A DNA stretch of 64,000 nt from an uncultured Pseudohongiella sp. (GTDB taxonomy: Bacteria > Pseudomonadota > Gammaproteobacteria > Pseudomonadales > Pseudohongiellaceae), in NCBI GenBank assembly GCA_902531515.1, contig CACAEJ010000009.1, forward strand, positions 1 through 64,000. Direction: 5' to 3'. The notes beneath the pieces are model-generated. The model searched no databases and was not told the origin of the DNA. It worked only from the letters and a program-made list of their open reading frames with translations. The position numbers and the translations under genes were made by a program. Of the stretch, positions 1 to 64,000 are shown piece after piece (positions within the stretch are counted from its first letter, which is position 1; each line of letters begins with the position of its first letter).

Positions 1-485
1 ACCTTAAGAAGTCTTCCCTCAGCTTCAGTAGCGCTGATTAAATTACTGCCTGGTATCAAGGAGGGTTCACTGCTTATCCTAAGGTCGCTTTGAGAGATCA
101 CATCACCTTGATCAAGCGCTCGACTAAAAACAAGCGTTTCATGTTCTCTTGTTATCTGTATTCGTAAGACTGCCTGCCAGTCTTGACCATCACAACCAAC
201 TTGAACATTTGTTCTTGTTCCAAAAGCAAAAGAAACATTAAAAGATTCCTCGCAATCAGGTACGATGAATCGCCTATCATTTGCCTGCACAGTGATACTG
301 GTTTCGTCCATTCCTTCTTGTAGCGCTACCCAATGTTTAATGGTCTGGACTAGCCTCTCTTTAGGTGTATCTTCAATCACATTGTTTTGAGAAAACACAG
401 GAAAACTTATAAAGGCCGTGCTCAAAATAATTAACAGTATCCCCTTTTTCGGCTTAAATAACTTCACAGAATTAATTAGTCTCAT
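1..485 (-). CDS. flgA: Flagellar basal body P-ring formation protein FlgA (3' part beyond window)
   Basis: Minus-strand translation MRLINSVKLFKPKKGILLIILSTAFISFPVFSQ...(signal peptide)...LVFSRALDQGDVISQSDLRIS resembles the FlgA/SAF region; divergent from flgB. Truncated at window edge, so absent from the ORF track. Confidence 0.75.
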   Translation of the reverse strand, partial: MRLINSVKLFKPKKGILLIILSTAFISFPVFSQNNVIEDTPKERLVQTIKHWVALQEGMDETSITVQANDRRFIVPDCEESFNVSFAFGTRTNVQVGCDGQDWQAVLRIQITREHETLVFSRALDQGDVISQSDLRISSEPSLIPGSNLISATEAEGRLLK

Positions 486-556
486 ATCAAATAGTTTAAA
501 GAAAAAGATATGCCAACGCTATTGTTCTTCTACCGTTGCCGCATTCGCCGCTTTTT

Positions 557-572
557 AGCCACGTTCGTGCCG
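557..572 (-). promoter_or_regulatory. possible sigma54 promoter for flgA
   Basis: Minus strand reads CGGCACGAACGTGGCT: GG and GC elements at sigma54 spacing (12 nt from GG to GC), but weak -24/-12 context. Confidence 0.3.
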
Positions 573-690
573 CTTTCAAAATTAAAGCTTGTGCATGCCC
601 AGGGAATTTTCAAGCTTCTATTATCATTCTATATCGTAATTTTTCCTTTAAAGTGAAGGATTTATAAATAAACGTCATAAATTTCGGATC

Positions 691-707
691 TTGGCACGCT
701 TTATGCT
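691..707 (+). promoter_or_regulatory. sigma54 (-24/-12) promoter upstream of flgB
   Basis: TTGGCACGCTTTATGCT; near-perfect match to TTGGCACG-N4-TTGCW spacing, about 84 bp before the flgB ATG. Confidence 0.8.
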
Positions 708-790
708 CCTTAGCTTTTAGATATTAAAAGAACTGGTTGGGCGTATGGTCCAAAATAATTTTGCTAGCTGGATTCGGAAGACAGAAGATT

Positions 791-1210
791 ATGACTAGAT
801 CTATTGATGATTATTTTGCTTTTAATCACGCAGCTCTGACAGTTAAGAATCAGAGGTTGGAGTTGATTTCTGGGAATATTGCTAACGCATCTACTCCGGG
901 TTTTAAAGCCAAGGATCTAGACTTCGCAGGGCTCCTTCGCAAATCTTTTGATTCACGCGCTGCCGAAACTGATCTTTCAATGACCGTAACAGATACAGAC
1001 CATATGGGTTATTTCTCTGGGCCGGCATGGTCAGATACAGAGTCGGGTGTCACCTATTATGTTCCGCTAGCGCCAAGTTTAGATAACAACACCGTGGAGA
1101 TTGGGGTAGAGCAGGCAAGGTACGGCCGCGCTGTTGCTGATTATCAAGCATCTCTGCAATTTGTGGAAGATAAAATCTCAGGTTTGAGAAAGGCATTTAG
1201 AGGAGAGTAA
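791..1210 (+). CDS. flgB: Flagellar basal-body rod protein FlgB
   Basis: MTRSIDDYFAFNHAALTVKNQRLELISGNIANASTPGFKAKDLDF; the ATG at 791 fits the family better than the upstream TTG at 737. Confidence 0.93.
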   Translation: MTRSIDDYFAFNHAALTVKNQRLELISGNIANASTPGFKAKDLDFAGLLRKSFDSRAAETDLSMTVTDTDHMGYFSGPAWSDTESGVTYYVPLAPSLDNNTVEIGVEQARYGRAVADYQASLQFVEDKISGLRKAFRGE

Positions 1211-1213
1211 TTC

Positions 1214-1639
1214 ATGTCATTCGAGAGAATTATGGCGATAGGCGGTACAGGCTTAAATGCTCAACTGGTACGCATGAATGCAACGGCTAGTAATCTAGCA
1301 AACGTAGGTGTTGTGTCAGGGTCAGCAGAGGGGGCATTTCGGGCGCAGCGTCCGGTATTCTCCGCTCTATTGCAAGGTGAGACCGCTGGCGGATTTCAAA
1401 ACTTAGCGGGTGGTGTTCGCATAGATCGTATCGTGACTGATACTAAACCGATCGAACAAATATATGAGCCTGGTAATTCTCTGGCCAATGAAGATGGGTA
1501 TGTTTTTGCATCAAACGTCAGTGAGATAGAAGAGCTAGTAGATATGCTAGATGCTTCGAGGGCTTACCAGAACAATGTTGAGGTCATTAGTACTGCGAAG
1601 GATTTGATGATTAGGACCTTGGATATCATTAACGCGTAA
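1214..1639 (+). CDS. flgC: Flagellar basal-body rod protein FlgC
   Basis: NATASNLANVGVVSGSAEGAFRAQRPVF...MLDASRAYQNNVEVISTAKDLMIRTLDI; position after flgB. Confidence 0.93.
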   Translation: MSFERIMAIGGTGLNAQLVRMNATASNLANVGVVSGSAEGAFRAQRPVFSALLQGETAGGFQNLAGGVRIDRIVTDTKPIEQIYEPGNSLANEDGYVFASNVSEIEELVDMLDASRAYQNNVEVISTAKDLMIRTLDIINA

Positions 1640-1676
1640 TCACATCCGAGGCTAGGATAAAATTTAGGAATTTGAT

Positions 1677-2369
1677 ATGGCAAACGAACTACCACCTTTA
1701 CCGTCAAATATTTTGACTACAAAACAGTATGAGGAGCAGCAGGCTAAGCTATTGTCTAAAGAAGCGGAGCTTGATCGAGATGCTTTCCTTAAGTTATTTA
1801 CAACTCAGCTGAAGAATCAAAACCCCCTCGACCCAATGGAGAACGAAGCCTTCGTGGCACAGTTAGCGCAATTTTCCTCGCTAGAGGCTATGACAGGTGT
1901 TAGAACGTCCATGGATGCTATGGCTGAAGATTCTAAGTCATCAAGGTTTCTCCTAGGTTCGACTCTGATAGGTAAGAAGATAGAACGGTTAGGAAACTTA
2001 GTGACTATAGAATCTGGAGAGCATGTAACGTCAAAAGCAGACTTACCGGAATCGGCGGATTCGGGTGCTTTTAGTATTTACGATGCGAGTACAGATGAAC
2101 TGATCTACAAAGAATTGTTTACGAACGTGCCAGCTGGCCCCGCTGATTTGACTTGGAATGGTCAAAATCAAGACGGTGAGGAAATGCCTGCTGGGCAATA
2201 CAGGTTTGAATTTGTAACAAATAGGGATGGAATTTTATCGACTCTACCGTTGCTGAACAAACAGGCAATTGCAGCGGTGAGTTGGGATAAAGAAGTTGGA
2301 GAATTGAAAATTGAAATGGAAGACGGAAGCGTGCTTGACATAGCTGAAGTCGGACGTATCGGAAATTAA
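1677..2369 (+). CDS. flgD: Flagellar hook cap/assembly protein FlgD
   Basis: DAFLKLFTTQLKNQNPLDPMENEAFVAQLAQFSSLEAM motif. Confidence 0.95.
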   Translation: MANELPPLPSNILTTKQYEEQQAKLLSKEAELDRDAFLKLFTTQLKNQNPLDPMENEAFVAQLAQFSSLEAMTGVRTSMDAMAEDSKSSRFLLGSTLIGKKIERLGNLVTIESGEHVTSKADLPESADSGAFSIYDASTDELIYKELFTNVPAGPADLTWNGQNQDGEEMPAGQYRFEFVTNRDGILSTLPLLNKQAIAAVSWDKEVGELKIEMEDGSVLDIAEVGRIGN

Positions 2370-2387
2370 TCTAGGAGACTTACGAGA

Positions 2388-5300
2388 ATGTCATTTTATA
2401 CCTCTTTAACTGGACTTCAGGCCGCGACAACAGAGTTGTCTGTAACTTCAAATAACATTGCTAACGCCGGCACATCAGGTTTTAAAAGAGCCGATGCCGA
2501 TTTTGGCGATATTTTTGCGAGCACGCCGCTTCAAAAAGCTGGCTCAATCGCGGGCTCTGGGGTAGCTCTGAATCAGATTACTCAGCAGCATACTCAGGGT
2601 AACATCGAATTTTCGAGTAACTCTCTTGACCTAGCGATCACTGGAGATGGCTACTTTAAACTTAAAACTACAGACGGAGCCGAGTTGTATACCAGGAATG
2701 GTGGTTTCATGCTCGACGAGCAGAACCAGCTAGTAAATAGTGCTGGACAAGCGTTGCAGATTCTTCCGGTCGACTCGATAAATAATGCAAACTTTGAAGC
2801 AGACACAACTGGCTTAACAGTTCAACGTAAAACTGTAGGTGAATTTGTGCCAACGACGGAAATTAACCTAGGGTTAAACTTACCGTCCTCTGCTACCCCA
2901 ATTACAGCAGCCTTCAACAAAGACAAGCCAGATACGTATCATAAGACGACTTCCTTCACCACCTACGGTGCGAACGGAAATGCACAGCTTGCGACTATTT
3001 TTTATGTTAAAACTGCTAACCCTACTGATGCTTCCCCCTATAGCAAGTGGCAGACTTATGTGACTATAGATGGTGAAGATGTTGTATCTGCCTTAACTCA
3101 ATCTGCTGGAGCGGGAAACGATCCCCAATTCATTAATAAGTTTGGCGAAATCAAAACTCAGAAAGAACTGGACGCGTACGCAAAGCTAACGACAGATCCG
3201 GTAACCGGAGCCGCGATTAATCAAGCGGAGTACTTAATCACAGCTGGTACGACCTATCGCAAATTTTCCTTAGATAAGTTGCAGACAGCAATTCCCTCTG
3301 CGAATGCCTCTGTAACTACGGAAATACCTGCTGCTTCCTCGTACAAAGATGGACTTAATCTAACTGGCGGGAGCTCTGGGGTGAACTTTGCTACAGGTTG
3401 GACTAACGCTCAACTTCAAAACATGTTTCAGGTCAAGGTAGATGACTCGGTTTGGAGAGACATCAGCCTGCCAAGACTGATGAGCACGAGCCACCTCTCC
3501 TCAGCAACAGGTCGCCCTGGAACAGCAGGCTCACAAACACTCTCAGGAAAACAAATCGCTACAGAGTTGACCAATGAGTTGAACAAGGCCTTTGGAGATG
3601 ACAACGTCTTTGATTTTGCAGCTCTCAATACCAAGACTCTAACAATTAAGAGATATCCCGTCGGAGCAACCTCGCTCGCCGCTGCGAGTCAGTGGGTAAG
3701 CATTCCGTTGAGTGGCGGCACCGGCATACTTGAGGCGGCTAACGCTGAGAAAGGCGGCTTAGTTTTTCATGATGGAACCGGAAATAATACAACGCGTAAG
3801 GCTACTGGTTGGCAGGTCGCGGCAGCCTTAACGAACTACTTAAATTTTGTTGATGCGAAAAAGGCAGCCTGGACAGACGTCACGGTAGAGTATGATGAAA
3901 AGAATCAGGGCTTTATGGTACACCAGAGCTCTTCTCTAAAAGCCACGCCTGACATCATTCGCCTCGGGGGCAGCGATGCTGCAACTAATGCGATTTTTGG
4001 TGGCATTGGCACCCTTGCTAATGATACTGGGATTGATGACGGCTCAGCTCTTTCATATATGACGGTTAATGGATCAAAACAACTTCTCGGTAACGTTAGA
4101 GGTAATGGAACAGCGCTTACTGCAAGTAGCAGAAGATCAGGCCTCGAGGTTACTTATGCTGGGGGTAAGTTTACATTTAATAGTGGTACTACTGGAGACG
4201 CGTCTAGCATATCAATAAGGGCAACAAGTGACGGCAATGAAGCTACTCCAACATTCACCGCAGGCGGCGTAAGAGCAGGAGCATTGCTTGGATTAAGTGC
4301 AAACGGTGGTCTGACACTTACGAATAATAATAAAAATCAAATTACTCAGGCTGTTTCGTCACTGGTTGAAAATTTACCCACCGTTAGGGGTCAGGCATCA
4401 CAGCCAGCGAGATTGGTCGGGAATGCCATGGGTGTTGATACAGAACAAGCATTCAACGTGACCGGGGCAAATCAAAGTATTACGGCTGTAATAGATGGTG
4501 TAACTAATACCGTTAAACTCACGCTGGGCCAATACAATATAGATACATTTACGACCGAACTCCAGACCCAGCTAAACCGAATGGCAGACGCGAATGGAAA
4601 GACAATAAATAATGTTGTTGTTGGATTTGACTCGGCTAAAACTGCACTAACGGTCACCGGATCGACTACTTCCTCGAAGTCTTTCATCCAATTACTAGGA
4701 AGCCAAGATTGGGGTCTTACGGATGTGGATGTTGCCTTTGGATCGAGTTCGACATACGCAAAAATCGACACGGATACGCTAGCTGGCAGTAATTTATATG
4801 TAACACAGGATCCGGCAACGGGACTGTGGAAGGAGAGCGTCGACAAAGCAGATTTTGATGCTGGAGACATTCCTTACTGGACACCGATCTTCTTGGATAG
4901 GGGTGAAATCACCTTTGACACTTCAGGGGCGTTAGTTTCTCCTCAAGCTAAATACAATCTGGAGAGTAACAAAGCGACGGGTACGACAATTCAATTGGCG
5001 TATACTGGAAGTACGCAATACAACTCAGCATTCGCAGCAATATCACAGTCGCAAAATGGTAAGCCAGAGGGTGACATCAATGGTATCAGCATCAATGATG
5101 ATGGTCTGATAGTTGCGAGCTACTCGAATGGAACTCAAAAGTCCCTCGGTAAAATTGTAATCGCGAATTTTAACTCAAACTCCGGTCTAACTCAGATTGG
5201 TGACGCTGCATGGACGGCCTCAGGAAAATCCGGTCCTGAAAGATTGGGCGAGGCGGGTTCAGCAGGATTTGGGACCATTCGCGCAGGTTCGCGAGAAAGG

Positions 5301-5426
5301 TCGAATGTAGATTTAACGAACGAGCTGGTTGACCTGATTGCCGCACAGAGAAATTTTCAGGCAAATGCGAAGGCAATTGAAACCAATACTGCCATGACCA
5401 GCGCAATCATAAACATTCGTGGGTAA
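2388..5426 (+). CDS. flgE: Flagellar hook protein FlgE, unusually long (1012 aa)
   Basis: N-term MSFYTSLTGLQAATTELSVTSNNIANAGTSGFKRADADFGDIF; C-term NVDLTNELVDLIAAQRNFQANAKAIETNTAM. Confidence 0.95.
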   Translation: MSFYTSLTGLQAATTELSVTSNNIANAGTSGFKRADADFGDIFASTPLQKAGSIAGSGVALNQITQQHTQGNIEFSSNSLDLAITGDGYFKLKTTDGAELYTRNGGFMLDEQNQLVNSAGQALQILPVDSINNANFEADTTGLTVQRKTVGEFVPTTEINLGLNLPSSATPITAAFNKDKPDTYHKTTSFTTYGANGNAQLATIFYVKTANPTDASPYSKWQTYVTIDGEDVVSALTQSAGAGNDPQFINKFGEIKTQKELDAYAKLTTDPVTGAAINQAEYLITAGTTYRKFSLDKLQTAIPSANASVTTEIPAASSYKDGLNLTGGSSGVNFATGWTNAQLQNMFQVKVDDSVWRDISLPRLMSTSHLSSATGRPGTAGSQTLSGKQIATELTNELNKAFGDDNVFDFAALNTKTLTIKRYPVGATSLAAASQWVSIPLSGGTGILEAANAEKGGLVFHDGTGNNTTRKATGWQVAAALTNYLNFVDAKKAAWTDVTVEYDEKNQGFMVHQSSSLKATPDIIRLGGSDAATNAIFGGIGTLANDTGIDDGSALSYMTVNGSKQLLGNVRGNGTALTASSRRSGLEVTYAGGKFTFNSGTTGDASSISIRATSDGNEATPTFTAGGVRAGALLGLSANGGLTLTNNNKNQITQAVSSLVENLPTVRGQASQPARLVGNAMGVDTEQAFNVTGANQSITAVIDGVTNTVKLTLGQYNIDTFTTELQTQLNRMADANGKTINNVVVGFDSAKTALTVTGSTTSSKSFIQLLGSQDWGLTDVDVAFGSSSTYAKIDTDTLAGSNLYVTQDPATGLWKESVDKADFDAGDIPYWTPIFLDRGEITFDTSGALVSPQAKYNLESNKATGTTIQLAYTGSTQYNSAFAAISQSQNGKPEGDINGISINDDGLIVASYSNGTQKSLGKIVIANFNSNSGLTQIGDAAWTASGKSGPERLGEAGSAGFGTIRAGSRERSNVDLTNELVDLIAAQRNFQANAKAIETNTAMTSAIINIRG

Positions 5427-5452
5427 TGAATCAGCTTTAGGGGCAAATATCG

Positions 5453-6235
5453 ATGGATAAACTAGTATTTACATCCCTAAGTGGAGCCAAGACTGGAACG
5501 ATTCAGCGCACAATGCTGACCAACGATCTGGCCAATGTCTCGACTGTTGGGTTCAAACGAGCCTCGTTTCAGCGAGCCGTTCCCGCCCAGTTAGATGGCC
5601 CTGGTTTCGCTGTTCGCTTTCAACCTTTGGTAGAAAACAGGACAGACATTGTAGATCTAAAGTCTGGCACACGAATCGATACGGGTAACCCGCTTGATGT
5701 AGCAATGAATGATCAAACAGTGATGGGTGTTCTGACGGAACAAGGGCAATTAGCCTTCACTCGAAGAGGTGACCTTAGAGTTTCGGAACTTGGTTTTCTT
5801 GAAACTGCTAACGGCTATCTGGTTGCTGGCGAAGCTGGTGGTCCTATAACTGTTCCTGAAGGTGGAAGCCCTACTATAACTCCCGATGGCACTGTGTTTT
5901 TTAATGCGGCCTTAGCAGATCCTGCAGCGGCTGCAGCGCCACCGGTCCAAATTGGTCAGATTTTAATTAGGGATGCTTCTGGGACAACTTTGCAAAGGCG
6001 CCTCGATGGCTTGTATGAGCAACTTGGAGCAAATGGGGCAGGCGGTGATATCGCTCAGGGTCCAGAGATAGCTTCACTATCAACAGGAGCGCTTGAGGGT
6101 AGTAATGTTAATCCAGTCGAGGTTTTAGTGAGCCTGATGGATTATTACAGATCGTTCGAAACTCAGATGAAATTGGTTAAAAGTGCAGAAGAGTTGGATC
6201 AGTCGGGAACACGCCTGATGCAAACTGCCAACTAA
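5453..6235 (+). CDS. flgF: Flagellar basal-body rod protein FlgF
   Basis: Rod-protein N- and C-terminal motifs; position between flgE and flgG. Confidence 0.93.
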   Translation: MDKLVFTSLSGAKTGTIQRTMLTNDLANVSTVGFKRASFQRAVPAQLDGPGFAVRFQPLVENRTDIVDLKSGTRIDTGNPLDVAMNDQTVMGVLTEQGQLAFTRRGDLRVSELGFLETANGYLVAGEAGGPITVPEGGSPTITPDGTVFFNAALADPAAAAAPPVQIGQILIRDASGTTLQRRLDGLYEQLGANGAGGDIAQGPEIASLSTGALEGSNVNPVEVLVSLMDYYRSFETQMKLVKSAEELDQSGTRLMQTAN

Positions 6236-6251
6236 ACTTAAGGGGAATAAA

Positions 6252-7037
6252 ATGGACGCTTCAATGTGGATTGCAAAAACTGGATTATCTGCTCAGTCGA
6301 CCAGAATGTCAGTAATTGCAAATAATTTAGCGAACGTAAACACGGTTGGATTTAAGAAAGACCGCGCGAATTTTGAAGATCTTTTGTATCAGAGAATAGT
6401 TCAAGCAGGCGCCCAGGCTGATGTTTTAGCGCAAACCCCAACGGGTTTGATGCTTGGAACCGGTTCACGGGTGGTTTCCACCGAGAAAATACATCGCCAG
6501 GGCAATATGGTCTCCACCGAGAACGCGCTGGATTTGGCGATCAGTGGAGACGGATTCTTTGCTATTCAGCAGGCTGATGGAACCATAGCCTATACAAGAG
6601 ATGGATCCTTCAAACGTTCCAACTTGGGAGCACTAGTAACGGCATCAGGTCAGACAACTATTCCCGCGATTAACCTCCCTCAGCAAGCTATCAGTATCGC
6701 TGTTGGAAGGGATGGCACAGTAACTGCTGAGCTCGCCGCTGGAGGTGGAGCTGTCCAAGTTGGACAATTACAGATCACACGATTCGTTAACCCTGCCGGA
6801 TTGAGGGCAATGGGCCGTAACTTGTATGCAGAATCAAATGCGAGTGGTCCTGCGATAGTTGGTATTCCTGGCGATCAGGGAGCCGGTATGATCACGCAAG
6901 GTTCTTTAGAACAATCTAACGTAAATGTTGTCGAAGAAATGGTGAATATGATCGAAACACAAAGAGCTTACGAGATTAATTCAAAAGCCATTTCCGCAGC
7001 AGACGGCATGCTTAGATTTTTGAATCAAAACTTATAA
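6252..7037 (+). CDS. flgG: Flagellar distal rod protein FlgG
   Basis: MWIAKTGLSAQSTRMSVIANNLANVNTVGFKKDRANFEDLLYQ...LEQSNVNVVEEMVNMIETQRAYEINSKAI. Confidence 0.97.
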   Translation: MDASMWIAKTGLSAQSTRMSVIANNLANVNTVGFKKDRANFEDLLYQRIVQAGAQADVLAQTPTGLMLGTGSRVVSTEKIHRQGNMVSTENALDLAISGDGFFAIQQADGTIAYTRDGSFKRSNLGALVTASGQTTIPAINLPQQAISIAVGRDGTVTAELAAGGGAVQVGQLQITRFVNPAGLRAMGRNLYAESNASGPAIVGIPGDQGAGMITQGSLEQSNVNVVEEMVNMIETQRAYEINSKAISAADGMLRFLNQNL

Positions 7038-7053
7038 CACCGAGTTAGGATAA

Positions 7054-7740
7054 ATGATGAAATTTCGTGAAGTATCAATTTGTCTGTTCAGCATCCTTTC
7101 AATAGGCTGTTCGTCTTCTCAGCTGATTACCGGAGCCGGGCTTGATGATTTTGAGATTATCTATCCTGAACCGAGTCTAGCGCCAGCGAGGATAACGGGT
7201 TCGATTATGGATAACGGAGCCTCTTTGTACCCAGCGGGACGTGCCTATGCGGCTGGAACCGTTAGGGTAGGGGATATTGTGACTATCCTGCTCAACGAAT
7301 CTGCGCAGGCGACTCGAGAGAACGGATTGGCAACTGAGAGAGTTTCGGTAAATAATCTTACGCCGGGGGTATTTGGAGACCAAACTTTGTTTGACGAGTA
7401 TGCGAACCTTGGTGAACTTGGATCTACTATTAGTAGTAACGGAACCGGAACTGCAGGCCAATCTGCTACTTTAACAGGCAGTATTTCGGCTGTTGTGACA
7501 GAAGTCATGAGTAATGGTAATTTAGTTGTGTTCGGAGAAAAGCAACTGGAGTTAAACGAGGGTAGTGAGTACATAAGAGTTCGTGGTGTTGTAAGGCCAG
7601 AAGATATCCAGCCAAACAACACGATATTATCTCGTCGACTCGCAAACGCTCAATTTTCATATAGCGGAGCCGGAGAGCTAGCTCGATCTACTCGTGTTCC
7701 ACCTATAACCAATATTTTATTTGGCTTATGGCCTTTTTAG
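7054..7740 (+). CDS. flgH: Flagellar L-ring lipoprotein FlgH
   Basis: Lipobox LSIGCSS; VGDIVTILLNESAQATRENG; GNLVVFGEKQLELNEGSEYIRVRGVVRPEDI. Confidence 0.96.
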   Translation: MMKFREVSICLFSILSIGCSSSQLITGAGLDDFEIIYPEPSLAPARITGSIMDNGASLYPAGRAYAAGTVRVGDIVTILLNESAQATRENGLATERVSVNNLTPGVFGDQTLFDEYANLGELGSTISSNGTGTAGQSATLTGSISAVVTEVMSNGNLVVFGEKQLELNEGSEYIRVRGVVRPEDIQPNNTILSRRLANAQFSYSGAGELARSTRVPPITNILFGLWPF

Positions 7741-7758
7741 GTTGAGGAATAATTAAAG

Positions 7759-8922
7759 ATGCAACCAAAGTTTTCAAAAATCATAAGTTGTACATTGGTC
7801 ATGGCTCTAATGATCAACGTAAGCCATGCTGATCGAATTAAAGATATAGCCGACGTTGCAGGTGTCCGGAGCAATCAGTTGATCGGTTATGGTCTAGTGG
7901 GAGGTCTCTCTGGGACTGGAGACGGTAGAGATCTTCGGGTAACCGGGCAGAGTCTAACTTCTCTACTATCCGGACTAGGAGTAAGTGTTGATGGACCTGT
8001 ATCGGAATTTGATTTAGGCGAGAATATAGTGCGACTGGCTGAGCAGCAGGCGCAGCAGCCACTGCAAACTGACAATCTGGCGGCGGTATTGGTGACTGCT
8101 GAGGTACCACCATTTGCAAAACCGGGCCAGAGAATTGATGTCAATGTATCCACTGTCGGTTCTGCAGAGAGCCTTCGAGGTGGCAACCTGATCTTAACCG
8201 AATTGCGAGGAATAGATGGTGAAGTTTATGCGCTTGCGCAAGGACCTCTCACGGTAACTGGAGTCGCTGTAGATGCGGCGGGAGGCGCCGTTGAGATAGG
8301 TGTGCCTACTTCTGGTCGCATACCAAATGGAGCAATTGTTGAGAGATTAATTCCATCGTCCTTCGAGACGACGGAGAACATAATTCTGAACCTAAGAGAT
8401 TCTGACTTCAGCACGTCGACAGCGATAGCAGCTGTGATTAATGATACATATGGAGCTGGAACAGCGACTCCACTTGACGCTGTTTCGGTTGTGATACGCG
8501 GCCCTCAGGATATGAGTCAGAAGGTTGCTTTCCTTGGCGACATAGAGCTAATGGAGGTAGCCACGGCGGACCCTGTTGCCCGGGTGGTTATAAACTCAAG
8601 AACTGGGACTGCAGTGATTAATAGATCTGTGCGAGTTGGTGCGGCGGCTGTTTCCCATGGCACCTTGATGGTAAGGATCGACGCCTTTAACGAGGTCAGT
8701 CAGCCGAACGCGTTTGCAGATGGGGACACAGTGCCCGTGCAGAACGCGGAAATCGAAGTGACAGAAGAGGATAGTCAGATGTTCGTTTTTGAGCCCGGAA
8801 TAGAGTTACAGGAAATTGTGGATGCAGTTAATCAAGTCGGCGCATCTCCTTCAGCTCTTATAGCAATCTTGGAGGCTCTTAAGAGGGCAGGCAGCCTTAA
8901 AGCCGAGCTAGTGGTGATCTAA
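7759..8922 (+). CDS. flgI: Flagellar P-ring protein FlgI
   Basis: DRIKDIADVAGVRSNQLIGYGLVGGLSGTGDGRD...LQEIVDAVNQVGASPSALIAILEALKRAGSLKAELVVI. Confidence 0.97.
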   Translation: MQPKFSKIISCTLVMALMINVSHADRIKDIADVAGVRSNQLIGYGLVGGLSGTGDGRDLRVTGQSLTSLLSGLGVSVDGPVSEFDLGENIVRLAEQQAQQPLQTDNLAAVLVTAEVPPFAKPGQRIDVNVSTVGSAESLRGGNLILTELRGIDGEVYALAQGPLTVTGVAVDAAGGAVEIGVPTSGRIPNGAIVERLIPSSFETTENIILNLRDSDFSTSTAIAAVINDTYGAGTATPLDAVSVVIRGPQDMSQKVAFLGDIELMEVATADPVARVVINSRTGTAVINRSVRVGAAAVSHGTLMVRIDAFNEVSQPNAFADGDTVPVQNAEIEVTEEDSQMFVFEPGIELQEIVDAVNQVGASPSALIAILEALKRAGSLKAELVVI

Positions 8923-9255
8923 ATGGCAGGAATTAATAATTTTGTAGCGACCCGGTATGACTTTCAAGGCCTATCCAGTTTGAAAGCAAATGAAACTAAA
9001 ACTAGGGAAGAGGCAAGGGAAATTAATGCAAAGGTTGCAGCTGAATTTGAATCAATGTTTCTTAAGTTAGTGACTGATTCAATGCGCTCTTCTATTGAAC
9101 CTCTTAAAAGTGATTTGCTGAAAAATGATGCGATGGATTTGTTTGATGGCATGTTCTATGACGAACTATCGCATAAGATTGCAAACTCCCAAGGTTTGGG
9201 CTTATTAGAATGGCTTAACGACATTTCAGATCGACGAGCAGTTAACGCTGATTGA
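8923..9255 (+). CDS. flgJ: FlgJ-like rod-binding protein lacking the muramidase domain
   Basis: 110 aa; EFESMFLKLVTDSMRSSI...DLFDGMFYDELSHKIANSQGLGL; no C-terminal glucosaminidase domain. Confidence 0.88.
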   Translation: MAGINNFVATRYDFQGLSSLKANETKTREEAREINAKVAAEFESMFLKLVTDSMRSSIEPLKSDLLKNDAMDLFDGMFYDELSHKIANSQGLGLLEWLNDISDRRAVNAD

Positions 9256-9350
9256 GAGCCAACTTTTTGAAATTGTAAGAGGTAAGATTAGATCTAAAGT
9301 ATCAGTCTGCTTCTTAAACTAAATAGTTTACGTGGGTAATAAAAGAGACG

Positions 9351-12293
9351 ATGGCTGACTTACTCAACATAGGAGCTACTGCTACTGAGCTTTATCGACA
9401 AGCGTTGTCTACGGTAAGTAATAACATTGCTAACTTGAATTCAGATGGTTATTCAAGGCAGGAAGTTCGCGCAGAGGAAACTATCCCCACCAAAATGGGA
9501 GTGGACTACCTTGGATCTGGGGTGGCTTCCAAAGGAGTTTTCAGGGCATTTAATGAGTTTGCTACCTCTAATGTACGAATAGCAAACAGTAAGGTGAGTG
9601 AACAAGAACCCCTAATGCGGTACACAGACCGTTTGGTTGATCTGTTGGGATCAGATAAGGGGAGCTTGAGTAACGGGATAACTCGTTTTTTTGCATCAGC
9701 TTCAAATCTTTCGGGCAATCCCGCTGAGGAAGCTTTTCGACAAGAATTCTTGATGGCGACTGAGTTTTTAGCAAGCCGATCCAGAGCCATTGGCTCGGAA
9801 TTAGCGTCGATCGACGTTGAAATCTATGACAAGCTTGAGACCGATTTTTCTGAGCTGAGTAAGCTCGCAGATAGCCTCCGTTTAGTAAATAAAGAATTGG
9901 TAAAGACACCATTCGCTGGTAAGCAACCTCCCCAACTATTGGATCAGAGAGATTTCTTGTTAAAAGAGATGTCCAGCTATGCGAGTTTAGATGTTTCTAT
10001 CGACAAGAGTGGCAGAGCTCTTGTTAAGTTGGGTGGCACCAGTAACAGTATGAGATTTGTAGACGAAAATAAATCATACCTGTTAACTCCGAGGTTCTCT
10101 GAAGTTGCTGGCGGGCCCATCGCAATTATTCTCGATTCTTATGGTAAAAATATTAACGTTGGTGAGGTGCGGAGCGGCTCGATAGGTGGGACGCTCAGTT
10201 TTCGCAACAAAATATTTGAGCCGTTGCGGGATAATCTAGATATTCTAGTCAATAAGATTGGGACATCAGTTAATAACTTGCACAGGCAAGGATTAAATAA
10301 AAACGGGGAGGTTGGTTTAGAACTTTTCGATTTAACACCCCAGTATAACGCGGTAAGTGCGGGCGATAAGACATTATCGACTGCAATCACAGCTACGGCC
10401 TCTGCAACAACCCCCAAGGTAAATATCAAGGCGACCTGGGAGTCCGGAAAAGCGAGGTGGTTGGTTACAGATCTATCCACTAAGGTGAGTTCCTACATAA
10501 GCAGGAACTCGGCAAGTGATAATGGGTTCAGTTATAACGGTTTAAATGTTGCTGTTAACGGGACATTACAAAATGGCGAATCGTTCCTGATAAGGCCTAA
10601 TCTGCGAGCAGTGGATAATATAAAGGTATCAATAGAGAATACCGGCCAAATTTCTACAGCCGATCGGTTACAAATCGAGGGCGCGATAGCAAATTCGCGC
10701 GAAACCGAGCCCTCCTTACAATATGATATGCGTGCCACAGCTCTTAAGGAGCACGCTCAATTCGATACTGGGACAATCCTTGGAGTGGCCCAAACAAAAA
10801 CTTTCAAATCTAATACAGTAGAGCCAGCACTATTTATACCAAGGGACGTTGCTGGGTTCACGGTAAGCATCCAACCACCGATCGTTAATGATCATCAGCT
10901 CCAAATGTTCACCTCTGAGTATAACCACATTGTTGGCTCGAATACATTGGCGGTTCCTTTTGCAGCGGGTTTGGCGACATCGAAGTCAATAGAGCCGGGT
11001 ACCACTTTTATAAATGACTATGTAAATAAGCAAGGGGCTACTGGTTATAAGGATACTACAATTACGCTTGGAAATTTTGCTAATGGCGTGAGCCTGTCCG
11101 ACGGTCTTCCGATCCAAACAAATTCGAGCGGCGGAGCTCAGACACTGATAGCTAGTAATGCACTGAAATTGAATGGAACAAACCTTCCGGCGCTGGCGAT
11201 TGCCAATGGAACCACCCTGTCCGCAGCTCAAGTTGCGACGTGGGCGAACACGATAAAAGGAGCGACAAATGTTACCGCCGAAGCCGATAACACGCTGACT
11301 TACACTTACGACCAGTTTGATATAACGAAAAAGCTATCCATAAACGGAACTACAATTGTCAATGCGGGCGTACCTGCGAGCTTGGAAGCCCTTGCCACGC
11401 TGATCAATGCTCAAACCGGCACTACCGGCGTTGAGGCGATAGTATACCCTAACGGTAAAATACTAATTCAAAATATTGTAGCAAATAAAGGAAACAATAT
11501 TGTTCTTGGAAACCCTACAGCCGGGCAGACAACTAATTTTCTAAATGAGTCCAATGGGATAAAGGTTGGTAGGGTTAAGTACACGGGTACGAATGTAAAC
11601 TTTGAATTTCAGAATCATGGCGCTGGGCAAGGTAAAGCTACCGATCTAAGTCGGATAGGTTTTGCCACAACTATAACCTCTAATTCCAGGTTAGATGATG
11701 ATTTCTTAGTCTATGTAACCGGATCAACCAACGATGTCAGTATTCGCTACGACATTCAGGAGAGGCCAACACTACCTCAAGTTTCGATCGAGCCACCGTT
11801 TTCGCTTACTTTTCTCTCGCCAACTCAGGTGCAGGTTACCGACACGAATACAGATACGGTGCTAGCGAAGCAGAGTTACTCCTGGCCAAATGGTGTGCTC
11901 GTAAACGATGTTAAGGTGGTTTTCGAGGAGGCCCCAACCACTGGAGATGTCTTTACGATAACGACCAACGAGGGCGCAATTGGGGATAACGGAAATATTA
12001 TTCGCATACTCGCTGTTCAAGAGGTTGGTGTTAATGGAGACGAGATCCCAACTCAGCGCTACATTTCGTTGATCTCGGACGTAAGCAACCAGCACAACCT
12101 TGCGGAGATGTCATCTCAAGCATTAAAAGTAGTTAAGGATGACGCTGAAGCGCTACTGGATAAGTCAGTAGGTGTAACCTTAGATACGGAAGCGGCCGAT
12201 TTGATCCGTTATCAGCAGTCTTATCAAGCCGCAGCCCAAATTATTAAAGTATCTCAAGATATCTTTGATTTTCTGATCAGTGCCTCAAGGTAA
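9351..12293 (+). CDS. flgK: Flagellar hook-associated protein FlgK, unusually long (980 aa)
   Basis: MADLLNIGATATELYRQALSTVSNNIANLNSDGYSRQEV...GVTLDTEAADLIRYQQSYQAAAQIIKVSQDIFDFLIS. Confidence 0.95.
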   Translation: MADLLNIGATATELYRQALSTVSNNIANLNSDGYSRQEVRAEETIPTKMGVDYLGSGVASKGVFRAFNEFATSNVRIANSKVSEQEPLMRYTDRLVDLLGSDKGSLSNGITRFFASASNLSGNPAEEAFRQEFLMATEFLASRSRAIGSELASIDVEIYDKLETDFSELSKLADSLRLVNKELVKTPFAGKQPPQLLDQRDFLLKEMSSYASLDVSIDKSGRALVKLGGTSNSMRFVDENKSYLLTPRFSEVAGGPIAIILDSYGKNINVGEVRSGSIGGTLSFRNKIFEPLRDNLDILVNKIGTSVNNLHRQGLNKNGEVGLELFDLTPQYNAVSAGDKTLSTAITATASATTPKVNIKATWESGKARWLVTDLSTKVSSYISRNSASDNGFSYNGLNVAVNGTLQNGESFLIRPNLRAVDNIKVSIENTGQISTADRLQIEGAIANSRETEPSLQYDMRATALKEHAQFDTGTILGVAQTKTFKSNTVEPALFIPRDVAGFTVSIQPPIVNDHQLQMFTSEYNHIVGSNTLAVPFAAGLATSKSIEPGTTFINDYVNKQGATGYKDTTITLGNFANGVSLSDGLPIQTNSSGGAQTLIASNALKLNGTNLPALAIANGTTLSAAQVATWANTIKGATNVTAEADNTLTYTYDQFDITKKLSINGTTIVNAGVPASLEALATLINAQTGTTGVEAIVYPNGKILIQNIVANKGNNIVLGNPTAGQTTNFLNESNGIKVGRVKYTGTNVNFEFQNHGAGQGKATDLSRIGFATTITSNSRLDDDFLVYVTGSTNDVSIRYDIQERPTLPQVSIEPPFSLTFLSPTQVQVTDTNTDTVLAKQSYSWPNGVLVNDVKVVFEEAPTTGDVFTITTNEGAIGDNGNIIRILAVQEVGVNGDEIPTQRYISLISDVSNQHNLAEMSSQALKVVKDDAEALLDKSVGVTLDTEAADLIRYQQSYQAAAQIIKVSQDIFDFLISASR

Positions 12294-12313
12294 TCAACAA
12301 GAGCAAATAATCC

Positions 12314-13246
12314 ATGGATACAAAAATCTCAACAGCACAATACTTTAAGATGATGAACGATCTAATGACCACTCAGCAAGGGAAAATTGCAGAGTTACAG
12401 TCACAGCTTTCAGCTGGAAAGAAAAACGTCACGCCAAGCACAGATGTCAAGGCAACAACGTCGTCTTTAAAGTTGTCTCAAGTGATCAGTAATCAAGAGG
12501 ACGATATCAGGAACTTACAAAGCGTAAATGCGGGCTACAAGGAAGAAGAGGCCATAATGATGTCGATGGTCAACATGATGCAGCGTATGGAAGATCTCTC
12601 TGTTTCAGCGCGTTCAGACACATACAGCGCTAACGAGTTAAACATCTTTGCAATTGAGGTAGAAGGCTACATGGATGATATAAGAGGTCTGGCCAATTCA
12701 AGGGACTCTAACGGACACTTTATGTTTGCAGGTACAAAGGTCACGACGCTTCCCTTCGTTAAGAAGGCAGACGGTAGTGTAGAGTACAAGGGAAACCAAA
12801 CCGAACCTAAGTTGGAACTTGATACGGGATATAAATTACCGCTCAGTATTTCTGGACATAAACTAGCTGGAGTAATCGAGCGAAAAAACGCGCTGGGAGT
12901 TGTTACGTCGCGAGTCGATATGTTCAAAGTGATGCAAGACTTTGTAACAGCCCTAAAAGCGAATGACAAAACGGGTGTTGAGCTGGCGCTATCCGAACTT
13001 CAAACAGTTTCCAAAAGCCTAAATTCTAACCTCGTGGATAACGGTCTAAGGCAAACCTTGGTCGAAGAGAGACGAGACATCTCGGAAGAGAAAATCGTGA
13101 TCTATAAGGGGTTGCTCTCTGATGCCCGGGATGTCGATTACGCGACTGCCGTTACCCAGCTTTCATCAGATATGTTGGCTTTGGAGGCGGCGCAAAGCAC
13201 TTTCGCCAAGGTGTCCCAGCTCTCCATATTGAATTTCATTAGGTAG
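12314..13246 (+). CDS. flgL: Flagellar hook-associated protein FlgL
   Basis: Flagellin-like N-terminus (TTQQGKIAELQSQLSAGKKNVTPSTD) and position after flgK. Confidence 0.92.
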   Translation: MDTKISTAQYFKMMNDLMTTQQGKIAELQSQLSAGKKNVTPSTDVKATTSSLKLSQVISNQEDDIRNLQSVNAGYKEEEAIMMSMVNMMQRMEDLSVSARSDTYSANELNIFAIEVEGYMDDIRGLANSRDSNGHFMFAGTKVTTLPFVKKADGSVEYKGNQTEPKLELDTGYKLPLSISGHKLAGVIERKNALGVVTSRVDMFKVMQDFVTALKANDKTGVELALSELQTVSKSLNSNLVDNGLRQTLVEERRDISEEKIVIYKGLLSDARDVDYATAVTQLSSDMLALEAAQSTFAKVSQLSILNFIR

Positions 13247-13252
13247 TTCTGA

Positions 13253-14728
13253 ATGGCAATTACGACGAACAACAATAGTGAGATCGGTGGCAAGATAACG
13301 CAGGCGCTGGGCGCGGGTTCTGGTGTTGATATTCACAACCTGGCGAAGACCCTAGCCGAGACCGAGACAATGCCTCGAATGAATACCGTTACCGAGAAAA
13401 AGGCCGAGAGCACTGTCGCAATTTCAGGTTATGGTGTTCTCAAGTCAAGCGTGTCTGCTCTGAAGACGAGTTTCGAGGCGCTAAAGAATAAAGATACCCT
13501 GCTTAATAAATCAGTTAAAACAGACCGGGATGATAGGGCAGCCGTCGAAATTACTTCGCAAGCCCTAGCCACCGCCGGAATATATAACATCAAAGTTACT
13601 CAGATGGCTCGTCCTCAAATGAATGAGTTGAAGGATAATGGTAGCTCTTTTACCTCCTTAGGTCAGACGCTATCAGCTAGCAACTTTACTATTACAATAA
13701 AGGTTCCAAGGACTGCAGGTAGTGGAACAGATGTGGTGGTTTCTAATCATACTCCACAGGGGATTATAGATGCAGTTAACAGCATCTCTTCAACAACCGG
13801 GGTTACCGCCCGCGCGTTTAATCCGGCAGCCACGGGCACAACTTTCAGTATCCTGCTAGAAGGAAGTAATGGTTCAGACAAAAGTTTTAATTTTGCCAGC
13901 ACACTCACCGGAAGCGACGCGCTCACTGGAGGCGCTTGGGGAGATAGGACTCGTGGCGCCCAGGACCTAATCGTAGAATTGAATGGCAGGGCAGATGTTA
14001 GGCGTCAGACTAATTCTCCAACCGATCTAGTTCCGGGAGTGCAGACCACTTTCAAGCGGGTAGGTAGCGGCACGACGATAAATATTGTGGTTAGTGAAGA
14101 TACGACTGCCCTGGAGACTAAGTTAAATGCCATGGTGGATTCCTACAACCAATTTGTGACGCTTTCTAACTATTTAACCGGAGAGAAGGACGAAGATGAT
14201 GAATTGGCCGGTTCGCTGGGTGCAGAAAAAGGTACAGTCAATATAATCAAGAACAGTGTTCGAGGAATAATCGCTAAGACTTCTGCATCTGCCTCGAATG
14301 GCGTGTCTACGCTGAGGGATTTGGGGATACAAACAAAGCTTGGTGGCGAAATTTCATTGAACGCGACAACTTATGCGGCTGTAGTGAGAGATAAATTCGC
14401 TGATGTGAGAACTATGTTGACTGCTAATCTGATCGATCAGGACAAGTCTGATTCAAGGGATCATGGTTTAGCTCTGGACATTACAACGGTGCTGGACAAC
14501 ATAACTAATGACCAGGGTACTATAAAGACTAAGGAAACTAGCGTCACTGCTGAAGTTGCTCGATATGAAGCGGAATTATTGGATCTGCAGGAGCGATTAG
14601 AAACCATAAAGCAGCGCTATCTTCGTCAGTTTGTAGCAATGGAATCGCTAGTTCAGCGAAATAAAAGCACAGGGGAGTATTTGACCGGACAGTTTAAGGC
14701 TATGGAAAATATGTACAGCAGTAAATAA
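13253..14728 (+). CDS. fliD: Flagellar filament cap protein FliD
   Basis: GAGSGVDIHNLAKTLAETE N-terminus; C-terminal RLETIKQRYLRQFVAMESLVQRNKSTGEYLTGQFKAM. Confidence 0.92.
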   Translation: MAITTNNNSEIGGKITQALGAGSGVDIHNLAKTLAETETMPRMNTVTEKKAESTVAISGYGVLKSSVSALKTSFEALKNKDTLLNKSVKTDRDDRAAVEITSQALATAGIYNIKVTQMARPQMNELKDNGSSFTSLGQTLSASNFTITIKVPRTAGSGTDVVVSNHTPQGIIDAVNSISSTTGVTARAFNPAATGTTFSILLEGSNGSDKSFNFASTLTGSDALTGGAWGDRTRGAQDLIVELNGRADVRRQTNSPTDLVPGVQTTFKRVGSGTTINIVVSEDTTALETKLNAMVDSYNQFVTLSNYLTGEKDEDDELAGSLGAEKGTVNIIKNSVRGIIAKTSASASNGVSTLRDLGIQTKLGGEISLNATTYAAVVRDKFADVRTMLTANLIDQDKSDSRDHGLALDITTVLDNITNDQGTIKTKETSVTAEVARYEAELLDLQERLETIKQRYLRQFVAMESLVQRNKSTGEYLTGQFKAMENMYSSK

Positions 14729-14768
14729 ACTACCACTGACTGAATTAGAGAATTCACAGAGAAGAGCG

Positions 14769-14981
14769 ATGTTTACTAATAAAAATGAAGATTGCCTAGT
14801 GTGCAAATACATAAGATGGTACTTCATGATCGGAGTGCCGATTCTTGTCTTTACATGGCTCCAGCCAGAGCTCAATTTTTTTCGTGGGCTTAATTTATCG
14901 AATATAGCAGCCGTCGGAATAACAATAGCTTTGATAGGTGTGGTTGTTTGGAAATACTATAATGAGCGTGAAGACAGGTAA
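14769..14981 (+). CDS. Small predicted membrane protein (70 aa)
   Basis: Two hydrophobic segments; Cys pair near N-terminus (CLVCKY); coupled to the next ORF by overlap. Confidence 0.6.
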   Translation: MFTNKNEDCLVCKYIRWYFMIGVPILVFTWLQPELNFFRGLNLSNIAAVGITIALIGVVVWKYYNEREDR

Positions 14982-15249
14982 CTTTGCAGGTCTAGTCGTT
15001 TCAGACAAGCAAATAGAGTGCAACTCGTGTGCACACTTTTTCGTTACCTGGAATAAGAGGTTTCCTTTTGGTTGCAGGGCGATGGGGTTTATGAGCGCAA
15101 ACTCGCCAAATAAGGACGTTTTTGAGGTTGAGGGGCGGGATTGTCTTGCCTATAAAGAGAAGAATTTAATGTCTAAAGACAAAGTAAGCCCGGGAATAAA
15201 GACTGAGGGAGGAAGAGATAGGACCATTGAAGTGAACGTAAAAGTGTAA
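14962..15249 (+). CDS. Small Cys-containing conserved-looking protein
   Basis: MSVKTGNFAGLVVSDKQIECNSCAHFFVTWNKRFPFGCRAMGFMSANSPNKDVFEVEGRDCLAYKEKN; CxxC...C...C pattern suggests metal binding. The ATG at 14962 is preferred to the ORF-track start at 14938. Confidence 0.65.
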   Translation: MSVKTGNFAGLVVSDKQIECNSCAHFFVTWNKRFPFGCRAMGFMSANSPNKDVFEVEGRDCLAYKEKNLMSKDKVSPGIKTEGGRDRTIEVNVKV

Positions 15250-15262
15250 AAGGAGCGCTAGG

Positions 15263-15823
15263 CTAGAAAATATCGCGCTCAATCACTAACATAAACGGAT
15301 GTTCAGTCGATTTTACTTCTAAACAGGAGGCCAATCCCTGGTATGTATAAAAGGTGCAAGCCAGGTTGTCTCGAAAAGAATGTTGCTCTGAGGTCCAGTA
15401 GTTATCTGTAGAGGCAGCCGGGAAAACATTCGTGTTGAGAGAGGGGTTTATACAACTGTTTTCTGTAATATCGTCCAGCTCGTCGACTAAGGGAAGTCGA
15501 ATTTTCTGGTCAGTTTTCTCAGAGATATCCTGAGCATAGTTGATTGCTTGGTCAAAACTGAGAAGGAGAGGGATCCCGGAGCAGGTGTTAGGGTCCGAAA
15601 ATCGCATGCCAGCCGGGCATCGGGACCAGTATAGAGGTGATCCAGCCTTATTTGCGAGGCCGTTTTCACTTAAAGAAAAGCCCGAAAGTTGGTCTGGGCG
15701 GTTCTGAAATACCGCAAAGCATGTTTCAGGGGTACGAAAATCGCAGCTGGATAGGACTAGAACTACGGATAACAGGAAATACGGTAATAGATGAGTGCTG
15801 CGTGTGCTGGTAGTCATTGTCAT
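15263..15823 (-). CDS. Predicted lipoprotein with DUF1566/Lcl-type domain
   Basis: Lipobox VVLVLSSCDF; SFDQAINYAQDISEKTDQKIRLPLVDEL...DNYWTSEQ pattern. Confidence 0.65.
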   Translation of the reverse strand: MTMTTSTRSTHLLPYFLLSVVLVLSSCDFRTPETCFAVFQNRPDQLSGFSLSENGLANKAGSPLYWSRCPAGMRFSDPNTCSGIPLLLSFDQAINYAQDISEKTDQKIRLPLVDELDDITENSCINPSLNTNVFPAASTDNYWTSEQHSFRDNLACTFYTYQGLASCLEVKSTEHPFMLVIERDIF

Positions 15824-15910
15824 GATAGGAATACGTTATAACATATTTGGAAGAAATCTGAGTCCATAGCTAGTGGTTAGACGCCACTATAAATTTTGCA
15901 GGAGAAAGAC

Positions 15911-16675
15911 ATGGATATTGCAACTCTTTTAGGTCTCGCCGGAGCATTCGGCCTTATTATTTGGTCTATGTTGCAGGGTGGAACTTTGGCAGCCTATACG
16001 AATATACCGGGCCTGGCGATTGTTCTTGGTGGTTCGATAATGGTCGTGCTTCTGAGATCTTCGCTTCAGGAGTTCACCAACGCGGTTAAGGTCGCCGGTA
16101 AGGCCTTCGGCAAGGCGCTAGAGAAGCCCGACGAGCTGATTTCCCAGCTGGTCGAATTCGCTTCAATTGCAAGGAAGGACGGGATGATTGCGCTCGAGGG
16201 TCAGGAGATAGACAACCCGTTCATGGAGAAGGCGATAGGGATGCTTGTCGACGGAGCGGAGGAGGATATGATCACCAAGACCTTAACCCAAGACATTGAG
16301 AGCATGAAACTCAGGCACAAACAAGGAGCGGCCATATTTAGCTCGTGGGGTGAGGTAGCCCCGGCAATGGGTATGATAGGAACCCTGATAGGTCTAATTC
16401 AGATGTTGGGGAACATGTCGGACCCTAAATCTATTGGTCCGGCCATGGCCGTTGCACTACTAACTACAATGTACGGAGCCATTATCGCGAATTGTTTCTG
16501 CATACCTATTTCTCAGAAGCTTGGCATTCGCTCCGAGGTTGAATCTGCCAACTGCGAATTGATATTGGAAGGAATCCTCTTCATTCAGAAGGGTGGTAAT
16601 CCAAGAATACTTACCGACCTACTTATTTCGTTTGTGCCGCCGAAAGAGCGAGAGAGTTTGGTGAGCACAGCCTAA
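15911..16675 (+). CDS. motA: Flagellar motor stator protein MotA/PomA
   Basis: MDIATLLGLAGAFGLIIWSMLQGG...GMIGTLIGLIQMLGNMSDPKSIGPAMAVALLTTMYGAI; the ATG at 15911 is preferred. Confidence 0.95.
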   Translation: MDIATLLGLAGAFGLIIWSMLQGGTLAAYTNIPGLAIVLGGSIMVVLLRSSLQEFTNAVKVAGKAFGKALEKPDELISQLVEFASIARKDGMIALEGQEIDNPFMEKAIGMLVDGAEEDMITKTLTQDIESMKLRHKQGAAIFSSWGEVAPAMGMIGTLIGLIQMLGNMSDPKSIGPAMAVALLTTMYGAIIANCFCIPISQKLGIRSEVESANCELILEGILFIQKGGNPRILTDLLISFVPPKERESLVSTA

Positions 16676-16713
16676 TTTATGAGTACTTTTAGATAGACGG
16701 ATTAAAAATTGTC

Positions 16714-17943
16714 ATGGCTGAAAATGAAGTCACAACGCCGGAGAGCGCAAGCGAGGCTGCAGATCAAGAGGTAGATAGCAGTGCTTTGGAGGCCGCTGTC
16801 GATCAGGCCGTTGAGGCCGATCAAGGTGGTGTCGGTGACGCAAAGGAGGGAGGAGATGACTGTCCAGAATGTAAGACAGGATCGCCCCCTTGGATGGCTA
16901 CCTTTGCCGATATGGCTACCCTACTGATGGCGTTCTTCGTCCTCATCTTGTCGTTTTCTGACACGGAGGTGCCGCGATTTGAATATATTAACGGGTCAAT
17001 ACAGTTTGCTTTCGGCGTCAAAAAATTAGTGCCCAAGATTGAGATACCAAAGGCACGGAGCGTGATCACCGAAACTTTCACGCCAAATGAAGCCGCGCCA
17101 ACTGTATTAGATGATCCGCGCCAAAGAGAACTTGATAGGGATGCGGAAAACTTGGTAAGACGGACGAAATCAGAACCAGAGAGGTTTGTCGAGGAGCTAG
17201 AGAAAACAAAAATTGCGTTGTCAGATCAAATTTCATCGGGGTTAGTTACGGTAACTACAGACGGATCTCAAATAGTAGTCAAAGTGAATAACGCTGAGGC
17301 CGCGGGGGCTGAATTTGGAAGCGGTGAATCCTCTGAAGGAACAGCGAGTCAGGTATTAGTAGAAACAGCAGCTATTGTAGCTGAGGTCCAATCAACTACG
17401 ACTCGTGAAATTGGACTGTATCTAAGTGATGTTGATGGACCTGAAGAGGTTGAAAACAGCGAGGAGCTCATATTCGCAGCTCAGCTAAATGAAGAGCGAC
17501 TCAATAATCGGTTCGAGAACATAAGAGCGGATCTGAATTCTGAAATAAATAATGGACTACTCGAAGTAGAAAGAGAGGGTGATGAGGTCGTAATCCGGAT
17601 TGCGAGTCAAGGGTCATTTAATTCGGGGAGCGCTGTAGTTGCACAAAGCTTCACCAGTACCCTAGACCGTGTCGGTGAGACTATAGGTCAGGAGTCAGGT
17701 GATGTCAGGATTGAAGGACACACGGATAACATTCCTGTCGCATTTAGCGATACATTTAACTCAAACTGGGATTTGTCTGCGGCGAGGGCCGCGTCGGTCG
17801 CAGCATACTTAACGAATTCTTCTGAGATATTAGAAGAGCGTATTGAGGTTCTCGGCTTTGCCGATACTCTCCCTCTTGCAAGTAATGATTCTGCCGATGG
17901 CAGAAGCCGCAATCGAAGAATCGAAATCAGAATCGCAAATTAA
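16714..17943 (+). CDS. motB: MotB/PomB-type stator protein 1
   Basis: CPECKTGSPPWMATFADMATLLMAFFVLILSFSDTEVPRF TM with conserved Asp; C-terminal OmpA VRIEGHTDNIP...NWDLSAARAASVAAYL. Confidence 0.93.
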   Translation: MAENEVTTPESASEAADQEVDSSALEAAVDQAVEADQGGVGDAKEGGDDCPECKTGSPPWMATFADMATLLMAFFVLILSFSDTEVPRFEYINGSIQFAFGVKKLVPKIEIPKARSVITETFTPNEAAPTVLDDPRQRELDRDAENLVRRTKSEPERFVEELEKTKIALSDQISSGLVTVTTDGSQIVVKVNNAEAAGAEFGSGESSEGTASQVLVETAAIVAEVQSTTTREIGLYLSDVDGPEEVENSEELIFAAQLNEERLNNRFENIRADLNSEINNGLLEVEREGDEVVIRIASQGSFNSGSAVVAQSFTSTLDRVGETIGQESGDVRIEGHTDNIPVAFSDTFNSNWDLSAARAASVAAYLTNSSEILEERIEVLGFADTLPLASNDSADGRSRNRRIEIRIAN

Positions 17944-17976
17944 GGTTGGAACAAAGACAGAATTGAGACATATCAC

Positions 17977-19188
17977 GTGAGCGAAAACGACGAACAAATA
18001 GAAGAAAAAGACGAAGGCTCTCCAGAGGCGGTGGAGCAACCTGAAGAAGAATCGGTTGAGTCGGAGGATCTTGAGTCTTCCGAGGCTCCTGCCGAGCCAG
18101 AGGAACAAGAGCCGTCCGAGCCCGTCGAATGCGAGCCCTGTAAAAGTGGTTCACCCGCTTGGATGGCGACGTTCGCAGATATGGCGACCTTGCTGATGGC
18201 TTTCTTTGTGCTCATCCTCTCTTTTGCGCATGTCAACGTTCCTAAGTACAAAGAGGTCAGCGGATCTATGAGATCTCGCTTTGGGGTTCAGGTCTTGGTG
18301 CCGATAGTTGAAGCGCCGACAGCTGATAATATCGTTGCCACCCAGTACCGACAACAAGCCACCGAACCAACTGCGGCCAACGTGCTGGAGGAGCAAAGAA
18401 GTCGAGAGGAGCAACCCCAGGATGAAGAACTTGACGTGGATGATGGGGTAGGTGAATCAGCGACCAACGCGAGAGACATTGAGGAAATTCTCAGGGATGA
18501 GATAGCTGAGGGTCGCGTAGAGGTATCGGTGGAAGATGGTACCGTGGTGATCGAAGCTTTGGATCAAAATGAATTGAGTGAAGCGACGGGAAAGATATCC
18601 CAAGACACTATTTTGCTGCTCTCAAAAATTAGCACCATTGAGTCTGATGCAGACTCGCTAGTGCGGGTTGAGGGCGCTCAGTTTGTATCCTCTGGTCAGA
18701 GTAATGTTGATGAGTCAGAATTTGGCGGCGCATCACAGAGGGCTGAGGATCAACTTGAGCAAATTAGGTCGAATTTGTCTGAGGAGATAACGTCAGGCCT
18801 CGCTGAGGTTTTTAGGGACGGGGAGTCAATAATCATTCGCCTGACTGATCAGAGTGGTTTTGAAAGTGGGTCGGCTAATCTTAGAAACGATTTCACCTCC
18901 CTGCTTGACTCTGTTGGTGACTCGTTGGCCGGGGCCTCGGGCCTGATCCAGATTGAGGGTCACACTGACAATGTTGCGATGAGCTTCGGCAACAGATATC
19001 GAAACAATTGGGACTTATCCTCCGCTAGAGCAGCGAGCGTGGCGGACTACCTTCAGGACGGAGGAAGCATCGCCCCAGGGAGCATGGTCATTAAGGGATT
19101 CGCTGATACTAGACCAATAGCGTCAAATGATACGGCGACGGGTCGTTCCGAAAATCGTCGAATCGAGGTAGTTGTCCTTCCTAACTAG
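17977..19188 (+). CDS. MotB/PomB-type stator protein 2 (tandem paralog)
   Basis: CEPCKSGSPAWMATFADMATLLMAFFVLILSFAHVNVPKY; OmpA IQIEGHTDNVAMSF...NWDLSSARAASVADYL. Confidence 0.92.
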   Translation: MSENDEQIEEKDEGSPEAVEQPEEESVESEDLESSEAPAEPEEQEPSEPVECEPCKSGSPAWMATFADMATLLMAFFVLILSFAHVNVPKYKEVSGSMRSRFGVQVLVPIVEAPTADNIVATQYRQQATEPTAANVLEEQRSREEQPQDEELDVDDGVGESATNARDIEEILRDEIAEGRVEVSVEDGTVVIEALDQNELSEATGKISQDTILLLSKISTIESDADSLVRVEGAQFVSSGQSNVDESEFGGASQRAEDQLEQIRSNLSEEITSGLAEVFRDGESIIIRLTDQSGFESGSANLRNDFTSLLDSVGDSLAGASGLIQIEGHTDNVAMSFGNRYRNNWDLSSARAASVADYLQDGGSIAPGSMVIKGFADTRPIASNDTATGRSENRRIEVVVLPN

Positions 19189-19191
19189 CTA

Positions 19192-19923
19192 CTACTCCGG
19201 GCAATCCGTAAGGTCTCCCGCGAGGCAATTAGCAACAACACCATCGGCCTCAATTATTTCCTCATCTTCTAATTGGACTGTGGACATCGTCGTAACGTCT
19301 ATGGCTTCTTCAGAACCGTTTTGCTCTGCTATCTTTCCCCACACATACGCGCTGAAGGGTTCGGAGTCGCCGCCTTCGCCGGCTTGCAACATAAAGGCGT
19401 ACATCAATTGCGCAGGGGCATAATTTTTCCGCGCTGCACTAAGGAACAACCTTTTTGCTTCTTCGTAATTTAACTCTGTTCCCTCACCGTTTTCGTAGGC
19501 CAGCCCTAGCATGTACTCAGACTGTGCAAGTTCCTGATCAGCCGCCATTTCAAACCACCTGAAGGCTTCGATCAGATTTTCAGCAACACCGTATCCATGA
19601 TGGTAGAGCATGCCCATGTTATGTTGAGCCTCCGCTAGACCGTTGTCGGCCGCCTGTCGGTACCAATTCATTGCGAGCAGGTAATTTTGTGGGACACCCA
19701 ACCCCTCCTCATACATATATCCGACGTTATTTTGTGCCTCAGCACTACCAGCTTCCGCCATGGGCAACCAAGCTCTAAGAGCTGTGGCGTAGTGACCTCT
19801 GTCCTTCGACGCGAGGCCAGACTCAAATCTGTCCTGCTGAGCAAAGCTCTGAGTATAAATAACGGCCGCCGTTAGCATGATGCAGAAAAGCGCAACTATA
19901 TTTTTTCCTCTTACAGTCAACAC
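19192..19923 (-). CDS. Sel1-repeat (SLR/TPR-like) secreted protein
   Basis: Signal peptide; repeats AEAQNNVGYMYEEGLGVPQNYLLAMNWYRQAADNGLAEAQHNMGMLYHHGYGV. Confidence 0.88.
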   Translation of the reverse strand: MLTVRGKNIVALFCIMLTAAVIYTQSFAQQDRFESGLASKDRGHYATALRAWLPMAEAGSAEAQNNVGYMYEEGLGVPQNYLLAMNWYRQAADNGLAEAQHNMGMLYHHGYGVAENLIEAFRWFEMAADQELAQSEYMLGLAYENGEGTELNYEEAKRLFLSAARKNYAPAQLMYAFMLQAGEGGDSEPFSAYVWGKIAEQNGSEEAIDVTTMSTVQLEDEEIIEADGVVANCLAGDLTDCPE

Positions 19924-21656
19924 TAGGCCCTCCCTATTTTAGAAACTGTGTCTTGAACGTCTATTACCGCCTGAAAAATACTGCCCTCAGACACAACAGC
20001 TTTTAAACATTTTTTATCGCTTGATAAAATAGGGATACTTTCTCCAACAAAATCGATGGTCTTAGACATGGCGGTTTGAAGCGAGTCATCTTCTTGTAAT
20101 GTTATCGAATCTGTTAGTAGGAACCCCATTATATTGTTATTGGATGCGGAAATAGCACCGAAAATATCAAGCTTACCCATATACTCGCCGGCCTCGTTCA
20201 CCACATAGCTCTCCACCGAACCGGCGTCTTTCATTTTTTTATAGGCGTCGATACCGCTGGTGTTCGTATCCAACCTTACATAAGCAGTTTCAACACAACT
20301 TGTCACGAGCCTTTGGCTGAGGGCTATTGATTCTCTTCCTTGGCGCATGTCTATGCCGCGGTCAAGTAATTGCCTGTCGAAGAAAGAAAGACCGAATAGT
20401 CTGTAGGTCACTAAGCTTGAAATAATAACCGCGACCATGGCCGCGACGCCATACTCATAAGATCCTGTGAGCTCTACTACTATGAGAACGCTGGTAATTG
20501 GTGCGCCGATCACCGCGGCAGCTACAGCAGCCATTCCAGAAATAATAATCACTTGGGAAAGATCAGTATAGCCGATCGTCGCAAAGAAACCTGCAGCCAA
20601 TGAACCAGTAGCGACACCAATAAACAAGGCCGGTGAAAATATTCCACCAAAAAGTCCGAACCCGATACATAAAGCTGTCATGGAGATTTTGGCAGCCAGC
20701 AACATACTAACCTTGGTGAACGAAATATTGCCGGCTATTAGATCGTTTATTGGTCCAATCCCGAGTCCTAAAATTTCTGGAAGAAATACGCCAACTGAAC
20801 CACAAATTAGCGCTGCGATAAAAGGCAAAAAGATTTTGTAGCGCTCGTGCCTTGCCGCGAAGCGGTTGGCCGTGCGTAAGGCGTACATAAAGCTCACGGT
20901 TATAATGGCAAAGATCGGGCCTAGTAAGATCAAGATAGGAAGAATTTCATTAAGCGGTGGAACACGTTGAGTGAGATCAAAGAGGACCGGCGCATTTCCA
21001 AAGAAGTACGCACCAAACGCGCTAGCACTGAAAGAGGCAACAGATATGGGGGCAATAGCTCGCAGGGAGAAGTGCCTTAAGATTGCCTCGTGAGCAAAGA
21101 TTATCCCGGCTAGTGGGGCATTAAAGCCAGCAGAGATAGCTGCCGCAACTCCGCAGCCGATAAATATGTCAGGATTCATTCGGAGTTTAAAAGAATTTTT
21201 GATGAACAGGCCGATTGTCGATCCAAAATGCACGAGTGGTCCGTACTGACCAACCGACCCGCCACCGCTGATAACTACTAGCGAGGCGAGTGTTGAACCG
21301 AGACCTTTTCGTGTATCTATCTGCGGGTTCTCTCTGTGCGCCACGTAGATCGAGTCGGCTATACCTTCCCAGTTTCGTATGTCTAACCACTTACGAATCA
21401 GGCTTATAATTGTCGCTGCAAGAAGCAGAGAAGCGATGCTAGATAGAGAGTACGCAGAGCCTCTGAAACTAAAGTTGAATAAAGAGAGCGAGGTGCGATA
21501 TTCGGTGGCGAGTAGCACCACGTGAACAAAACCATTCGCAGTGAGCGCCATCAGCATTCCAATAGCAGTCCCACAAATAATGATGCTAATTAATTCAATA
21601 ACTATATTTTTGGTCGCCAGCATAAAATTCCATAAAGGGGAAATCTCATTGGGCAA
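19923..21656 (-). CDS. CLC-family chloride channel/transporter with C-terminal CBS domains
   Basis: GSVGQYGPLVHFGSTIG, FNAPLAGIIFAHEAI, GGIFSPALFIGVATGSLAAGFF; CBS-like tail. Confidence 0.9.
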   Translation of the reverse strand: MPNEISPLWNFMLATKNIVIELISIIICGTAIGMLMALTANGFVHVVLLATEYRTSLSLFNFSFRGSAYSLSSIASLLLAATIISLIRKWLDIRNWEGIADSIYVAHRENPQIDTRKGLGSTLASLVVISGGGSVGQYGPLVHFGSTIGLFIKNSFKLRMNPDIFIGCGVAAAISAGFNAPLAGIIFAHEAILRHFSLRAIAPISVASFSASAFGAYFFGNAPVLFDLTQRVPPLNEILPILILLGPIFAIITVSFMYALRTANRFAARHERYKIFLPFIAALICGSVGVFLPEILGLGIGPINDLIAGNISFTKVSMLLAAKISMTALCIGFGLFGGIFSPALFIGVATGSLAAGFFATIGYTDLSQVIIISGMAAVAAAVIGAPITSVLIVVELTGSYEYGVAAMVAVIISSLVTYRLFGLSFFDRQLLDRGIDMRQGRESIALSQRLVTSCVETAYVRLDTNTSGIDAYKKMKDAGSVESYVVNEAGEYMGKLDIFGAISASNNNIMGFLLTDSITLQEDDSLQTAMSKTIDFVGESIPILSSDKKCLKAVVSEGSIFQAVIDVQDTVSKIGRA

Positions 21657-21698
21657 AGCAATACTATTCTTAATCTATAGTTATTTATCGTCATATAG

Positions 21699-21744
21699 AG
21701 GTTAAAACTGACCCTAATACTGACTTCAAGGCCAGTTTTAACCT
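21699..21744 (-). terminator. Hairpin downstream of flaG
   Basis: Inverted repeat AGGTTAAAACTG (21699-21710) / CAGTTTTAACCT (21733-21744), 12 bp perfect; lies after the flaG stop on the minus strand. No clear T-tract. Confidence 0.55.
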
Positions 21745-21784
21745 TCTATCTATCGGTAGTTCTATTTTCTAACAGCTAGTTATA

Positions 21785-22219
21785 CTAATACCTGTCGTCA
21801 AATAGAATACCTTTTAGTGCCTCTAGATTATGCGCTACCTTGAGGATGGCATCGCTCGGAATCTGCTTAACTACCTTGCCAGAGTCCTTATCTAGAACTG
21901 TAACCAAAAAACGATTCGTAACTTCATCAACTGAAAATTGTAGGTCTCTCGACCTCATTTTCATCTCCGAGTTCAAAGACTCCGAAATTTCCTTGAGTCT
22001 TTCACGAATCATTTCGAGATTATTCGACGCAACTAATCTCTTCTCGGCCATTAGTGCGGTGGCATCGGGAACCTGAAGATCAGATCTTATCTTGTCGGCT
22101 GGGTCTGGCTTTTGTGCTTTTTCCAGTCTCGTTAAGTAATCTGATGTCAGGCTCTCGTTCCGAGCACTCTTTGGCGTAGGTCTCAGCAACGTCGAGGGGT
22201 CTACCGTGTTGTTATCCAT
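21785..22219 (-). CDS. flaG: FlaG family protein
   Basis: LQFSVDEVTNRFLVTVLDKDSGKVVKQIPSDAILKVAHNLEALKGILFD. Confidence 0.92.
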   Translation of the reverse strand: MDNNTVDPSTLLRPTPKSARNESLTSDYLTRLEKAQKPDPADKIRSDLQVPDATALMAEKRLVASNNLEMIRERLKEISESLNSEMKMRSRDLQFSVDEVTNRFLVTVLDKDSGKVVKQIPSDAILKVAHNLEALKGILFDDRY

Positions 22220-22259
22220 ATGTTTTCCCCTTGAGTTTTAATGACACAACCATAACCCC

Positions 22260-23180
22260 CTATTTAAGCAGAGTCAAAACGGTTGCGGTCCTAGCGTTGG
22301 CTTGAGCGAGTACAGCGGTCGCTGCCTGAGAGATAACTTGCTGTGCCGCCAACTTGGCTGTATCAACCGCATAGTCAGTGTCGCCAATAAGCGAAGCTCC
22401 AAGCTCTTTGGCAACAGCGCCTCCAGCCGTTGCCTCAATCGCGAACTCAATGGACTTGATATCGCCTGCGACCTCTCCCACGGATGCCCCTAGGTATGCC
22501 ACTATGTTATCGAGCTTTGCTCTCGACAATTGGGCATTAGCAGCGGTGGTGATATTTTCCTGCATAGTAGCAGGAATTGGGGCCGCTGCGGCGACCGCGG
22601 TGAGGCTCATTGCGGTACCGCCGCTGTTAGCTGCACCAGCCGATGACGCACCACTTGCGATTCCAGCACCATTAGCTGCCTGTGCGTCGGGCTGCCAATC
22701 GTCAACGGTGATTGTGATATCAGCCGCACCCGCCGACTCACCCATCCTGATTACCAGGTCGGTTCCCGTCATCACAGCAACACCATTATAAGCCGTATTG
22801 TCTGCTAGCCGGTTCCATTCGGTAAGCAGCGCACCAAACTCAGAGTCCATTGCATATCGGTCGTGCGCAGGGACTATGGTATTAGACGCGGCGACTGCTA
22901 GCTCTTGCATGCGCACAGCCATCTTATGAATCGTCATACCTGTAGCTTCGACGAGTTTCATTCTTGCCAGTCCACTATTCAAGTTCGCTAACGCGGTCCT
23001 TGATTCTGCGGCCTCTATGGTCATGTTTGTATACAGACCATAAAGGCCAGCGTCGGCGTGTCCTGCACCTACTTTCGCGCCGCTTGAGATCCTTGCCATG
23101 GTCTTATCCATGAGCCTCTCATTTGAGTTTATAACGTTTGCTGCAGAATGTGCTGCGTAGTTATAGTTTACTATAGACAT
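22260..23180 (-). CDS. Flagellin-family protein (306 aa)
   Basis: NSNERLMDKTMARISSGAKVGAG...; C-term DTDYAVDTAKLAAQQVISQAATAVLAQANARTATVLTLLK. Confidence 0.88.
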   Translation of the reverse strand: MSIVNYNYAAHSAANVINSNERLMDKTMARISSGAKVGAGHADAGLYGLYTNMTIEAAESRTALANLNSGLARMKLVEATGMTIHKMAVRMQELAVAASNTIVPAHDRYAMDSEFGALLTEWNRLADNTAYNGVAVMTGTDLVIRMGESAGAADITITVDDWQPDAQAANGAGIASGASSAGAANSGGTAMSLTAVAAAAPIPATMQENITTAANAQLSRAKLDNIVAYLGASVGEVAGDIKSIEFAIEATAGGAVAKELGASLIGDTDYAVDTAKLAAQQVISQAATAVLAQANARTATVLTLLK

Positions 23181-23238
23181 TAAAATTACTCCTAAGTGTC
23201 TAGTTGATTTAAGAGCTATTAAAACAGCTCCACGTGTC

Positions 23239-23310
23239 TGACCTCTGACCTCTGACCTCTTTTACACCTCTGACCTCTGACCTCTTTTACACCTCTGACC
23301 TCTGACTCCT
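23239..23310. repeat. Tandem heptamer TGACCTC array with higher-order 25-bp unit
   Basis: (TGACCTC)x3-TTTTACACCTC-(TGACCTC)x2-TTTTACACCTC-TGACCTC-TGACTCC; between two flagellin genes. Confidence 0.95.
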
Positions 23311-23376
23311 GTTTAAAACCTGATGGTACTTATTGTTTGCTTGAAAAATTTATATACTCATAATTTTGGATCACCT

Positions 23377-24318
23377 CTAACGCAAGAGCTCGAGAAACAT
23401 CTGCTGGGATTGATTTGCCTGAGCAAGCATCGCAGTCGCAGCTTGCGAGATGATCTGTGCACGGGTTAGCTTAGTTGTCTCATACGCATAATTTGTATCC
23501 TCTATTCTGCTGTACCCCTTTTCTTTTTCTACAGCCACCTCGCTCGCATTATTGGAGGCATGCTCTAACCGTTTTATGTAGGCCTCGTACTGAGCGATTT
23601 CAGCTACCGCGCCAGCAATAGTTTGCTCTAGCTTTGTGAAAGCATTAGAGGCCGCTGTTTGAGATTGAATATGACTTAGCGATCTTGAATTACCCCTTGC
23701 TGGTGTATCTATGTTGTTCAAGGTTCGTGCGAAGCTCCACCCGCGTGCCGTGCTCAAATTTGCATCATCGGTGACGGCTGCTGTTGCACCAGTAACGTTC
23801 TGGTTTGCAGTTGAATCGGCTGGGTTCCAATTCTTGAATGTCATTGTTATTGAGTTGTCGCTGCCCCCTCCTAATCGCGTAACAAATGAATTAGTAAAGG
23901 TGTTCATTCGAGTTACTCCGCTATTCCACGAGGCATTTGCCGCCATGCCAAACCAGGCTTTTCCAAAAACGTTGAACTGATTGTCCATCTCGAATCGTTG
24001 CTTGACATCGAAAATCTGATTAGAAGCCCTATGAGCTAGAACTTTCATCTCGCGTAGTACGTTAACGATAACTCGACCAACTTCTGAATAGCCCTGAAGC
24101 ATCGCGATGACGTTATTAGCATTACTTGCCGCTTGTCGCTCGGTTAGTGCCCCTGATTTAATTCTGGCTGTCATCGATAGGCCGGCAGGGTCGTCGGAAC
24201 CCGCATTGATTCGCTTGCCGGAAGACAGTCGCTCCATCGATTTGTCCATATCTAGCGATGCCCGGCGTAAAGCGTTCTGGGCTATCAAGGCTGGAATATT
24301 TGTTTTGATTGAGCTCAA
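23377..24318 (-). CDS. Flagellin (TTG start)
   Basis: MSSIKTNIPALIAQNALRRASLDMDKSMERLSSGKRINAGSDDPAGLSM...RIEDTNYAYETTKLTRAQIISQAATAMLAQANQS. Confidence 0.93.
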   Translation of the reverse strand: MSSIKTNIPALIAQNALRRASLDMDKSMERLSSGKRINAGSDDPAGLSMTARIKSGALTERQAASNANNVIAMLQGYSEVGRVIVNVLREMKVLAHRASNQIFDVKQRFEMDNQFNVFGKAWFGMAANASWNSGVTRMNTFTNSFVTRLGGGSDNSITMTFKNWNPADSTANQNVTGATAAVTDDANLSTARGWSFARTLNNIDTPARGNSRSLSHIQSQTAASNAFTKLEQTIAGAVAEIAQYEAYIKRLEHASNNASEVAVEKEKGYSRIEDTNYAYETTKLTRAQIISQAATAMLAQANQSQQMFLELLR

Positions 24319-24396
24319 AAGAGATCTCCTTAATAAATTTGGCGCTGCTAAAAGTAATATTGCTAACAGCTTCTTACATAGATTTAATTGTTCCGA

Positions 24397-25329
24397 TTAA
24401 TTCAGCAATACTTGCAGCTTGGGTTCGCTCTGATCAAAGAGTGAAAGAACGGTCGATGTCTGATCTTTCAAAAATTTTGAGATCGAAAAGTTTGCGACAT
24501 CCACCGCTCGCTCTGGGCTGGCAATCTGTCTGTTAGCGATGAGAGTTCTTAAATTTTCCTTCTGTGAGCTTTCAGCATATAAGTTTAGTTCGCTGAGGTA
24601 GGCCGTGAGTCGTTTCCTCTCGCTCAGGATCCCGTCCATTGCACGGTTTAGTTGCAGTAACGTGTGTTTCTTTAGTTCTTCAGTATGGGTATGTAGAAAT
24701 CGATCTTCAGCAAGACCAGAATACATTGCGGCATCCCCGTAGACATGGCTATCGGTGCCGGCTGATTTATTAAGATCAGGTAGGTTAGGGGTGCTGGGTT
24801 CAAGTTCGCCTGATGTGTCAACTGCAGACATAGGGTCGAAAGACTTTAGCTCAATTTCGAGACTTTTATTTGATTTTGGCTCCATTTCAGCGTTAATTTT
24901 CATGGTCGTCGTTTCCTGGTTTCCCTCCCCACCGCCAATCATGTAATTTACGCCGTTCCAGGAATAGTTGTTTGCAATCTCTCTTATCGATTCCTGAAGT
25001 TTTCTCATGCAGCCGCAACCACTCTCTCCAAGTGCCTTTGCCTTCATCTGATTTAATTTGTCGGAGATGTCTGCCGCGGAGGAGTCGATTGATTGGACTA
25101 ACGCCGTGGCGTTATTTATACCCTGCGTGGTCTTCTCAAAAGTTGTGGCCGAATTAACTGCGACCATATCAGCTGCAGCTTTGATGCTCGTCTCAACGCT
25201 TAAACTGGAAGTTGATAATCGAGTCGCGGGCGTGGCCTTGATAACCGGACTAATAGGTTGCTGGTTCTGAAAATTAAAGAAGTTATAGCCGGCTGTGTTA
25301 TTGGTTGTTTCTGGTATCGTATTCATCAT
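24397..25329 (-). CDS. Divergent flagellin-like protein with CGC motif
   Basis: Shares NYSWNGVNYMIGGGEGN, PNLPDLNKSAGTDSHVYGDAAMY and the C-terminal helix pattern with 25370-26374; N-terminal D0 degenerate. Confidence 0.8.
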   Translation of the reverse strand: MMNTIPETTNNTAGYNFFNFQNQQPISPVIKATPATRLSTSSLSVETSIKAAADMVAVNSATTFEKTTQGINNATALVQSIDSSAADISDKLNQMKAKALGESGCGCMRKLQESIREIANNYSWNGVNYMIGGGEGNQETTTMKINAEMEPKSNKSLEIELKSFDPMSAVDTSGELEPSTPNLPDLNKSAGTDSHVYGDAAMYSGLAEDRFLHTHTEELKKHTLLQLNRAMDGILSERKRLTAYLSELNLYAESSQKENLRTLIANRQIASPERAVDVANFSISKFLKDQTSTVLSLFDQSEPKLQVLLN

Positions 25330-25369
25330 AAGTTCTCTTATAAGTACTCTTTCGTTTTCCTTATTGCTG

Positions 25370-26374
25370 TTAATTTAGTAGTTCAAGAAGGTCTGACCCT
25401 TTTCGATTAATCTGAGTAAGCATGGCCATCGAGGTCTGCTTTAATATTTGTCTCTTTGAAAATTCAGCTATTTGACTCGCGACGTCAGTGTCCTCGATCT
25501 GGCTTTTACGGACCCGAGTATTCAAAATCTCGCCGGACACGTTATCAGCCATATGACTGAGTCGACTTAAAAAACCTCCAAGCCTAGCCCTCTCGGCGGT
25601 TAAGCCGTCTAATGCTCTATCTAACTGAATTATTGTGTGATCAATTGCGTCGCGGTTATCGCCATGAAGGTGTCCTTCTTTATAGGGCGCACCTGTGTTT
25701 GGACGCCCATATCTTCCCTGGCTCCCGTGGAATAGGGCGGCATCTCCGTATACGTGAGTGTCCGTTCCGGCACTTTTATTAAGGTCGGGCAGGTTGGGTG
25801 TGTCAGGATCTCCCCAGAACAGACCATCACGATCTATAGCGGAGTGAGGGTGGAAAGATTTCAGTTCGATTTGGATAGTATCTGAAGTATCGGCCCCTCC
25901 CGCATTGAAGGCAAAATTTAAGGTGGTAGTGGTGTGGTTATTTTCTCCCCCTCCAATCATAAAATTCTGACCATTCCATAAATGACCATTTACCATATCA
26001 ATAATTCCTTCCTCCGCTTGCTGAAAATAATCACAGATCTTTCCCTTGTCTCCCCAATAAGTGTTCTGTAATAGATCGCTCTCACTCATGGCTACGTTTC
26101 TCATGCCGATTAGCGAGTTTTGAATATTTGAGGCAGTCACATCAATGGAACTGATAAGGGAGATAGCATTATTGATATTTCGTGAAGCCATCTCTAGGCT
26201 TCGCAATGCTGCAGTGTTTTTGCTGCTCTGTACGTAGACAGAAGAATTGGGGCTACCAACCGAAAGCTTCTTGCCGGTTGATAATTGCTCCATTGATTCA
26301 ATGGAACGAAGGTTATGCATCCGGAGCGCATTATGTGTAGAAATTGCAGCTATGTTTGTTCTGATAGTATTCAT
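25370..26374 (-). CDS. Divergent flagellin
   Basis: MNTIRTNIAAISTHNALRMHNLRSIESMEQLSTGKKLSVGSPNSSVYV...SQIEDTDVASQIAEFSKRQILKQTSMAMLTQINRKGSDLLELLN. Confidence 0.88.
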   Translation of the reverse strand: MNTIRTNIAAISTHNALRMHNLRSIESMEQLSTGKKLSVGSPNSSVYVQSSKNTAALRSLEMASRNINNAISLISSIDVTASNIQNSLIGMRNVAMSESDLLQNTYWGDKGKICDYFQQAEEGIIDMVNGHLWNGQNFMIGGGENNHTTTTLNFAFNAGGADTSDTIQIELKSFHPHSAIDRDGLFWGDPDTPNLPDLNKSAGTDTHVYGDAALFHGSQGRYGRPNTGAPYKEGHLHGDNRDAIDHTIIQLDRALDGLTAERARLGGFLSRLSHMADNVSGEILNTRVRKSQIEDTDVASQIAEFSKRQILKQTSMAMLTQINRKGSDLLELLN

Positions 26375-26415
26375 AGTTTTTTATCAGTTAGAGTGACGTA
26401 TCTAAGAGTCTTAGC

Positions 26416-27360
26416 TTACTGTAGTAAGGCCAATACCGTTTGGGGCGCGGCATTTGCTTGGGCAAGCATTGCAGTTGCTGCTTGCGCTATTATTTGAGTC
26501 CTTGCCAATTCCGTCGTCTCGGCCGCGTAGTCGGCATCCTCGACCTGGCTCTGAGATTTCTCTAGGGCCGTGGCGATGTTTGCTAAATTGTCTGATGCTC
26601 TCTCAAGGCGGTTGATGTAGGCTCCGTTCTGAGCGATTTCCCTGCTCATCCCTGTGATGGCCGTGTCTAGTTTAGTTACTGCTGCCGTGGCAGCAGCCCT
26701 GCTTTGTATATGATCAAAAGATCGTGCGTTTGCCACTGGAGTTGCTGCTAAGTTATTTTGATTCCGAGTAAAGTTGAAAGCTTGCGTGGCAGCTGCATTG
26801 TCATCATCTGCAGCTGCAGCGGTAGCGCCGGTTACGTTTTGATTAGCTGTGGCGTGGTCAGGGCTCCACTCTCGAAGAGTTAGAGTTACAGTAGCGCCAG
26901 CCGCAGTTCCTCCATCTAATCTGATGTTGAATGAGTTATTAAAAGTGGACATTCCTGCAAAGCTATTCCAGCGCGTGTTAGCTGCAATTCTCGTCCACTC
27001 CAACCCTAGTTGGTTATATTCAGAGTCAAGGGCTAACCTATCATCCACCGTTAGCGTGTCCGATGATGCTTGAACTGCTAATTCTTTCATACGAATTACC
27101 ATGTCTAGAATGTTTGCGCCCGCCGCTCCATATGTTTGAAGCATGGAAATGGCATCCATTGCGTTCCGGACTCCCTGGCGGTCAGCTCTAGCGGCAGCTT
27201 GGAGTCTTGCAGCGATAGCGACACCTGCAGGGTCGTCGGCGCCAGAGTTTATTCTTTTTCCGGTGGACAATCGCTCCATTGCTTGATTCATAGATCGCGC
27301 ATTTAGAGTCATAGCCTTGTGAGCTATTAAGGATGGAATATTTGTGTTTAGTACGGTCAT
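26416..27360 (-). CDS. fliC: Flagellin
   Basis: MTVLNTNIPSLIAHKAMTLNARSMNQAMERLSTGKRINSGADDPAGVAIAARLQA...DADYAAETTELARTQIIAQAATAMLAQANAAPQTVLALLQ. Confidence 0.95.
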   Translation of the reverse strand: MTVLNTNIPSLIAHKAMTLNARSMNQAMERLSTGKRINSGADDPAGVAIAARLQAAARADRQGVRNAMDAISMLQTYGAAGANILDMVIRMKELAVQASSDTLTVDDRLALDSEYNQLGLEWTRIAANTRWNSFAGMSTFNNSFNIRLDGGTAAGATVTLTLREWSPDHATANQNVTGATAAAADDDNAAATQAFNFTRNQNNLAATPVANARSFDHIQSRAAATAAVTKLDTAITGMSREIAQNGAYINRLERASDNLANIATALEKSQSQVEDADYAAETTELARTQIIAQAATAMLAQANAAPQTVLALLQ

Positions 27361-27376
27361 GATTTTGTCCTCTTTG

Positions 27377-27501
27377 TTTTATATCAACCAGTCGATATAA
27401 AAATTCTCTATATTTATTTAGTTGAAAAAATTTGTCTTTAAATATCGTTACTTATCTTGTTAATCTAAAAATTTATTAAATAACGACCGGTTGATATAAA
27501 A
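27377..27501. repeat. 18-bp inverted repeat pair (17/18) flanking the flagellin upstream region
   Basis: Left TTTTATATCAACCAGTCG (27377-27394); right CGACCGGTTGATATAAAA (27484-27501), whose reverse complement is TTTTATATCAACCGGTCG. Confidence 0.9.
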
Positions 27502-27543
27502 TAATATTAAATCCTTCTGTTTATATAAGTTGCTAATCTGTCT

Positions 27544-28005
27544 TCAGTTTATTTCTCTCAAAAAACGTAAGCCGCTCAATTCTTCGCGGAGTTGAGATAA
27601 AATCGCACACACGGCTTGATAGGAATTAAGTGGCGATAGCTTGGATGTCAGCCAACATGCTTTTTCCGCGAATCTGCAAGCCTTCAACGCGTGGTATTTC
27701 TTTGAATTCCGTGTTGGATTATTTGATCTGGGGTTGAATCTTAAGAGGTTTAACTTAAATGAAATATATTTTTTAGGTAACGAAACTAGGTTTGATATCC
27801 AGGAATGAATGCCGACCGTACGAAGTGTTACTGTAAAAGGTTCTGTCCGGGAATTGGATAACTGCCTTGACGAGGCAGCGACCACACCACGATTCATGTC
27901 GTGTGTTGCTTGAGGGCCCCAATACTGATGTATTGGTGGTAGTTTGTAGGCACCGTCAGCCCCAACGGGATTCGTGCCGTAAATGTATGTTCCTATGTTC
28001 GACAT
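27544..28005 (-). CDS. Uncharacterised 153-aa protein in the flagellin array; possible minimal/degenerate flagellin-like protein
   Basis: ORF with SD-like AGGA and an upstream sigma28-like promoter; C-terminal SYQAVCAILSQLREELSGLRFL weakly resembles the flagellin C-terminal helix AQAATAMLAQANAAPQTVLALL. Confidence 0.55.
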   Translation of the reverse strand: MSNIGTYIYGTNPVGADGAYKLPPIHQYWGPQATHDMNRGVVAASSRQLSNSRTEPFTVTLRTVGIHSWISNLVSLPKKYISFKLNLLRFNPRSNNPTRNSKKYHALKACRFAEKACWLTSKLSPLNSYQAVCAILSQLREELSGLRFLREIN

Positions 28006-28048
28006 CAGAGCATTCCTATAATTGGAATTAGTTAGAGTTACGAGTTTC

Positions 28049-28072
28049 TGACCTCTGACCTCTGACCTCTGA
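28049..28072. repeat. Tandem heptamer (TGACCTC)x3 in the 5' leader of the 27544-28005 ORF
   Basis: TGACCTCTGACCTCTGACCTCTGA. Confidence 0.95.
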
Positions 28073-28132
28073 TATGTCTATAACCTTCGTTCTTGTATAC
28101 TTTCCTTTGAATTGTATTAACGAACAATTCCC

Positions 28133-28159
28133 CATTCGACACTTGCTTTAGACACTTTA
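28133..28159 (-). promoter_or_regulatory. sigma28-like promoter for the 27544-28005 ORF
   Basis: Minus strand TAAAGTGT-N11-GTCGAATG versus consensus TAAAGTTT-N11-GCCGATAA. Confidence 0.6.
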
Positions 28160-28332
28160 ATAATTTCGTCAATTTTCTTAGTTTTCTTTATAAGACGCTA
28201 TTTCGATTGTGATTATCACCTATAAAACAAGGTCCAAGGAGTAAGGGACTGGTCTCATCTAAACGATCATGTTTCATATTGTGGGATGTATGATTATACT
28301 CCTGTCTGCTTTAGCAGTTACGGTTCTCACAA

Positions 28333-29475
28333 ATGGTTGTGGATAAGCAAAATAGCGTAGACAAGATTCTGGGTAAAAGCCCTGAACTCACGCAGTTACG
28401 AAGTCTTATCAAAAAATGTGCGGCTTCCGATGCTCCGGTTCTCTTGCGAGGTGAATCTGGGACCGGAAAAGAATTGGTAAGCAAAGCCCTTCATAATCAA
28501 TCTGTTAGAGCCTCAAAGCCCTTTGTTGCCATTAATTGTGGCGCTATTCCAGACCAGCTGCTGGAGAGCGAGCTTTTCGGACATCGCAAAGGTGCTTTTA
28601 CCGGAGCGACCTGTGATAGGAAAGGTCGTTTTGAGCTCGCTCATACCGGTACGCTCTTTTTAGATGAAATCGGCGATATGCCTAGCCAGCTGCAGGTCAA
28701 GTTTCTTAGAGTCCTGGAGGAAAAGGTGGTTCAACCATTGGGCGGCATTTCCGAGCTCGGAGTAGATGTAAGAATTATCGCGGCAACCCATCGGAATTTA
28801 GAGGAGATGGTGGCCGAGGGAGGGTTTCGTGAAGATTTGCTTTATCGACTCAATGTGCTCCCAGTGAGAGTGCCTCCCCTAAGTCAAAGAAAGGAAGATA
28901 TTCCTGAATTATTGAGCCACTTTTCAAAGGCGTTCGCGGTCAATGGTAATAAAGTAAACTTCACCAGGCGCTCGCTGTTGCTGCTGCAGGCCTATTCATG
29001 GCCAGGAAACGTGAGAGAACTGTCCAATCTGGTTCAAAGATTCTCGGTTTTGTACCCTGGTAAAACTATTGACCTTTCAAAAATTCCAGAAGAATTTCTG
29101 TCTCAGGAACTTATCCATATGACACGTTTTTCAGAGGACTCGGACACTGAGGAACAGTACCGTGACAGTGCTACAGGGAAAGACGACTCCACTAATTTTC
29201 ATGAAGCCAATGAAGAAGAAGGTTTCAACTATCAAGGAGGTATGGATTTGTCGGTCAGTGATTTCGAACAAATTATTGAACTATCAAATACCATCACAAC
29301 TCTCCCAGATGCAGGCGTACCAACCAAAGATCTTCTAAACAATATCGAGACTAACTTGATAAGGACGGCCCTTGATCAGACTGATGGCAACGTATCAAAG
29401 GCCTCAGAATTACTCCAGATGGGCAGAACTTCCTTGATCCAAAAGATTAATAAATACGAGCTTGATAAGGATTAA
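28333..29475 (+). CDS. sigma54-dependent activator (AAA+ and Fis-type HTH, no receiver domain), FleQ/FlrA-like
   Basis: GESGTGKELVSKALH, ELFGHRKGAFTGA, GTLFLDEIGDMP, SWPGNVREL, C-terminal HTH NVSKASELLQMGRTSLIQKINKY. Confidence 0.9.
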   Translation: MVVDKQNSVDKILGKSPELTQLRSLIKKCAASDAPVLLRGESGTGKELVSKALHNQSVRASKPFVAINCGAIPDQLLESELFGHRKGAFTGATCDRKGRFELAHTGTLFLDEIGDMPSQLQVKFLRVLEEKVVQPLGGISELGVDVRIIAATHRNLEEMVAEGGFREDLLYRLNVLPVRVPPLSQRKEDIPELLSHFSKAFAVNGNKVNFTRRSLLLLQAYSWPGNVRELSNLVQRFSVLYPGKTIDLSKIPEEFLSQELIHMTRFSEDSDTEEQYRDSATGKDDSTNFHEANEEEGFNYQGGMDLSVSDFEQIIELSNTITTLPDAGVPTKDLLNNIETNLIRTALDQTDGNVSKASELLQMGRTSLIQKINKYELDKD

Positions 29476-29650
29476 GCTTATCGTGGTTGTACCATGTCCG
29501 GCGAAGAGTCTTGGTTTCTAAGTCTATAACGGGCTATGCGTTTTCATCATCCCAAGAGTTAGCCCGCTGCCAATCGAGTTTCGGTAAAGATGCCCAGTTG
29601 CCGTTTAAAACACCTTTAAGCGTTGAAGGACTAACAGAGATAGAAACTAC

Positions 29651-30058
29651 TTACTGAACTTTACCAATCTCATGATTTGTTGGAATTTGCTTCCAAGCAT
29701 CCCGAATCATAACCATTAGATCCATTACTTCTTCAAAGATACTATCATCTTCTCTAACATGGGCTTTAATCAGTCTTCTATTTGAATATTCATAGAGACT
29801 GTCTAAATTATTGGCGAGCTCGCCTCCCCTTTCGTGATCCAGACTGTCTCGTAGTCCAAACAGTATCTTTTGCGCCTTAGTAACAGCCTCCGCTCTACCT
29901 TCTCGATCATTTTTCGCAAGTGCAGATCTCGCTAGAGCAATACGGTCTGTTAGGCCCTCAAAGAGGAGCTTAATTAACTCATGTGGATCTTTGGTGTCAG
30001 TCTTTGTGCTGGCTACTTTATTGTAGTCAGAAATAGCGCGTAGTCTTTGAGCATTCAT
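29651..30058 (-). CDS. fliS: Flagellin-specific chaperone FliS
   Basis: SDYNKVASTKTDTKDPHELIKLLFEGLTDRIALARSALAKND...GGELANNLDSLYEYSNRRLIKAH; start MNAQRL at 30058. Confidence 0.93.
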   Translation of the reverse strand: MNAQRLRAISDYNKVASTKTDTKDPHELIKLLFEGLTDRIALARSALAKNDREGRAEAVTKAQKILFGLRDSLDHERGGELANNLDSLYEYSNRRLIKAHVREDDSIFEEVMDLMVMIRDAWKQIPTNHEIGKVQ

Positions 30059-30104
30059 TTTTTGACCTCTCATACCTTAATGACGATAAAAGATTACATC
30101 GAGC

Positions 30105-30131
30105 CAATCGGATTCTAGCCTATAAACTTTA
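30105..30131 (-). promoter_or_regulatory. sigma28-like promoter for fliS
   Basis: Minus strand TAAAGTTT-N11-TCCGATTG. Confidence 0.75.
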
Positions 30132-30288
30132 TACAAATGCAAAATGCATTAACGTATATAAAAGGATGCTCCGAATCTATAGATCTATATTTGGCTACAA
30201 AAATTAAAGGTTAGTTTTGTAGTGACGATTGGCCCGCTATGCAATTGGGGCACTGTTCGAAAGTGCACGCATAAGGTGGTAAGGAGCA

Positions 30289-30363
30289 AGTCTAGCTGAC
30301 CGGTCGAAGACAATTTTCAGAGGTCAGAGCTCAGAGGTCAGAGAGGGTCAGCTAGGCTTTTTT
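30289..30363 (+). terminator. Terminator-like hairpin with AGAGGTCAG repeats in the loop (element A)
   Basis: AGTCTAGCTGACC (30289-30301) / GGTCAGCTAGGCT (30346-30358) followed by TTTTTT; 44-nt loop with CAGAGGTCAGAGCTCAGAGGTCAGAG. Confidence 0.7.
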
Positions 30364-30479
30364 ATAAGCAACGGAACCAGATAAAGAAAAGATGGTTTTC
30401 AGACTTGCTAAATAGAAAACAAGTTTTCGGAAATTTACCACTGATGTTATGCCTTGAATCTTAGAGTGTAAGTTGATCG

Positions 30480-30506
30480 TAAAGTAAAAAACCAAGATGT
30501 CGATTG
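30480..30506 (+). promoter_or_regulatory. sigma28-like promoter for the plus-strand flagellin
   Basis: TAAAGTAA-N11-GTCGATTG, about 77 bp before the ATG. Confidence 0.7.
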
Positions 30507-30582
30507 GCTCAACATACGAAGTGATACCCTTTTATTTATAGTAAGTTTTGAAGTTAAACGAGGAAAGCTAGAGGTCAGAACT

Positions 30583-31653
30583 ATGAGTGTAATCAATACT
30601 AATATGGCAGGCATAATTGCAACAAATGCAATTATCAAGAACGACCGGGATCAAGAGACCGCGATGGAGCGTCTCTCTACTGGAAAGCGGATAAATTCTG
30701 CTGGTGATGATGCGGCTGGTCTCGCAATTTCCGAGAGGATGAAGGCTGAGGTTAGTGGCCTAAAGGCGGCTACACGAAATGCTAACGACGCCATTTCCAT
30801 GCTGGAGACTGCAGAGGGTGCCTCTGTGGAGATCGTCGAGATGCTGCAACGCATGCGTGCTTTGGCGGTCCAGGCAGCAACTGATACCAACTCTAATACA
30901 GACAGGGCAGCACTCGACCTTGAATTTGGACAGCTGATGAACGAGATTGTGAGCATCGCCTCGCAGACCACCTGGAACACTATGACTATTATGAATGGTA
31001 GTGCACCTGGCGCAGCAGACGTTACTACCAAGGCCGTCACTCAAATGACTGCCACTATTCAGCTTGGTAAGAGTGCAACTCAAACAACCACAGTTAATTT
31101 AAAGTCTTGGGATCCACGCAACACTATCGACGAGCAGAGAATTCCGGGGCGGATAGCGCGCGACGGCCTCGCGGCAGTAGCCCCGTCCGCCGGCTCGAAT
31201 ACGGGTAACGACCAATTTGACGGAACCGACGGTGGTACGGTCGCTAACCAGTCGAACTCGGCGTTTGGTGCTGCCAGACTCTGGACAGGTGGTGATAATG
31301 GAGCCGTAGGTGGTGCTGATATTGCGGGCGGCGCCCAGAACGCGGACAAGAGAATCAATATTGAAACTCGGCTTGGAGCTAACGATGCCTTAACTCAGTT
31401 GGATAGAGCTATTACAGCAGCATCGTCGGAGCGAGCCATGTACGGTGCTTACATTAATAGGATGGAGCACACGGGGAACAATTTGACGAATGTTGCCCGG
31501 CATCAGGAACAGTCACGTAGCCGGATAGCTGATGCAGATTACGCAGTGGAAACATCAGAATTATCGCGGACGACAATTATCGCTCAGGCGAGCACGGCAA
31601 TGTTGGCCCAGGCGAATCAATCCAAGCAGATAGTACTAGCTCTCCTAGAGTAA
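30583..31653 (+). CDS. fliC: Flagellin (356 aa)
   Basis: MSVINTNMAGIIATNAIIKNDRDQETAMERLSTGKRINSAGDDAAGLAISERM...DADYAVETSELSRTTIIAQASTAMLAQANQSKQIVLALLE. Confidence 0.96.
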   Translation: MSVINTNMAGIIATNAIIKNDRDQETAMERLSTGKRINSAGDDAAGLAISERMKAEVSGLKAATRNANDAISMLETAEGASVEIVEMLQRMRALAVQAATDTNSNTDRAALDLEFGQLMNEIVSIASQTTWNTMTIMNGSAPGAADVTTKAVTQMTATIQLGKSATQTTTVNLKSWDPRNTIDEQRIPGRIARDGLAAVAPSAGSNTGNDQFDGTDGGTVANQSNSAFGAARLWTGGDNGAVGGADIAGGAQNADKRINIETRLGANDALTQLDRAITAASSERAMYGAYINRMEHTGNNLTNVARHQEQSRSRIADADYAVETSELSRTTIIAQASTAMLAQANQSKQIVLALLE

Positions 31654-31666
31654 TTGCTTTACCCAG

Positions 31667-31719
31667 CCTAGCTGACTGCTTCTCTTTGGGTGGAAGAGGT
31701 CAGAAAGCAGTCAGCTAGG
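31667..31719 (+). repeat. 3' UTR hairpin with AGAGGTCAG (element B)
   Basis: CCTAGCTGACTGCTT (31667-31681) / AAGCAGTCAGCTAGG (31705-31719), 15 bp perfect; AGAGGTCAG at 31695. Confidence 0.85.
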
Positions 31720-31761
31720 TGCAGTGTTCGTTGGTGCCCATCCTAGAGGCACCGACAACGA

Positions 31762-31825
31762 ATTTGGCCCAAGGTGTTAGGGGTGAGACCTCTGACCTCC
31801 TTGCCTCAAGGACCTTGGGCCAAAT
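31762..31825. repeat. Hairpin element C, 14-bp stem with 36-nt loop
   Basis: ATTTGGCCCAAGGT / ACCTTGGGCCAAAT around loop GTTAGGGGTGAGACCTCTGACCTCCTTGCCTCAAGG. Confidence 0.95.
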
Positions 31826-31865
31826 ACCCATCCGCTCCTCCTCAAGGAAGAAGAAGGGCAACCGA

Positions 31866-31929
31866 ATTTGACTCAAGGTGTTAGGGGTGAGACCTCTGAC
31901 CTCCTTGCCTCAAGGACCTTGAGTCAAAT
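31866..31929. repeat. Hairpin element D, 14-bp stem with the identical 36-nt loop
   Basis: ATTTGACTCAAGGT / ACCTTGAGTCAAAT around the same loop; two compensatory pair changes relative to element C. Confidence 0.95.
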
Positions 31930-32115
31930 ACTTAACAACGCCATACCCTCATCTAACACCCTTTTTCAAGCCAGACTCTTCACGCAATTCTGATCTTTGA
32001 GAGCCGTGTCTCATTCTAGACAGTGTTTTTTATGGAAGACAAATCATTGGGATTTCTCTGTCACTTTTCTTACATCTAATTATCTAAAATACTGAAAAAT
32101 ATAAGAAAAACATTG

Positions 32116-32132
32116 TTGGCCCACTAATTGCT
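32116..32132 (+). promoter_or_regulatory. sigma54 promoter upstream of the second activator/fliE operon
   Basis: TTGGCCCACTAATTGCT with correct GG-GC spacing. Confidence 0.75.
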
Positions 32133-32158
32133 ACTACTCAGCAGAGGAAGAACACTGA

Positions 32159-32200
32159 AAGGTAATTAGAAGGTAATTAGAAGGTAATTAGAAGGTAATT
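32159..32200 (+). repeat. 11-bp tandem repeat AAGGTAATTAG x3.8 abutting the start codon
   Basis: AAGGTAATTAG AAGGTAATTAG AAGGTAATTAG AAGGTAATT-ATG. Confidence 0.95.
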
Positions 32201-33226
32201 ATGACCGGCATGACAGATGATTATCCCTTTGTCTTTGTAGATAAAGAGAGTGTGCGTTTATTTGAGTTGGCCTCTAAGGTCGCTAAATCGGACGTTCAGG
32301 TATTGATTACGGGCCCGTCGGGAGCAGGAAAGGAGGTTCTTGCGCGCGTAGTCCATGAGTCCTCGAAACGCTCCAGCTTTCCGTTTGTGGCTCTTAATTG
32401 CGCCGCGATCCCGGAAAATCTGGTAGAAGATACTCTGTTTGGACACGAAAAAGGAGCATTCACAGGAGCGACTCAAATCAATAAAGGCTTTTTTGAGGAA
32501 GCTCACGGGGGTACCTTGTTTCTGGACGAGATTGGCGAAATGCCAAAAAATCTTCAATCGAAGTTACTTAGGGTCCTGCAAGAAAAACAGATTTACCGGG
32601 TTGGTGCTACCAAACCCATCGATGTAAACGTCAGAATTCTATCCGCAACAAACATTAATATTAAAAACGCTATCCAACGCAAAGAATTTCGAGAGGACCT
32701 TTACTTTCGTCTTGGAGGTTTTGTCCTAAACATTAAAGAACTCGCTATGAGACCCGGGGACATTGAGCCTCTGGCGAGAATATTTATTCAGAAACATAGC
32801 AATGATTCTCAGGTCGTGATCTGTCGAAATGCGGTGAGAAAACTTTTGACTCACCATTGGCCAGGAAATGTCAGAGAGTTGGAAAATGTCATGTTGCGAG
32901 CAATTATCCTATCCGAAAGCAACGAAATATTTGAGCAGCATATTACTTTTGATGAGTTTCCAGATGATGAACGAGAAACTTTACCTCCTCAGATAAATCT
33001 TAGAGAAATTCACAACGATAACGTTCTTCCGTTTAATAGTATCAACAAGCTATCTGATCTTAGATCTAATTCCGAGTTGAATGAAATATTAACCGCGCTA
33101 AAGATGAATTCAACGAGAGACAACGCAGCGAAAGAGCTTGGGATAAGTCCGAGAACTTTGCGTCAGAAACTAAATGACTTTAGAAAAGCTGGGTTACCAG
33201 TGCCGGGGCCATATGCCCGCACATAA
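32201..33226 (+). CDS. sigma54-dependent activator (AAA+ and Fis HTH, no receiver), FleR/FlrC-like
   Basis: GPSGAGKEVLARVVHESS, TLFGHEKGAFTGA, GTLFLDEIGEMP, HHWPGNVRELENVMLRA, HTH AAKELGISPRTLRQKLNDF. Confidence 0.9.
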   Translation: MTGMTDDYPFVFVDKESVRLFELASKVAKSDVQVLITGPSGAGKEVLARVVHESSKRSSFPFVALNCAAIPENLVEDTLFGHEKGAFTGATQINKGFFEEAHGGTLFLDEIGEMPKNLQSKLLRVLQEKQIYRVGATKPIDVNVRILSATNINIKNAIQRKEFREDLYFRLGGFVLNIKELAMRPGDIEPLARIFIQKHSNDSQVVICRNAVRKLLTHHWPGNVRELENVMLRAIILSESNEIFEQHITFDEFPDDERETLPPQINLREIHNDNVLPFNSINKLSDLRSNSELNEILTALKMNSTRDNAAKELGISPRTLRQKLNDFRKAGLPVPGPYART

Positions 33227-33241
33227 ATTAGGGGAAAGGAC

Positions 33242-33616
33242 ATGGAAATAAACGCGAGTGCTCAAGATCTGCTGGCGCAGATAAGAGACTACCAGAACAA
33301 GATCGAGTCGGTGAAAAATGGTACAGAGATTTCGCCGGCGATTGATGGTGGTCGAAATTTAGAGATTGATCCGTCGTCGTCTGGGCCGACATTCTCTAGT
33401 CAGTTAAGTAAGGCATTCACCTCGGCCATATCCGAGGTCAATGAATTGTCGAACGTTTCGACCAACTCGCAGAACGAATTCCAGATGGGTGGTGATATTC
33501 CTCTTACTGAGGTTGTAATGAACATGCAGAAAGCATCAATAGCATTTGAGGCTACATTACAGGTTCGGAATAAGGTGCTTACCGCCTATCAAGAAATAAT
33601 GAATATGCCAATTTAA
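33242..33616 (+). CDS. fliE: Flagellar hook-basal body protein FliE
   Basis: PLTEVVMNMQKASIAFEATLQVRNKVLTAYQEIMNMPI. Confidence 0.95.
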   Translation: MEINASAQDLLAQIRDYQNKIESVKNGTEISPAIDGGRNLEIDPSSSGPTFSSQLSKAFTSAISEVNELSNVSTNSQNEFQMGGDIPLTEVVMNMQKASIAFEATLQVRNKVLTAYQEIMNMPI

Positions 33617-33652
33617 AGATCTATTCAAATTTTAATAGAAAGGTAATTAGTT

Positions 33653-35548
33653 ATGGCTGACACAATGGCCTTAGAGAGCCCCGAAGAAGGCTTTCAGACA
33701 AGCGAAGATCTCCTAGAACCAGGCAGTTCTGAAAGTAACGAACTGGTGCAGTCAGAAGTGACGAAGGACAATAAGCAAGTGACATCGTGGATGGATTCTA
33801 CTGGAGTCTCTAACTTTTTAGCTCAGCCGTTAGTTAAACGAACTATTCCAGCCTTGGTTGGACTGTTCGCGCTACTGTTATTTTTATTAGTCTATTATTG
33901 GCTGAATGCTGAAGGATCAAGAAATTTATACCCAAACATGTCAGAGGCAGATCGAAGTGAAGCCTTTGCTCAGCTACAGGCGGCAAATATTCCGGTCTCG
34001 ATTAATCAAAATACCGGAACACTCATGGTGCCTGATAGTGAGTACTACGAAGCGAGAATGTTATTGGCAGCGAGTGGATTGCCGAGTGATGGTAGCTCGC
34101 AAGCACTTGATTCCCTGACCACAACTTCATCAATGACGACGAGTCAATTTATGGAGCAGGCCCAGTATATAGCGGCAATTGAGAGTGAAATAGCCAAAAG
34201 TGTTATGCGAATATCGACGATAGAAACAGCGCGAGTTCATTTGGCTGCGCCACGACAAAGTTCTTACATTAGGAATCGACAGCCGGCCAAAGCTTCTGTG
34301 ATCGTTGAAACTTTTCCTGGCAGGGTAGTGAGTCCCTCTCAGGTCCAAGCCATTGTCAATCTTGTCGCATCTAGCGTGCCCTATTTATCAATTGATGATG
34401 TTTCCGTAGTCGACCAAATGGGTACTCTTCTTTCTGACCAAGAGGAATCTGGCTTGATTGAAGCGACCGAGCAAGCCGCTTTTAAACGCAATCTTGAGGA
34501 GCAATATCATACTAAGATTATGAATTTATTGGCGCCCATTGTTGGTGAAACTAACGTTAGATCGGATGTAGACGTCACTTTAGATTTTTCAGAGTTCGAA
34601 TCTACATCAGAGATATTTGATAGAAGTGGTTCCGGACCAAGCACACGCTCTGAGATGTTAGCGGTAGATACTTCAGCGAATGTTCCTGCAGAAGGGGTGC
34701 CCGGCGAGACTACCAACGTTGCGCCACAAGACACGGTTTTGGTTGATGCGAATACCGTAGCAAATGAGTTGGATCCTTCCAGTATTCGAAGTAGCCAGAC
34801 CACGAGAAACTATGAGGTAGACCGTGAAATTCAGTACCAGAGAAGTTCCACCGGCGATATAACCAAACTGAGTGTTGCAGTCGTACTAAACAGGGATGCT
34901 ATCTCAGATCTTACTCTTGGTAATGGTAATACAGAGGATGCTTATGATGTTAGCGGCATTCAAAACCTGGTTGCAAACGCAGTCGGAATAGACGAATCTC
35001 GAGGAGATTCTGTAATGGTTTTAGTTTCACAATTTAGGGACAACACAGCGCCTCCGGTCGCCTGGTATGCAAGCGAATCCGTTCGTTACTGGGGTAACTT
35101 GGCTGCCATGCTGTTGGGGGCTATCGCATTCCTTCTATTTGTTATAAGACCGATAATCTATGGAGTTTCTATTAAAACCCCACCAGCGGATGAGGCAAAG
35201 CTTTTAGCTGATCAGAAACAGCAAACTGAACAAGATGATGAAGAGATACAAACGTTGTCCGAAGACCAAGTAGAAGAGGCAGGCAGTATTAGAGAAATTT
35301 ACCGAGACGGTGATACAGTCCTGCGCGGCGAGGCTGAAATCAAAGCCCGAGCCGAGGAAACTGGAGAAACTCTTGAAGAGATTAAGGCACGTCTGAGACC
35401 TCGAAAGTCAAACGTCTCTGCGGATATGCTCGATACAGCGAATACTTATGACGATAAAGTAGCTATCGTAAGAATGCTGGTAGACGAAGATGCGTCACGT
35501 GTTGCCAGTCTTCTGAAGAAGATGGTTGGCCAAAAGAGTGTTAATTAA
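33653..35548 (+). CDS. fliF: Flagellar MS-ring protein FliF
   Basis: LNAEGSRNLYPNMSEADRSEAFAQLQAANIPVSINQNTGTLMVPDSEYYEARMLLAASGLPSDG; ESEIAKSVMRISTIETARVHLAAP. Confidence 0.96.
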   Translation: MADTMALESPEEGFQTSEDLLEPGSSESNELVQSEVTKDNKQVTSWMDSTGVSNFLAQPLVKRTIPALVGLFALLLFLLVYYWLNAEGSRNLYPNMSEADRSEAFAQLQAANIPVSINQNTGTLMVPDSEYYEARMLLAASGLPSDGSSQALDSLTTTSSMTTSQFMEQAQYIAAIESEIAKSVMRISTIETARVHLAAPRQSSYIRNRQPAKASVIVETFPGRVVSPSQVQAIVNLVASSVPYLSIDDVSVVDQMGTLLSDQEESGLIEATEQAAFKRNLEEQYHTKIMNLLAPIVGETNVRSDVDVTLDFSEFESTSEIFDRSGSGPSTRSEMLAVDTSANVPAEGVPGETTNVAPQDTVLVDANTVANELDPSSIRSSQTTRNYEVDREIQYQRSSTGDITKLSVAVVLNRDAISDLTLGNGNTEDAYDVSGIQNLVANAVGIDESRGDSVMVLVSQFRDNTAPPVAWYASESVRYWGNLAAMLLGAIAFLLFVIRPIIYGVSIKTPPADEAKLLADQKQQTEQDDEEIQTLSEDQVEEAGSIREIYRDGDTVLRGEAEIKARAEETGETLEEIKARLRPRKSNVSADMLDTANTYDDKVAIVRMLVDEDASRVASLLKKMVGQKSVN

Positions 35549-35565
35549 GGGGAGTATAATTAAAA

Positions 35566-36612
35566 ATGGCTGAAGAAACTCAAACTGCTGAAGCAGGTCA
35601 AGAAGGCGAAAAACCTGATTTTGACTTACTCCCTGCCGAACGAGCAGCGGTGATTCTATTACTCTTAGGAGAAGAACAAGCAGCGGAAATTATTAGTTAT
35701 ATGTCTCCTCGCGAGGTGCAGGCACTTGGAGCTCACATGGTTAGCGTTGCAGACCTCTCCCAAGAAGCGGTAAACATCGTCTTGGATGACTTTGTTGCAA
35801 CTATTAAGCAGCAAACAAACATAGGCTTAGGAACGAAAGACTACGTGACGAACGTGTTTACGAAGGCTTTAGGTGACGATAAGGCAGCGTCGGTGCTGGC
35901 TAGAATTATGCCCACATCATCAAGTAAGGGTTTGGATGTCTTGCAATGGATGGACGCCAGATCAATCGGAGAAATGGTTGAGAATGAGCACCCACAAATT
36001 ATCGCCATCATACTATCAGTGCTGGAATACGATATCGCTGCTGACGTTTTGAATTTTATACCGGAAAGCGTAAGACCTGAGGTAGTTCAACGAGTAGCAG
36101 CTTTAGAAACAGTTCACCCTAGCGCCATGGAAAAACTGGAGGCGGTGATGCAGGAGCAATTCAGTTCAAGTTCCTCAGCGAAAGCTTCAAGTTTTGGCGG
36201 TATACGTACCGCGGCTAAGATCATGAATTTCACAAAGACGGATATGGAAGGCGAAATCCTTGGAGGTATAAGGGAAAAAGACGAAGAGCTATCTAATAAA
36301 ATTCAGGACAATATGTTTACCTTCGAGAATTTTGATGGGCTGGACAATAGAAGTGTTCAAACCTTAATGAGAAGTATTGATAATGATTTACTGATGACAG
36401 CGGTGAAAGGCGCAACCGAGCCGGTTAAAGAAAAGTTCCTGACCAATATGTCAACGAGGGCTAGATTGATGTTCCTTGATGACATGGAGGACAAGGGCCC
36501 CATAAGAATTACCGATGTAGAGGAGGCTCAGAAGGATATTCTGCGTATTGCAAGGCGTCTTTCTGATGCCGGCGACATTGTTCTAGCAGGAAGAGGAGAT
36601 GATTTTGTCTAA
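35566..36612 (+). CDS. fliG: Flagellar motor switch protein FliG
   Basis: LPAERAAVILLLLGEEQAAEIISYMSPREVQALGAHM...ENEHPQIIAIILSVLEYDIAADVL. Confidence 0.97.
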   Translation: MAEETQTAEAGQEGEKPDFDLLPAERAAVILLLLGEEQAAEIISYMSPREVQALGAHMVSVADLSQEAVNIVLDDFVATIKQQTNIGLGTKDYVTNVFTKALGDDKAASVLARIMPTSSSKGLDVLQWMDARSIGEMVENEHPQIIAIILSVLEYDIAADVLNFIPESVRPEVVQRVAALETVHPSAMEKLEAVMQEQFSSSSSAKASSFGGIRTAAKIMNFTKTDMEGEILGGIREKDEELSNKIQDNMFTFENFDGLDNRSVQTLMRSIDNDLLMTAVKGATEPVKEKFLTNMSTRARLMFLDDMEDKGPIRITDVEEAQKDILRIARRLSDAGDIVLAGRGDDFV

Positions 36613-37441
36613 TACAGCTGAATTTACTCCCTGGGTGATTCAACCTAAGAAGGAAAACTATTTCACCGAGATGTCTGCTTCGACGAGGGCTATCGACTCA
36701 GACACAGAGAAAGATGAGGTCGGTTTACCTGCGCCGGAAATCAGTAATACGGATGAGGAAGTTGCCCAAGGGCTAGAACCCAAAGAGGCTATTATCGATG
36801 ATGAAGTAAGCACTATTTCTCAAGATCCCGATGAGCACAATGAAGAGGAAGCAATCCCCCCTGATTTATTGCCGAAATATACGCCGACAGAATTTAATGA
36901 GCACGGAGAGGCCGAGTATTTAAGAGGGTATAATTCCTGCAAAGAAAACGAAAAACTTGAATTTAGCGGAAGATTAGAACAGCTAGATGGTCTGCTTGTG
37001 ACACTCACAAACGAGCACGTAGATTTGAATGAATTTTACGAGCCAATTCGGGAGCTCATAGTGAGCGCGGTAGGCGCAATTATGCAAGTTGATTTGAAAG
37101 AGAGTAAAGATTCGATTTCGAAGATTGTTACCACAATTCTTGAAGAAATTACCCTCGAATCAGATGACTCAGTGAGGTTGTTTTTGAGTCCCGGTGATAC
37201 TTCCCTTTTAGCAGATTTTGAACCTAATACTGAAAACCCAGTGAAAATACTGTCAGATCCTAGGCTGGCGAGTGGGAGTGCTCGTGCCGTCATGGGTGAT
37301 TCCATCATTGAGAGTATGAGAGAAAACAGGGTTCAGCAAATAGTTGATCAGATAATGGGCGAAACGCAGAAAAAAACTGCCTCTAGGGTATCTAAAAAAA
37401 ATGTCTCCAAGAAGAAAGGGTCTGTGAGAAAAAAGGCGTAA
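36599..37441 (+). CDS. fliH: Flagellar assembly protein FliH
   Basis: Position between fliG and fliI; FliH-like C-terminal region. Confidence 0.85.
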   Translation: MILSNTAEFTPWVIQPKKENYFTEMSASTRAIDSDTEKDEVGLPAPEISNTDEEVAQGLEPKEAIIDDEVSTISQDPDEHNEEEAIPPDLLPKYTPTEFNEHGEAEYLRGYNSCKENEKLEFSGRLEQLDGLLVTLTNEHVDLNEFYEPIRELIVSAVGAIMQVDLKESKDSISKIVTTILEEITLESDDSVRLFLSPGDTSLLADFEPNTENPVKILSDPRLASGSARAVMGDSIIESMRENRVQQIVDQIMGETQKKTASRVSKKNVSKKKGSVRKKA

Positions 37442-37454
37442 CTGGGTTTTTGAA

Positions 37455-38789
37455 ATGAGAGCAACAGATACATTTATAAGTGAAATGCAGAACCTGTCTG
37501 GAAACTTCTTACCGGTCGGCACTGAGCGACTTGGAAGGGTAACCAGGGTGGTCGGCATGACAATTGAGGCATCGGGTATTTCAGCTGAGATAGGTGCCCA
37601 ATGTGAAATTGAAATTGATGGGAAGCATCGTTCTATTGACGCAGAAGTGATTGGGTTTGATGGTCAAAAGATCGTATTGATGCCTGTACATTTCCTCGAT
37701 GGGATTAAAGCAGGCTGCCTGGTTAGGCTGACTCATTCAGAATCTTCCTGCAATGTCGGTGAAGCGCTACTCGGCCGCGTCGTGAATGGCTTAGGAGAAC
37801 CGATTGATGGGAAGGGCGAAGTAAATTATGAGTCGCAGATGCGTTTAGATAGTCATTCGGTAAATCCTATGGCCAGAGGCGCTATCACAGAGGTATTAGA
37901 TACAGGCGTTAAATCCATAAACGGCTGCCTTACTTTTGGTAAGGGTCAACGAGTTGGCTTAATAGCAGGATCTGGTGTCGGGAAAAGTGTATTGATGGCT
38001 ATGCTGACACGTAATACAGAGGCGGATGTTGTTGTAATTGGTTTAATAGGAGAGAGAGGAAGGGAGGTGCAGGAGTTTGTTAAAACAACTCTCGGAGAGG
38101 ACGGATTAAAAAAAGCGGTAGTAGTAGCAGCTCCAGTTGATCTCTCGCCAGTAATGCGGATTAAGGCTGCTAAGTTAACGCATTCAGTTGCAGAATATTT
38201 CTGCAGTAAAGGCAAGAATGTGCTGCTTTTGTTCGATAGCCTCACTCGAGTGGCTCATGCCCAGCGAGAGATCGGTTTAGCGGTTGGTGAACCACCAACT
38301 ACGAAGGGGTATACGCCATCAGTATTTAGTTTGCTTCCAAAACTTATCGAACGCGCAGGTGTGGGCCCAGGAGGTGTGGGGTCCATTTCAGCTTTTTATA
38401 CGGTATTAGCCGAAGGGGATGATAGGACAGACCCGATCGTAGATTTATCGAGAGCAACACTTGACGGACAGATCATGTTGTCGAGAACGTTGGCAGACGC
38501 TGCTCATTATCCCGCGATAGACCTTGAAGGTTCCATCTCAAGAGTAGCTTCCTCGATCATAGCGGCGGATCATTTTAACGCGGCCCAAAAATTGAGGAAG
38601 TACTGGTCCTTGTATGTCCAAAAGCAAGATTTGATTCAGGTCGGGGCATATACGCCGAACACAGATCCGGAGCTAGATGAAGCTATCCGACTTAAGCCTA
38701 TGATTGATGAGTTTCTTCGCCAAGACAGCTCTCAGGAAATAAGGATGGAAAAATCGATCGAAAGTTTACAAAAGGTTGTTGCTTCGTGA
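37455..38789 (+). CDS. fliI: Flagellum-specific ATPase FliI
   Basis: GQRVGLIAGSGVGKSVLMAML, VIGLIGERGREVQEF, VGEPPTTKGYTPSVFSLLPKLIERAG. Confidence 0.98.
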   Translation: MRATDTFISEMQNLSGNFLPVGTERLGRVTRVVGMTIEASGISAEIGAQCEIEIDGKHRSIDAEVIGFDGQKIVLMPVHFLDGIKAGCLVRLTHSESSCNVGEALLGRVVNGLGEPIDGKGEVNYESQMRLDSHSVNPMARGAITEVLDTGVKSINGCLTFGKGQRVGLIAGSGVGKSVLMAMLTRNTEADVVVIGLIGERGREVQEFVKTTLGEDGLKKAVVVAAPVDLSPVMRIKAAKLTHSVAEYFCSKGKNVLLLFDSLTRVAHAQREIGLAVGEPPTTKGYTPSVFSLLPKLIERAGVGPGGVGSISAFYTVLAEGDDRTDPIVDLSRATLDGQIMLSRTLADAAHYPAIDLEGSISRVASSIIAADHFNAAQKLRKYWSLYVQKQDLIQVGAYTPNTDPELDEAIRLKPMIDEFLRQDSSQEIRMEKSIESLQKVVAS

Positions 38790-39229
38790 AAGAACTAAAC
38801 ACATGGAAGACACTAGCTGACAGAGAGAAGGCCGCTCTTAACAAACTTAGTGAGCGAAAAAAATCCTTGTCTGCAGAAAAGGAACGCTTAGAAAAGCGAA
38901 TAAGTGATATTGATAGATATATCCTTGATTATACCTCTGGCATGAAGCAAGAGACTGGGGTTGAGCATAGTGTGCAAAAAATTAATAGCAAGATGAACAT
39001 GGTTACTCAGTTAGCAAGCGGGCGAAAAGAATTAGAAAAAATCCATCGCGAATGTCAGCTGGCTTTGGAGGTTGTGACAAGAGGTATGATGAAGCATCAG
39101 GAAGAGTTATTGAAATTTAACAAGGTCAGAGAGAGTCAGAGAAAACTTATCATATCTAGAGAAAAAGCTATTGAAAACAAAGAATTAGATTCTCTTGCGT
39201 TACACAATTTTGTTTCAGATTTGAGATAA
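38786..39229 (+). CDS. fliJ: Flagellar export chaperone FliJ
   Basis: Coiled-coil protein directly downstream of and overlapping fliI. Confidence 0.85.
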   Translation: MKELNTWKTLADREKAALNKLSERKKSLSAEKERLEKRISDIDRYILDYTSGMKQETGVEHSVQKINSKMNMVTQLASGRKELEKIHRECQLALEVVTRGMMKHQEELLKFNKVRESQRKLIISREKAIENKELDSLALHNFVSDLR

Positions 39230-39270
39230 ATTTGTTGTCCTCAGGTATTTAGATTCAATCTATGAAGAAT

Positions 39271-39287
39271 TTGGTACGGTAATTGCT
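39271..39287 (+). promoter_or_regulatory. sigma54 promoter upstream of fliK
   Basis: TTGGTACGGTAATTGCT; correct spacing, 48 bp before the fliK start. Confidence 0.75.
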
Positions 39288-39334
39288 CATATTCGAGTGT
39301 GCAACGAAAATAAGTAATCCACCGAGAGCATGAT

Positions 39335-41587
39335 TTGAGTATGAATACATTATCCAAATACGATATTGCTGATATTGTCAGCCATATATCAGGAAAAACG
39401 CAGCCTGCAGATGCGCGGTCCTCTGACGGAGAGACTTTTGCTGATTTACTTAGAGAGGCTGTAAAGAATATCCCCCAGTCTAACGCGGAGGGGAAGGCGG
39501 CAGAAAGTGGCAAAAGCCTGCCGGAATCGCCACTTAGAGGTAAGGATTTAGACAGTCGAGTTTCTGCAGGAAGTGTCGTTGAGTCTGAGCTTCACACGCT
39601 TTTACGGCAAGCCTTGTCACGAACTCATAGCGAATCACCGGTGGATGTCAGGGTTAGTGATACTGATGTCAGAGTTAGTGATACTAATGATTCAGAGCAA
39701 CAGTCAGAGATAAAGCGTCAAGAAAATTCGGATCTTATTGATAACTTAAGGGCGGCATTAAAATTTCAGGGTCAAAAAGACGCAGAAATAGGTAGTGAGG
39801 AAATTAGTATAAATAAAGCGACGTCGCTAACTCATACGACCGGTTTGCCTGCCGATGACAGTGACAGTATTGATGACCAAATCAGGGTTGCTACATTAAA
39901 ACAAAGAAGGCCCGTAATTCTTGGGCCTGGCTCACCTGATGAACAACTCAGATCACAAATAATGGCCAATTACTTTAAGGATGATAGTTTTTTGCGCAAC
40001 GAACTTGTAAATGGTCGAGACTCTCTGGAGTCAGAAGTCATTTCTAATCAGAATCTTTTTCGTCCTTCGTCAGAAAATTTATTAGGCGCAACTAAGCAGG
40101 CCGAGAAAATAGACCGACTTGCCGAGGCTGCAGCTCAGCAGAAAAATTTTATAAAAAGGTCGGGTGAGATATCTGATGTCGACTTAAAGATACCTCTTAA
40201 GAATCAAACCTTAGAGCAGCACAATTATGATAAAGCAAGCTCTATAAACGATGAAATTAAAATAGGTTTAGAAAATGCCCAAAAAGTCGACACGGAGGAT
40301 CTAGTTCCGTCGGAGAAACGCGGAAGCACTGAGATATCAGGATCTTTTCAAGAGTCTCGACATCAATTAAAACAACTTGATAAAACAATCCAGCATCAGG
40401 AGACTTCGGATTTTGTTGCTCGAGATGGAACTTTTGGAGAAGACTCAGCCCAAGTTATTGGTAATAACATCAAGCAGTCTGAGAGATTCCAAGAAGAATC
40501 AAATGCAGGCGATCAGAATAATGAAGAGTTGCGTTTTAGGCATTCAATTACTGAGTCTGAGTTTAAGAGTCGAGGGAAAGATTTTATGGATCAAAGCTCA
40601 CGAGCAGATCAGAACCCAGCTGCTTCTAAAGCAGATTTGTTGATAGGAGATGACCAAAGGGAACCTCAATTTAGATCGACGAATTTCAATCCACAGGAGT
40701 TTGACCCAAGTGCAGGTGCTTATCTAAAAGTTTCAAGTGAATTAAGGCTAAACCAGGCACAGCCAAACTTTGAAACTAAAGACGGAGGAAGAGCAGGAGG
40801 CGTTGAAGTCGCAAATCATTTGGCTTCCGCGATTAAAAAGAAGGAATCGGGAACTGAATTCAGAAAAGGCTCTGTTACAGATTATTCTGACGTATTTAAA
40901 AATCCTTCAAGAGAGAGTGCTCTCAATGCTGAATTTGAAATTCGAATAAATGAACCGGCAAAGAGACATATAGATCAGACCCGGCTCTCTGTTTTAGATC
41001 CAAATTTGACGGTTGAGGAAAGTGATCCTAGTATAAATACCCCAAAAGGTGAGAGCGTTGACGCGCTCAAATCAGAAACGATTGTAGGTTTGCAGTCAGA
41101 TAGAACGGCGATATTTAGTCGGCCTGATGTTGCCCAACGGACTGTTTCGGTATCGAATTTTAGTTCAGAGATGCAAGAAACAATAATGGGACAACTAACT
41201 AAAACCGCAACAGGAACTTCAAAATTCACCGTAGCGCTTTTTCCTGAAAACTTGGGCAGAATAAATATCGAAATAAGCTACTCAGACCTGGCGGGCCTGA
41301 AGATAACGATGATTGGTGATAATCCGGAGGCAACAAAAATCCTGGAACAAAACTTACCAACCTTGAGGGAGAATCTTCAAACAGATAAATTGAATGAATT
41401 GCTTGTGAACTTAAATAATAATAGAGATTCAAGCGGTTCCAACCAAAAACACAATCAGTCAGAGGAAGGTAATTTCGCAAGCAAGGAAGATAAAGAGGCT
41501 GGGAATTTTGATTTTACTGATCCGAATTCTAAGACTCGCGGCGAAGCTACCAATGATTTAGAAACTGGACTTGACACGTATGTTTAA
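39335..41587 (+). CDS. fliK: Flagellar hook-length control protein FliK
   Basis: C-terminal Flg_hook domain TSKFTVALFPENLGRINIEISYSDLAGLKITMIGDNPEATKILEQNLPTLRENLQ; position. Confidence 0.9.
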   Translation: MSMNTLSKYDIADIVSHISGKTQPADARSSDGETFADLLREAVKNIPQSNAEGKAAESGKSLPESPLRGKDLDSRVSAGSVVESELHTLLRQALSRTHSESPVDVRVSDTDVRVSDTNDSEQQSEIKRQENSDLIDNLRAALKFQGQKDAEIGSEEISINKATSLTHTTGLPADDSDSIDDQIRVATLKQRRPVILGPGSPDEQLRSQIMANYFKDDSFLRNELVNGRDSLESEVISNQNLFRPSSENLLGATKQAEKIDRLAEAAAQQKNFIKRSGEISDVDLKIPLKNQTLEQHNYDKASSINDEIKIGLENAQKVDTEDLVPSEKRGSTEISGSFQESRHQLKQLDKTIQHQETSDFVARDGTFGEDSAQVIGNNIKQSERFQEESNAGDQNNEELRFRHSITESEFKSRGKDFMDQSSRADQNPAASKADLLIGDDQREPQFRSTNFNPQEFDPSAGAYLKVSSELRLNQAQPNFETKDGGRAGGVEVANHLASAIKKKESGTEFRKGSVTDYSDVFKNPSRESALNAEFEIRINEPAKRHIDQTRLSVLDPNLTVEESDPSINTPKGESVDALKSETIVGLQSDRTAIFSRPDVAQRTVSVSNFSSEMQETIMGQLTKTATGTSKFTVALFPENLGRINIEISYSDLAGLKITMIGDNPEATKILEQNLPTLRENLQTDKLNELLVNLNNNRDSSGSNQKHNQSEEGNFASKEDKEAGNFDFTDPNSKTRGEATNDLETGLDTYV
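39644..39685 (+). repeat. 21-bp in-frame tandem duplication in fliK
   Basis: GATGTCAGGGTTAGTGATACT / GATGTCAGAGTTAGTGATACT, 20/21 identical; encodes DVRVSDT x2. Confidence 0.95.
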
Positions 41588-41630
41588 TGTTGATTATAGA
41601 GAAAACTCCAAATTTGGCAGGAAATAGATT

Positions 41631-42212
41631 ATGGCTGAAGAAAATGTAACAGCACCAGCAGGAATTGGTAGACGAACGATTCTGATTATAGCGGCCGCAG
41701 GCTTGGGTTCTATATTTTTGGTAACTGGGTTAATTCTAGGTATTCTGTATTTTACAGGAGCACTGAGCGGTAATGATGAAATCATCGAACGGTTGAATGC
41801 TATTGAAGGCGGTTCTCCCGGTCCTGCGCTGAGCGCGTCATCTGAAGAAAACCCCGATGCGCCTCAATTACTCGAAATTCCTGATACTAATCGGCTCGAC
41901 ACCCTTTACCATCAGTTCGCGCAGGTGTTTGTTTCTAATGTTGCTGATTCACGTAAGGTCATGCAAATGAACTTGACCGTTAGCACTCATTACGACCAGA
42001 TGGTCGTTGATAATGTGGTTAAGCATGAACTTGCCGTTCGGGCTGCAATTTTAGAGCACTTGTCATTCGTAACTGAACCCGAGACTATTGAGGAAGGGTT
42101 TCGCCAAAGAATGGGTGAGGAGCTTGCTTTAGTCGTTAACGCTGAGCTTGAGCAACTTGAAGGATTCGGTGGTATTGAACGAATTTTATTCACAGAATTT
42201 CTGATGCAATAA
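41631..42212 (+). CDS. fliL: Flagellar basal body-associated protein FliL
   Basis: Single N-terminal TM, FliL-type C-terminal domain, position before fliM. Confidence 0.88.
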   Translation: MAEENVTAPAGIGRRTILIIAAAGLGSIFLVTGLILGILYFTGALSGNDEIIERLNAIEGGSPGPALSASSEENPDAPQLLEIPDTNRLDTLYHQFAQVFVSNVADSRKVMQMNLTVSTHYDQMVVDNVVKHELAVRAAILEHLSFVTEPETIEEGFRQRMGEELALVVNAELEQLEGFGGIERILFTEFLMQ

Positions 42213-42244
42213 GTATAGTAAATTAGGCTGTTACCGAGAGAAAA

Positions 42245-43240
42245 ATGGAAAATAAAGAAACAGATCTGACAGACGAAGAACTTGAAGCCATTGCCGGATC
42301 AATGAATGAGTCGGCGGGTAAGATAATTAATGCGTCGGGTAATTCTAGTGCGGTAAGTCACGATCTCACAATGGAGGATAGCGCCTTAGGTTTCAACCAA
42401 GCCGCGGTCGATTTAGTGAATGAGCGGTTTGCAAGACAAGTGCGAATGGGGCTGATAGAGGTTCTGCGCACGACACCAAAAATAGGAATAGAAAAAGTAC
42501 AAATCAAGACATTCAGAGAGGCCTTTGGCTCATTGGCTGCACCTTTAGCTATAAGCACTTTTAGGATGGACCCCTTACGAGGGATGAGTTTAATCATAAT
42601 CGACCCTAAAATTATATTTTCTACATTAGATAGTTTTTTTGGGGGTTTTGGTAGGAGTGTTGATGAGTTAGCAGCTACGCGGATATTTACTCCGACAGAA
42701 GACACTATTATTAACTTATTGTTGAACATACTCCTTGGTTCTTTGAAAGAGGCTTGGGCTCCAATTATTTCGGTCGATTTTCAAAGAGTTAGTCAGGAAA
42801 TAAACCCAGCATTTGTGCAAATAGCTGATGACGCGGATTCTATGTTAGTTAGTAAATTTTCATTTGATCTAGAGGGAGAAAAAGAAGAAGGGTATATCCA
42901 AATTATTCAGCCTTTCTCTCTGTTGAAGCCAATTAGAGATTTGTTGAGGAGTAGAGTCGTCACAACTGAAGAAGAAACTGAACAAACAATTAGGTGGACA
43001 AAAGACCTACATGATGCCTGCGAGGAGATACCATTAGAGGTAAAAGTGAAAGTTTCTGATTTTGAATTGAGCTTTGGGGAGCTTCGATCGCTTTCTGTGG
43101 GTCAAATATTGCCGATTGAGCTTTATGAACTCGCAGAAGTGGAAATTCATGGTTCTACCGCATTCAAAGGAAAGGTTGGTGAATACGATGGAAAGGCGGC
43201 AGTAGAGCTGAAAACTACGAAGACCGATGAGTTTGAGTAG
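42245..43240 (+). CDS. fliM: Flagellar motor switch protein FliM
   Basis: FARQVRMGLIEVLRTTPKIGIEKVQIKTFREAFGSLAAP; C-terminal SpoA-like domain. Confidence 0.95.
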   Translation: MENKETDLTDEELEAIAGSMNESAGKIINASGNSSAVSHDLTMEDSALGFNQAAVDLVNERFARQVRMGLIEVLRTTPKIGIEKVQIKTFREAFGSLAAPLAISTFRMDPLRGMSLIIIDPKIIFSTLDSFFGGFGRSVDELAATRIFTPTEDTIINLLLNILLGSLKEAWAPIISVDFQRVSQEINPAFVQIADDADSMLVSKFSFDLEGEKEEGYIQIIQPFSLLKPIRDLLRSRVVTTEEETEQTIRWTKDLHDACEEIPLEVKVKVSDFELSFGELRSLSVGQILPIELYELAEVEIHGSTAFKGKVGEYDGKAAVELKTTKTDEFE

Positions 43241-43269
43241 TTCGATTTAATTACTTGGAGAGTAAGTGA

Positions 43270-43647
43270 ATGGCAGAAGATGAGAATAAGACAGGCAGTG
43301 AAACAGACGTTTTGTTACAGGGCGCTGAAAGCGCCCAGAGTGATAAAAGTGCTGATGATGCTCCCTTTGAGAATTTAAGTTTAGACTCAGACCTATTGAG
43401 AAACATTCCGGTGACGATATCAGTAGAGGTGGGGAGAACATCTTTGCCTATAAAGGCACTGATGCAGCTTACTCAAGGTTCGGTGGTTGAATTAGATAGA
43501 TTGGCAGGAGAGGCGCTTGACCTTTTGGTTAACAATACATTGGTTGCGCAAGGTGAGATTGTTCTAGTTAATGAGCGTTATGGTATTAGACTGACTCAAA
43601 TTGTTCCTAAGAGCGCGAGATTAAAGCTTGGCCAAGAAGCTATATAA
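43270..43647 (+). CDS. fliN: Flagellar motor switch protein FliN
   Basis: LLRNIPVTISVEVGRTSLPIKALMQLTQGSVVELDRLAGEALDLLVNNTLVAQGEIVLVNERYGIRLTQI. Confidence 0.97.
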   Translation: MAEDENKTGSETDVLLQGAESAQSDKSADDAPFENLSLDSDLLRNIPVTISVEVGRTSLPIKALMQLTQGSVVELDRLAGEALDLLVNNTLVAQGEIVLVNERYGIRLTQIVPKSARLKLGQEAI

Positions 43648-43733
43648 AACAATTTGCTAAAGATCATCAAATTAATACCCCGACATAGTTCCGACTGTGA
43701 AAGCTAAAAATAGCGAAGCAAAGGGTAGACTTT

Positions 43734-44027
43734 ATGGATATTGCAAGCGCAGTTAGAGTGATTGGTTCTCTAATTGTTGTTTTTCTGCTGTTACTTTTTT
43801 TCCTTTATTATCTGCGTAGGTTCAGACTCTCTGGTTTTTCTCAAAACAACGGTGAGATAGAAATATTGGCCAAAGCTTATTTAGACACCACGAAACAAGT
43901 TGTTCTCGTCAGAGCAAGAGGTAACGAGTCCCTATTAGCAGTTTCTGGAAATCAAGTAGAGCACTTGTGGACTGAAAAAGTCGCTGAGCCCCCCGGGGTT
44001 TCGCAAGGTGTATCCCAAACAAGATAG
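43734..44027 (+). CDS. fliO: Flagellar biosynthesis protein FliO
   Basis: N-terminal TM, LDTTKQVVLVRARGNESLLAVSGNQVEHL; between fliN and fliP. Confidence 0.9.
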   Translation: MDIASAVRVIGSLIVVFLLLLFFLYYLRRFRLSGFSQNNGEIEILAKAYLDTTKQVVLVRARGNESLLAVSGNQVEHLWTEKVAEPPGVSQGVSQTR

Positions 44028-44093
44028 TTTAAGAGGAAGAGCATACTTTGTTGCTTTGTTGAGTTAAAACAATAGAAAAGAAAATTGTTTATT

Positions 44094-44831
44094 ATGCGTA
44101 AGCTATTTTTTGTAACGATCTTGTCTTTGATTTCAAGCTCGGCTCTGGGGCAAGCTGGAGTTCCCCTTTTGAACATCAGTGAAAACGCCGCTGGAGGTAC
44201 GGATTATAGCCTAACGCTTCAAGTCCTTATCTTAATGACGGTGTTAACCTTATTGCCGTCTCTGTTAATAATGATGACTTCGTTTGTGAGGATCATTATA
44301 GTTATGTCCCTTCTTCGTCAGGCTATTGGTACAGCTCAAACGCCTCCAAACATCGTGCTGATTGGAATATCTCTTTTTCTTACGTTCTTTATAATGTCTC
44401 CAATACTTCAGACTGTCTACAACGATGCGGCAATCCCTTACATCGATGAGGAAATTTCTGCCGAGCAGGCTATAGATGTTGCGCTTTCTCCTATACGAAC
44501 CTTTATGATCACTCAAACTCGAGAGGATGACCTGATGATCTTTTCGGATATTGGTGAGTACGAGTACGACGGCAATGAAGAAAACATTCCTCTGAGTGTA
44601 TTAATTCCATCATTTATGACTTCTGAGTTAAAAACTGCCTTCACAATTGGGTTTCTCATATATATCCCGTTTGTGATTATTGATCTTATTGTCGCTAGTG
44701 TCTTAATGTCGATGGGTATGATGATGCTATCTCCGATGATGATTTCTATGCCGTTCAAGCTTATGTTATTCGTTTTGGCAGATGGTTGGATTCTCATCAT
44801 GCAATCCTTGACTGCGAGTTTTGCACTTTAA
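44094..44831 (+). CDS. fliP: Flagellar export apparatus protein FliP
   Basis: LQVLILMTVLTLLPSLLIMMTSFVRIIIVMSLLRQAIGTAQTPPNIVLIGISLFLTFFIMSP; ATG at 44094. Confidence 0.97.
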   Translation: MRKLFFVTILSLISSSALGQAGVPLLNISENAAGGTDYSLTLQVLILMTVLTLLPSLLIMMTSFVRIIIVMSLLRQAIGTAQTPPNIVLIGISLFLTFFIMSPILQTVYNDAAIPYIDEEISAEQAIDVALSPIRTFMITQTREDDLMIFSDIGEYEYDGNEENIPLSVLIPSFMTSELKTAFTIGFLIYIPFVIIDLIVASVLMSMGMMMLSPMMISMPFKLMLFVLADGWILIMQSLTASFAL

Positions 44832-44859
44832 ATTAATGGAAAATTAGGAAAACTACGAA

Positions 44860-45129
44860 ATGAACGCTTCTGATGTGATTACCTTGGGCCAAGACGCTCT
44901 GTTGATGGGTGCCTTGATTGCGGGGCCCTTGCTGTTGGGAATTTTAATCGTTGGTGTTTTGATAGGAATTGTTCAGGCTGCTACTTCAGTTCAAGAAATG
45001 ACTCTTAGCTTCATTCCTAAATTGATTATTCTTGTTCTATTACTGTTTTTTATTGGCAATTGGCAGATCAGTGTTTTAGTTGAGCACTTCCAAAACTTAT
45101 TAATGAATATCCCTATTTACTTGCAATGA
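44860..45129 (+). CDS. fliQ: Flagellar export apparatus protein FliQ
   Basis: GILIVGVLIGIVQAATSVQEMTLSFIPKLIILVLLLFFIGNW. Confidence 0.97.
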   Translation: MNASDVITLGQDALLMGALIAGPLLLGILIVGVLIGIVQAATSVQEMTLSFIPKLIILVLLLFFIGNWQISVLVEHFQNLLMNIPIYLQ

Positions 45130-45899
45130 TTAATGTTCTAACGACGGAAATAGCTGACTACTTTTATGCTTTTCTAATGCCGTTTGTTCGCATATCTGCT
45201 TTCACGATTTCGGCACCTATATTTACTGTGGGCGCTTTCAATATTAGATTTCGTATCATGGTCGCGCTGATGTTAACTTTGTTGGCTATCAATGTTGTAG
45301 AATTTGATGCACAAGCTTTAAGTATGGACGCATTGATTACAACGCTTTTAGTTCAAATTTTTCTCGGGTTGGTTGCAGGATTTATTCTGCAAATAGTCAA
45401 TGGTGCAGTTACCGTAGCGGGCCAAGCAATTTCTAATTCGATGGGATTAGGTATGGCAACTATGGTTGATCCTACGTTAGGTAATGTCCCCGTCATTTCC
45501 CAGTTTTTAGTAATACTATCGACCTTGATATTTATCATAGCGGATGGACATTTAGTTTTAATACAAATTCTGATGCAAAGTTTCGTATCTCTGCCTATAG
45601 CGCAGACCCTTTCACTAGAAATTGTTTATGATCTCTTCCTCGAATGGACTCCTTTACTTTTCCTCGGTGGATTAATTGTCGCTCTGCCAGTAATCATATC
45701 GATTCTTCTTGTCAATGCTGGTCTTGGAATGATTACAAGGTCTGCGCCGGCTTTAAATATTATTTCGGTGGGTTTTCCTGCAATAATGCTGTCAGGTATT
45801 TTAATTGTGCTAGTAGCGCTTCCAGGAATCGTGCAAAGAATAGACCTGTTCTGGCGTGATGGTTTCCGAGTTTTTAGTAACTTCTTGGGAGGCCCTTGA
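45126..45899 (+). CDS. fliR: Flagellar export apparatus protein FliR
   Basis: Hydrophobic FliR-like sequence; overlaps fliQ and flhB. Confidence 0.95.
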   Translation: MINVLTTEIADYFYAFLMPFVRISAFTISAPIFTVGAFNIRFRIMVALMLTLLAINVVEFDAQALSMDALITTLLVQIFLGLVAGFILQIVNGAVTVAGQAISNSMGLGMATMVDPTLGNVPVISQFLVILSTLIFIIADGHLVLIQILMQSFVSLPIAQTLSLEIVYDLFLEWTPLLFLGGLIVALPVIISILLVNAGLGMITRSAPALNIISVGFPAIMLSGILIVLVALPGIVQRIDLFWRDGFRVFSNFLGGP

Positions 45900-47035
45900 T
45901 GGCTGAAGATGATATTAAGTCAGAGGAACCGACACCCAGAAAATTAGAAAAAACTAAGGAAGAAGGTCAATATGCGAGGTCGCAGGATCTGTCGGTAGCC
46001 TTGCTGACGATTACAGTCGCGATCGTTATTTACCTGCTTGGTGAGGGGATGGGGCGAAGCATTCTGTCTATATTGCAAGATGCCTTTATGTTTGACAACA
46101 GAGTGGTCACAGATTCTGCATCAATACCACCATTCTTCGGTAATCTGTCGCTCAGGGGCTTCCTTTCAGTTACCCCGATTTTCGCTGCGACCATATTTCT
46201 TGCTTTTGGAGCTGCTTTTCTTGTCGGAGGTATCGGATTTTCTATAAAAGGATTTCTCCCAAAGGCATCTAAGCTTGACCCAATAAAGGGGCTAGGACGG
46301 ATGTTTGGATTGAAAAGCTTGGTAGAGTTATTAAAGGGACTGTTAAAGCTCATTGTAATTGGTTCTGTAGTAGCGCTAGTTCTATATTTATTTTTTGAAG
46401 AGATATTCACACTAAATATAATCGATTCCAACTTAGCGACGGGTGAAGGGCTGACCACATTGTCTTTTGGGGTGTTGTTGATTTCGTTGTCGTTGCTAAT
46501 CATAGCTGCTGTGGATGTGCCCTATCAGATAATTTCTTTTAGGAATAAGTTAAAGATGTCGATTCAAGAAATTAAGGATGAGTACAAAGACACTGAGGGT
46601 AGACCTGAGGTAAAGCAGCGAATACGAGAGAAGCAGAGAGAAGTTGCGATGGCGTCTACTTTAGATGCGGTGAGTAAGGCAGATGTAATTGTTACAAACC
46701 CAAGCCACTTTGCTATCGCTCTTTCGTATGATATGGGAACAGATGAGGCGCCAAAGGTAGTCGCAAAAGGTTCTGATTTCATGGCTAGAAAGATTAGAGA
46801 GAAAGGTGAAGAGTTTGGTATCCATATATTTGAAGAGCCACAGTTAGCTCGAGCATTATTTTTTACCACTGAGGTTGATCAGGATATTCCAAGGCTCTTA
46901 TTTGAGGCAGTTGCCGAAGTTATAGCTTACGTTTTTCAGCTTAATACATTCAGCAGGGATGGAGAGAAGGCACGAAAACCAATTCTAAAAATACCATCTG
47001 AGATGAATTTTGATGAAAAGGGAAATAAACTCTAA
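45896..47035 (+). CDS. flhB: Flagellar export apparatus protein FlhB
   Basis: EEPTPRKLEKTKEEGQYARSQDL; autocleavage motif VTNPSHFAIALSYD. Confidence 0.97.
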   Translation: MMAEDDIKSEEPTPRKLEKTKEEGQYARSQDLSVALLTITVAIVIYLLGEGMGRSILSILQDAFMFDNRVVTDSASIPPFFGNLSLRGFLSVTPIFAATIFLAFGAAFLVGGIGFSIKGFLPKASKLDPIKGLGRMFGLKSLVELLKGLLKLIVIGSVVALVLYLFFEEIFTLNIIDSNLATGEGLTTLSFGVLLISLSLLIIAAVDVPYQIISFRNKLKMSIQEIKDEYKDTEGRPEVKQRIREKQREVAMASTLDAVSKADVIVTNPSHFAIALSYDMGTDEAPKVVAKGSDFMARKIREKGEEFGIHIFEEPQLARALFFTTEVDQDIPRLLFEAVAEVIAYVFQLNTFSRDGEKARKPILKIPSEMNFDEKGNKL

Positions 47036-47179
47036 GCTTGATTGCTTATTGGTAAAACATTGCGGTGAGTGTTTCTCGGGATTTAGGTCTACTAGGCTGA
47101 TGTGGCTTCTAGTTTCACTACTCTCGGATAGGGTGGCGAAACAAGATATGAGGCTTTTTCTAACAACGGACGATGATCA

Positions 47180-47875
47180 ATGAAAGAAAAAGAAATGAGT
47201 TGGGCTGGGTGGAAAACAAATGCTGGATTTTATCTAACTGAACAGCATAAGACTACTATTAGTGAAGCTTTGACTTGTTTAAAGTCAGATTGCCCTTTTT
47301 GCATCTTTCAGTCAGAGCAAGATTCTTACTTGGATTACTACAAGGAAGTCTTGATAACTCTACTGAAGAATGAAAGTGAGGTAGAGCTCTTGTATTTTGA
47401 CCCCAAGTTTGGCGATGATTTGTCGGCTATTGTTAACAAAGAGTTAGAAGATATTGATATATCATTAGTAGGCGCCGCTAAAACTAATAGAACTAGAAAA
47501 ATACTAATCGTTGATAACGAAAGTTTCGCAAAAAATCTAGATTGGGAGTTGATTGACTCGTTAAGATTAGAGCTAAAAGCAACAAATGTTGGCGCGTTTA
47601 GCATTGATCCGCGTTCTGAGCATGACAAATCCGATCTTGAGAGTAGCGCCATCCTGGATACATTCGAGTGTTTTAATTTTAAAAAGATGAATAAGAAAGA
47701 AAAGAAAGAGTTAACGGAATACATTGAAACACACCCAGAGAAAGATCGGTTGTCTGAAATTGTCGATAGAATTCTTCATCCTAAACCTAAAAAGGGTAGA
47801 GGAGAGGGGACTGACAACGATCAGAATGAGAAAGGCGTGATGCGGCGGCTAGGCAAACTATTTTCGCGCGATTAA
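47180..47875 (+). CDS. Uncharacterised 231-aa protein downstream of flhB
   Basis: ORF with no family I recognise; RKILIVDNESF could be a Walker-B-like strand; basic C-terminal tail GVMRRLGKLFSRD. Confidence 0.6.
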   Translation: MKEKEMSWAGWKTNAGFYLTEQHKTTISEALTCLKSDCPFCIFQSEQDSYLDYYKEVLITLLKNESEVELLYFDPKFGDDLSAIVNKELEDIDISLVGAAKTNRTRKILIVDNESFAKNLDWELIDSLRLELKATNVGAFSIDPRSEHDKSDLESSAILDTFECFNFKKMNKKEKKELTEYIETHPEKDRLSEIVDRILHPKPKKGRGEGTDNDQNEKGVMRRLGKLFSRD

Positions 47876-48091
47876 CCTTGAATTCAATCGAAACATCCCT
47901 TCTCCAGCAATCCAGACTTCTCAAATTACTTTTAAGCTGCTATTTTTTCCTAAAGTCAATCCTTTATACTCCTAGATAAAGAAAAAACAGTTTTCAGTTA
48001 ACTCGATAACCAAAATTATTAACAACTATGTTGATATAGGTTAATTTTTTAATAAAAGTGGGGTTGAAACCTAAAATAAGAGGGTACCAGT

Positions 48092-49513
48092 GTGAAAGAA
48101 CCAAGCTTTCGCGAAAGCGTTGACATAATGTACAACCGAGCCGTTGAATTAATTGAATTACCGCCGGGGCTAAAAGAAAAAATTAGAGTTTGCAATGCTA
48201 CCTATACTACGAGGTTTGGTGTTCGGCTTAAGGGTGAAATACACACTTTTGTTGGCTACCGTGCTGTACACTCTGACCACATGGAGCCAGTCAAAGGGGG
48301 AATAAGATTTGCCAGTTCTGTGAATCAAGATGAAGTTGAGGCGTTAGCTGCGCTCATGACGTACAAGTGTGCCCTTGTGGATGTGCCCTTCGGAGGATCA
48401 AAAGGGGGGCTGTGCATTAACCCCAGAGATTATGACGAGCATGAATTGGAATTGATTACACGTAGGTTTGCATCTGAACTAATAAAGCGTGATTTGATTA
48501 ATCCTAGTCAGAATGTCCCTGCGCCAGATATGGGGACGGGCGAGCGTGAAATGGCTTGGATTGCTGATCAATACACGCAAATAAATACGACGGATATTGA
48601 CGCGAAAGCTTGCGTTACCGGAAAGCCAATAAATGTTGGGGGAATTGCTGGGCGAGTTGAAGCTACAGGAAGGGGTGTTCAATATGCTTTGCGCGAATAT
48701 TTCCGTGAGCCTCAGGATGTCAGTAGATCGGGACTTTCCGGCTCACTTGACGGAAAAAAAATCATTGTCCAAGGACTTGGTAATGTGGGCTATCACGCGG
48801 CGAAATTTCTTAGCGAGGAAGATGGTTCGTTGATAATCGGAATTATCGAGAGAGACGGTGCCTTATTCAGTGAGAAAGGCTTGAATGTTGAAGCAGTAAG
48901 AAGTTGGGTAATGAAAAATGGCGGAGTAAATGGTTTTCCTGATGCAAAATTTTCAGAGGACGGTGCCGCACTTCTGGAAGAAACATGCGATGTATTAATA
49001 CCCGCTGCATTGGAAGGAGTAATTAACATTGATAATGCTTCGAATATTAAAGCTCCGTTGATTATTGAGGCTGCTAATGGGCCGATAACAGCCAGCGCAG
49101 ACGAGATTTTAAAGAATAAGGGGTGTGTGATTATACCTGATATGTATGCTAATGCGGGCGGGGTTACCGTTTCGTATTTTGAGTGGGTCAAAAATCTCAG
49201 TCACATGAGGTTTGGTCGCATGCAAAGGCGCGAGCAGGAAGCACGAAACGAACTGGTGATAAGTGAGCTTGAGACTATATCTCAAGTCCTTGGTGAAGAA
49301 TGGAATATCTCTTCAAATTTTAAAGAGGACTACATGAAAGGAGCAGGCGAACTTGAGTTAGTTAGATCTGGGCTAGATGACACTATGCGTGGCGCTTTGC
49401 AGTCAATGCGTGACCTTTGGCACGAGAAAGAAAATGTTACTGATTTACGCACAGCCGCTTATTTAGTCTCGATAGAGAAAGTCGCCGCGTCATACAAAGC
49501 GAAAGGCTTATGA
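48092..49513 (+). CDS. gdhA: Glu/Leu/Phe/Val dehydrogenase (glutamate dehydrogenase)
   Basis: VHSDHMEPVKGGIRFASSVNQDEVEALAALMTYKCALVDVPFGGSKGGLCINP; GTG start. Confidence 0.93.
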   Translation: MKEPSFRESVDIMYNRAVELIELPPGLKEKIRVCNATYTTRFGVRLKGEIHTFVGYRAVHSDHMEPVKGGIRFASSVNQDEVEALAALMTYKCALVDVPFGGSKGGLCINPRDYDEHELELITRRFASELIKRDLINPSQNVPAPDMGTGEREMAWIADQYTQINTTDIDAKACVTGKPINVGGIAGRVEATGRGVQYALREYFREPQDVSRSGLSGSLDGKKIIVQGLGNVGYHAAKFLSEEDGSLIIGIIERDGALFSEKGLNVEAVRSWVMKNGGVNGFPDAKFSEDGAALLEETCDVLIPAALEGVINIDNASNIKAPLIIEAANGPITASADEILKNKGCVIIPDMYANAGGVTVSYFEWVKNLSHMRFGRMQRREQEARNELVISELETISQVLGEEWNISSNFKEDYMKGAGELELVRSGLDDTMRGALQSMRDLWHEKENVTDLRTAAYLVSIEKVAASYKAKGL

Positions 49514-49645
49514 ATCTTTGATTGACACTTTGAGTTTGCGGGGGAGTTAAAGGGCGAAGTTCTTTGAATATCATAATAGCCAATTTTATATTCCTGAAGA
49601 GATCAGAATAGCTTATATAAATTACTGGCGAAAATTAGCGAATCT

Positions 49646-50878
49646 ATGCTAGGTACGGAGAAACAAAACTTTGACATATTGATTTGTGGTGCAGGTCCGG
49701 GAGGTGCTGCACTAGCAAGTATCTGTGCTGACAGAGGTATCAGTACAGCATTGATTGAACGGCAGTCGGGATTTTCTAACGAGTTTAGAGGCGAAGGGAT
49801 AATGCCGAGTGGATACGAGGCGTTAAAGAGCATTGGATTCGATTTGGATAGGATGAAGCTGCCCATGCAAAAAAATCTTAGAGGCAAGGTTTATAATAAG
49901 ACGGAACCCTTAATAAGCTTTGAATTCCCGTTCAGAAGACAAGGTGGTCTCAGATGGGTATCCCAGCCCGCGTTGCTAGAACATATGATTAAAGATAGTT
50001 TGACCAAAAATAATTTTACGTTTTTTCGTGGGTGTCGTGCCTTAGATGTTCTTCGTGAGAATAATAGAGTTTCTGGATTAAAAGTTTCTCAAAAAGGAGA
50101 AGAGTTTGATGTTAAAGCTAAGACTGTTATTGGATTCGATGGAAGGAATTCTATGCTTAGACGAAAACTCAGATTTAAGGTCCTCGACTTTAAGCAAATT
50201 ATTGATGTCGTATGGTTCAAAGTACCATACCCTCATGAGTTTTTAGACCGTGGGACAGCGCTAGTTAATATCCTTAACAAAGGGTTTATGGTCTGCCCGG
50301 CTTGTTACAATGATGAACTGCAGATTGGGTGGATAATTGCTAAAGGAAGTTACGGGGAGATAAAAAAGGTAGGAGAAGATGCTTGGATTTCTGAAATCCA
50401 GAGACAATGCCCGCAAGGACTGGCTGATCATTTGGAAAGGAACAGAAATAAGATATCAAATAAATTTGTCCTTAGTGTTCAGCTTGATAGGTGCACTACT
50501 TGGAGTAGCGATGGGGTCCTTTTGTTGGGAGATGCTGCTCACACTATGAATCCTGTTGGGGCGCAAGGGGTCAATATTGCGCTCAGAGATGCAATCGTCG
50601 CCGCCAATCACCTTGTTCCACTTCTCTCAGGTAATCCAACTCACACTAGTTTGGATAAAGCTTTTGAAGATATAGAGATGGAAAGACTGCGTGAAGTGAA
50701 ACCGATTCAAGATTTTCAGAAAAAACCGACCACTTTGCTGAAGAAGCAAAATCCATTAACTCTTTTTTTAATCAGAAATTTGTCTTGTATAACCCGGTTA
50801 GAATTTATCCAGAGAAAGATTTTAAAGCTAGCTGACATGATGGCCTATGGAGTCACAAAAGTAGAACTTAAGGTTTAA
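49646..50878 (+). CDS. FAD-dependent monooxygenase/oxidoreductase
   Basis: FDILICGAGPGGAALASICADRGISTALIER; LLGDAAHTMNPVGAQGVNIALRDA. Confidence 0.9.
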   Translation: MLGTEKQNFDILICGAGPGGAALASICADRGISTALIERQSGFSNEFRGEGIMPSGYEALKSIGFDLDRMKLPMQKNLRGKVYNKTEPLISFEFPFRRQGGLRWVSQPALLEHMIKDSLTKNNFTFFRGCRALDVLRENNRVSGLKVSQKGEEFDVKAKTVIGFDGRNSMLRRKLRFKVLDFKQIIDVVWFKVPYPHEFLDRGTALVNILNKGFMVCPACYNDELQIGWIIAKGSYGEIKKVGEDAWISEIQRQCPQGLADHLERNRNKISNKFVLSVQLDRCTTWSSDGVLLLGDAAHTMNPVGAQGVNIALRDAIVAANHLVPLLSGNPTHTSLDKAFEDIEMERLREVKPIQDFQKKPTTLLKKQNPLTLFLIRNLSCITRLEFIQRKILKLADMMAYGVTKVELKV

Positions 50879-50882
50879 GTCG

Positions 50883-51512
50883 ATGGAGGAAAGAATTATA
50901 CAGAGTCAGAAATGTATCAATGAGGGGGCTTCGTTTTTGGCAGACATAGAGCCTAGGTTTGAATATGCGTTAAATGTTACGGGCGAATTGCCACTCCGAC
51001 TGAGTGCGGAGGGTTTTGAGCGACTTTTGAGTGCGATCATAAGTCAACAGGTAAGCGTGGCCGCTGCTAATTCCATATGGAAGCGTCTTGTTAAAGCTAA
51101 TCTGAATGGGCCACGCAAAATTATGAGGGCGAATGACGATGAATTGCGAGCCTTAGGATTGAGTCGACAGAAAGTAAGATACGCACGTGCGCTTGCTGAG
51201 GCACGTATCAACTTTAAATCGCTTAGGTCAATGTCGACGAGGGAAGTTGTAAAAACATTGACCCAAGTACCTGGTATTGGGGTATGGACAGCGGAGATTT
51301 ATGCAATGTTTAGTTTGGGTCGAGCGGACGTATTCGCGGCCGGCGATCTAGCCTTGCAGGAATCTGGGCGCTTATTATTTGAATTAAATGAGAGGCCTAC
51401 GGAAAAGCAGATTAGACTGATGGCGGAAAGCTGGTCTCCATGGAGAGCGGTTGCTGCGCGCCTGTTATGGGCTTACTACGCATATACAAAAAAACGGGAA
51501 GGTGTTAGATAG
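50883..51512 (+). CDS. DNA-3-methyladenine glycosylase II (AlkA-like)
   Basis: LLSAIISQQVSVAAANSIWKRL...LTQVPGIGVWTAEIYAMFSLGRADVFAAGDLALQ HhH-GPD motif. Confidence 0.9.
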   Translation: MEERIIQSQKCINEGASFLADIEPRFEYALNVTGELPLRLSAEGFERLLSAIISQQVSVAAANSIWKRLVKANLNGPRKIMRANDDELRALGLSRQKVRYARALAEARINFKSLRSMSTREVVKTLTQVPGIGVWTAEIYAMFSLGRADVFAAGDLALQESGRLLFELNERPTEKQIRLMAESWSPWRAVAARLLWAYYAYTKKREGVR

Positions 51513-51526
51513 TTATTTGCGGGTCA

Positions 51527-51548
51527 AAGGGGTCGCGAGTGACCCCTT
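51527..51548. terminator. Bidirectional terminator-like hairpin
   Basis: AAGGGGTC-GCGAGT-GACCCCTT between convergent ORFs. Confidence 0.7.
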
Positions 51549-51560
51549 AGTTTGCGGTAA

Positions 51561-51932
51561 TTAACTTGGGGAAACGATTTCCCAATAACTCACCTTAACG
51601 TGTTTGGTTAATATATCGATATCCCATATTACAAAATTTACAGCACCGGTGTTAACGGCGTCAGTAAAAAACGTTCTAAGGGTAGATTCGCTTCTCACAA
51701 AAGTGCCTCTATGAGGGGTTGATATAAGCGTACCGTCAGTCAGAAACGTTCTGGCTTCACCACTTAAAGCACCCCTCGTTCTGTCACCATCAACAGCTTC
51801 CAAAACATGGGTACAGAAAACCGAACCATAGCCTTCAACTTGACCTTCAAAATCGAAAGAAGCGCAATCTGGTTCTATTGTCATGCGCGTTATTTTGAGT
51901 TCACCTGTGCCGTCTGGGTTATTCAAGTCCAT
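51561..51932 (-). CDS. Hypothetical protein (123 aa)
   Basis: ORF convergent with the alkA-like gene; family not recognised. Confidence 0.55.
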   Translation of the reverse strand: MDLNNPDGTGELKITRMTIEPDCASFDFEGQVEGYGSVFCTHVLEAVDGDRTRGALSGEARTFLTDGTLISTPHRGTFVRSESTLRTFFTDAVNTGAVNFVIWDIDILTKHVKVSYWEIVSPS

Positions 51933-51998
51933 ATACTTCTCCTATAGATATTTCTGTGATTTCTTCATAATACAGGTTTTGAACTGACGTTTTATACT

Positions 51999-52628
51999 TT
52001 ATTCCTCTTCGGGTGGCGGCCAAGTAGCAAATTTGTCGAGACCATCATTGATTGCATCAAAAGGTAATATGCTACTTTCGCAATGTACATGCATTGTAGG
52101 TTGCCATTCTTTTATGAACTCGCTCATTTTCTCTGTGAATGTTCCCGGGAAAACTGATATAAAATCCACAGGGTCATCGGTGTCATTAAAAATCGAATGA
52201 GGTCTCTGATATAAGGCATTCATCATAACAACGCCGCACCGTTGGCAGTATAAACGACCTATACCGCCAAAATTAGGATTATCATCCTGACTTTCCCAGT
52301 TCGGATTTCCGGGACCAGGGTCCCCTGGCCTCAGTAGTTCAAATCCCTTTTTAATCATTATTTCAAACTCACCTGCTCGGAAACTTCCCGTTGCAGGATC
52401 AATGTTCGCATTGTCAGTATAAATTACTTGATAAAGCGGTGCTGAATGAGCTCTGCGGCAAGCCCAACAGTGACAAAAGCCAGAGACTGATGGTTCATCA
52501 GTGTTTAAACTAATCTCTACGGAGCCACAGAGACACATCGCAGTGGCTTCATTTTTTGTACCGGATGGATAGCAGTTTGCTGCGAGTTCGGGATCACCTT
52601 TGATGAGTACGATTCCGTCTTCTGACAT
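51999..52628 (-). CDS. GFA/CENP-V-type zinc-binding protein
   Basis: CLCGSVEISL...SGFCHCWACRRAHSAPL...YCQRCGV. Confidence 0.82.
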   Translation of the reverse strand: MSEDGIVLIKGDPELAANCYPSGTKNEATAMCLCGSVEISLNTDEPSVSGFCHCWACRRAHSAPLYQVIYTDNANIDPATGSFRAGEFEIMIKKGFELLRPGDPGPGNPNWESQDDNPNFGGIGRLYCQRCGVVMMNALYQRPHSIFNDTDDPVDFISVFPGTFTEKMSEFIKEWQPTMHVHCESSILPFDAINDGLDKFATWPPPEEE

Positions 52629-52808
52629 TTAATTTCTCCTAAACCGTTAGTTTGATGACTATGATGTAGCATTTTATCGTAATTACAGCAATTGAATTAT
52701 ATAAGGACGGTACCGATTTTTAGTTATTTTATTCTATGTGCTGTCAGTAGATCGCTGGAATGTGACTAGAGGGCTAATACAAATGTTAGTATTTTAAGTA
52801 CTGAGACA

Positions 52809-53324
52809 GTGGCATCGGATTTTATGATGAATAAAGAATATCTGAAGAAAGTTTGTGAGGGCGAGCACGAGAGATGGATGAAACGAGCATTGGCTCAAGC
52901 CTATTTGGCGAGAGACAATAATGAGGTACCTGTGGGGGCTGTTTTAGTTGACTGTGAAACAGGTAAATTGCTTGCTGAGGGTCATAATCAGTCTGTGGGT
53001 CTGAGCGACCCTACTGCGCATGCAGAGATTATGGTTTTGCGAAAAGCAGCAGCAATTAGGCAAAACTATCGACTCCCGCGAACGGCGATTTATGTTACTA
53101 TTGAACCGTGCACAATGTGCGTTGGGGCAATGCATCATGCACGGGTGGATGCTGTGATATTTGGAGCGGAAGAACCTAAGGCTGGCTCGTTGGTCAGTCA
53201 AATATGTCTATCTGATCAGTCGTTTTATAACCATCATTTGGATGTGCTTGGCGGCGTTCTTGAAGAGCAATGTGCGATGCTAATTAGTGACTTTTTCCGA
53301 GACAGAAGAAGTCAAGTTAAATAG
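52809..53324 (+). CDS. tadA: tRNA-specific adenosine deaminase TadA
   Basis: NNEVPVGAVLV...DPTAHAEIMVLRKAA...TIEPCTMCVGAMHHARV. Confidence 0.95.
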   Translation: MASDFMMNKEYLKKVCEGEHERWMKRALAQAYLARDNNEVPVGAVLVDCETGKLLAEGHNQSVGLSDPTAHAEIMVLRKAAAIRQNYRLPRTAIYVTIEPCTMCVGAMHHARVDAVIFGAEEPKAGSLVSQICLSDQSFYNHHLDVLGGVLEEQCAMLISDFFRDRRSQVK

Positions 53325-53410
53325 TCAATGTACTTTTTGGTTGTTACATTGAATATGTTGATTTAAGAGTTCGGCTTGAGGCCGGAATTATTTTTCTGGA
53401 TTGAGTATCG

Positions 53411-56400
53411 ATGGAACCGATTTTAGGGGGCGCGGCCCTTTCCGATTTTAGGTCATTAAAATTACTCCAAACGTTGAAAGCAGCTCAACCTATAGTGAAT
53501 TCATTGAGTTCTCAATTTGTTCACTTGGTGGACTGCGATGTTGATTTTGACGCTGTTGAAGCCCAGCATTTAAGATCTCTCTTAACTTATGGCGGAGATT
53601 ATGTCCGTCGGTCCTTGGCCAGCAATGAAGAAACGATCATACAAAGATTAGTTATTCCCAGAGCGGGCACAATATCGCCTTGGTCGAGTAAGGCCACCGA
53701 TATACTTCACAATTGCGGCTTATTGAATATCTCTCGCGTTGAAAGAGGTATCTTATTCTATATTGGAATAACAGAGGATCCCTCAGAGAATACGATTAAG
53801 AATATAGACAAATACTTACATGATCGCATGACTCAAGTTGTCGTAAGCGAAATTTTGGAGGCGAAGCAACTTTTTTCATCAGCAAATCCAAAATCCATCC
53901 GGTCCATAGACATTACCCAAGGCAAACACGCTCTGCATGAAGCTAATACGACTATGGGTCTCGCTTTGGCAGAGGACGAAATAGATTATTTATATGAACA
54001 ATTTAAAGCGTTGGGCCGCAATCCCAACGATGTAGAGCTCATGATGTTTGCTCAGGCAAATTCAGAGCATTGTCGTCACAAGATATTTAATGCTGACTGG
54101 ACAATTGACGGTGAACATCTACCACAAACCTTATTTGGCATGATCCGAAACACTAAGCGGACTTCGCCTAGAGGTGTGCTTTCGGCCTATTCTGATAACG
54201 CCGCGGTCATGCGAGGCTATTCTGGTTCTCGCTTTTACCCCGATCCAACTTCAAAGGAATATGTATTCAGTGACGAGCAGATTCACATTCTCATGAAAGT
54301 GGAAACGCATAATCATCCAACAGCGATAGCCCCTTTTCCGGGAGCTTCAACCGGCTCGGGAGGGGAAATTCGTGACGAAGGTGCTACCGGTCGTGGGGCA
54401 AAACCTAAGGCAGGTCTGACAGGTTTTAGTGTCTCTAATCTAAAAATACCTAATCTACCTCAGCCATGGGAAGAAGATTTCGGTAAACCGGCTCAAATCG
54501 CTTCGGCTTTAGAGATAATGATAGATGGCCCGATAGGCGGTGCTGCGTTTAATAACGAATTTGGGCGGCCCAATTTATGTGGATACTTTAGAACCATAGA
54601 AGATCGGTTTGTTAATGAAGACGGAGATGCAGAGGTAAGGGGATATCACAAACCCATTATGATCGCTGGTGGTTTTGGAAATATTAAAGAAAATCATATT
54701 AAAAAAGGAGAGATAGACGTAGGCGCAAAGTTAATTGTATTAGGTGGCCCCGCTATGTTGATCGGCTTGGGTGGTGGGGCAGCTTCTTCAATGGCTTCTG
54801 GAGCGAGTAATGAGGATTTAGATTTTGCTTCAGTCCAGAGGGAAAACGCTGAAATGGAAAGACGTTGCCAAGAGGTGATAGATCAGTGTTGGCAGCTTGG
54901 CGAGAATAATCCTATCGCGTTTATTCATGATGTGGGTGCCGGAGGACTTTCGAATGCGCTACCCGAACTTGTGAAAGACGGCAGTCGTGGAGGTAAGTTT
55001 TATCTACGAAATATACCGAACGCTGAGAGGCAGATGTCACCTCTGGAAATTTGGTGCAATGAATCACAAGAGCGTTACGTGCTTGCCGTCTCGCCGAACT
55101 TTCTTAATCGATTCGAGAGTATCTGTGCGAGAGAGCGGTGTCCATTCGCTGTAGTAGGAGATGCGACTGAGGAGAAGCGAATCGAACTGATTGATTCTCA
55201 CTTTGAAAACAAGCCAATTGATTTACCCATGGAGTTACTATTTGGAAAACCACCTAAAATTGCTAAGAATGTCTTTTCTGGGGAAAAAATATCAGAGAAA
55301 TTTAGTACGAAAGGAGTAGAACTTGCCGATGCAGTAAAGAGAGTGCTTTCCCTACCTTCAGTAGCCGACAAGAGTTTTCTTATAACGATAGGAGACCGGA
55401 CGATCACTGGCCTAGTCTGTAGAGATCAAATGGTAGGCCCATGGCAAGTGCCTGTTGCAGATGCTGCTGTAACTGCAAATTCCTTCGTTGGATATTCTGG
55501 TGAGGCTATGGCCATGGGAGAGCGACCTTTGTTGTCGTTAATTAATCCGGCAGCATCGGGCCGGATGGCTATCGCTGAGGCCATAACAAATATTAGCTCG
55601 GCTGCGGTAAGTGATTTAACAGACATAAAGCTTTCCGCCAACTGGATGGTCGCTGCCGGTTATGGCTATGAAGACGCTAAGCTATACGATACCGTCCGGG
55701 CGGTTGGCATGGAGTTATGCCCCCAGTTAGGGATTTGTATACCTGTAGGGAAAGATTCCATGTCTATGAGGACTGTTTGGAAGGTAGACGGACAAGAAAA
55801 AAGTAATACCTCACCCTTATCGCTAGTCATTTCGGCATTTGCTCCTGTGGCGGATGTGCGAACGACTATAACGCCTGAGTTGAAAACATCTGAAGGGGAG
55901 ACTAGTCTGCTTTTACTCGACCTTGGGCGAGGTAAAAATCGTATAGCGGGTTCTGCTTTGTCTCAAGTATACAGACAGTTAGGAGATGACGCTCCCGACT
56001 TAGACGATCCACAAGATTTGGTTAACTTTTTCGGCTTTATTCAGACTTGCCGAAAGGAAACTGAATTACTTGCTTACCATGATAGATCAGATGGCGGGTT
56101 ATTTGTGTCAATAGCAGAAATGTGTTTTGCAGCCCATTCCGGCATTGATTTACAGCTAGAAAATTTAACGTCTAAAAATTCTTTGATTGATTTTCTTTTC
56201 AACGAAGAGCTTGGTGCAGTCATACAAGTTTCCGAAGAAAGCTTGAAGCGTGTTTCTGTTTGTGCGGAGGAATTCAATTTAAAAGATTGCTTACATCGAA
56301 TCGGTAACTTAAACAACTCTGATAATTTTAATATTAGGTTGGGTCAAAAGACATTATTCAGTGAAAACCGAATTTCTCTTCAGAGAGTTTGGTCTGAAAC

Positions 56401-57325
56401 AAACTTTCATATACAAAATATACGAGACAATTCAGAATGTGCTCAAGAAGAATATGACTCCATATTGCGTAAAGATAATCCCGGGTTACGTGCTAGCTTA
56501 AGTTTCGATTTAAATGAAAATATTGCCGCGCCATATTTGAATTTAAGAGTAAAACCTAGAGTGGCGGTCCTTAGAGAGCAAGGTGTTAATGGTCATGTGG
56601 AAATGGCTGCGGCCTTTGATCTGTTCGGATTTTCTGCGGTTGACGTGCATATGACGGATATAATTGAAGGCCGAGTTTCATTGAGTCAATTCGATGTAAT
56701 GGTTGCATGCGGTGGCTTCTCATATGGCGATGTTCTTGGCGCTGGAGGCGGTTGGGCAAAATCGATTTTATTTAATGACGGCATTAGAAAGCAGTTTGAA
56801 TCATTTTTCCAAAGTCCTAATACGCTGACTTTAGGTGTTTGTAATGGTTGCCAAATGTTGTCTATTTTAAAAGATTTGATACCAGGGGCTTCCTCTTGGC
56901 CGAGTTTTGTAAAGAACCGGTCCGAGCAGTTCGAGGCTAGATTTACTTTGGTGAAGATTGAGCAATCGAACTCGGCGTTTCTGTCTGGAATGCATGGTTC
57001 ATTTTTCCCAATCGCGGTGGCTCACGGTGAAGGTAGGGCTGAATTCTCATCTTCAGAGCATTTTAATTCGTTTATAAATGAGGGATTGACAAGCGTAAGG
57101 TATGCTAACAATTTTGGAGAAGAAGCCACACTGTATCCATCCAATCCAAATGGATCACCTGTTGGGCTGGCTGGGATGTGCAGTTTAGATGGGCGCGCCA
57201 CTATAATGATGCCTCATCCGGAGCGTGTTTTTAGAACTTGTCAAAATTCTTGGCATCCAGATGGCTGGGGAGAACTAGCACCTAGCAGTCGGATGTTTCA
57301 AAATGCTAGGAAGTGGCTTGGCTAA
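53411..57325 (+). CDS. purL: Phosphoribosylformylglycinamidine synthase
   Basis: 1304 aa; [65 protein letters not shown]-terminal glutaminase GVCNGCQM. Confidence 0.98.
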
Positions 57326-57326
57326 C

Positions 57327-57662
57327 ATGAAAAACCCAAACCTAAATCTTCATAAGATCGAATTCTATATTCCAGGAGCTCACCTGGAGATGGTCAAAGA
57401 AGCAATGTTTAAAGCCGGTGCAGGCCGAGTTGGAGCTTATGATTCTTGTGCTTGGCAAACACTGGGTCAAGGCCAGTTTCGGGCGCAAGAGGGCAGTCAT
57501 CCCTTTATAGGAAGCAAAGAATCAATCGAGACTGTTTCAGAATATAAAGTGGAAATGGTTTGTGAGGAGCAGTTCCTGCCAGAGGTAATTTTTGCTCTCA
57601 AAGATTCGCATCCCTACGAAGAGGTGGCTTACTCTGTAATCCGGTTGGTGTCCGTCGTCTGA
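57327..57662 (+). CDS. NIF3/YqfO-like (CutA-like fold) protein
   Basis: HKIEFYIPGAHLEMVKEAMFKAGAGRVGAYDSCAWQTLGQGQFRAQEGSHPFIG. Confidence 0.85.
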   Translation: MKNPNLNLHKIEFYIPGAHLEMVKEAMFKAGAGRVGAYDSCAWQTLGQGQFRAQEGSHPFIGSKESIETVSEYKVEMVCEEQFLPEVIFALKDSHPYEEVAYSVIRLVSVV

Positions 57663-58243
57663 ACGTCACTGCAACTAACTAGTTCTGTTGAAATCGATCT
57701 ATCCGCGTGATGACGTACTGTGAACATGCGAACAGGGAAGGATCCAGAACGTCTGTCTTCAAAGTATTTTTCAATTGTTGTCTTCACTACAGGGAAGGCT
57801 ATCTCGGACCAAGGTATATCACTTTCTTTATATAATGAGACATCTTCGGACTCAATTCCAGGGGAAAATTTTAAGTTAGAAAGCTCGGCTCTAAAAAAAA
57901 TGTAGACCTGACTGATAGTGGGTAAATTGAAAAGCGTATATAAGCTATCCGATTTGATGGCCAATTCGGCTCCGGCTTCTTCTTTTGTTTCTCGAATAGC
58001 ACCTTCAAGTGAGGATTCGCCATTTTCCATAAAACCGGCCGGAAGTGTCCATTTGCCCTTCCTCGGTTCAATAGCTCTCTTACATAGTAAAATTTTATCT
58101 CCGTATACAGGCAGGACCCCAACGACATTTTTTGGGTTTTGATACAAGATGGCGTTACAAGAGTCACAACAATATCGAGCGCGATTGTCTCCTTCCGGGG
58201 TTCGAAGAGTGAGGCTGGCAGAACAATGTGGACAATATTTCAT
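57629..58243 (-). CDS. NUDIX hydrolase with N-terminal zinc ribbon
   Basis: MKYCPHCSASL; GFMENGESSLEGAIRETKEEAGAEL Nudix box. Confidence 0.93.
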   Translation of the reverse strand: MKYCPHCSASLTLRTPEGDNRARYCCDSCNAILYQNPKNVVGVLPVYGDKILLCKRAIEPRKGKWTLPAGFMENGESSLEGAIRETKEEAGAELAIKSDSLYTLFNLPTISQVYIFFRAELSNLKFSPGIESEDVSLYKESDIPWSEIAFPVVKTTIEKYFEDRRSGSFPVRMFTVRHHADRSISTELVSCSDVQTTDTNRITE

Positions 58244-58279
58244 GTGATTTGGTCTTATTTGCTTTCCAGAAGCTGCACG

Positions 58280-59530
58280 CTAGTTCATCATTGCTTCGTA
58301 GACCATTCGACCTGCAACATTTGCGTTGAATGGCGCAGTTGGACCTCCTCTTTTTTGCTCCATATATATCATGTAGAAATCGTTCTCAATGTCTACCGCA
58401 AAATAAGTTCCGGCTATTCCCCTCCATCCAAAGTTGTGAGGCCCATCTTCGCTTTCTGTAGTAGGCTGCAAGTGAAATCCTAGACCCCAGTCTCCACGGT
58501 CACCGTAAAAGAAATATTCCCTGGAGACGTCATCCTGAATCTTTTTTTCTCGCATTAAGTTTAGAGTTGTTTCTTTGATAACGCGGTTGCCTCGATACGT
58601 TCCTCCATTCAGAAGCATTTCAGCGAATCGCACATAATCCTCTGTAGTAGAATTAAGTCCTCCACCTCCGGAGAGCATTTTTCGAGGGACAGTGTTGTCG
58701 CCGAGTCGCGTACCCTGAGCTGCTTCGGCAATTCGATATTTTTTACTTTTTGGAACCCAGAAGCCAGTTTCGTCCATGCCAAGAGGAGTAAAAATTCTTT
58801 CCTCTAAAATAATGTCGAGTGTTTCGCCGCCGGCAATTTCCAGGACAGCTCCGAGTACATCCGTCGAGTGACCGTAATGCCATGCGGAGCCTGGTTCAAA
58901 ATAGACGGGAAGTGTTCCTAACTTTGCTGCAAATTCTTGGGCGGAAAAATCACCTCTTAATTCAGCTGCATACCTTTTTCCCAAATCACTATTCGGAGAA
59001 AAGATCGCTTGAATAATTCCTGATTGATGAGTCAGTAAATTTTCGATTGTTATTGAAGACTCAGCCGCGCTGATCATACCTGTTTCATTATCGATAACTT
59101 GTAAATTAGCGAACTCAGGGATGTACTTCTCTAGAGGGTCGTTTAGTTCAATTAGGCCATCCTCAACCATTGTCATAATGGCAACACTTATGACTGGTTT
59201 AGTCATCGAAAAAATTCGAAATATAGTGTCTTTATTCACAGGTGTATTTTCTGTTGAACTCTGTATTCCAACTGTTTCGAGTAGTCCGATCCCATCACTA
59301 TTACCGACAAGTAGCAGTGCGCCGGGAATAAATTCGCCGTCTACTGCAGTTTTCATAGCTCGTCTAATTTCTTCGATCTCGTTTTGATCGATACCAAAAT
59401 TGATCGAATGGATTTCCTTAATTGAGGTTTGAGTGAGAGTTCTCTCAAAATTGCTTGTCTGTGATTTAAGCGTTAGTGGGACAGATATGAGAATTGTTAT
59501 TATGGGTACGGTTCTCTTTAAAAAAGACAT
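58280..59530 (-). CDS. Serine hydrolase, beta-lactamase/PBP class C-like
   Basis: FRIFSMTKPVISVAIM (SxxK); WHYGHSTDVLGAVLEIAGG; GGLNSTTEDYVRFAEMLLNGG. Confidence 0.9.
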   Translation of the reverse strand: MSFLKRTVPIITILISVPLTLKSQTSNFERTLTQTSIKEIHSINFGIDQNEIEEIRRAMKTAVDGEFIPGALLLVGNSDGIGLLETVGIQSSTENTPVNKDTIFRIFSMTKPVISVAIMTMVEDGLIELNDPLEKYIPEFANLQVIDNETGMISAAESSITIENLLTHQSGIIQAIFSPNSDLGKRYAAELRGDFSAQEFAAKLGTLPVYFEPGSAWHYGHSTDVLGAVLEIAGGETLDIILEERIFTPLGMDETGFWVPKSKKYRIAEAAQGTRLGDNTVPRKMLSGGGGLNSTTEDYVRFAEMLLNGGTYRGNRVIKETTLNLMREKKIQDDVSREYFFYGDRGDWGLGFHLQPTTESEDGPHNFGWRGIAGTYFAVDIENDFYMIYMEQKRGGPTAPFNANVAGRMVYEAMMN

Positions 59531-59626
59531 GGGACTCCGCTATCATTACAAATTGCTACGGGCTGAAGATATTAGCTGATGCAAAGCCCATCGACAATGA
59601 TTTTGTTCCAAGTTAGGGTTGCAGCA

Positions 59627-60211
59627 TCAAGAAAAATCTCTAACAAGAGACTGCGTTATTTGTCGCTCTACGGGGCCGCGCGTGTGCTGATACGAGAGAT
59701 GTTCGCTATGTATATACCAATTGGCACCACTCTTGGCGGAATCAATTGCTTCGTCATTGAATTCGAATCTTAGAAAGTGAACTGCTGATGTTTTTTCATT
59801 GGTAGATCGTGGTAAGTCTTCATTTGCAATTGGGTAAACTTTATCGTGTCCTTCAATTTCGATAGAAATAAGTTCTTCTACTCCGATGAGTTGCTTTAGA
59901 CGCTGTTGACGCTCTTCTGGATTCGGGTACTCAAGCATCATTGTTGCTTTAAGGTTCGTTCCATCAGGAATTAATGGATTGTATGCGGATAGTTCTTCGA
60001 TAATATCCTCTTTCTCGATAAGTTTTTCCGTTCGCATTAATTCTTGGACTTGGTATCGCATTACCATGTAGTCTTCAAAATGAAGCATCATATTTGGACC
60101 GATTTGAACTCGCCTAGTCTTTTTGTGCTCCATAATAGATTGTCGGAAAGCGGTTCGTTGCTCTTCGTAAATCTTATTGGCAAGTAAGTCAGAGACGGAA
60201 ATTTTTTTCAT
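59627..60211 (-). CDS. DUF3501 family protein
   Basis: Context next to Fe-S reductase and rubrerythrin; MVMRYQVQELMRTEKLIEKEDIIEELSAYNPLIPDGTNLKATMMLEYP. Confidence 0.8.
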   Translation of the reverse strand: MKKISVSDLLANKIYEEQRTAFRQSIMEHKKTRRVQIGPNMMLHFEDYMVMRYQVQELMRTEKLIEKEDIIEELSAYNPLIPDGTNLKATMMLEYPNPEERQQRLKQLIGVEELISIEIEGHDKVYPIANEDLPRSTNEKTSAVHFLRFEFNDEAIDSAKSGANWYIHSEHLSYQHTRGPVERQITQSLVRDFS

Positions 60212-60248
60212 TGTTCAACCTGTTAAAAATTTTGATGTGCCAGCTATC

Positions 60249-61604
60249 CTAGACCCCGTAAGCTTTGCAAAGCATTTCCAACGGATGGATAGTTGCTTGT
60301 TCAATATCTATGTTTTGCTCGAGATGCTTCCCAGCAACAGGACAATCACTACCGTAATGATCAGGCTCATGAGCTTTGATTTGTCTGACAACAGGAGCGG
60401 CTATTTTATTCGCATATTTTAATGTTTCGCTTTTGATACCGTAAGTCCCATCATGACCGGAACATCGCTCAATGCTTGTTACATTGGTGTTTGGTATGAG
60501 TTCTAAAATTTGTTTTGTCTTTGGTCCAATATTTTGAACTCGTTGATGGCATGCAACGTGGTAACTGACAGCTCCAAGAGTGTTTTTGAAGTTGGTATTC
60601 AACTTTGAATTTCTATGAAGTGCATACAAGAACTCAAAAGGGTCGCAAAAAGCTTTCGCAACAGCGGCTACCCGGTCATCTTCAGGAAACATTAACGGGA
60701 GTTCTTGCTTATACATCAAGACACAGGACGGCACGGTAGCAATTATCTTCAGGCCTCTCTGAACTGCTTCATATAATATTGGGATGTTAAGGTCCTTCAA
60801 TCGAGAGACTGACTTGAGGTCACCAAGCTCTAATTTTGGCATTCCGCAACAATGTTCTCTTTTCAATAATTCCGTTGAAATTCCATTATGTGTTAATACT
60901 TTCAGTAAACTATCAAGAATAGATGGCTCATTGTAGTTGCAATAACAGGTGGAAAATAAAGCGACTGATTCATCGCTGTTTTCCACACGACCAGATTCTG
61001 ACTTACTCGGACTGTCATTGACAAACTCCAACTTACTCCTGGCAGTTTTTTTTTGATACGGCGGGATGTTTGCTTGTTCATGAATTCCAAGGGTTTTATC
61101 GAGAATTTTTCGTGCAACTTTTGACTTGGTTCCCCATTTCATAATTTCATTCAAGACTGGTTTAGAAGCTACCTTTCCGATCATGTCTGTACTGGTTATG
61201 AGCTTATCTCGGAATTTGGCTTTCCCTTTGGTGTAGTTGACCGCTTTAGATCTTAGCATGAGATGAGGAAAGTCCACGTTCCATTCATGCGGCGGCACAT
61301 ATGGACATTTGGTAAGATAGCAAAGGTCACACAAATAGCACTGGTCAACGACTTTATCGTAATCAGCCTTGGATACCCCATCTACCTCCATCGTCTCTGA
61401 CTCATCTATCAAATCAAAAAGCGTTGGGAAAGCGTTGCACAGGCTTACGCATCGTCTACATGTGTGGCAGATGTCGAAAACGCGTTCTAATTCTCGGTTT
61501 AGACTATCGTCGTCCCAGAAGTCAGGGTCGTTTTGATTTAAAGGATTACGCGTAGGCGCCTCAATGCCGCCTTCTCTGCCGATATCGGCCATCAAGTGCT
61601 CCAA
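60249..61604 (-). CDS. GlpC/heterodisulfide-reductase-like Fe-S protein
   Basis: CHTCRRCVSLCNAFP, CYLCDLCYLTKCPYVPPHEW ferredoxin motifs and CCG-type domains. Confidence 0.87.
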   Translation of the reverse strand: MEHLMADIGREGGIEAPTRNPLNQNDPDFWDDDSLNRELERVFDICHTCRRCVSLCNAFPTLFDLIDESETMEVDGVSKADYDKVVDQCYLCDLCYLTKCPYVPPHEWNVDFPHLMLRSKAVNYTKGKAKFRDKLITSTDMIGKVASKPVLNEIMKWGTKSKVARKILDKTLGIHEQANIPPYQKKTARSKLEFVNDSPSKSESGRVENSDESVALFSTCYCNYNEPSILDSLLKVLTHNGISTELLKREHCCGMPKLELGDLKSVSRLKDLNIPILYEAVQRGLKIIATVPSCVLMYKQELPLMFPEDDRVAAVAKAFCDPFEFLYALHRNSKLNTNFKNTLGAVSYHVACHQRVQNIGPKTKQILELIPNTNVTSIERCSGHDGTYGIKSETLKYANKIAAPVVRQIKAHEPDHYGSDCPVAGKHLEQNIDIEQATIHPLEMLCKAYGV

Positions 61605-61657
61605 TTTTCACTAGTTGATTTGCTGCCGCCCGCAGGGACGGCAGGCTCAGATGCGTT

Positions 61658-62077
61658 TTAGTCTTCTAGAGAATCTAAAGCTTTCTGAAAACGATTTGCG
61701 TGCGATCGCTCAGCCTTAGCTAGTGTCTCCATCCAATCAGCGATCTCTTCAAATCCTTCATCTCGGGCGTCCTTCGCCATCCCTGGATACATATCCGTAT
61801 ATTCGTGAGTTTCTCCAGCGACTGCCGCCTTTAAATTACTTTCAGTGTTACCAATGGGCAGGCCAGTAGCGGGGTCACCGACTGCTTCAAGATACTCAAG
61901 GTGACCATGAGCGTGTCCTGTCTCACCTTCCGCCGTAGATCGGAATAATGCGGATACATCGTTGTAACCCTCAACGTCGGCCTTTTGAGCGAAATACAGG
62001 TATCGTCTGTTTGCTTGTGATTCTCCAGCGAAAGCTGCTTTCAAATTTTCTTCAGTTTTAGAGCCTTTTAGAGCCAT
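61658..62077 (-). CDS. Rubrerythrin
   Basis: KTEENLKAAFAGESQANRRYLYFAQKADVEGYNDVSALFRSTAEGETGHAHGHLEYL. Confidence 0.95.
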   Translation of the reverse strand: MALKGSKTEENLKAAFAGESQANRRYLYFAQKADVEGYNDVSALFRSTAEGETGHAHGHLEYLEAVGDPATGLPIGNTESNLKAAVAGETHEYTDMYPGMAKDARDEGFEEIADWMETLAKAERSHANRFQKALDSLED

Positions 62078-62232
62078 ATCTTTCTCCCATTTTGTCTAGC
62101 TGTTTTAAAATATAGTTAGCGGGTACATGGTCGTTTGTCCAGCTAATAGGTACAGTTTACGGTTTGAGTTTAATCAAATCTAATTGTTTTTTTTAATGCA
62201 TCAATCGGTTTTATCGATTAGTATCGTTTCGC

Positions 62233-63141
62233 ATGTCCCCCTCGATAAAACAAATACGCTATATTTGCGCTGTTGCGGAATATAAGCATTTTAGCAAGGC
62301 TGCGGAAGCATGTTTTGTGACTCAGTCAACGCTCAGCGCTGCGATTCAGGACTTAGAGTCTCAGCTTGGAGTCATTATCTTTGAGCGCAGTAAAAAGTCA
62401 GTTTTAATTACACCCTCCGGTGAAAAATTACTAGATCAGGCTAGAAAGATACTAGGTGAAATAGAGGATTTCGTCAGTTTAGCCAAGATGAGTCAAGATG
62501 TATTGACTGGAGACATTCGACTTGGTGTTATCCCGACCATCGGACCATTCATTCTGCCTGGATTATTGAAAGAACTGAGGGAAAGTTATCCTAAGCTTGG
62601 TCTTTACCTAAAGGAAGATCTGAGTGCAAAGTTGTACCGGCATCTCCAGCAGGGTGAGTTAGACTTAATCATTTTGGCGTTTCCATATTCCTTGCCTGAA
62701 ATGGACACGGTCAGTCTATTTAAAGATGAATTCTTACTTTGTCTGCCTGCAGGTCATCAGCTAGAAAAATCCAAGCAAGTTAAGCAATCGCAATTGCAAG
62801 GGCAGAGTCTTCTGCTCCTCGAGGAAGGTCATTGTCTGAGAGATCATGCACTAGAGGCATGTAAGTTAGAGAAAGCGGATACTAATTTGGTTTATCAAGG
62901 CACTAGCCTGCACACCCTAGTTCATATGGTAGCAAATGGCTTGGGTGTAACGCTTTTACCTCAAATAGCAGTCGCTGCGGATGTTCTCGGAGAGACCAAG
63001 TTACAACTGCGAAAATTCACTAACGAAAATGTAAGTCGAGAGATAGGCTTGGCATGGAGAAAGTCGGATCCAAGGCGAGATGAGTATTTTTTGTTAGCAG
63101 ACTTCATTCGTCAAAATGCAGAAAAACTTCAAAATAATTAA
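62233..63141 (+). CDS. oxyR: LysR-family regulator, OxyR-like
   Basis: LysR HTH SKAAEACFVTQSTLSAAIQDLESQLGVIIFERSKKSV; LLLLEEGHCLRDHALEAC redox-Cys motif as in OxyR. Confidence 0.87.
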   Translation: MSPSIKQIRYICAVAEYKHFSKAAEACFVTQSTLSAAIQDLESQLGVIIFERSKKSVLITPSGEKLLDQARKILGEIEDFVSLAKMSQDVLTGDIRLGVIPTIGPFILPGLLKELRESYPKLGLYLKEDLSAKLYRHLQQGELDLIILAFPYSLPEMDTVSLFKDEFLLCLPAGHQLEKSKQVKQSQLQGQSLLLLEEGHCLRDHALEACKLEKADTNLVYQGTSLHTLVHMVANGLGVTLLPQIAVAADVLGETKLQLRKFTNENVSREIGLAWRKSDPRRDEYFLLADFIRQNAEKLQNN

Positions 63142-63264
63142 TGAATCACTTTTTATTTGTCGGCTAATTAACTATTTTCGCGTTAGCACAATGCAAGGTA
63201 AATATATTCATGGTTCGGTCATCAAATTAAATTACTACACCTCCAAGAAAAAAGGTTATCAGCG

Positions 63265-64000
63265 TTGAAAGAATTAGGAGGGTCTCAAGTTCATTTATGG
63301 TTCGCTAACTTGAAAGATTTTGATCTTTGTCTTGTTTATAGAGAGTGTGCTGAATGGCTTAACTCAGAGGAAATCAATCGAATGCGGCGCTATCAATCTC
63401 GTCGCCAGCAGGAGCATTTTGTTTTAGGCCGCATTATTTTAAAGTTGACTTTATCCAAGTACTTTGACGGTTCGCCCTCAGATTTCAACTTCCATACTGA
63501 TACTCAAGGCAAGCTTTTTCTTGGTTCTAGCAACCCGGCATCTTTCTTCTTTAACCTTTCACATTCTTATAATCGTTTGGTCGTAGCAGTAGGTAGAGTT
63601 CGAGATTTGGGCGTAGACGTAGAATTGGTAAATGAAAAAAGAGGGATACTAAAGATTGCTGAGCGTTATTTTTCTCCGCGAGAGTTCCAAGATCTTAGCA
63701 ATTTAAAGATGTCACTACAGACTAAAAGGTTTTATGAGTTATGGACATTGAAAGAGTCTGTATTGAAAGCTCAAGGTGTTGGTCTGTCGGGTTTTCTTTC
63801 AAAGGTAAAGTTTACTTTTCCAACATCAGATAAATTAGATATGCAATTTGTACTTACAGAGCAGGACCCCGCTAAATGGCAGGTATGGCAGATTAAAACA
63901 TTGGAACCATACGTACTGGCCCTTTCAGTAAAAAGCCTGGATGCTAGGATTAACCATATCGAATCACATACATTCATGTCGTTAGATAAAATCGTGCCAG
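63265..64000 (+). CDS. 4'-phosphopantetheinyl transferase, Sfp-type (truncated by window end)
   Basis: FNLSHSYNRLVVAVGRVRDLGVDVELV...FYELWTLKESVLKAQGVGL; likely TTG start, open to the window edge. Confidence 0.82.
   Translation, partial: MKELGGSQVHLWFANLKDFDLCLVYRECAEWLNSEEINRMRRYQSRRQQEHFVLGRIILKLTLSKYFDGSPSDFNFHTDTQGKLFLGSSNPASFFFNLSHSYNRLVVAVGRVRDLGVDVELVNEKRGILKIAERYFSPREFQDLSNLKMSLQTKRFYELWTLKESVLKAQGVGLSGFLSKVKFTFPTSDKLDMQFVLTEQDPAKWQVWQIKTLEPYVLALSVKSLDARINHIESHTFMSLDKIVP

Follow-up and report, generated by a model that had tools for sequence, protein, structure and literature searches.

Genomic context of the flagellin locus

The window analysed here, the whole 64,000-nucleotide stretch from an uncultured Pseudohongiella sp., a marine gammaproteobacterium, carries in its central part a flagellin gene followed by four consecutive hairpins, A to D, and by a gene for a sigma54 activator (Table 1). 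The row of hairpins begins behind the flagellin stop codon and has a folding energy of -135.9 kcal/mol over 285 nt. Elements C and D had been placed between the flagellin and the sigma54 activator gene by a sequence-only reading; Pfam supports both gene names, and most copies of the element in the genus lie directly before sigma54-activator and fliE genes (names again by Pfam).

Both elements are 64 nt long with perfect 14-bp stems and identical inner 36 nt, and they are offset by 104 bp. Two stem pairs differ, each with compensation: pair 6/59 is G-C in C and A-U in D, and pair 8/57 is C-G in C and U-A in D. The earlier description of coordinates, stems, offset, identical inner part and compensated differences proved exact. 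The 46-nt core common to C and D matches the window at those two places only and none of 100 dinucleotide-preserving shuffles. The view that these are not ordinary terminators was likewise upheld: an intrinsic terminator, with a GC-rich stem and a U-tract, was rejected because no T-tract follows C or D, and no terminator-like site was detected within 30074-32250.

Table 1. Positions of the flagellin gene, the hairpins, the candidate promoters and the motif-bearing sites in the window.
Feature	Position	Strand	Remarks
GAGGTCA array in the leader of flagellin gene 22260-23180	23237..23303	-	spacer GAGGTGTAAAA repeated
Three tandem GAGGTCA, intergenic, 690 nt upstream of flagellin 26416-27360	28047..28070	-	
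fliS ribosome-binding region GAGAGGTCAAAAA	30056..30073	-	contains the 7-nt GAGGTCA
Sigma28-like promoter 1, upstream of the leader hairpin	30205..30231	+	TAAA-N15-GACGATTG; pattern match only
Leader hairpin	30288..30359	+	two GAGGTCAG motifs in loop, then T6; covarying stem, two relatives
Sigma28-like promoter 2, proximal to flagellin	30480..30506	+	TAAA-N15-GTCGATTG; pattern match only
Flagellin Shine-Dalgarno region GAGGTCAG	30571..30578	+	exact antisense of C/D loop core CTGACCTC; 9 bp if the next A is included
Flagellin gene (Flagellin_N, Flagellin_C)	30583..31653	+	Pfam
Hairpin A, immediately behind the flagellin stop codon	31667..31719	+	covarying stem; sense motif GAGGTCAG at 31696-31703 on loop side
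Hairpin B, between A and C	31727..31758	+	GGTGCC...GGCACC; covarying stem
Element C, anti-RBS hairpin	31762..31825	+	14-bp stem, 4x4 internal loop, 8-bp stem, 12-nt loop ACCTCTGACCTC at 31788-31799
C-D spacer, 40 nt	31826..31865	+	
Element D, second hairpin copy	31866..31929	+	loop 31892-31903
Sigma54-like promoter of the downstream activator gene	32117..32132	+	pattern match only

For comparison we used the Pseudohongiella MAG L008 and the gammaproteobacterial MAGs L009 and L010, which we take to be the genomes numbered G128, G124 and G110, respectively, in the wider genus sample. Besides the two sites upstream of the flagellin gene, the sigma28-like pattern TAAA-N15-G[AT]CGATTG has one other match in the 64 kb, and the pattern of promoter 1 is also found in L008 and L009. 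The sigma54-like promoter at 32117 suggests that C and D belong to the flagellin transcript and not to the leader of the activator gene. Directly at the start codon of that gene end four head-to-tail copies of AAGGTAATTAG (32159-32201), so that its ribosome site is itself repeated. Slippage in this array, which was not seen in the relatives' sequences compared, could tune translation of the activator.

Sense copies of the motif found at the flagellin Shine-Dalgarno region recur on the loop side of hairpin A, in the loop of the leader hairpin and in the leader arrays. The array at 28047-28070 is kept in L008 and L009, although the 153-aa ORF at 27544-28005 is not conserved there, and that ORF was dropped as a gene. 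In the organism's own genome 11 of the 19 copies of GAGGTCAGAG fall in the flagellar stretch, and two of these 11 are C and D read on their antisense strand. The segment 30205-30370 combines a sigma28-like promoter with a sense-motif hairpin and T6; judged by these signals, it could encode a small sponge RNA of its own, ahead of the proximal flagellin promoter.

Covariation and strand of the folded RNA

A covariance model built from the copies in the window, L008 and L010 recovered 17 copies (13 distinct sequences) in 8 of 84 genus genomes, several of which, like the organism's own (67% complete), are incomplete; a second model confirmed the copies. All 17 lie in flagellin 3' regions on the same strand as the flagellin, with no copies outside such regions in these genomes, and C and D are the sole copies in their own genome. 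Given the 13 distinct sequences and no further prompting, RNAalifold returned an outer stem of 14 bp, separated by a 4x4 internal loop from an inner stem of 8 bp that carries a 12-nt loop; the loop consensus is ACCYCUGACCUC across the 17 copies of the eight genomes. The loop segment CTGACCTCCT is invariant in the 13 sequences and ranks among the most conserved parts of the element.

In all 13 sequences every pair of the outer stem forms, and 6 of its 14 pairs have changed on both sides. For the structure as a whole, 97.6% of cells are paired and eight pairs carry double changes. The covariation score of 0.327 compares with 0.202 for shuffled alignments, none of 500 shuffles reaches the score, the paired fraction or the number of double changes, and control structures slid along the alignment are at most 58% paired. 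The proposal of selection on a folded RNA is therefore supported, and the observation on C and D is confirmed in a stronger form than first described.

The same comparison corrects one detail. The identical 36 nt had been taken for an unpaired loop, but they form either a three-way junction or, as the relatives indicate, the 8-bp inner stem with its 12-nt loop. Folded alone, C and D each have the three-way junction as their minimum free energy structure, and in the window's copies this junction masks the 12-nt loop by about 4 kcal/mol. The single inner stem keeps 93% of its pairs in the 13 sequences, whereas the two inner helices of the junction keep just 74% and 68%, and we rejected the junction as the functional structure; it may be an alternative conformation confined to the window's clade. 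Exposure of the loop is clear in the G017, G004, G058 and G104 types. On these folding models the window's C and D might switch between closed and open forms, an idea to which the other lineages lend no support.

Folding z-scores for C and D are -5.8 and -5.2 on the plus strand and -3.5 and -3.8 on the minus strand, so that both strands beat shuffled sequences, the plus strand clearly more. Counting both stems together, there are 21 G-U cells versus 3 A-C cells. Changes in the inner stem are mostly from G-C to G-U, which points to the flagellin-sense RNA as the selected strand. The sequence-only reading had allowed for RNA or a cruciform; this bias, together with a loop that makes sense on one strand, favours RNA in the flagellin sense and disfavours the cruciform.

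Constraint on C and D relative to their surroundings

Element C is identical at 64 of 64 positions in the window, L008 and L010. Element D differs at one position between the window and L008 (63 of 64 identical) and is the same in L010 as in the window, giving a range of 98-100%. The flagellin gene itself shows 76.8% DNA identity between the window and L008, and 39.9% at fourfold-degenerate sites in this one comparison. Between C and D the length of the spacer is kept in the three genomes at an identity of 60-82% (68% for the window versus L008), and directly after D identity falls to 29-48%, the 31 bases that follow being 29% identical between the window and L008. Each element also keeps its own stem signature in the window, L008 and L010, which indicates that the duplication and the compensated differences predate the split of these genomes.

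Two arrangements in the relatives deserve separate mention. L008 carries tandem flagellin genes (5001-6071 and 6554-7624) that encode identical proteins, each with a 3' module, the second without D; this may reflect a recent duplication, gene conversion or an assembly effect. In G017, one flagellin (L073, 5301-6694) reads as fragments in two ORFs, and two of the three copies of the element lie between it and the next flagellin in a long gene-free stretch, possibly a decayed gene whose hairpins have survived.

Complementarity of the loop to ribosome-binding sites

The core of the loop, CUGACCUC, is the exact reverse complement of the octamer GAGGUCAG. This octamer is the flagellin Shine-Dalgarno region in the window, L008/G128, L009/G124, G017, G004, G058 and G023. 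The match, missed by the sequence-only reading, is on sequence grounds the main clue to function. Exact complementarity to the ribosome-binding sites of candidate targets is what a base-pairing regulator would show, with the qualification that the loop is partly masked in the window's C and D. A similar motif precedes fliS, as the exact GGAGGTCAG in G004, G017 and G023 and in closely similar versions in the window, G128, G058 and L009; GAGGTCA is also present at fliE in G004 and G017.

The predicted duplex between the loop and the ribosome-binding site has an energy of -14.2 to -16.4 kcal/mol, which is equalled by 0-1 of 300 shuffled loops. When candidate starts were ranked at five loci, the top authentic starts were those of flagellin, fliS or both. 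Only one candidate in the window (18253) scored higher, and it is an internal codon of a different gene; in G058 the best score falls on an internal codon of flagellin. An element lies downstream of 9 of 11 flagellin genes with a GAGGTC ribosome site versus 0 of 24 without one (Fisher 8e-7; hand counts on readable contigs of genes that are related and not independent, so that the value is a guide and not a probability). The exceptions are a G093 flagellin, which has the GAGGTCAG site but lacks an element, and the first of the three flagellins that stand in tandem in G058.

Several observations limit how far the match can be read. GAGGT is also a plain Shine-Dalgarno sequence, and part of the complementarity is expected of any anti-Shine-Dalgarno sequence. 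Loop core and flagellin ribosome-binding site are both invariant, and no covariation between them is visible. Genome-wide counts of GAGGTCAGN(2-6)ATG do not separate element-bearing genomes from others; the signal sits at the flagellin and fliS starts, not in genome-wide counts.

Relation to known RNA families

No Rfam 15 model matches the window above its gathering threshold, and over hairpin A the search gave sub-threshold animal miRNA models only, on the minus strand. Under strict filters the RNA family was not found outside the genus in samples of 392 genomes of the order, 137 of the family and 369 of the class, nor in the plasmids and phages searched.

The nearest parallels are parallels of principle. 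The FliX sRNA of Escherichia coli derives from the fliC 3'UTR, is sigma28-driven and processed from the parental mRNA, acts on fliC mRNA and lowers the number of flagella (PMC10578931). C and D share its location, in a flagellin 3'UTR behind sigma28-like promoters (assigned by pattern only). FliX pairs inside coding sequences, those of fliC and of genes for ribosomal proteins, and a REP sequence is part of its short form (PMC10578931), whereas the C/D loop matches the ribosome-binding sites of flagellin and fliS.

In architecture, the tandem C/D pair, with covarying stems and an invariant anti-Shine-Dalgarno loop core, resembles the alpha-r14/cuckoo sRNAs, such as NfeR1 of Sinorhizobium meliloti, which consist of repeated hairpins with identical anti-Shine-Dalgarno loops and differing stems (PMC10746234, PMC7143759). 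Those alphaproteobacterial RNAs have CCUCCUCCC loops, their own sigma70 promoters and mostly transport targets (PMC10746234, PMC7143759). By contrast, the C/D loop reads ACCYCUGACCUC, its core CUGACCUC is extended to match flagellar genes, and the hairpins are located in a flagellin 3'UTR. The likeness to FliX and alpha-r14 is put forward as one of working principle.

Two further systems are more distant. CcsR1-4 of Rhodobacter sphaeroides are a set of small RNAs cut from a single mRNA 3'UTR (PMC8625941), but they come from ccaF1 and function in stress and C1 metabolism instead of flagella. The Campylobacter jejuni RNA CJnc230 (FlmE) is processed from a flagellar mRNA and represses other flagellar mRNAs (PMC11187230); it differs from C/D in its parent, the hook gene flgE, and its targets, flgM and Cj1387c, and is likened here by description only.

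Proposed function and alternatives

Our favoured explanation, which we hold to be probable with some reserve, takes C and D for tandem anti-Shine-Dalgarno hairpins, part of the 3'UTR or derived from it, that exert RNA feedback on the translation of flagellin and FliS. They would be tandem copies of one hairpin family, carried by a sigma28-type flagellin transcript in its 3'UTR, and each would present the 12-nt loop ACCUCUGACCUC with its core antisense to the flagellin ribosome-binding site. As flagellin mRNA builds up, the hairpins, attached or freed as stable 3'UTR-derived small RNAs, would pair with that site; further translation of flagellin and FliS would then be held down and synthesis of filament protein limited. 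The sense copies in the leader hairpin, hairpin A and the leader arrays might serve as extra binding sites or decoys. We infer transcription of the hairpins, their processing or release, pairing in vivo, the sign of regulation and the balance of cis and trans action from the covarying structure, strand, constraint, location and complementarity that were computed directly. Five of the six genomes tested have Hfq, which makes a small-RNA route available; it was not found in the organism's own genome (67% complete).

A more elaborate version, offered tentatively, treats the flagellin mRNA as a self-contained sense/antisense RNA circuit, in which one message would gauge its own output and set FliS and the other flagellins. 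Leader hairpin decoys, ribosome-binding site, hairpin A and the antisense C and D would compete for one 8-nt code, and the sigma28-driven leader hairpin would possibly be a sponge RNA in its own right, ending in the T-tract that follows it.

The hairpins might instead protect or process the 3' end of the mRNA, with strong stems that stabilise flagellin mRNA by blocking 3' exonucleases or offering sites to RNase III. A very abundant mRNA is well served by stable 3' ends, and four strong hairpins in succession after the stop codon, with outer stems kept perfectly paired, are what such a role would call for. The match of the loop would then be incidental; yet a protector needs no fixed loop, and here a loop segment is invariant and matches the ribosome-binding site of its own gene exactly, which leaves this explanation unlikely.

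About equally unlikely is a restricted form of the pairing model, in which C and D act in cis only: loop and ribosome-binding site of one mRNA would close a translation-silent circle, to be opened by a signal such as completion of export. Every element does lie on a flagellin transcript, and the nearest ribosome-binding site is that of the gene itself, but fliS, a separate transcript, also carries the motif (exact GAGGTCAG in G004, G017 and G023), which argues for action in trans.

We give still less credence to the idea that GAGGUCAG and the hairpins are sites of an RNA-binding protein controlling flagellin translation, with the antisense C and D shaping or masking those sites and no trans pairing. 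The sense motif does occur within the structured loops of hairpin A and the leader hairpin, and in leader arrays, as in protein-binding RNAs, and CsrA and FliW control flagellin mRNA elsewhere (PMC4894983). The transcribed strand of C and D, however, carries the antisense and not the sense motif, and most motif copies do not contain the GGA core of CsrA sites.

A feature of the DNA itself, be it a cruciform, a recombination site of flagellin copies or a REP/MITE-like dispersed palindromic repeat, seems very improbable: perfect tandem inverted repeats near duplicated flagellins, and the two identical flagellins of L008 with a module on each, would suit it, but G-U pairs are biased to one strand, the stem difference between C and D persists among their orthologues in three genomes, and plasmids and phages yielded no copies. 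A REP/MITE dispersed repeat or mobile element was rejected, given only two copies in the own genome and, in relatives, copies in the same context after flagellins only.

Significance

RNA control of flagellin from its own message is already known from E. coli FliX. C and D would be an independent case of very sharp conservation, in which flagellin and, exactly or nearly, fliS share a readable 8-nt code, and they add an RNA family absent from Rfam 15. They open direct feedback on flagellin at its ribosome-binding site to a test by a single reporter and a pair of compensatory mutations. The near-frozen anti-RBS hairpins suggest an uncharacterised RNA feedback circuit on the production of the flagellar filament.
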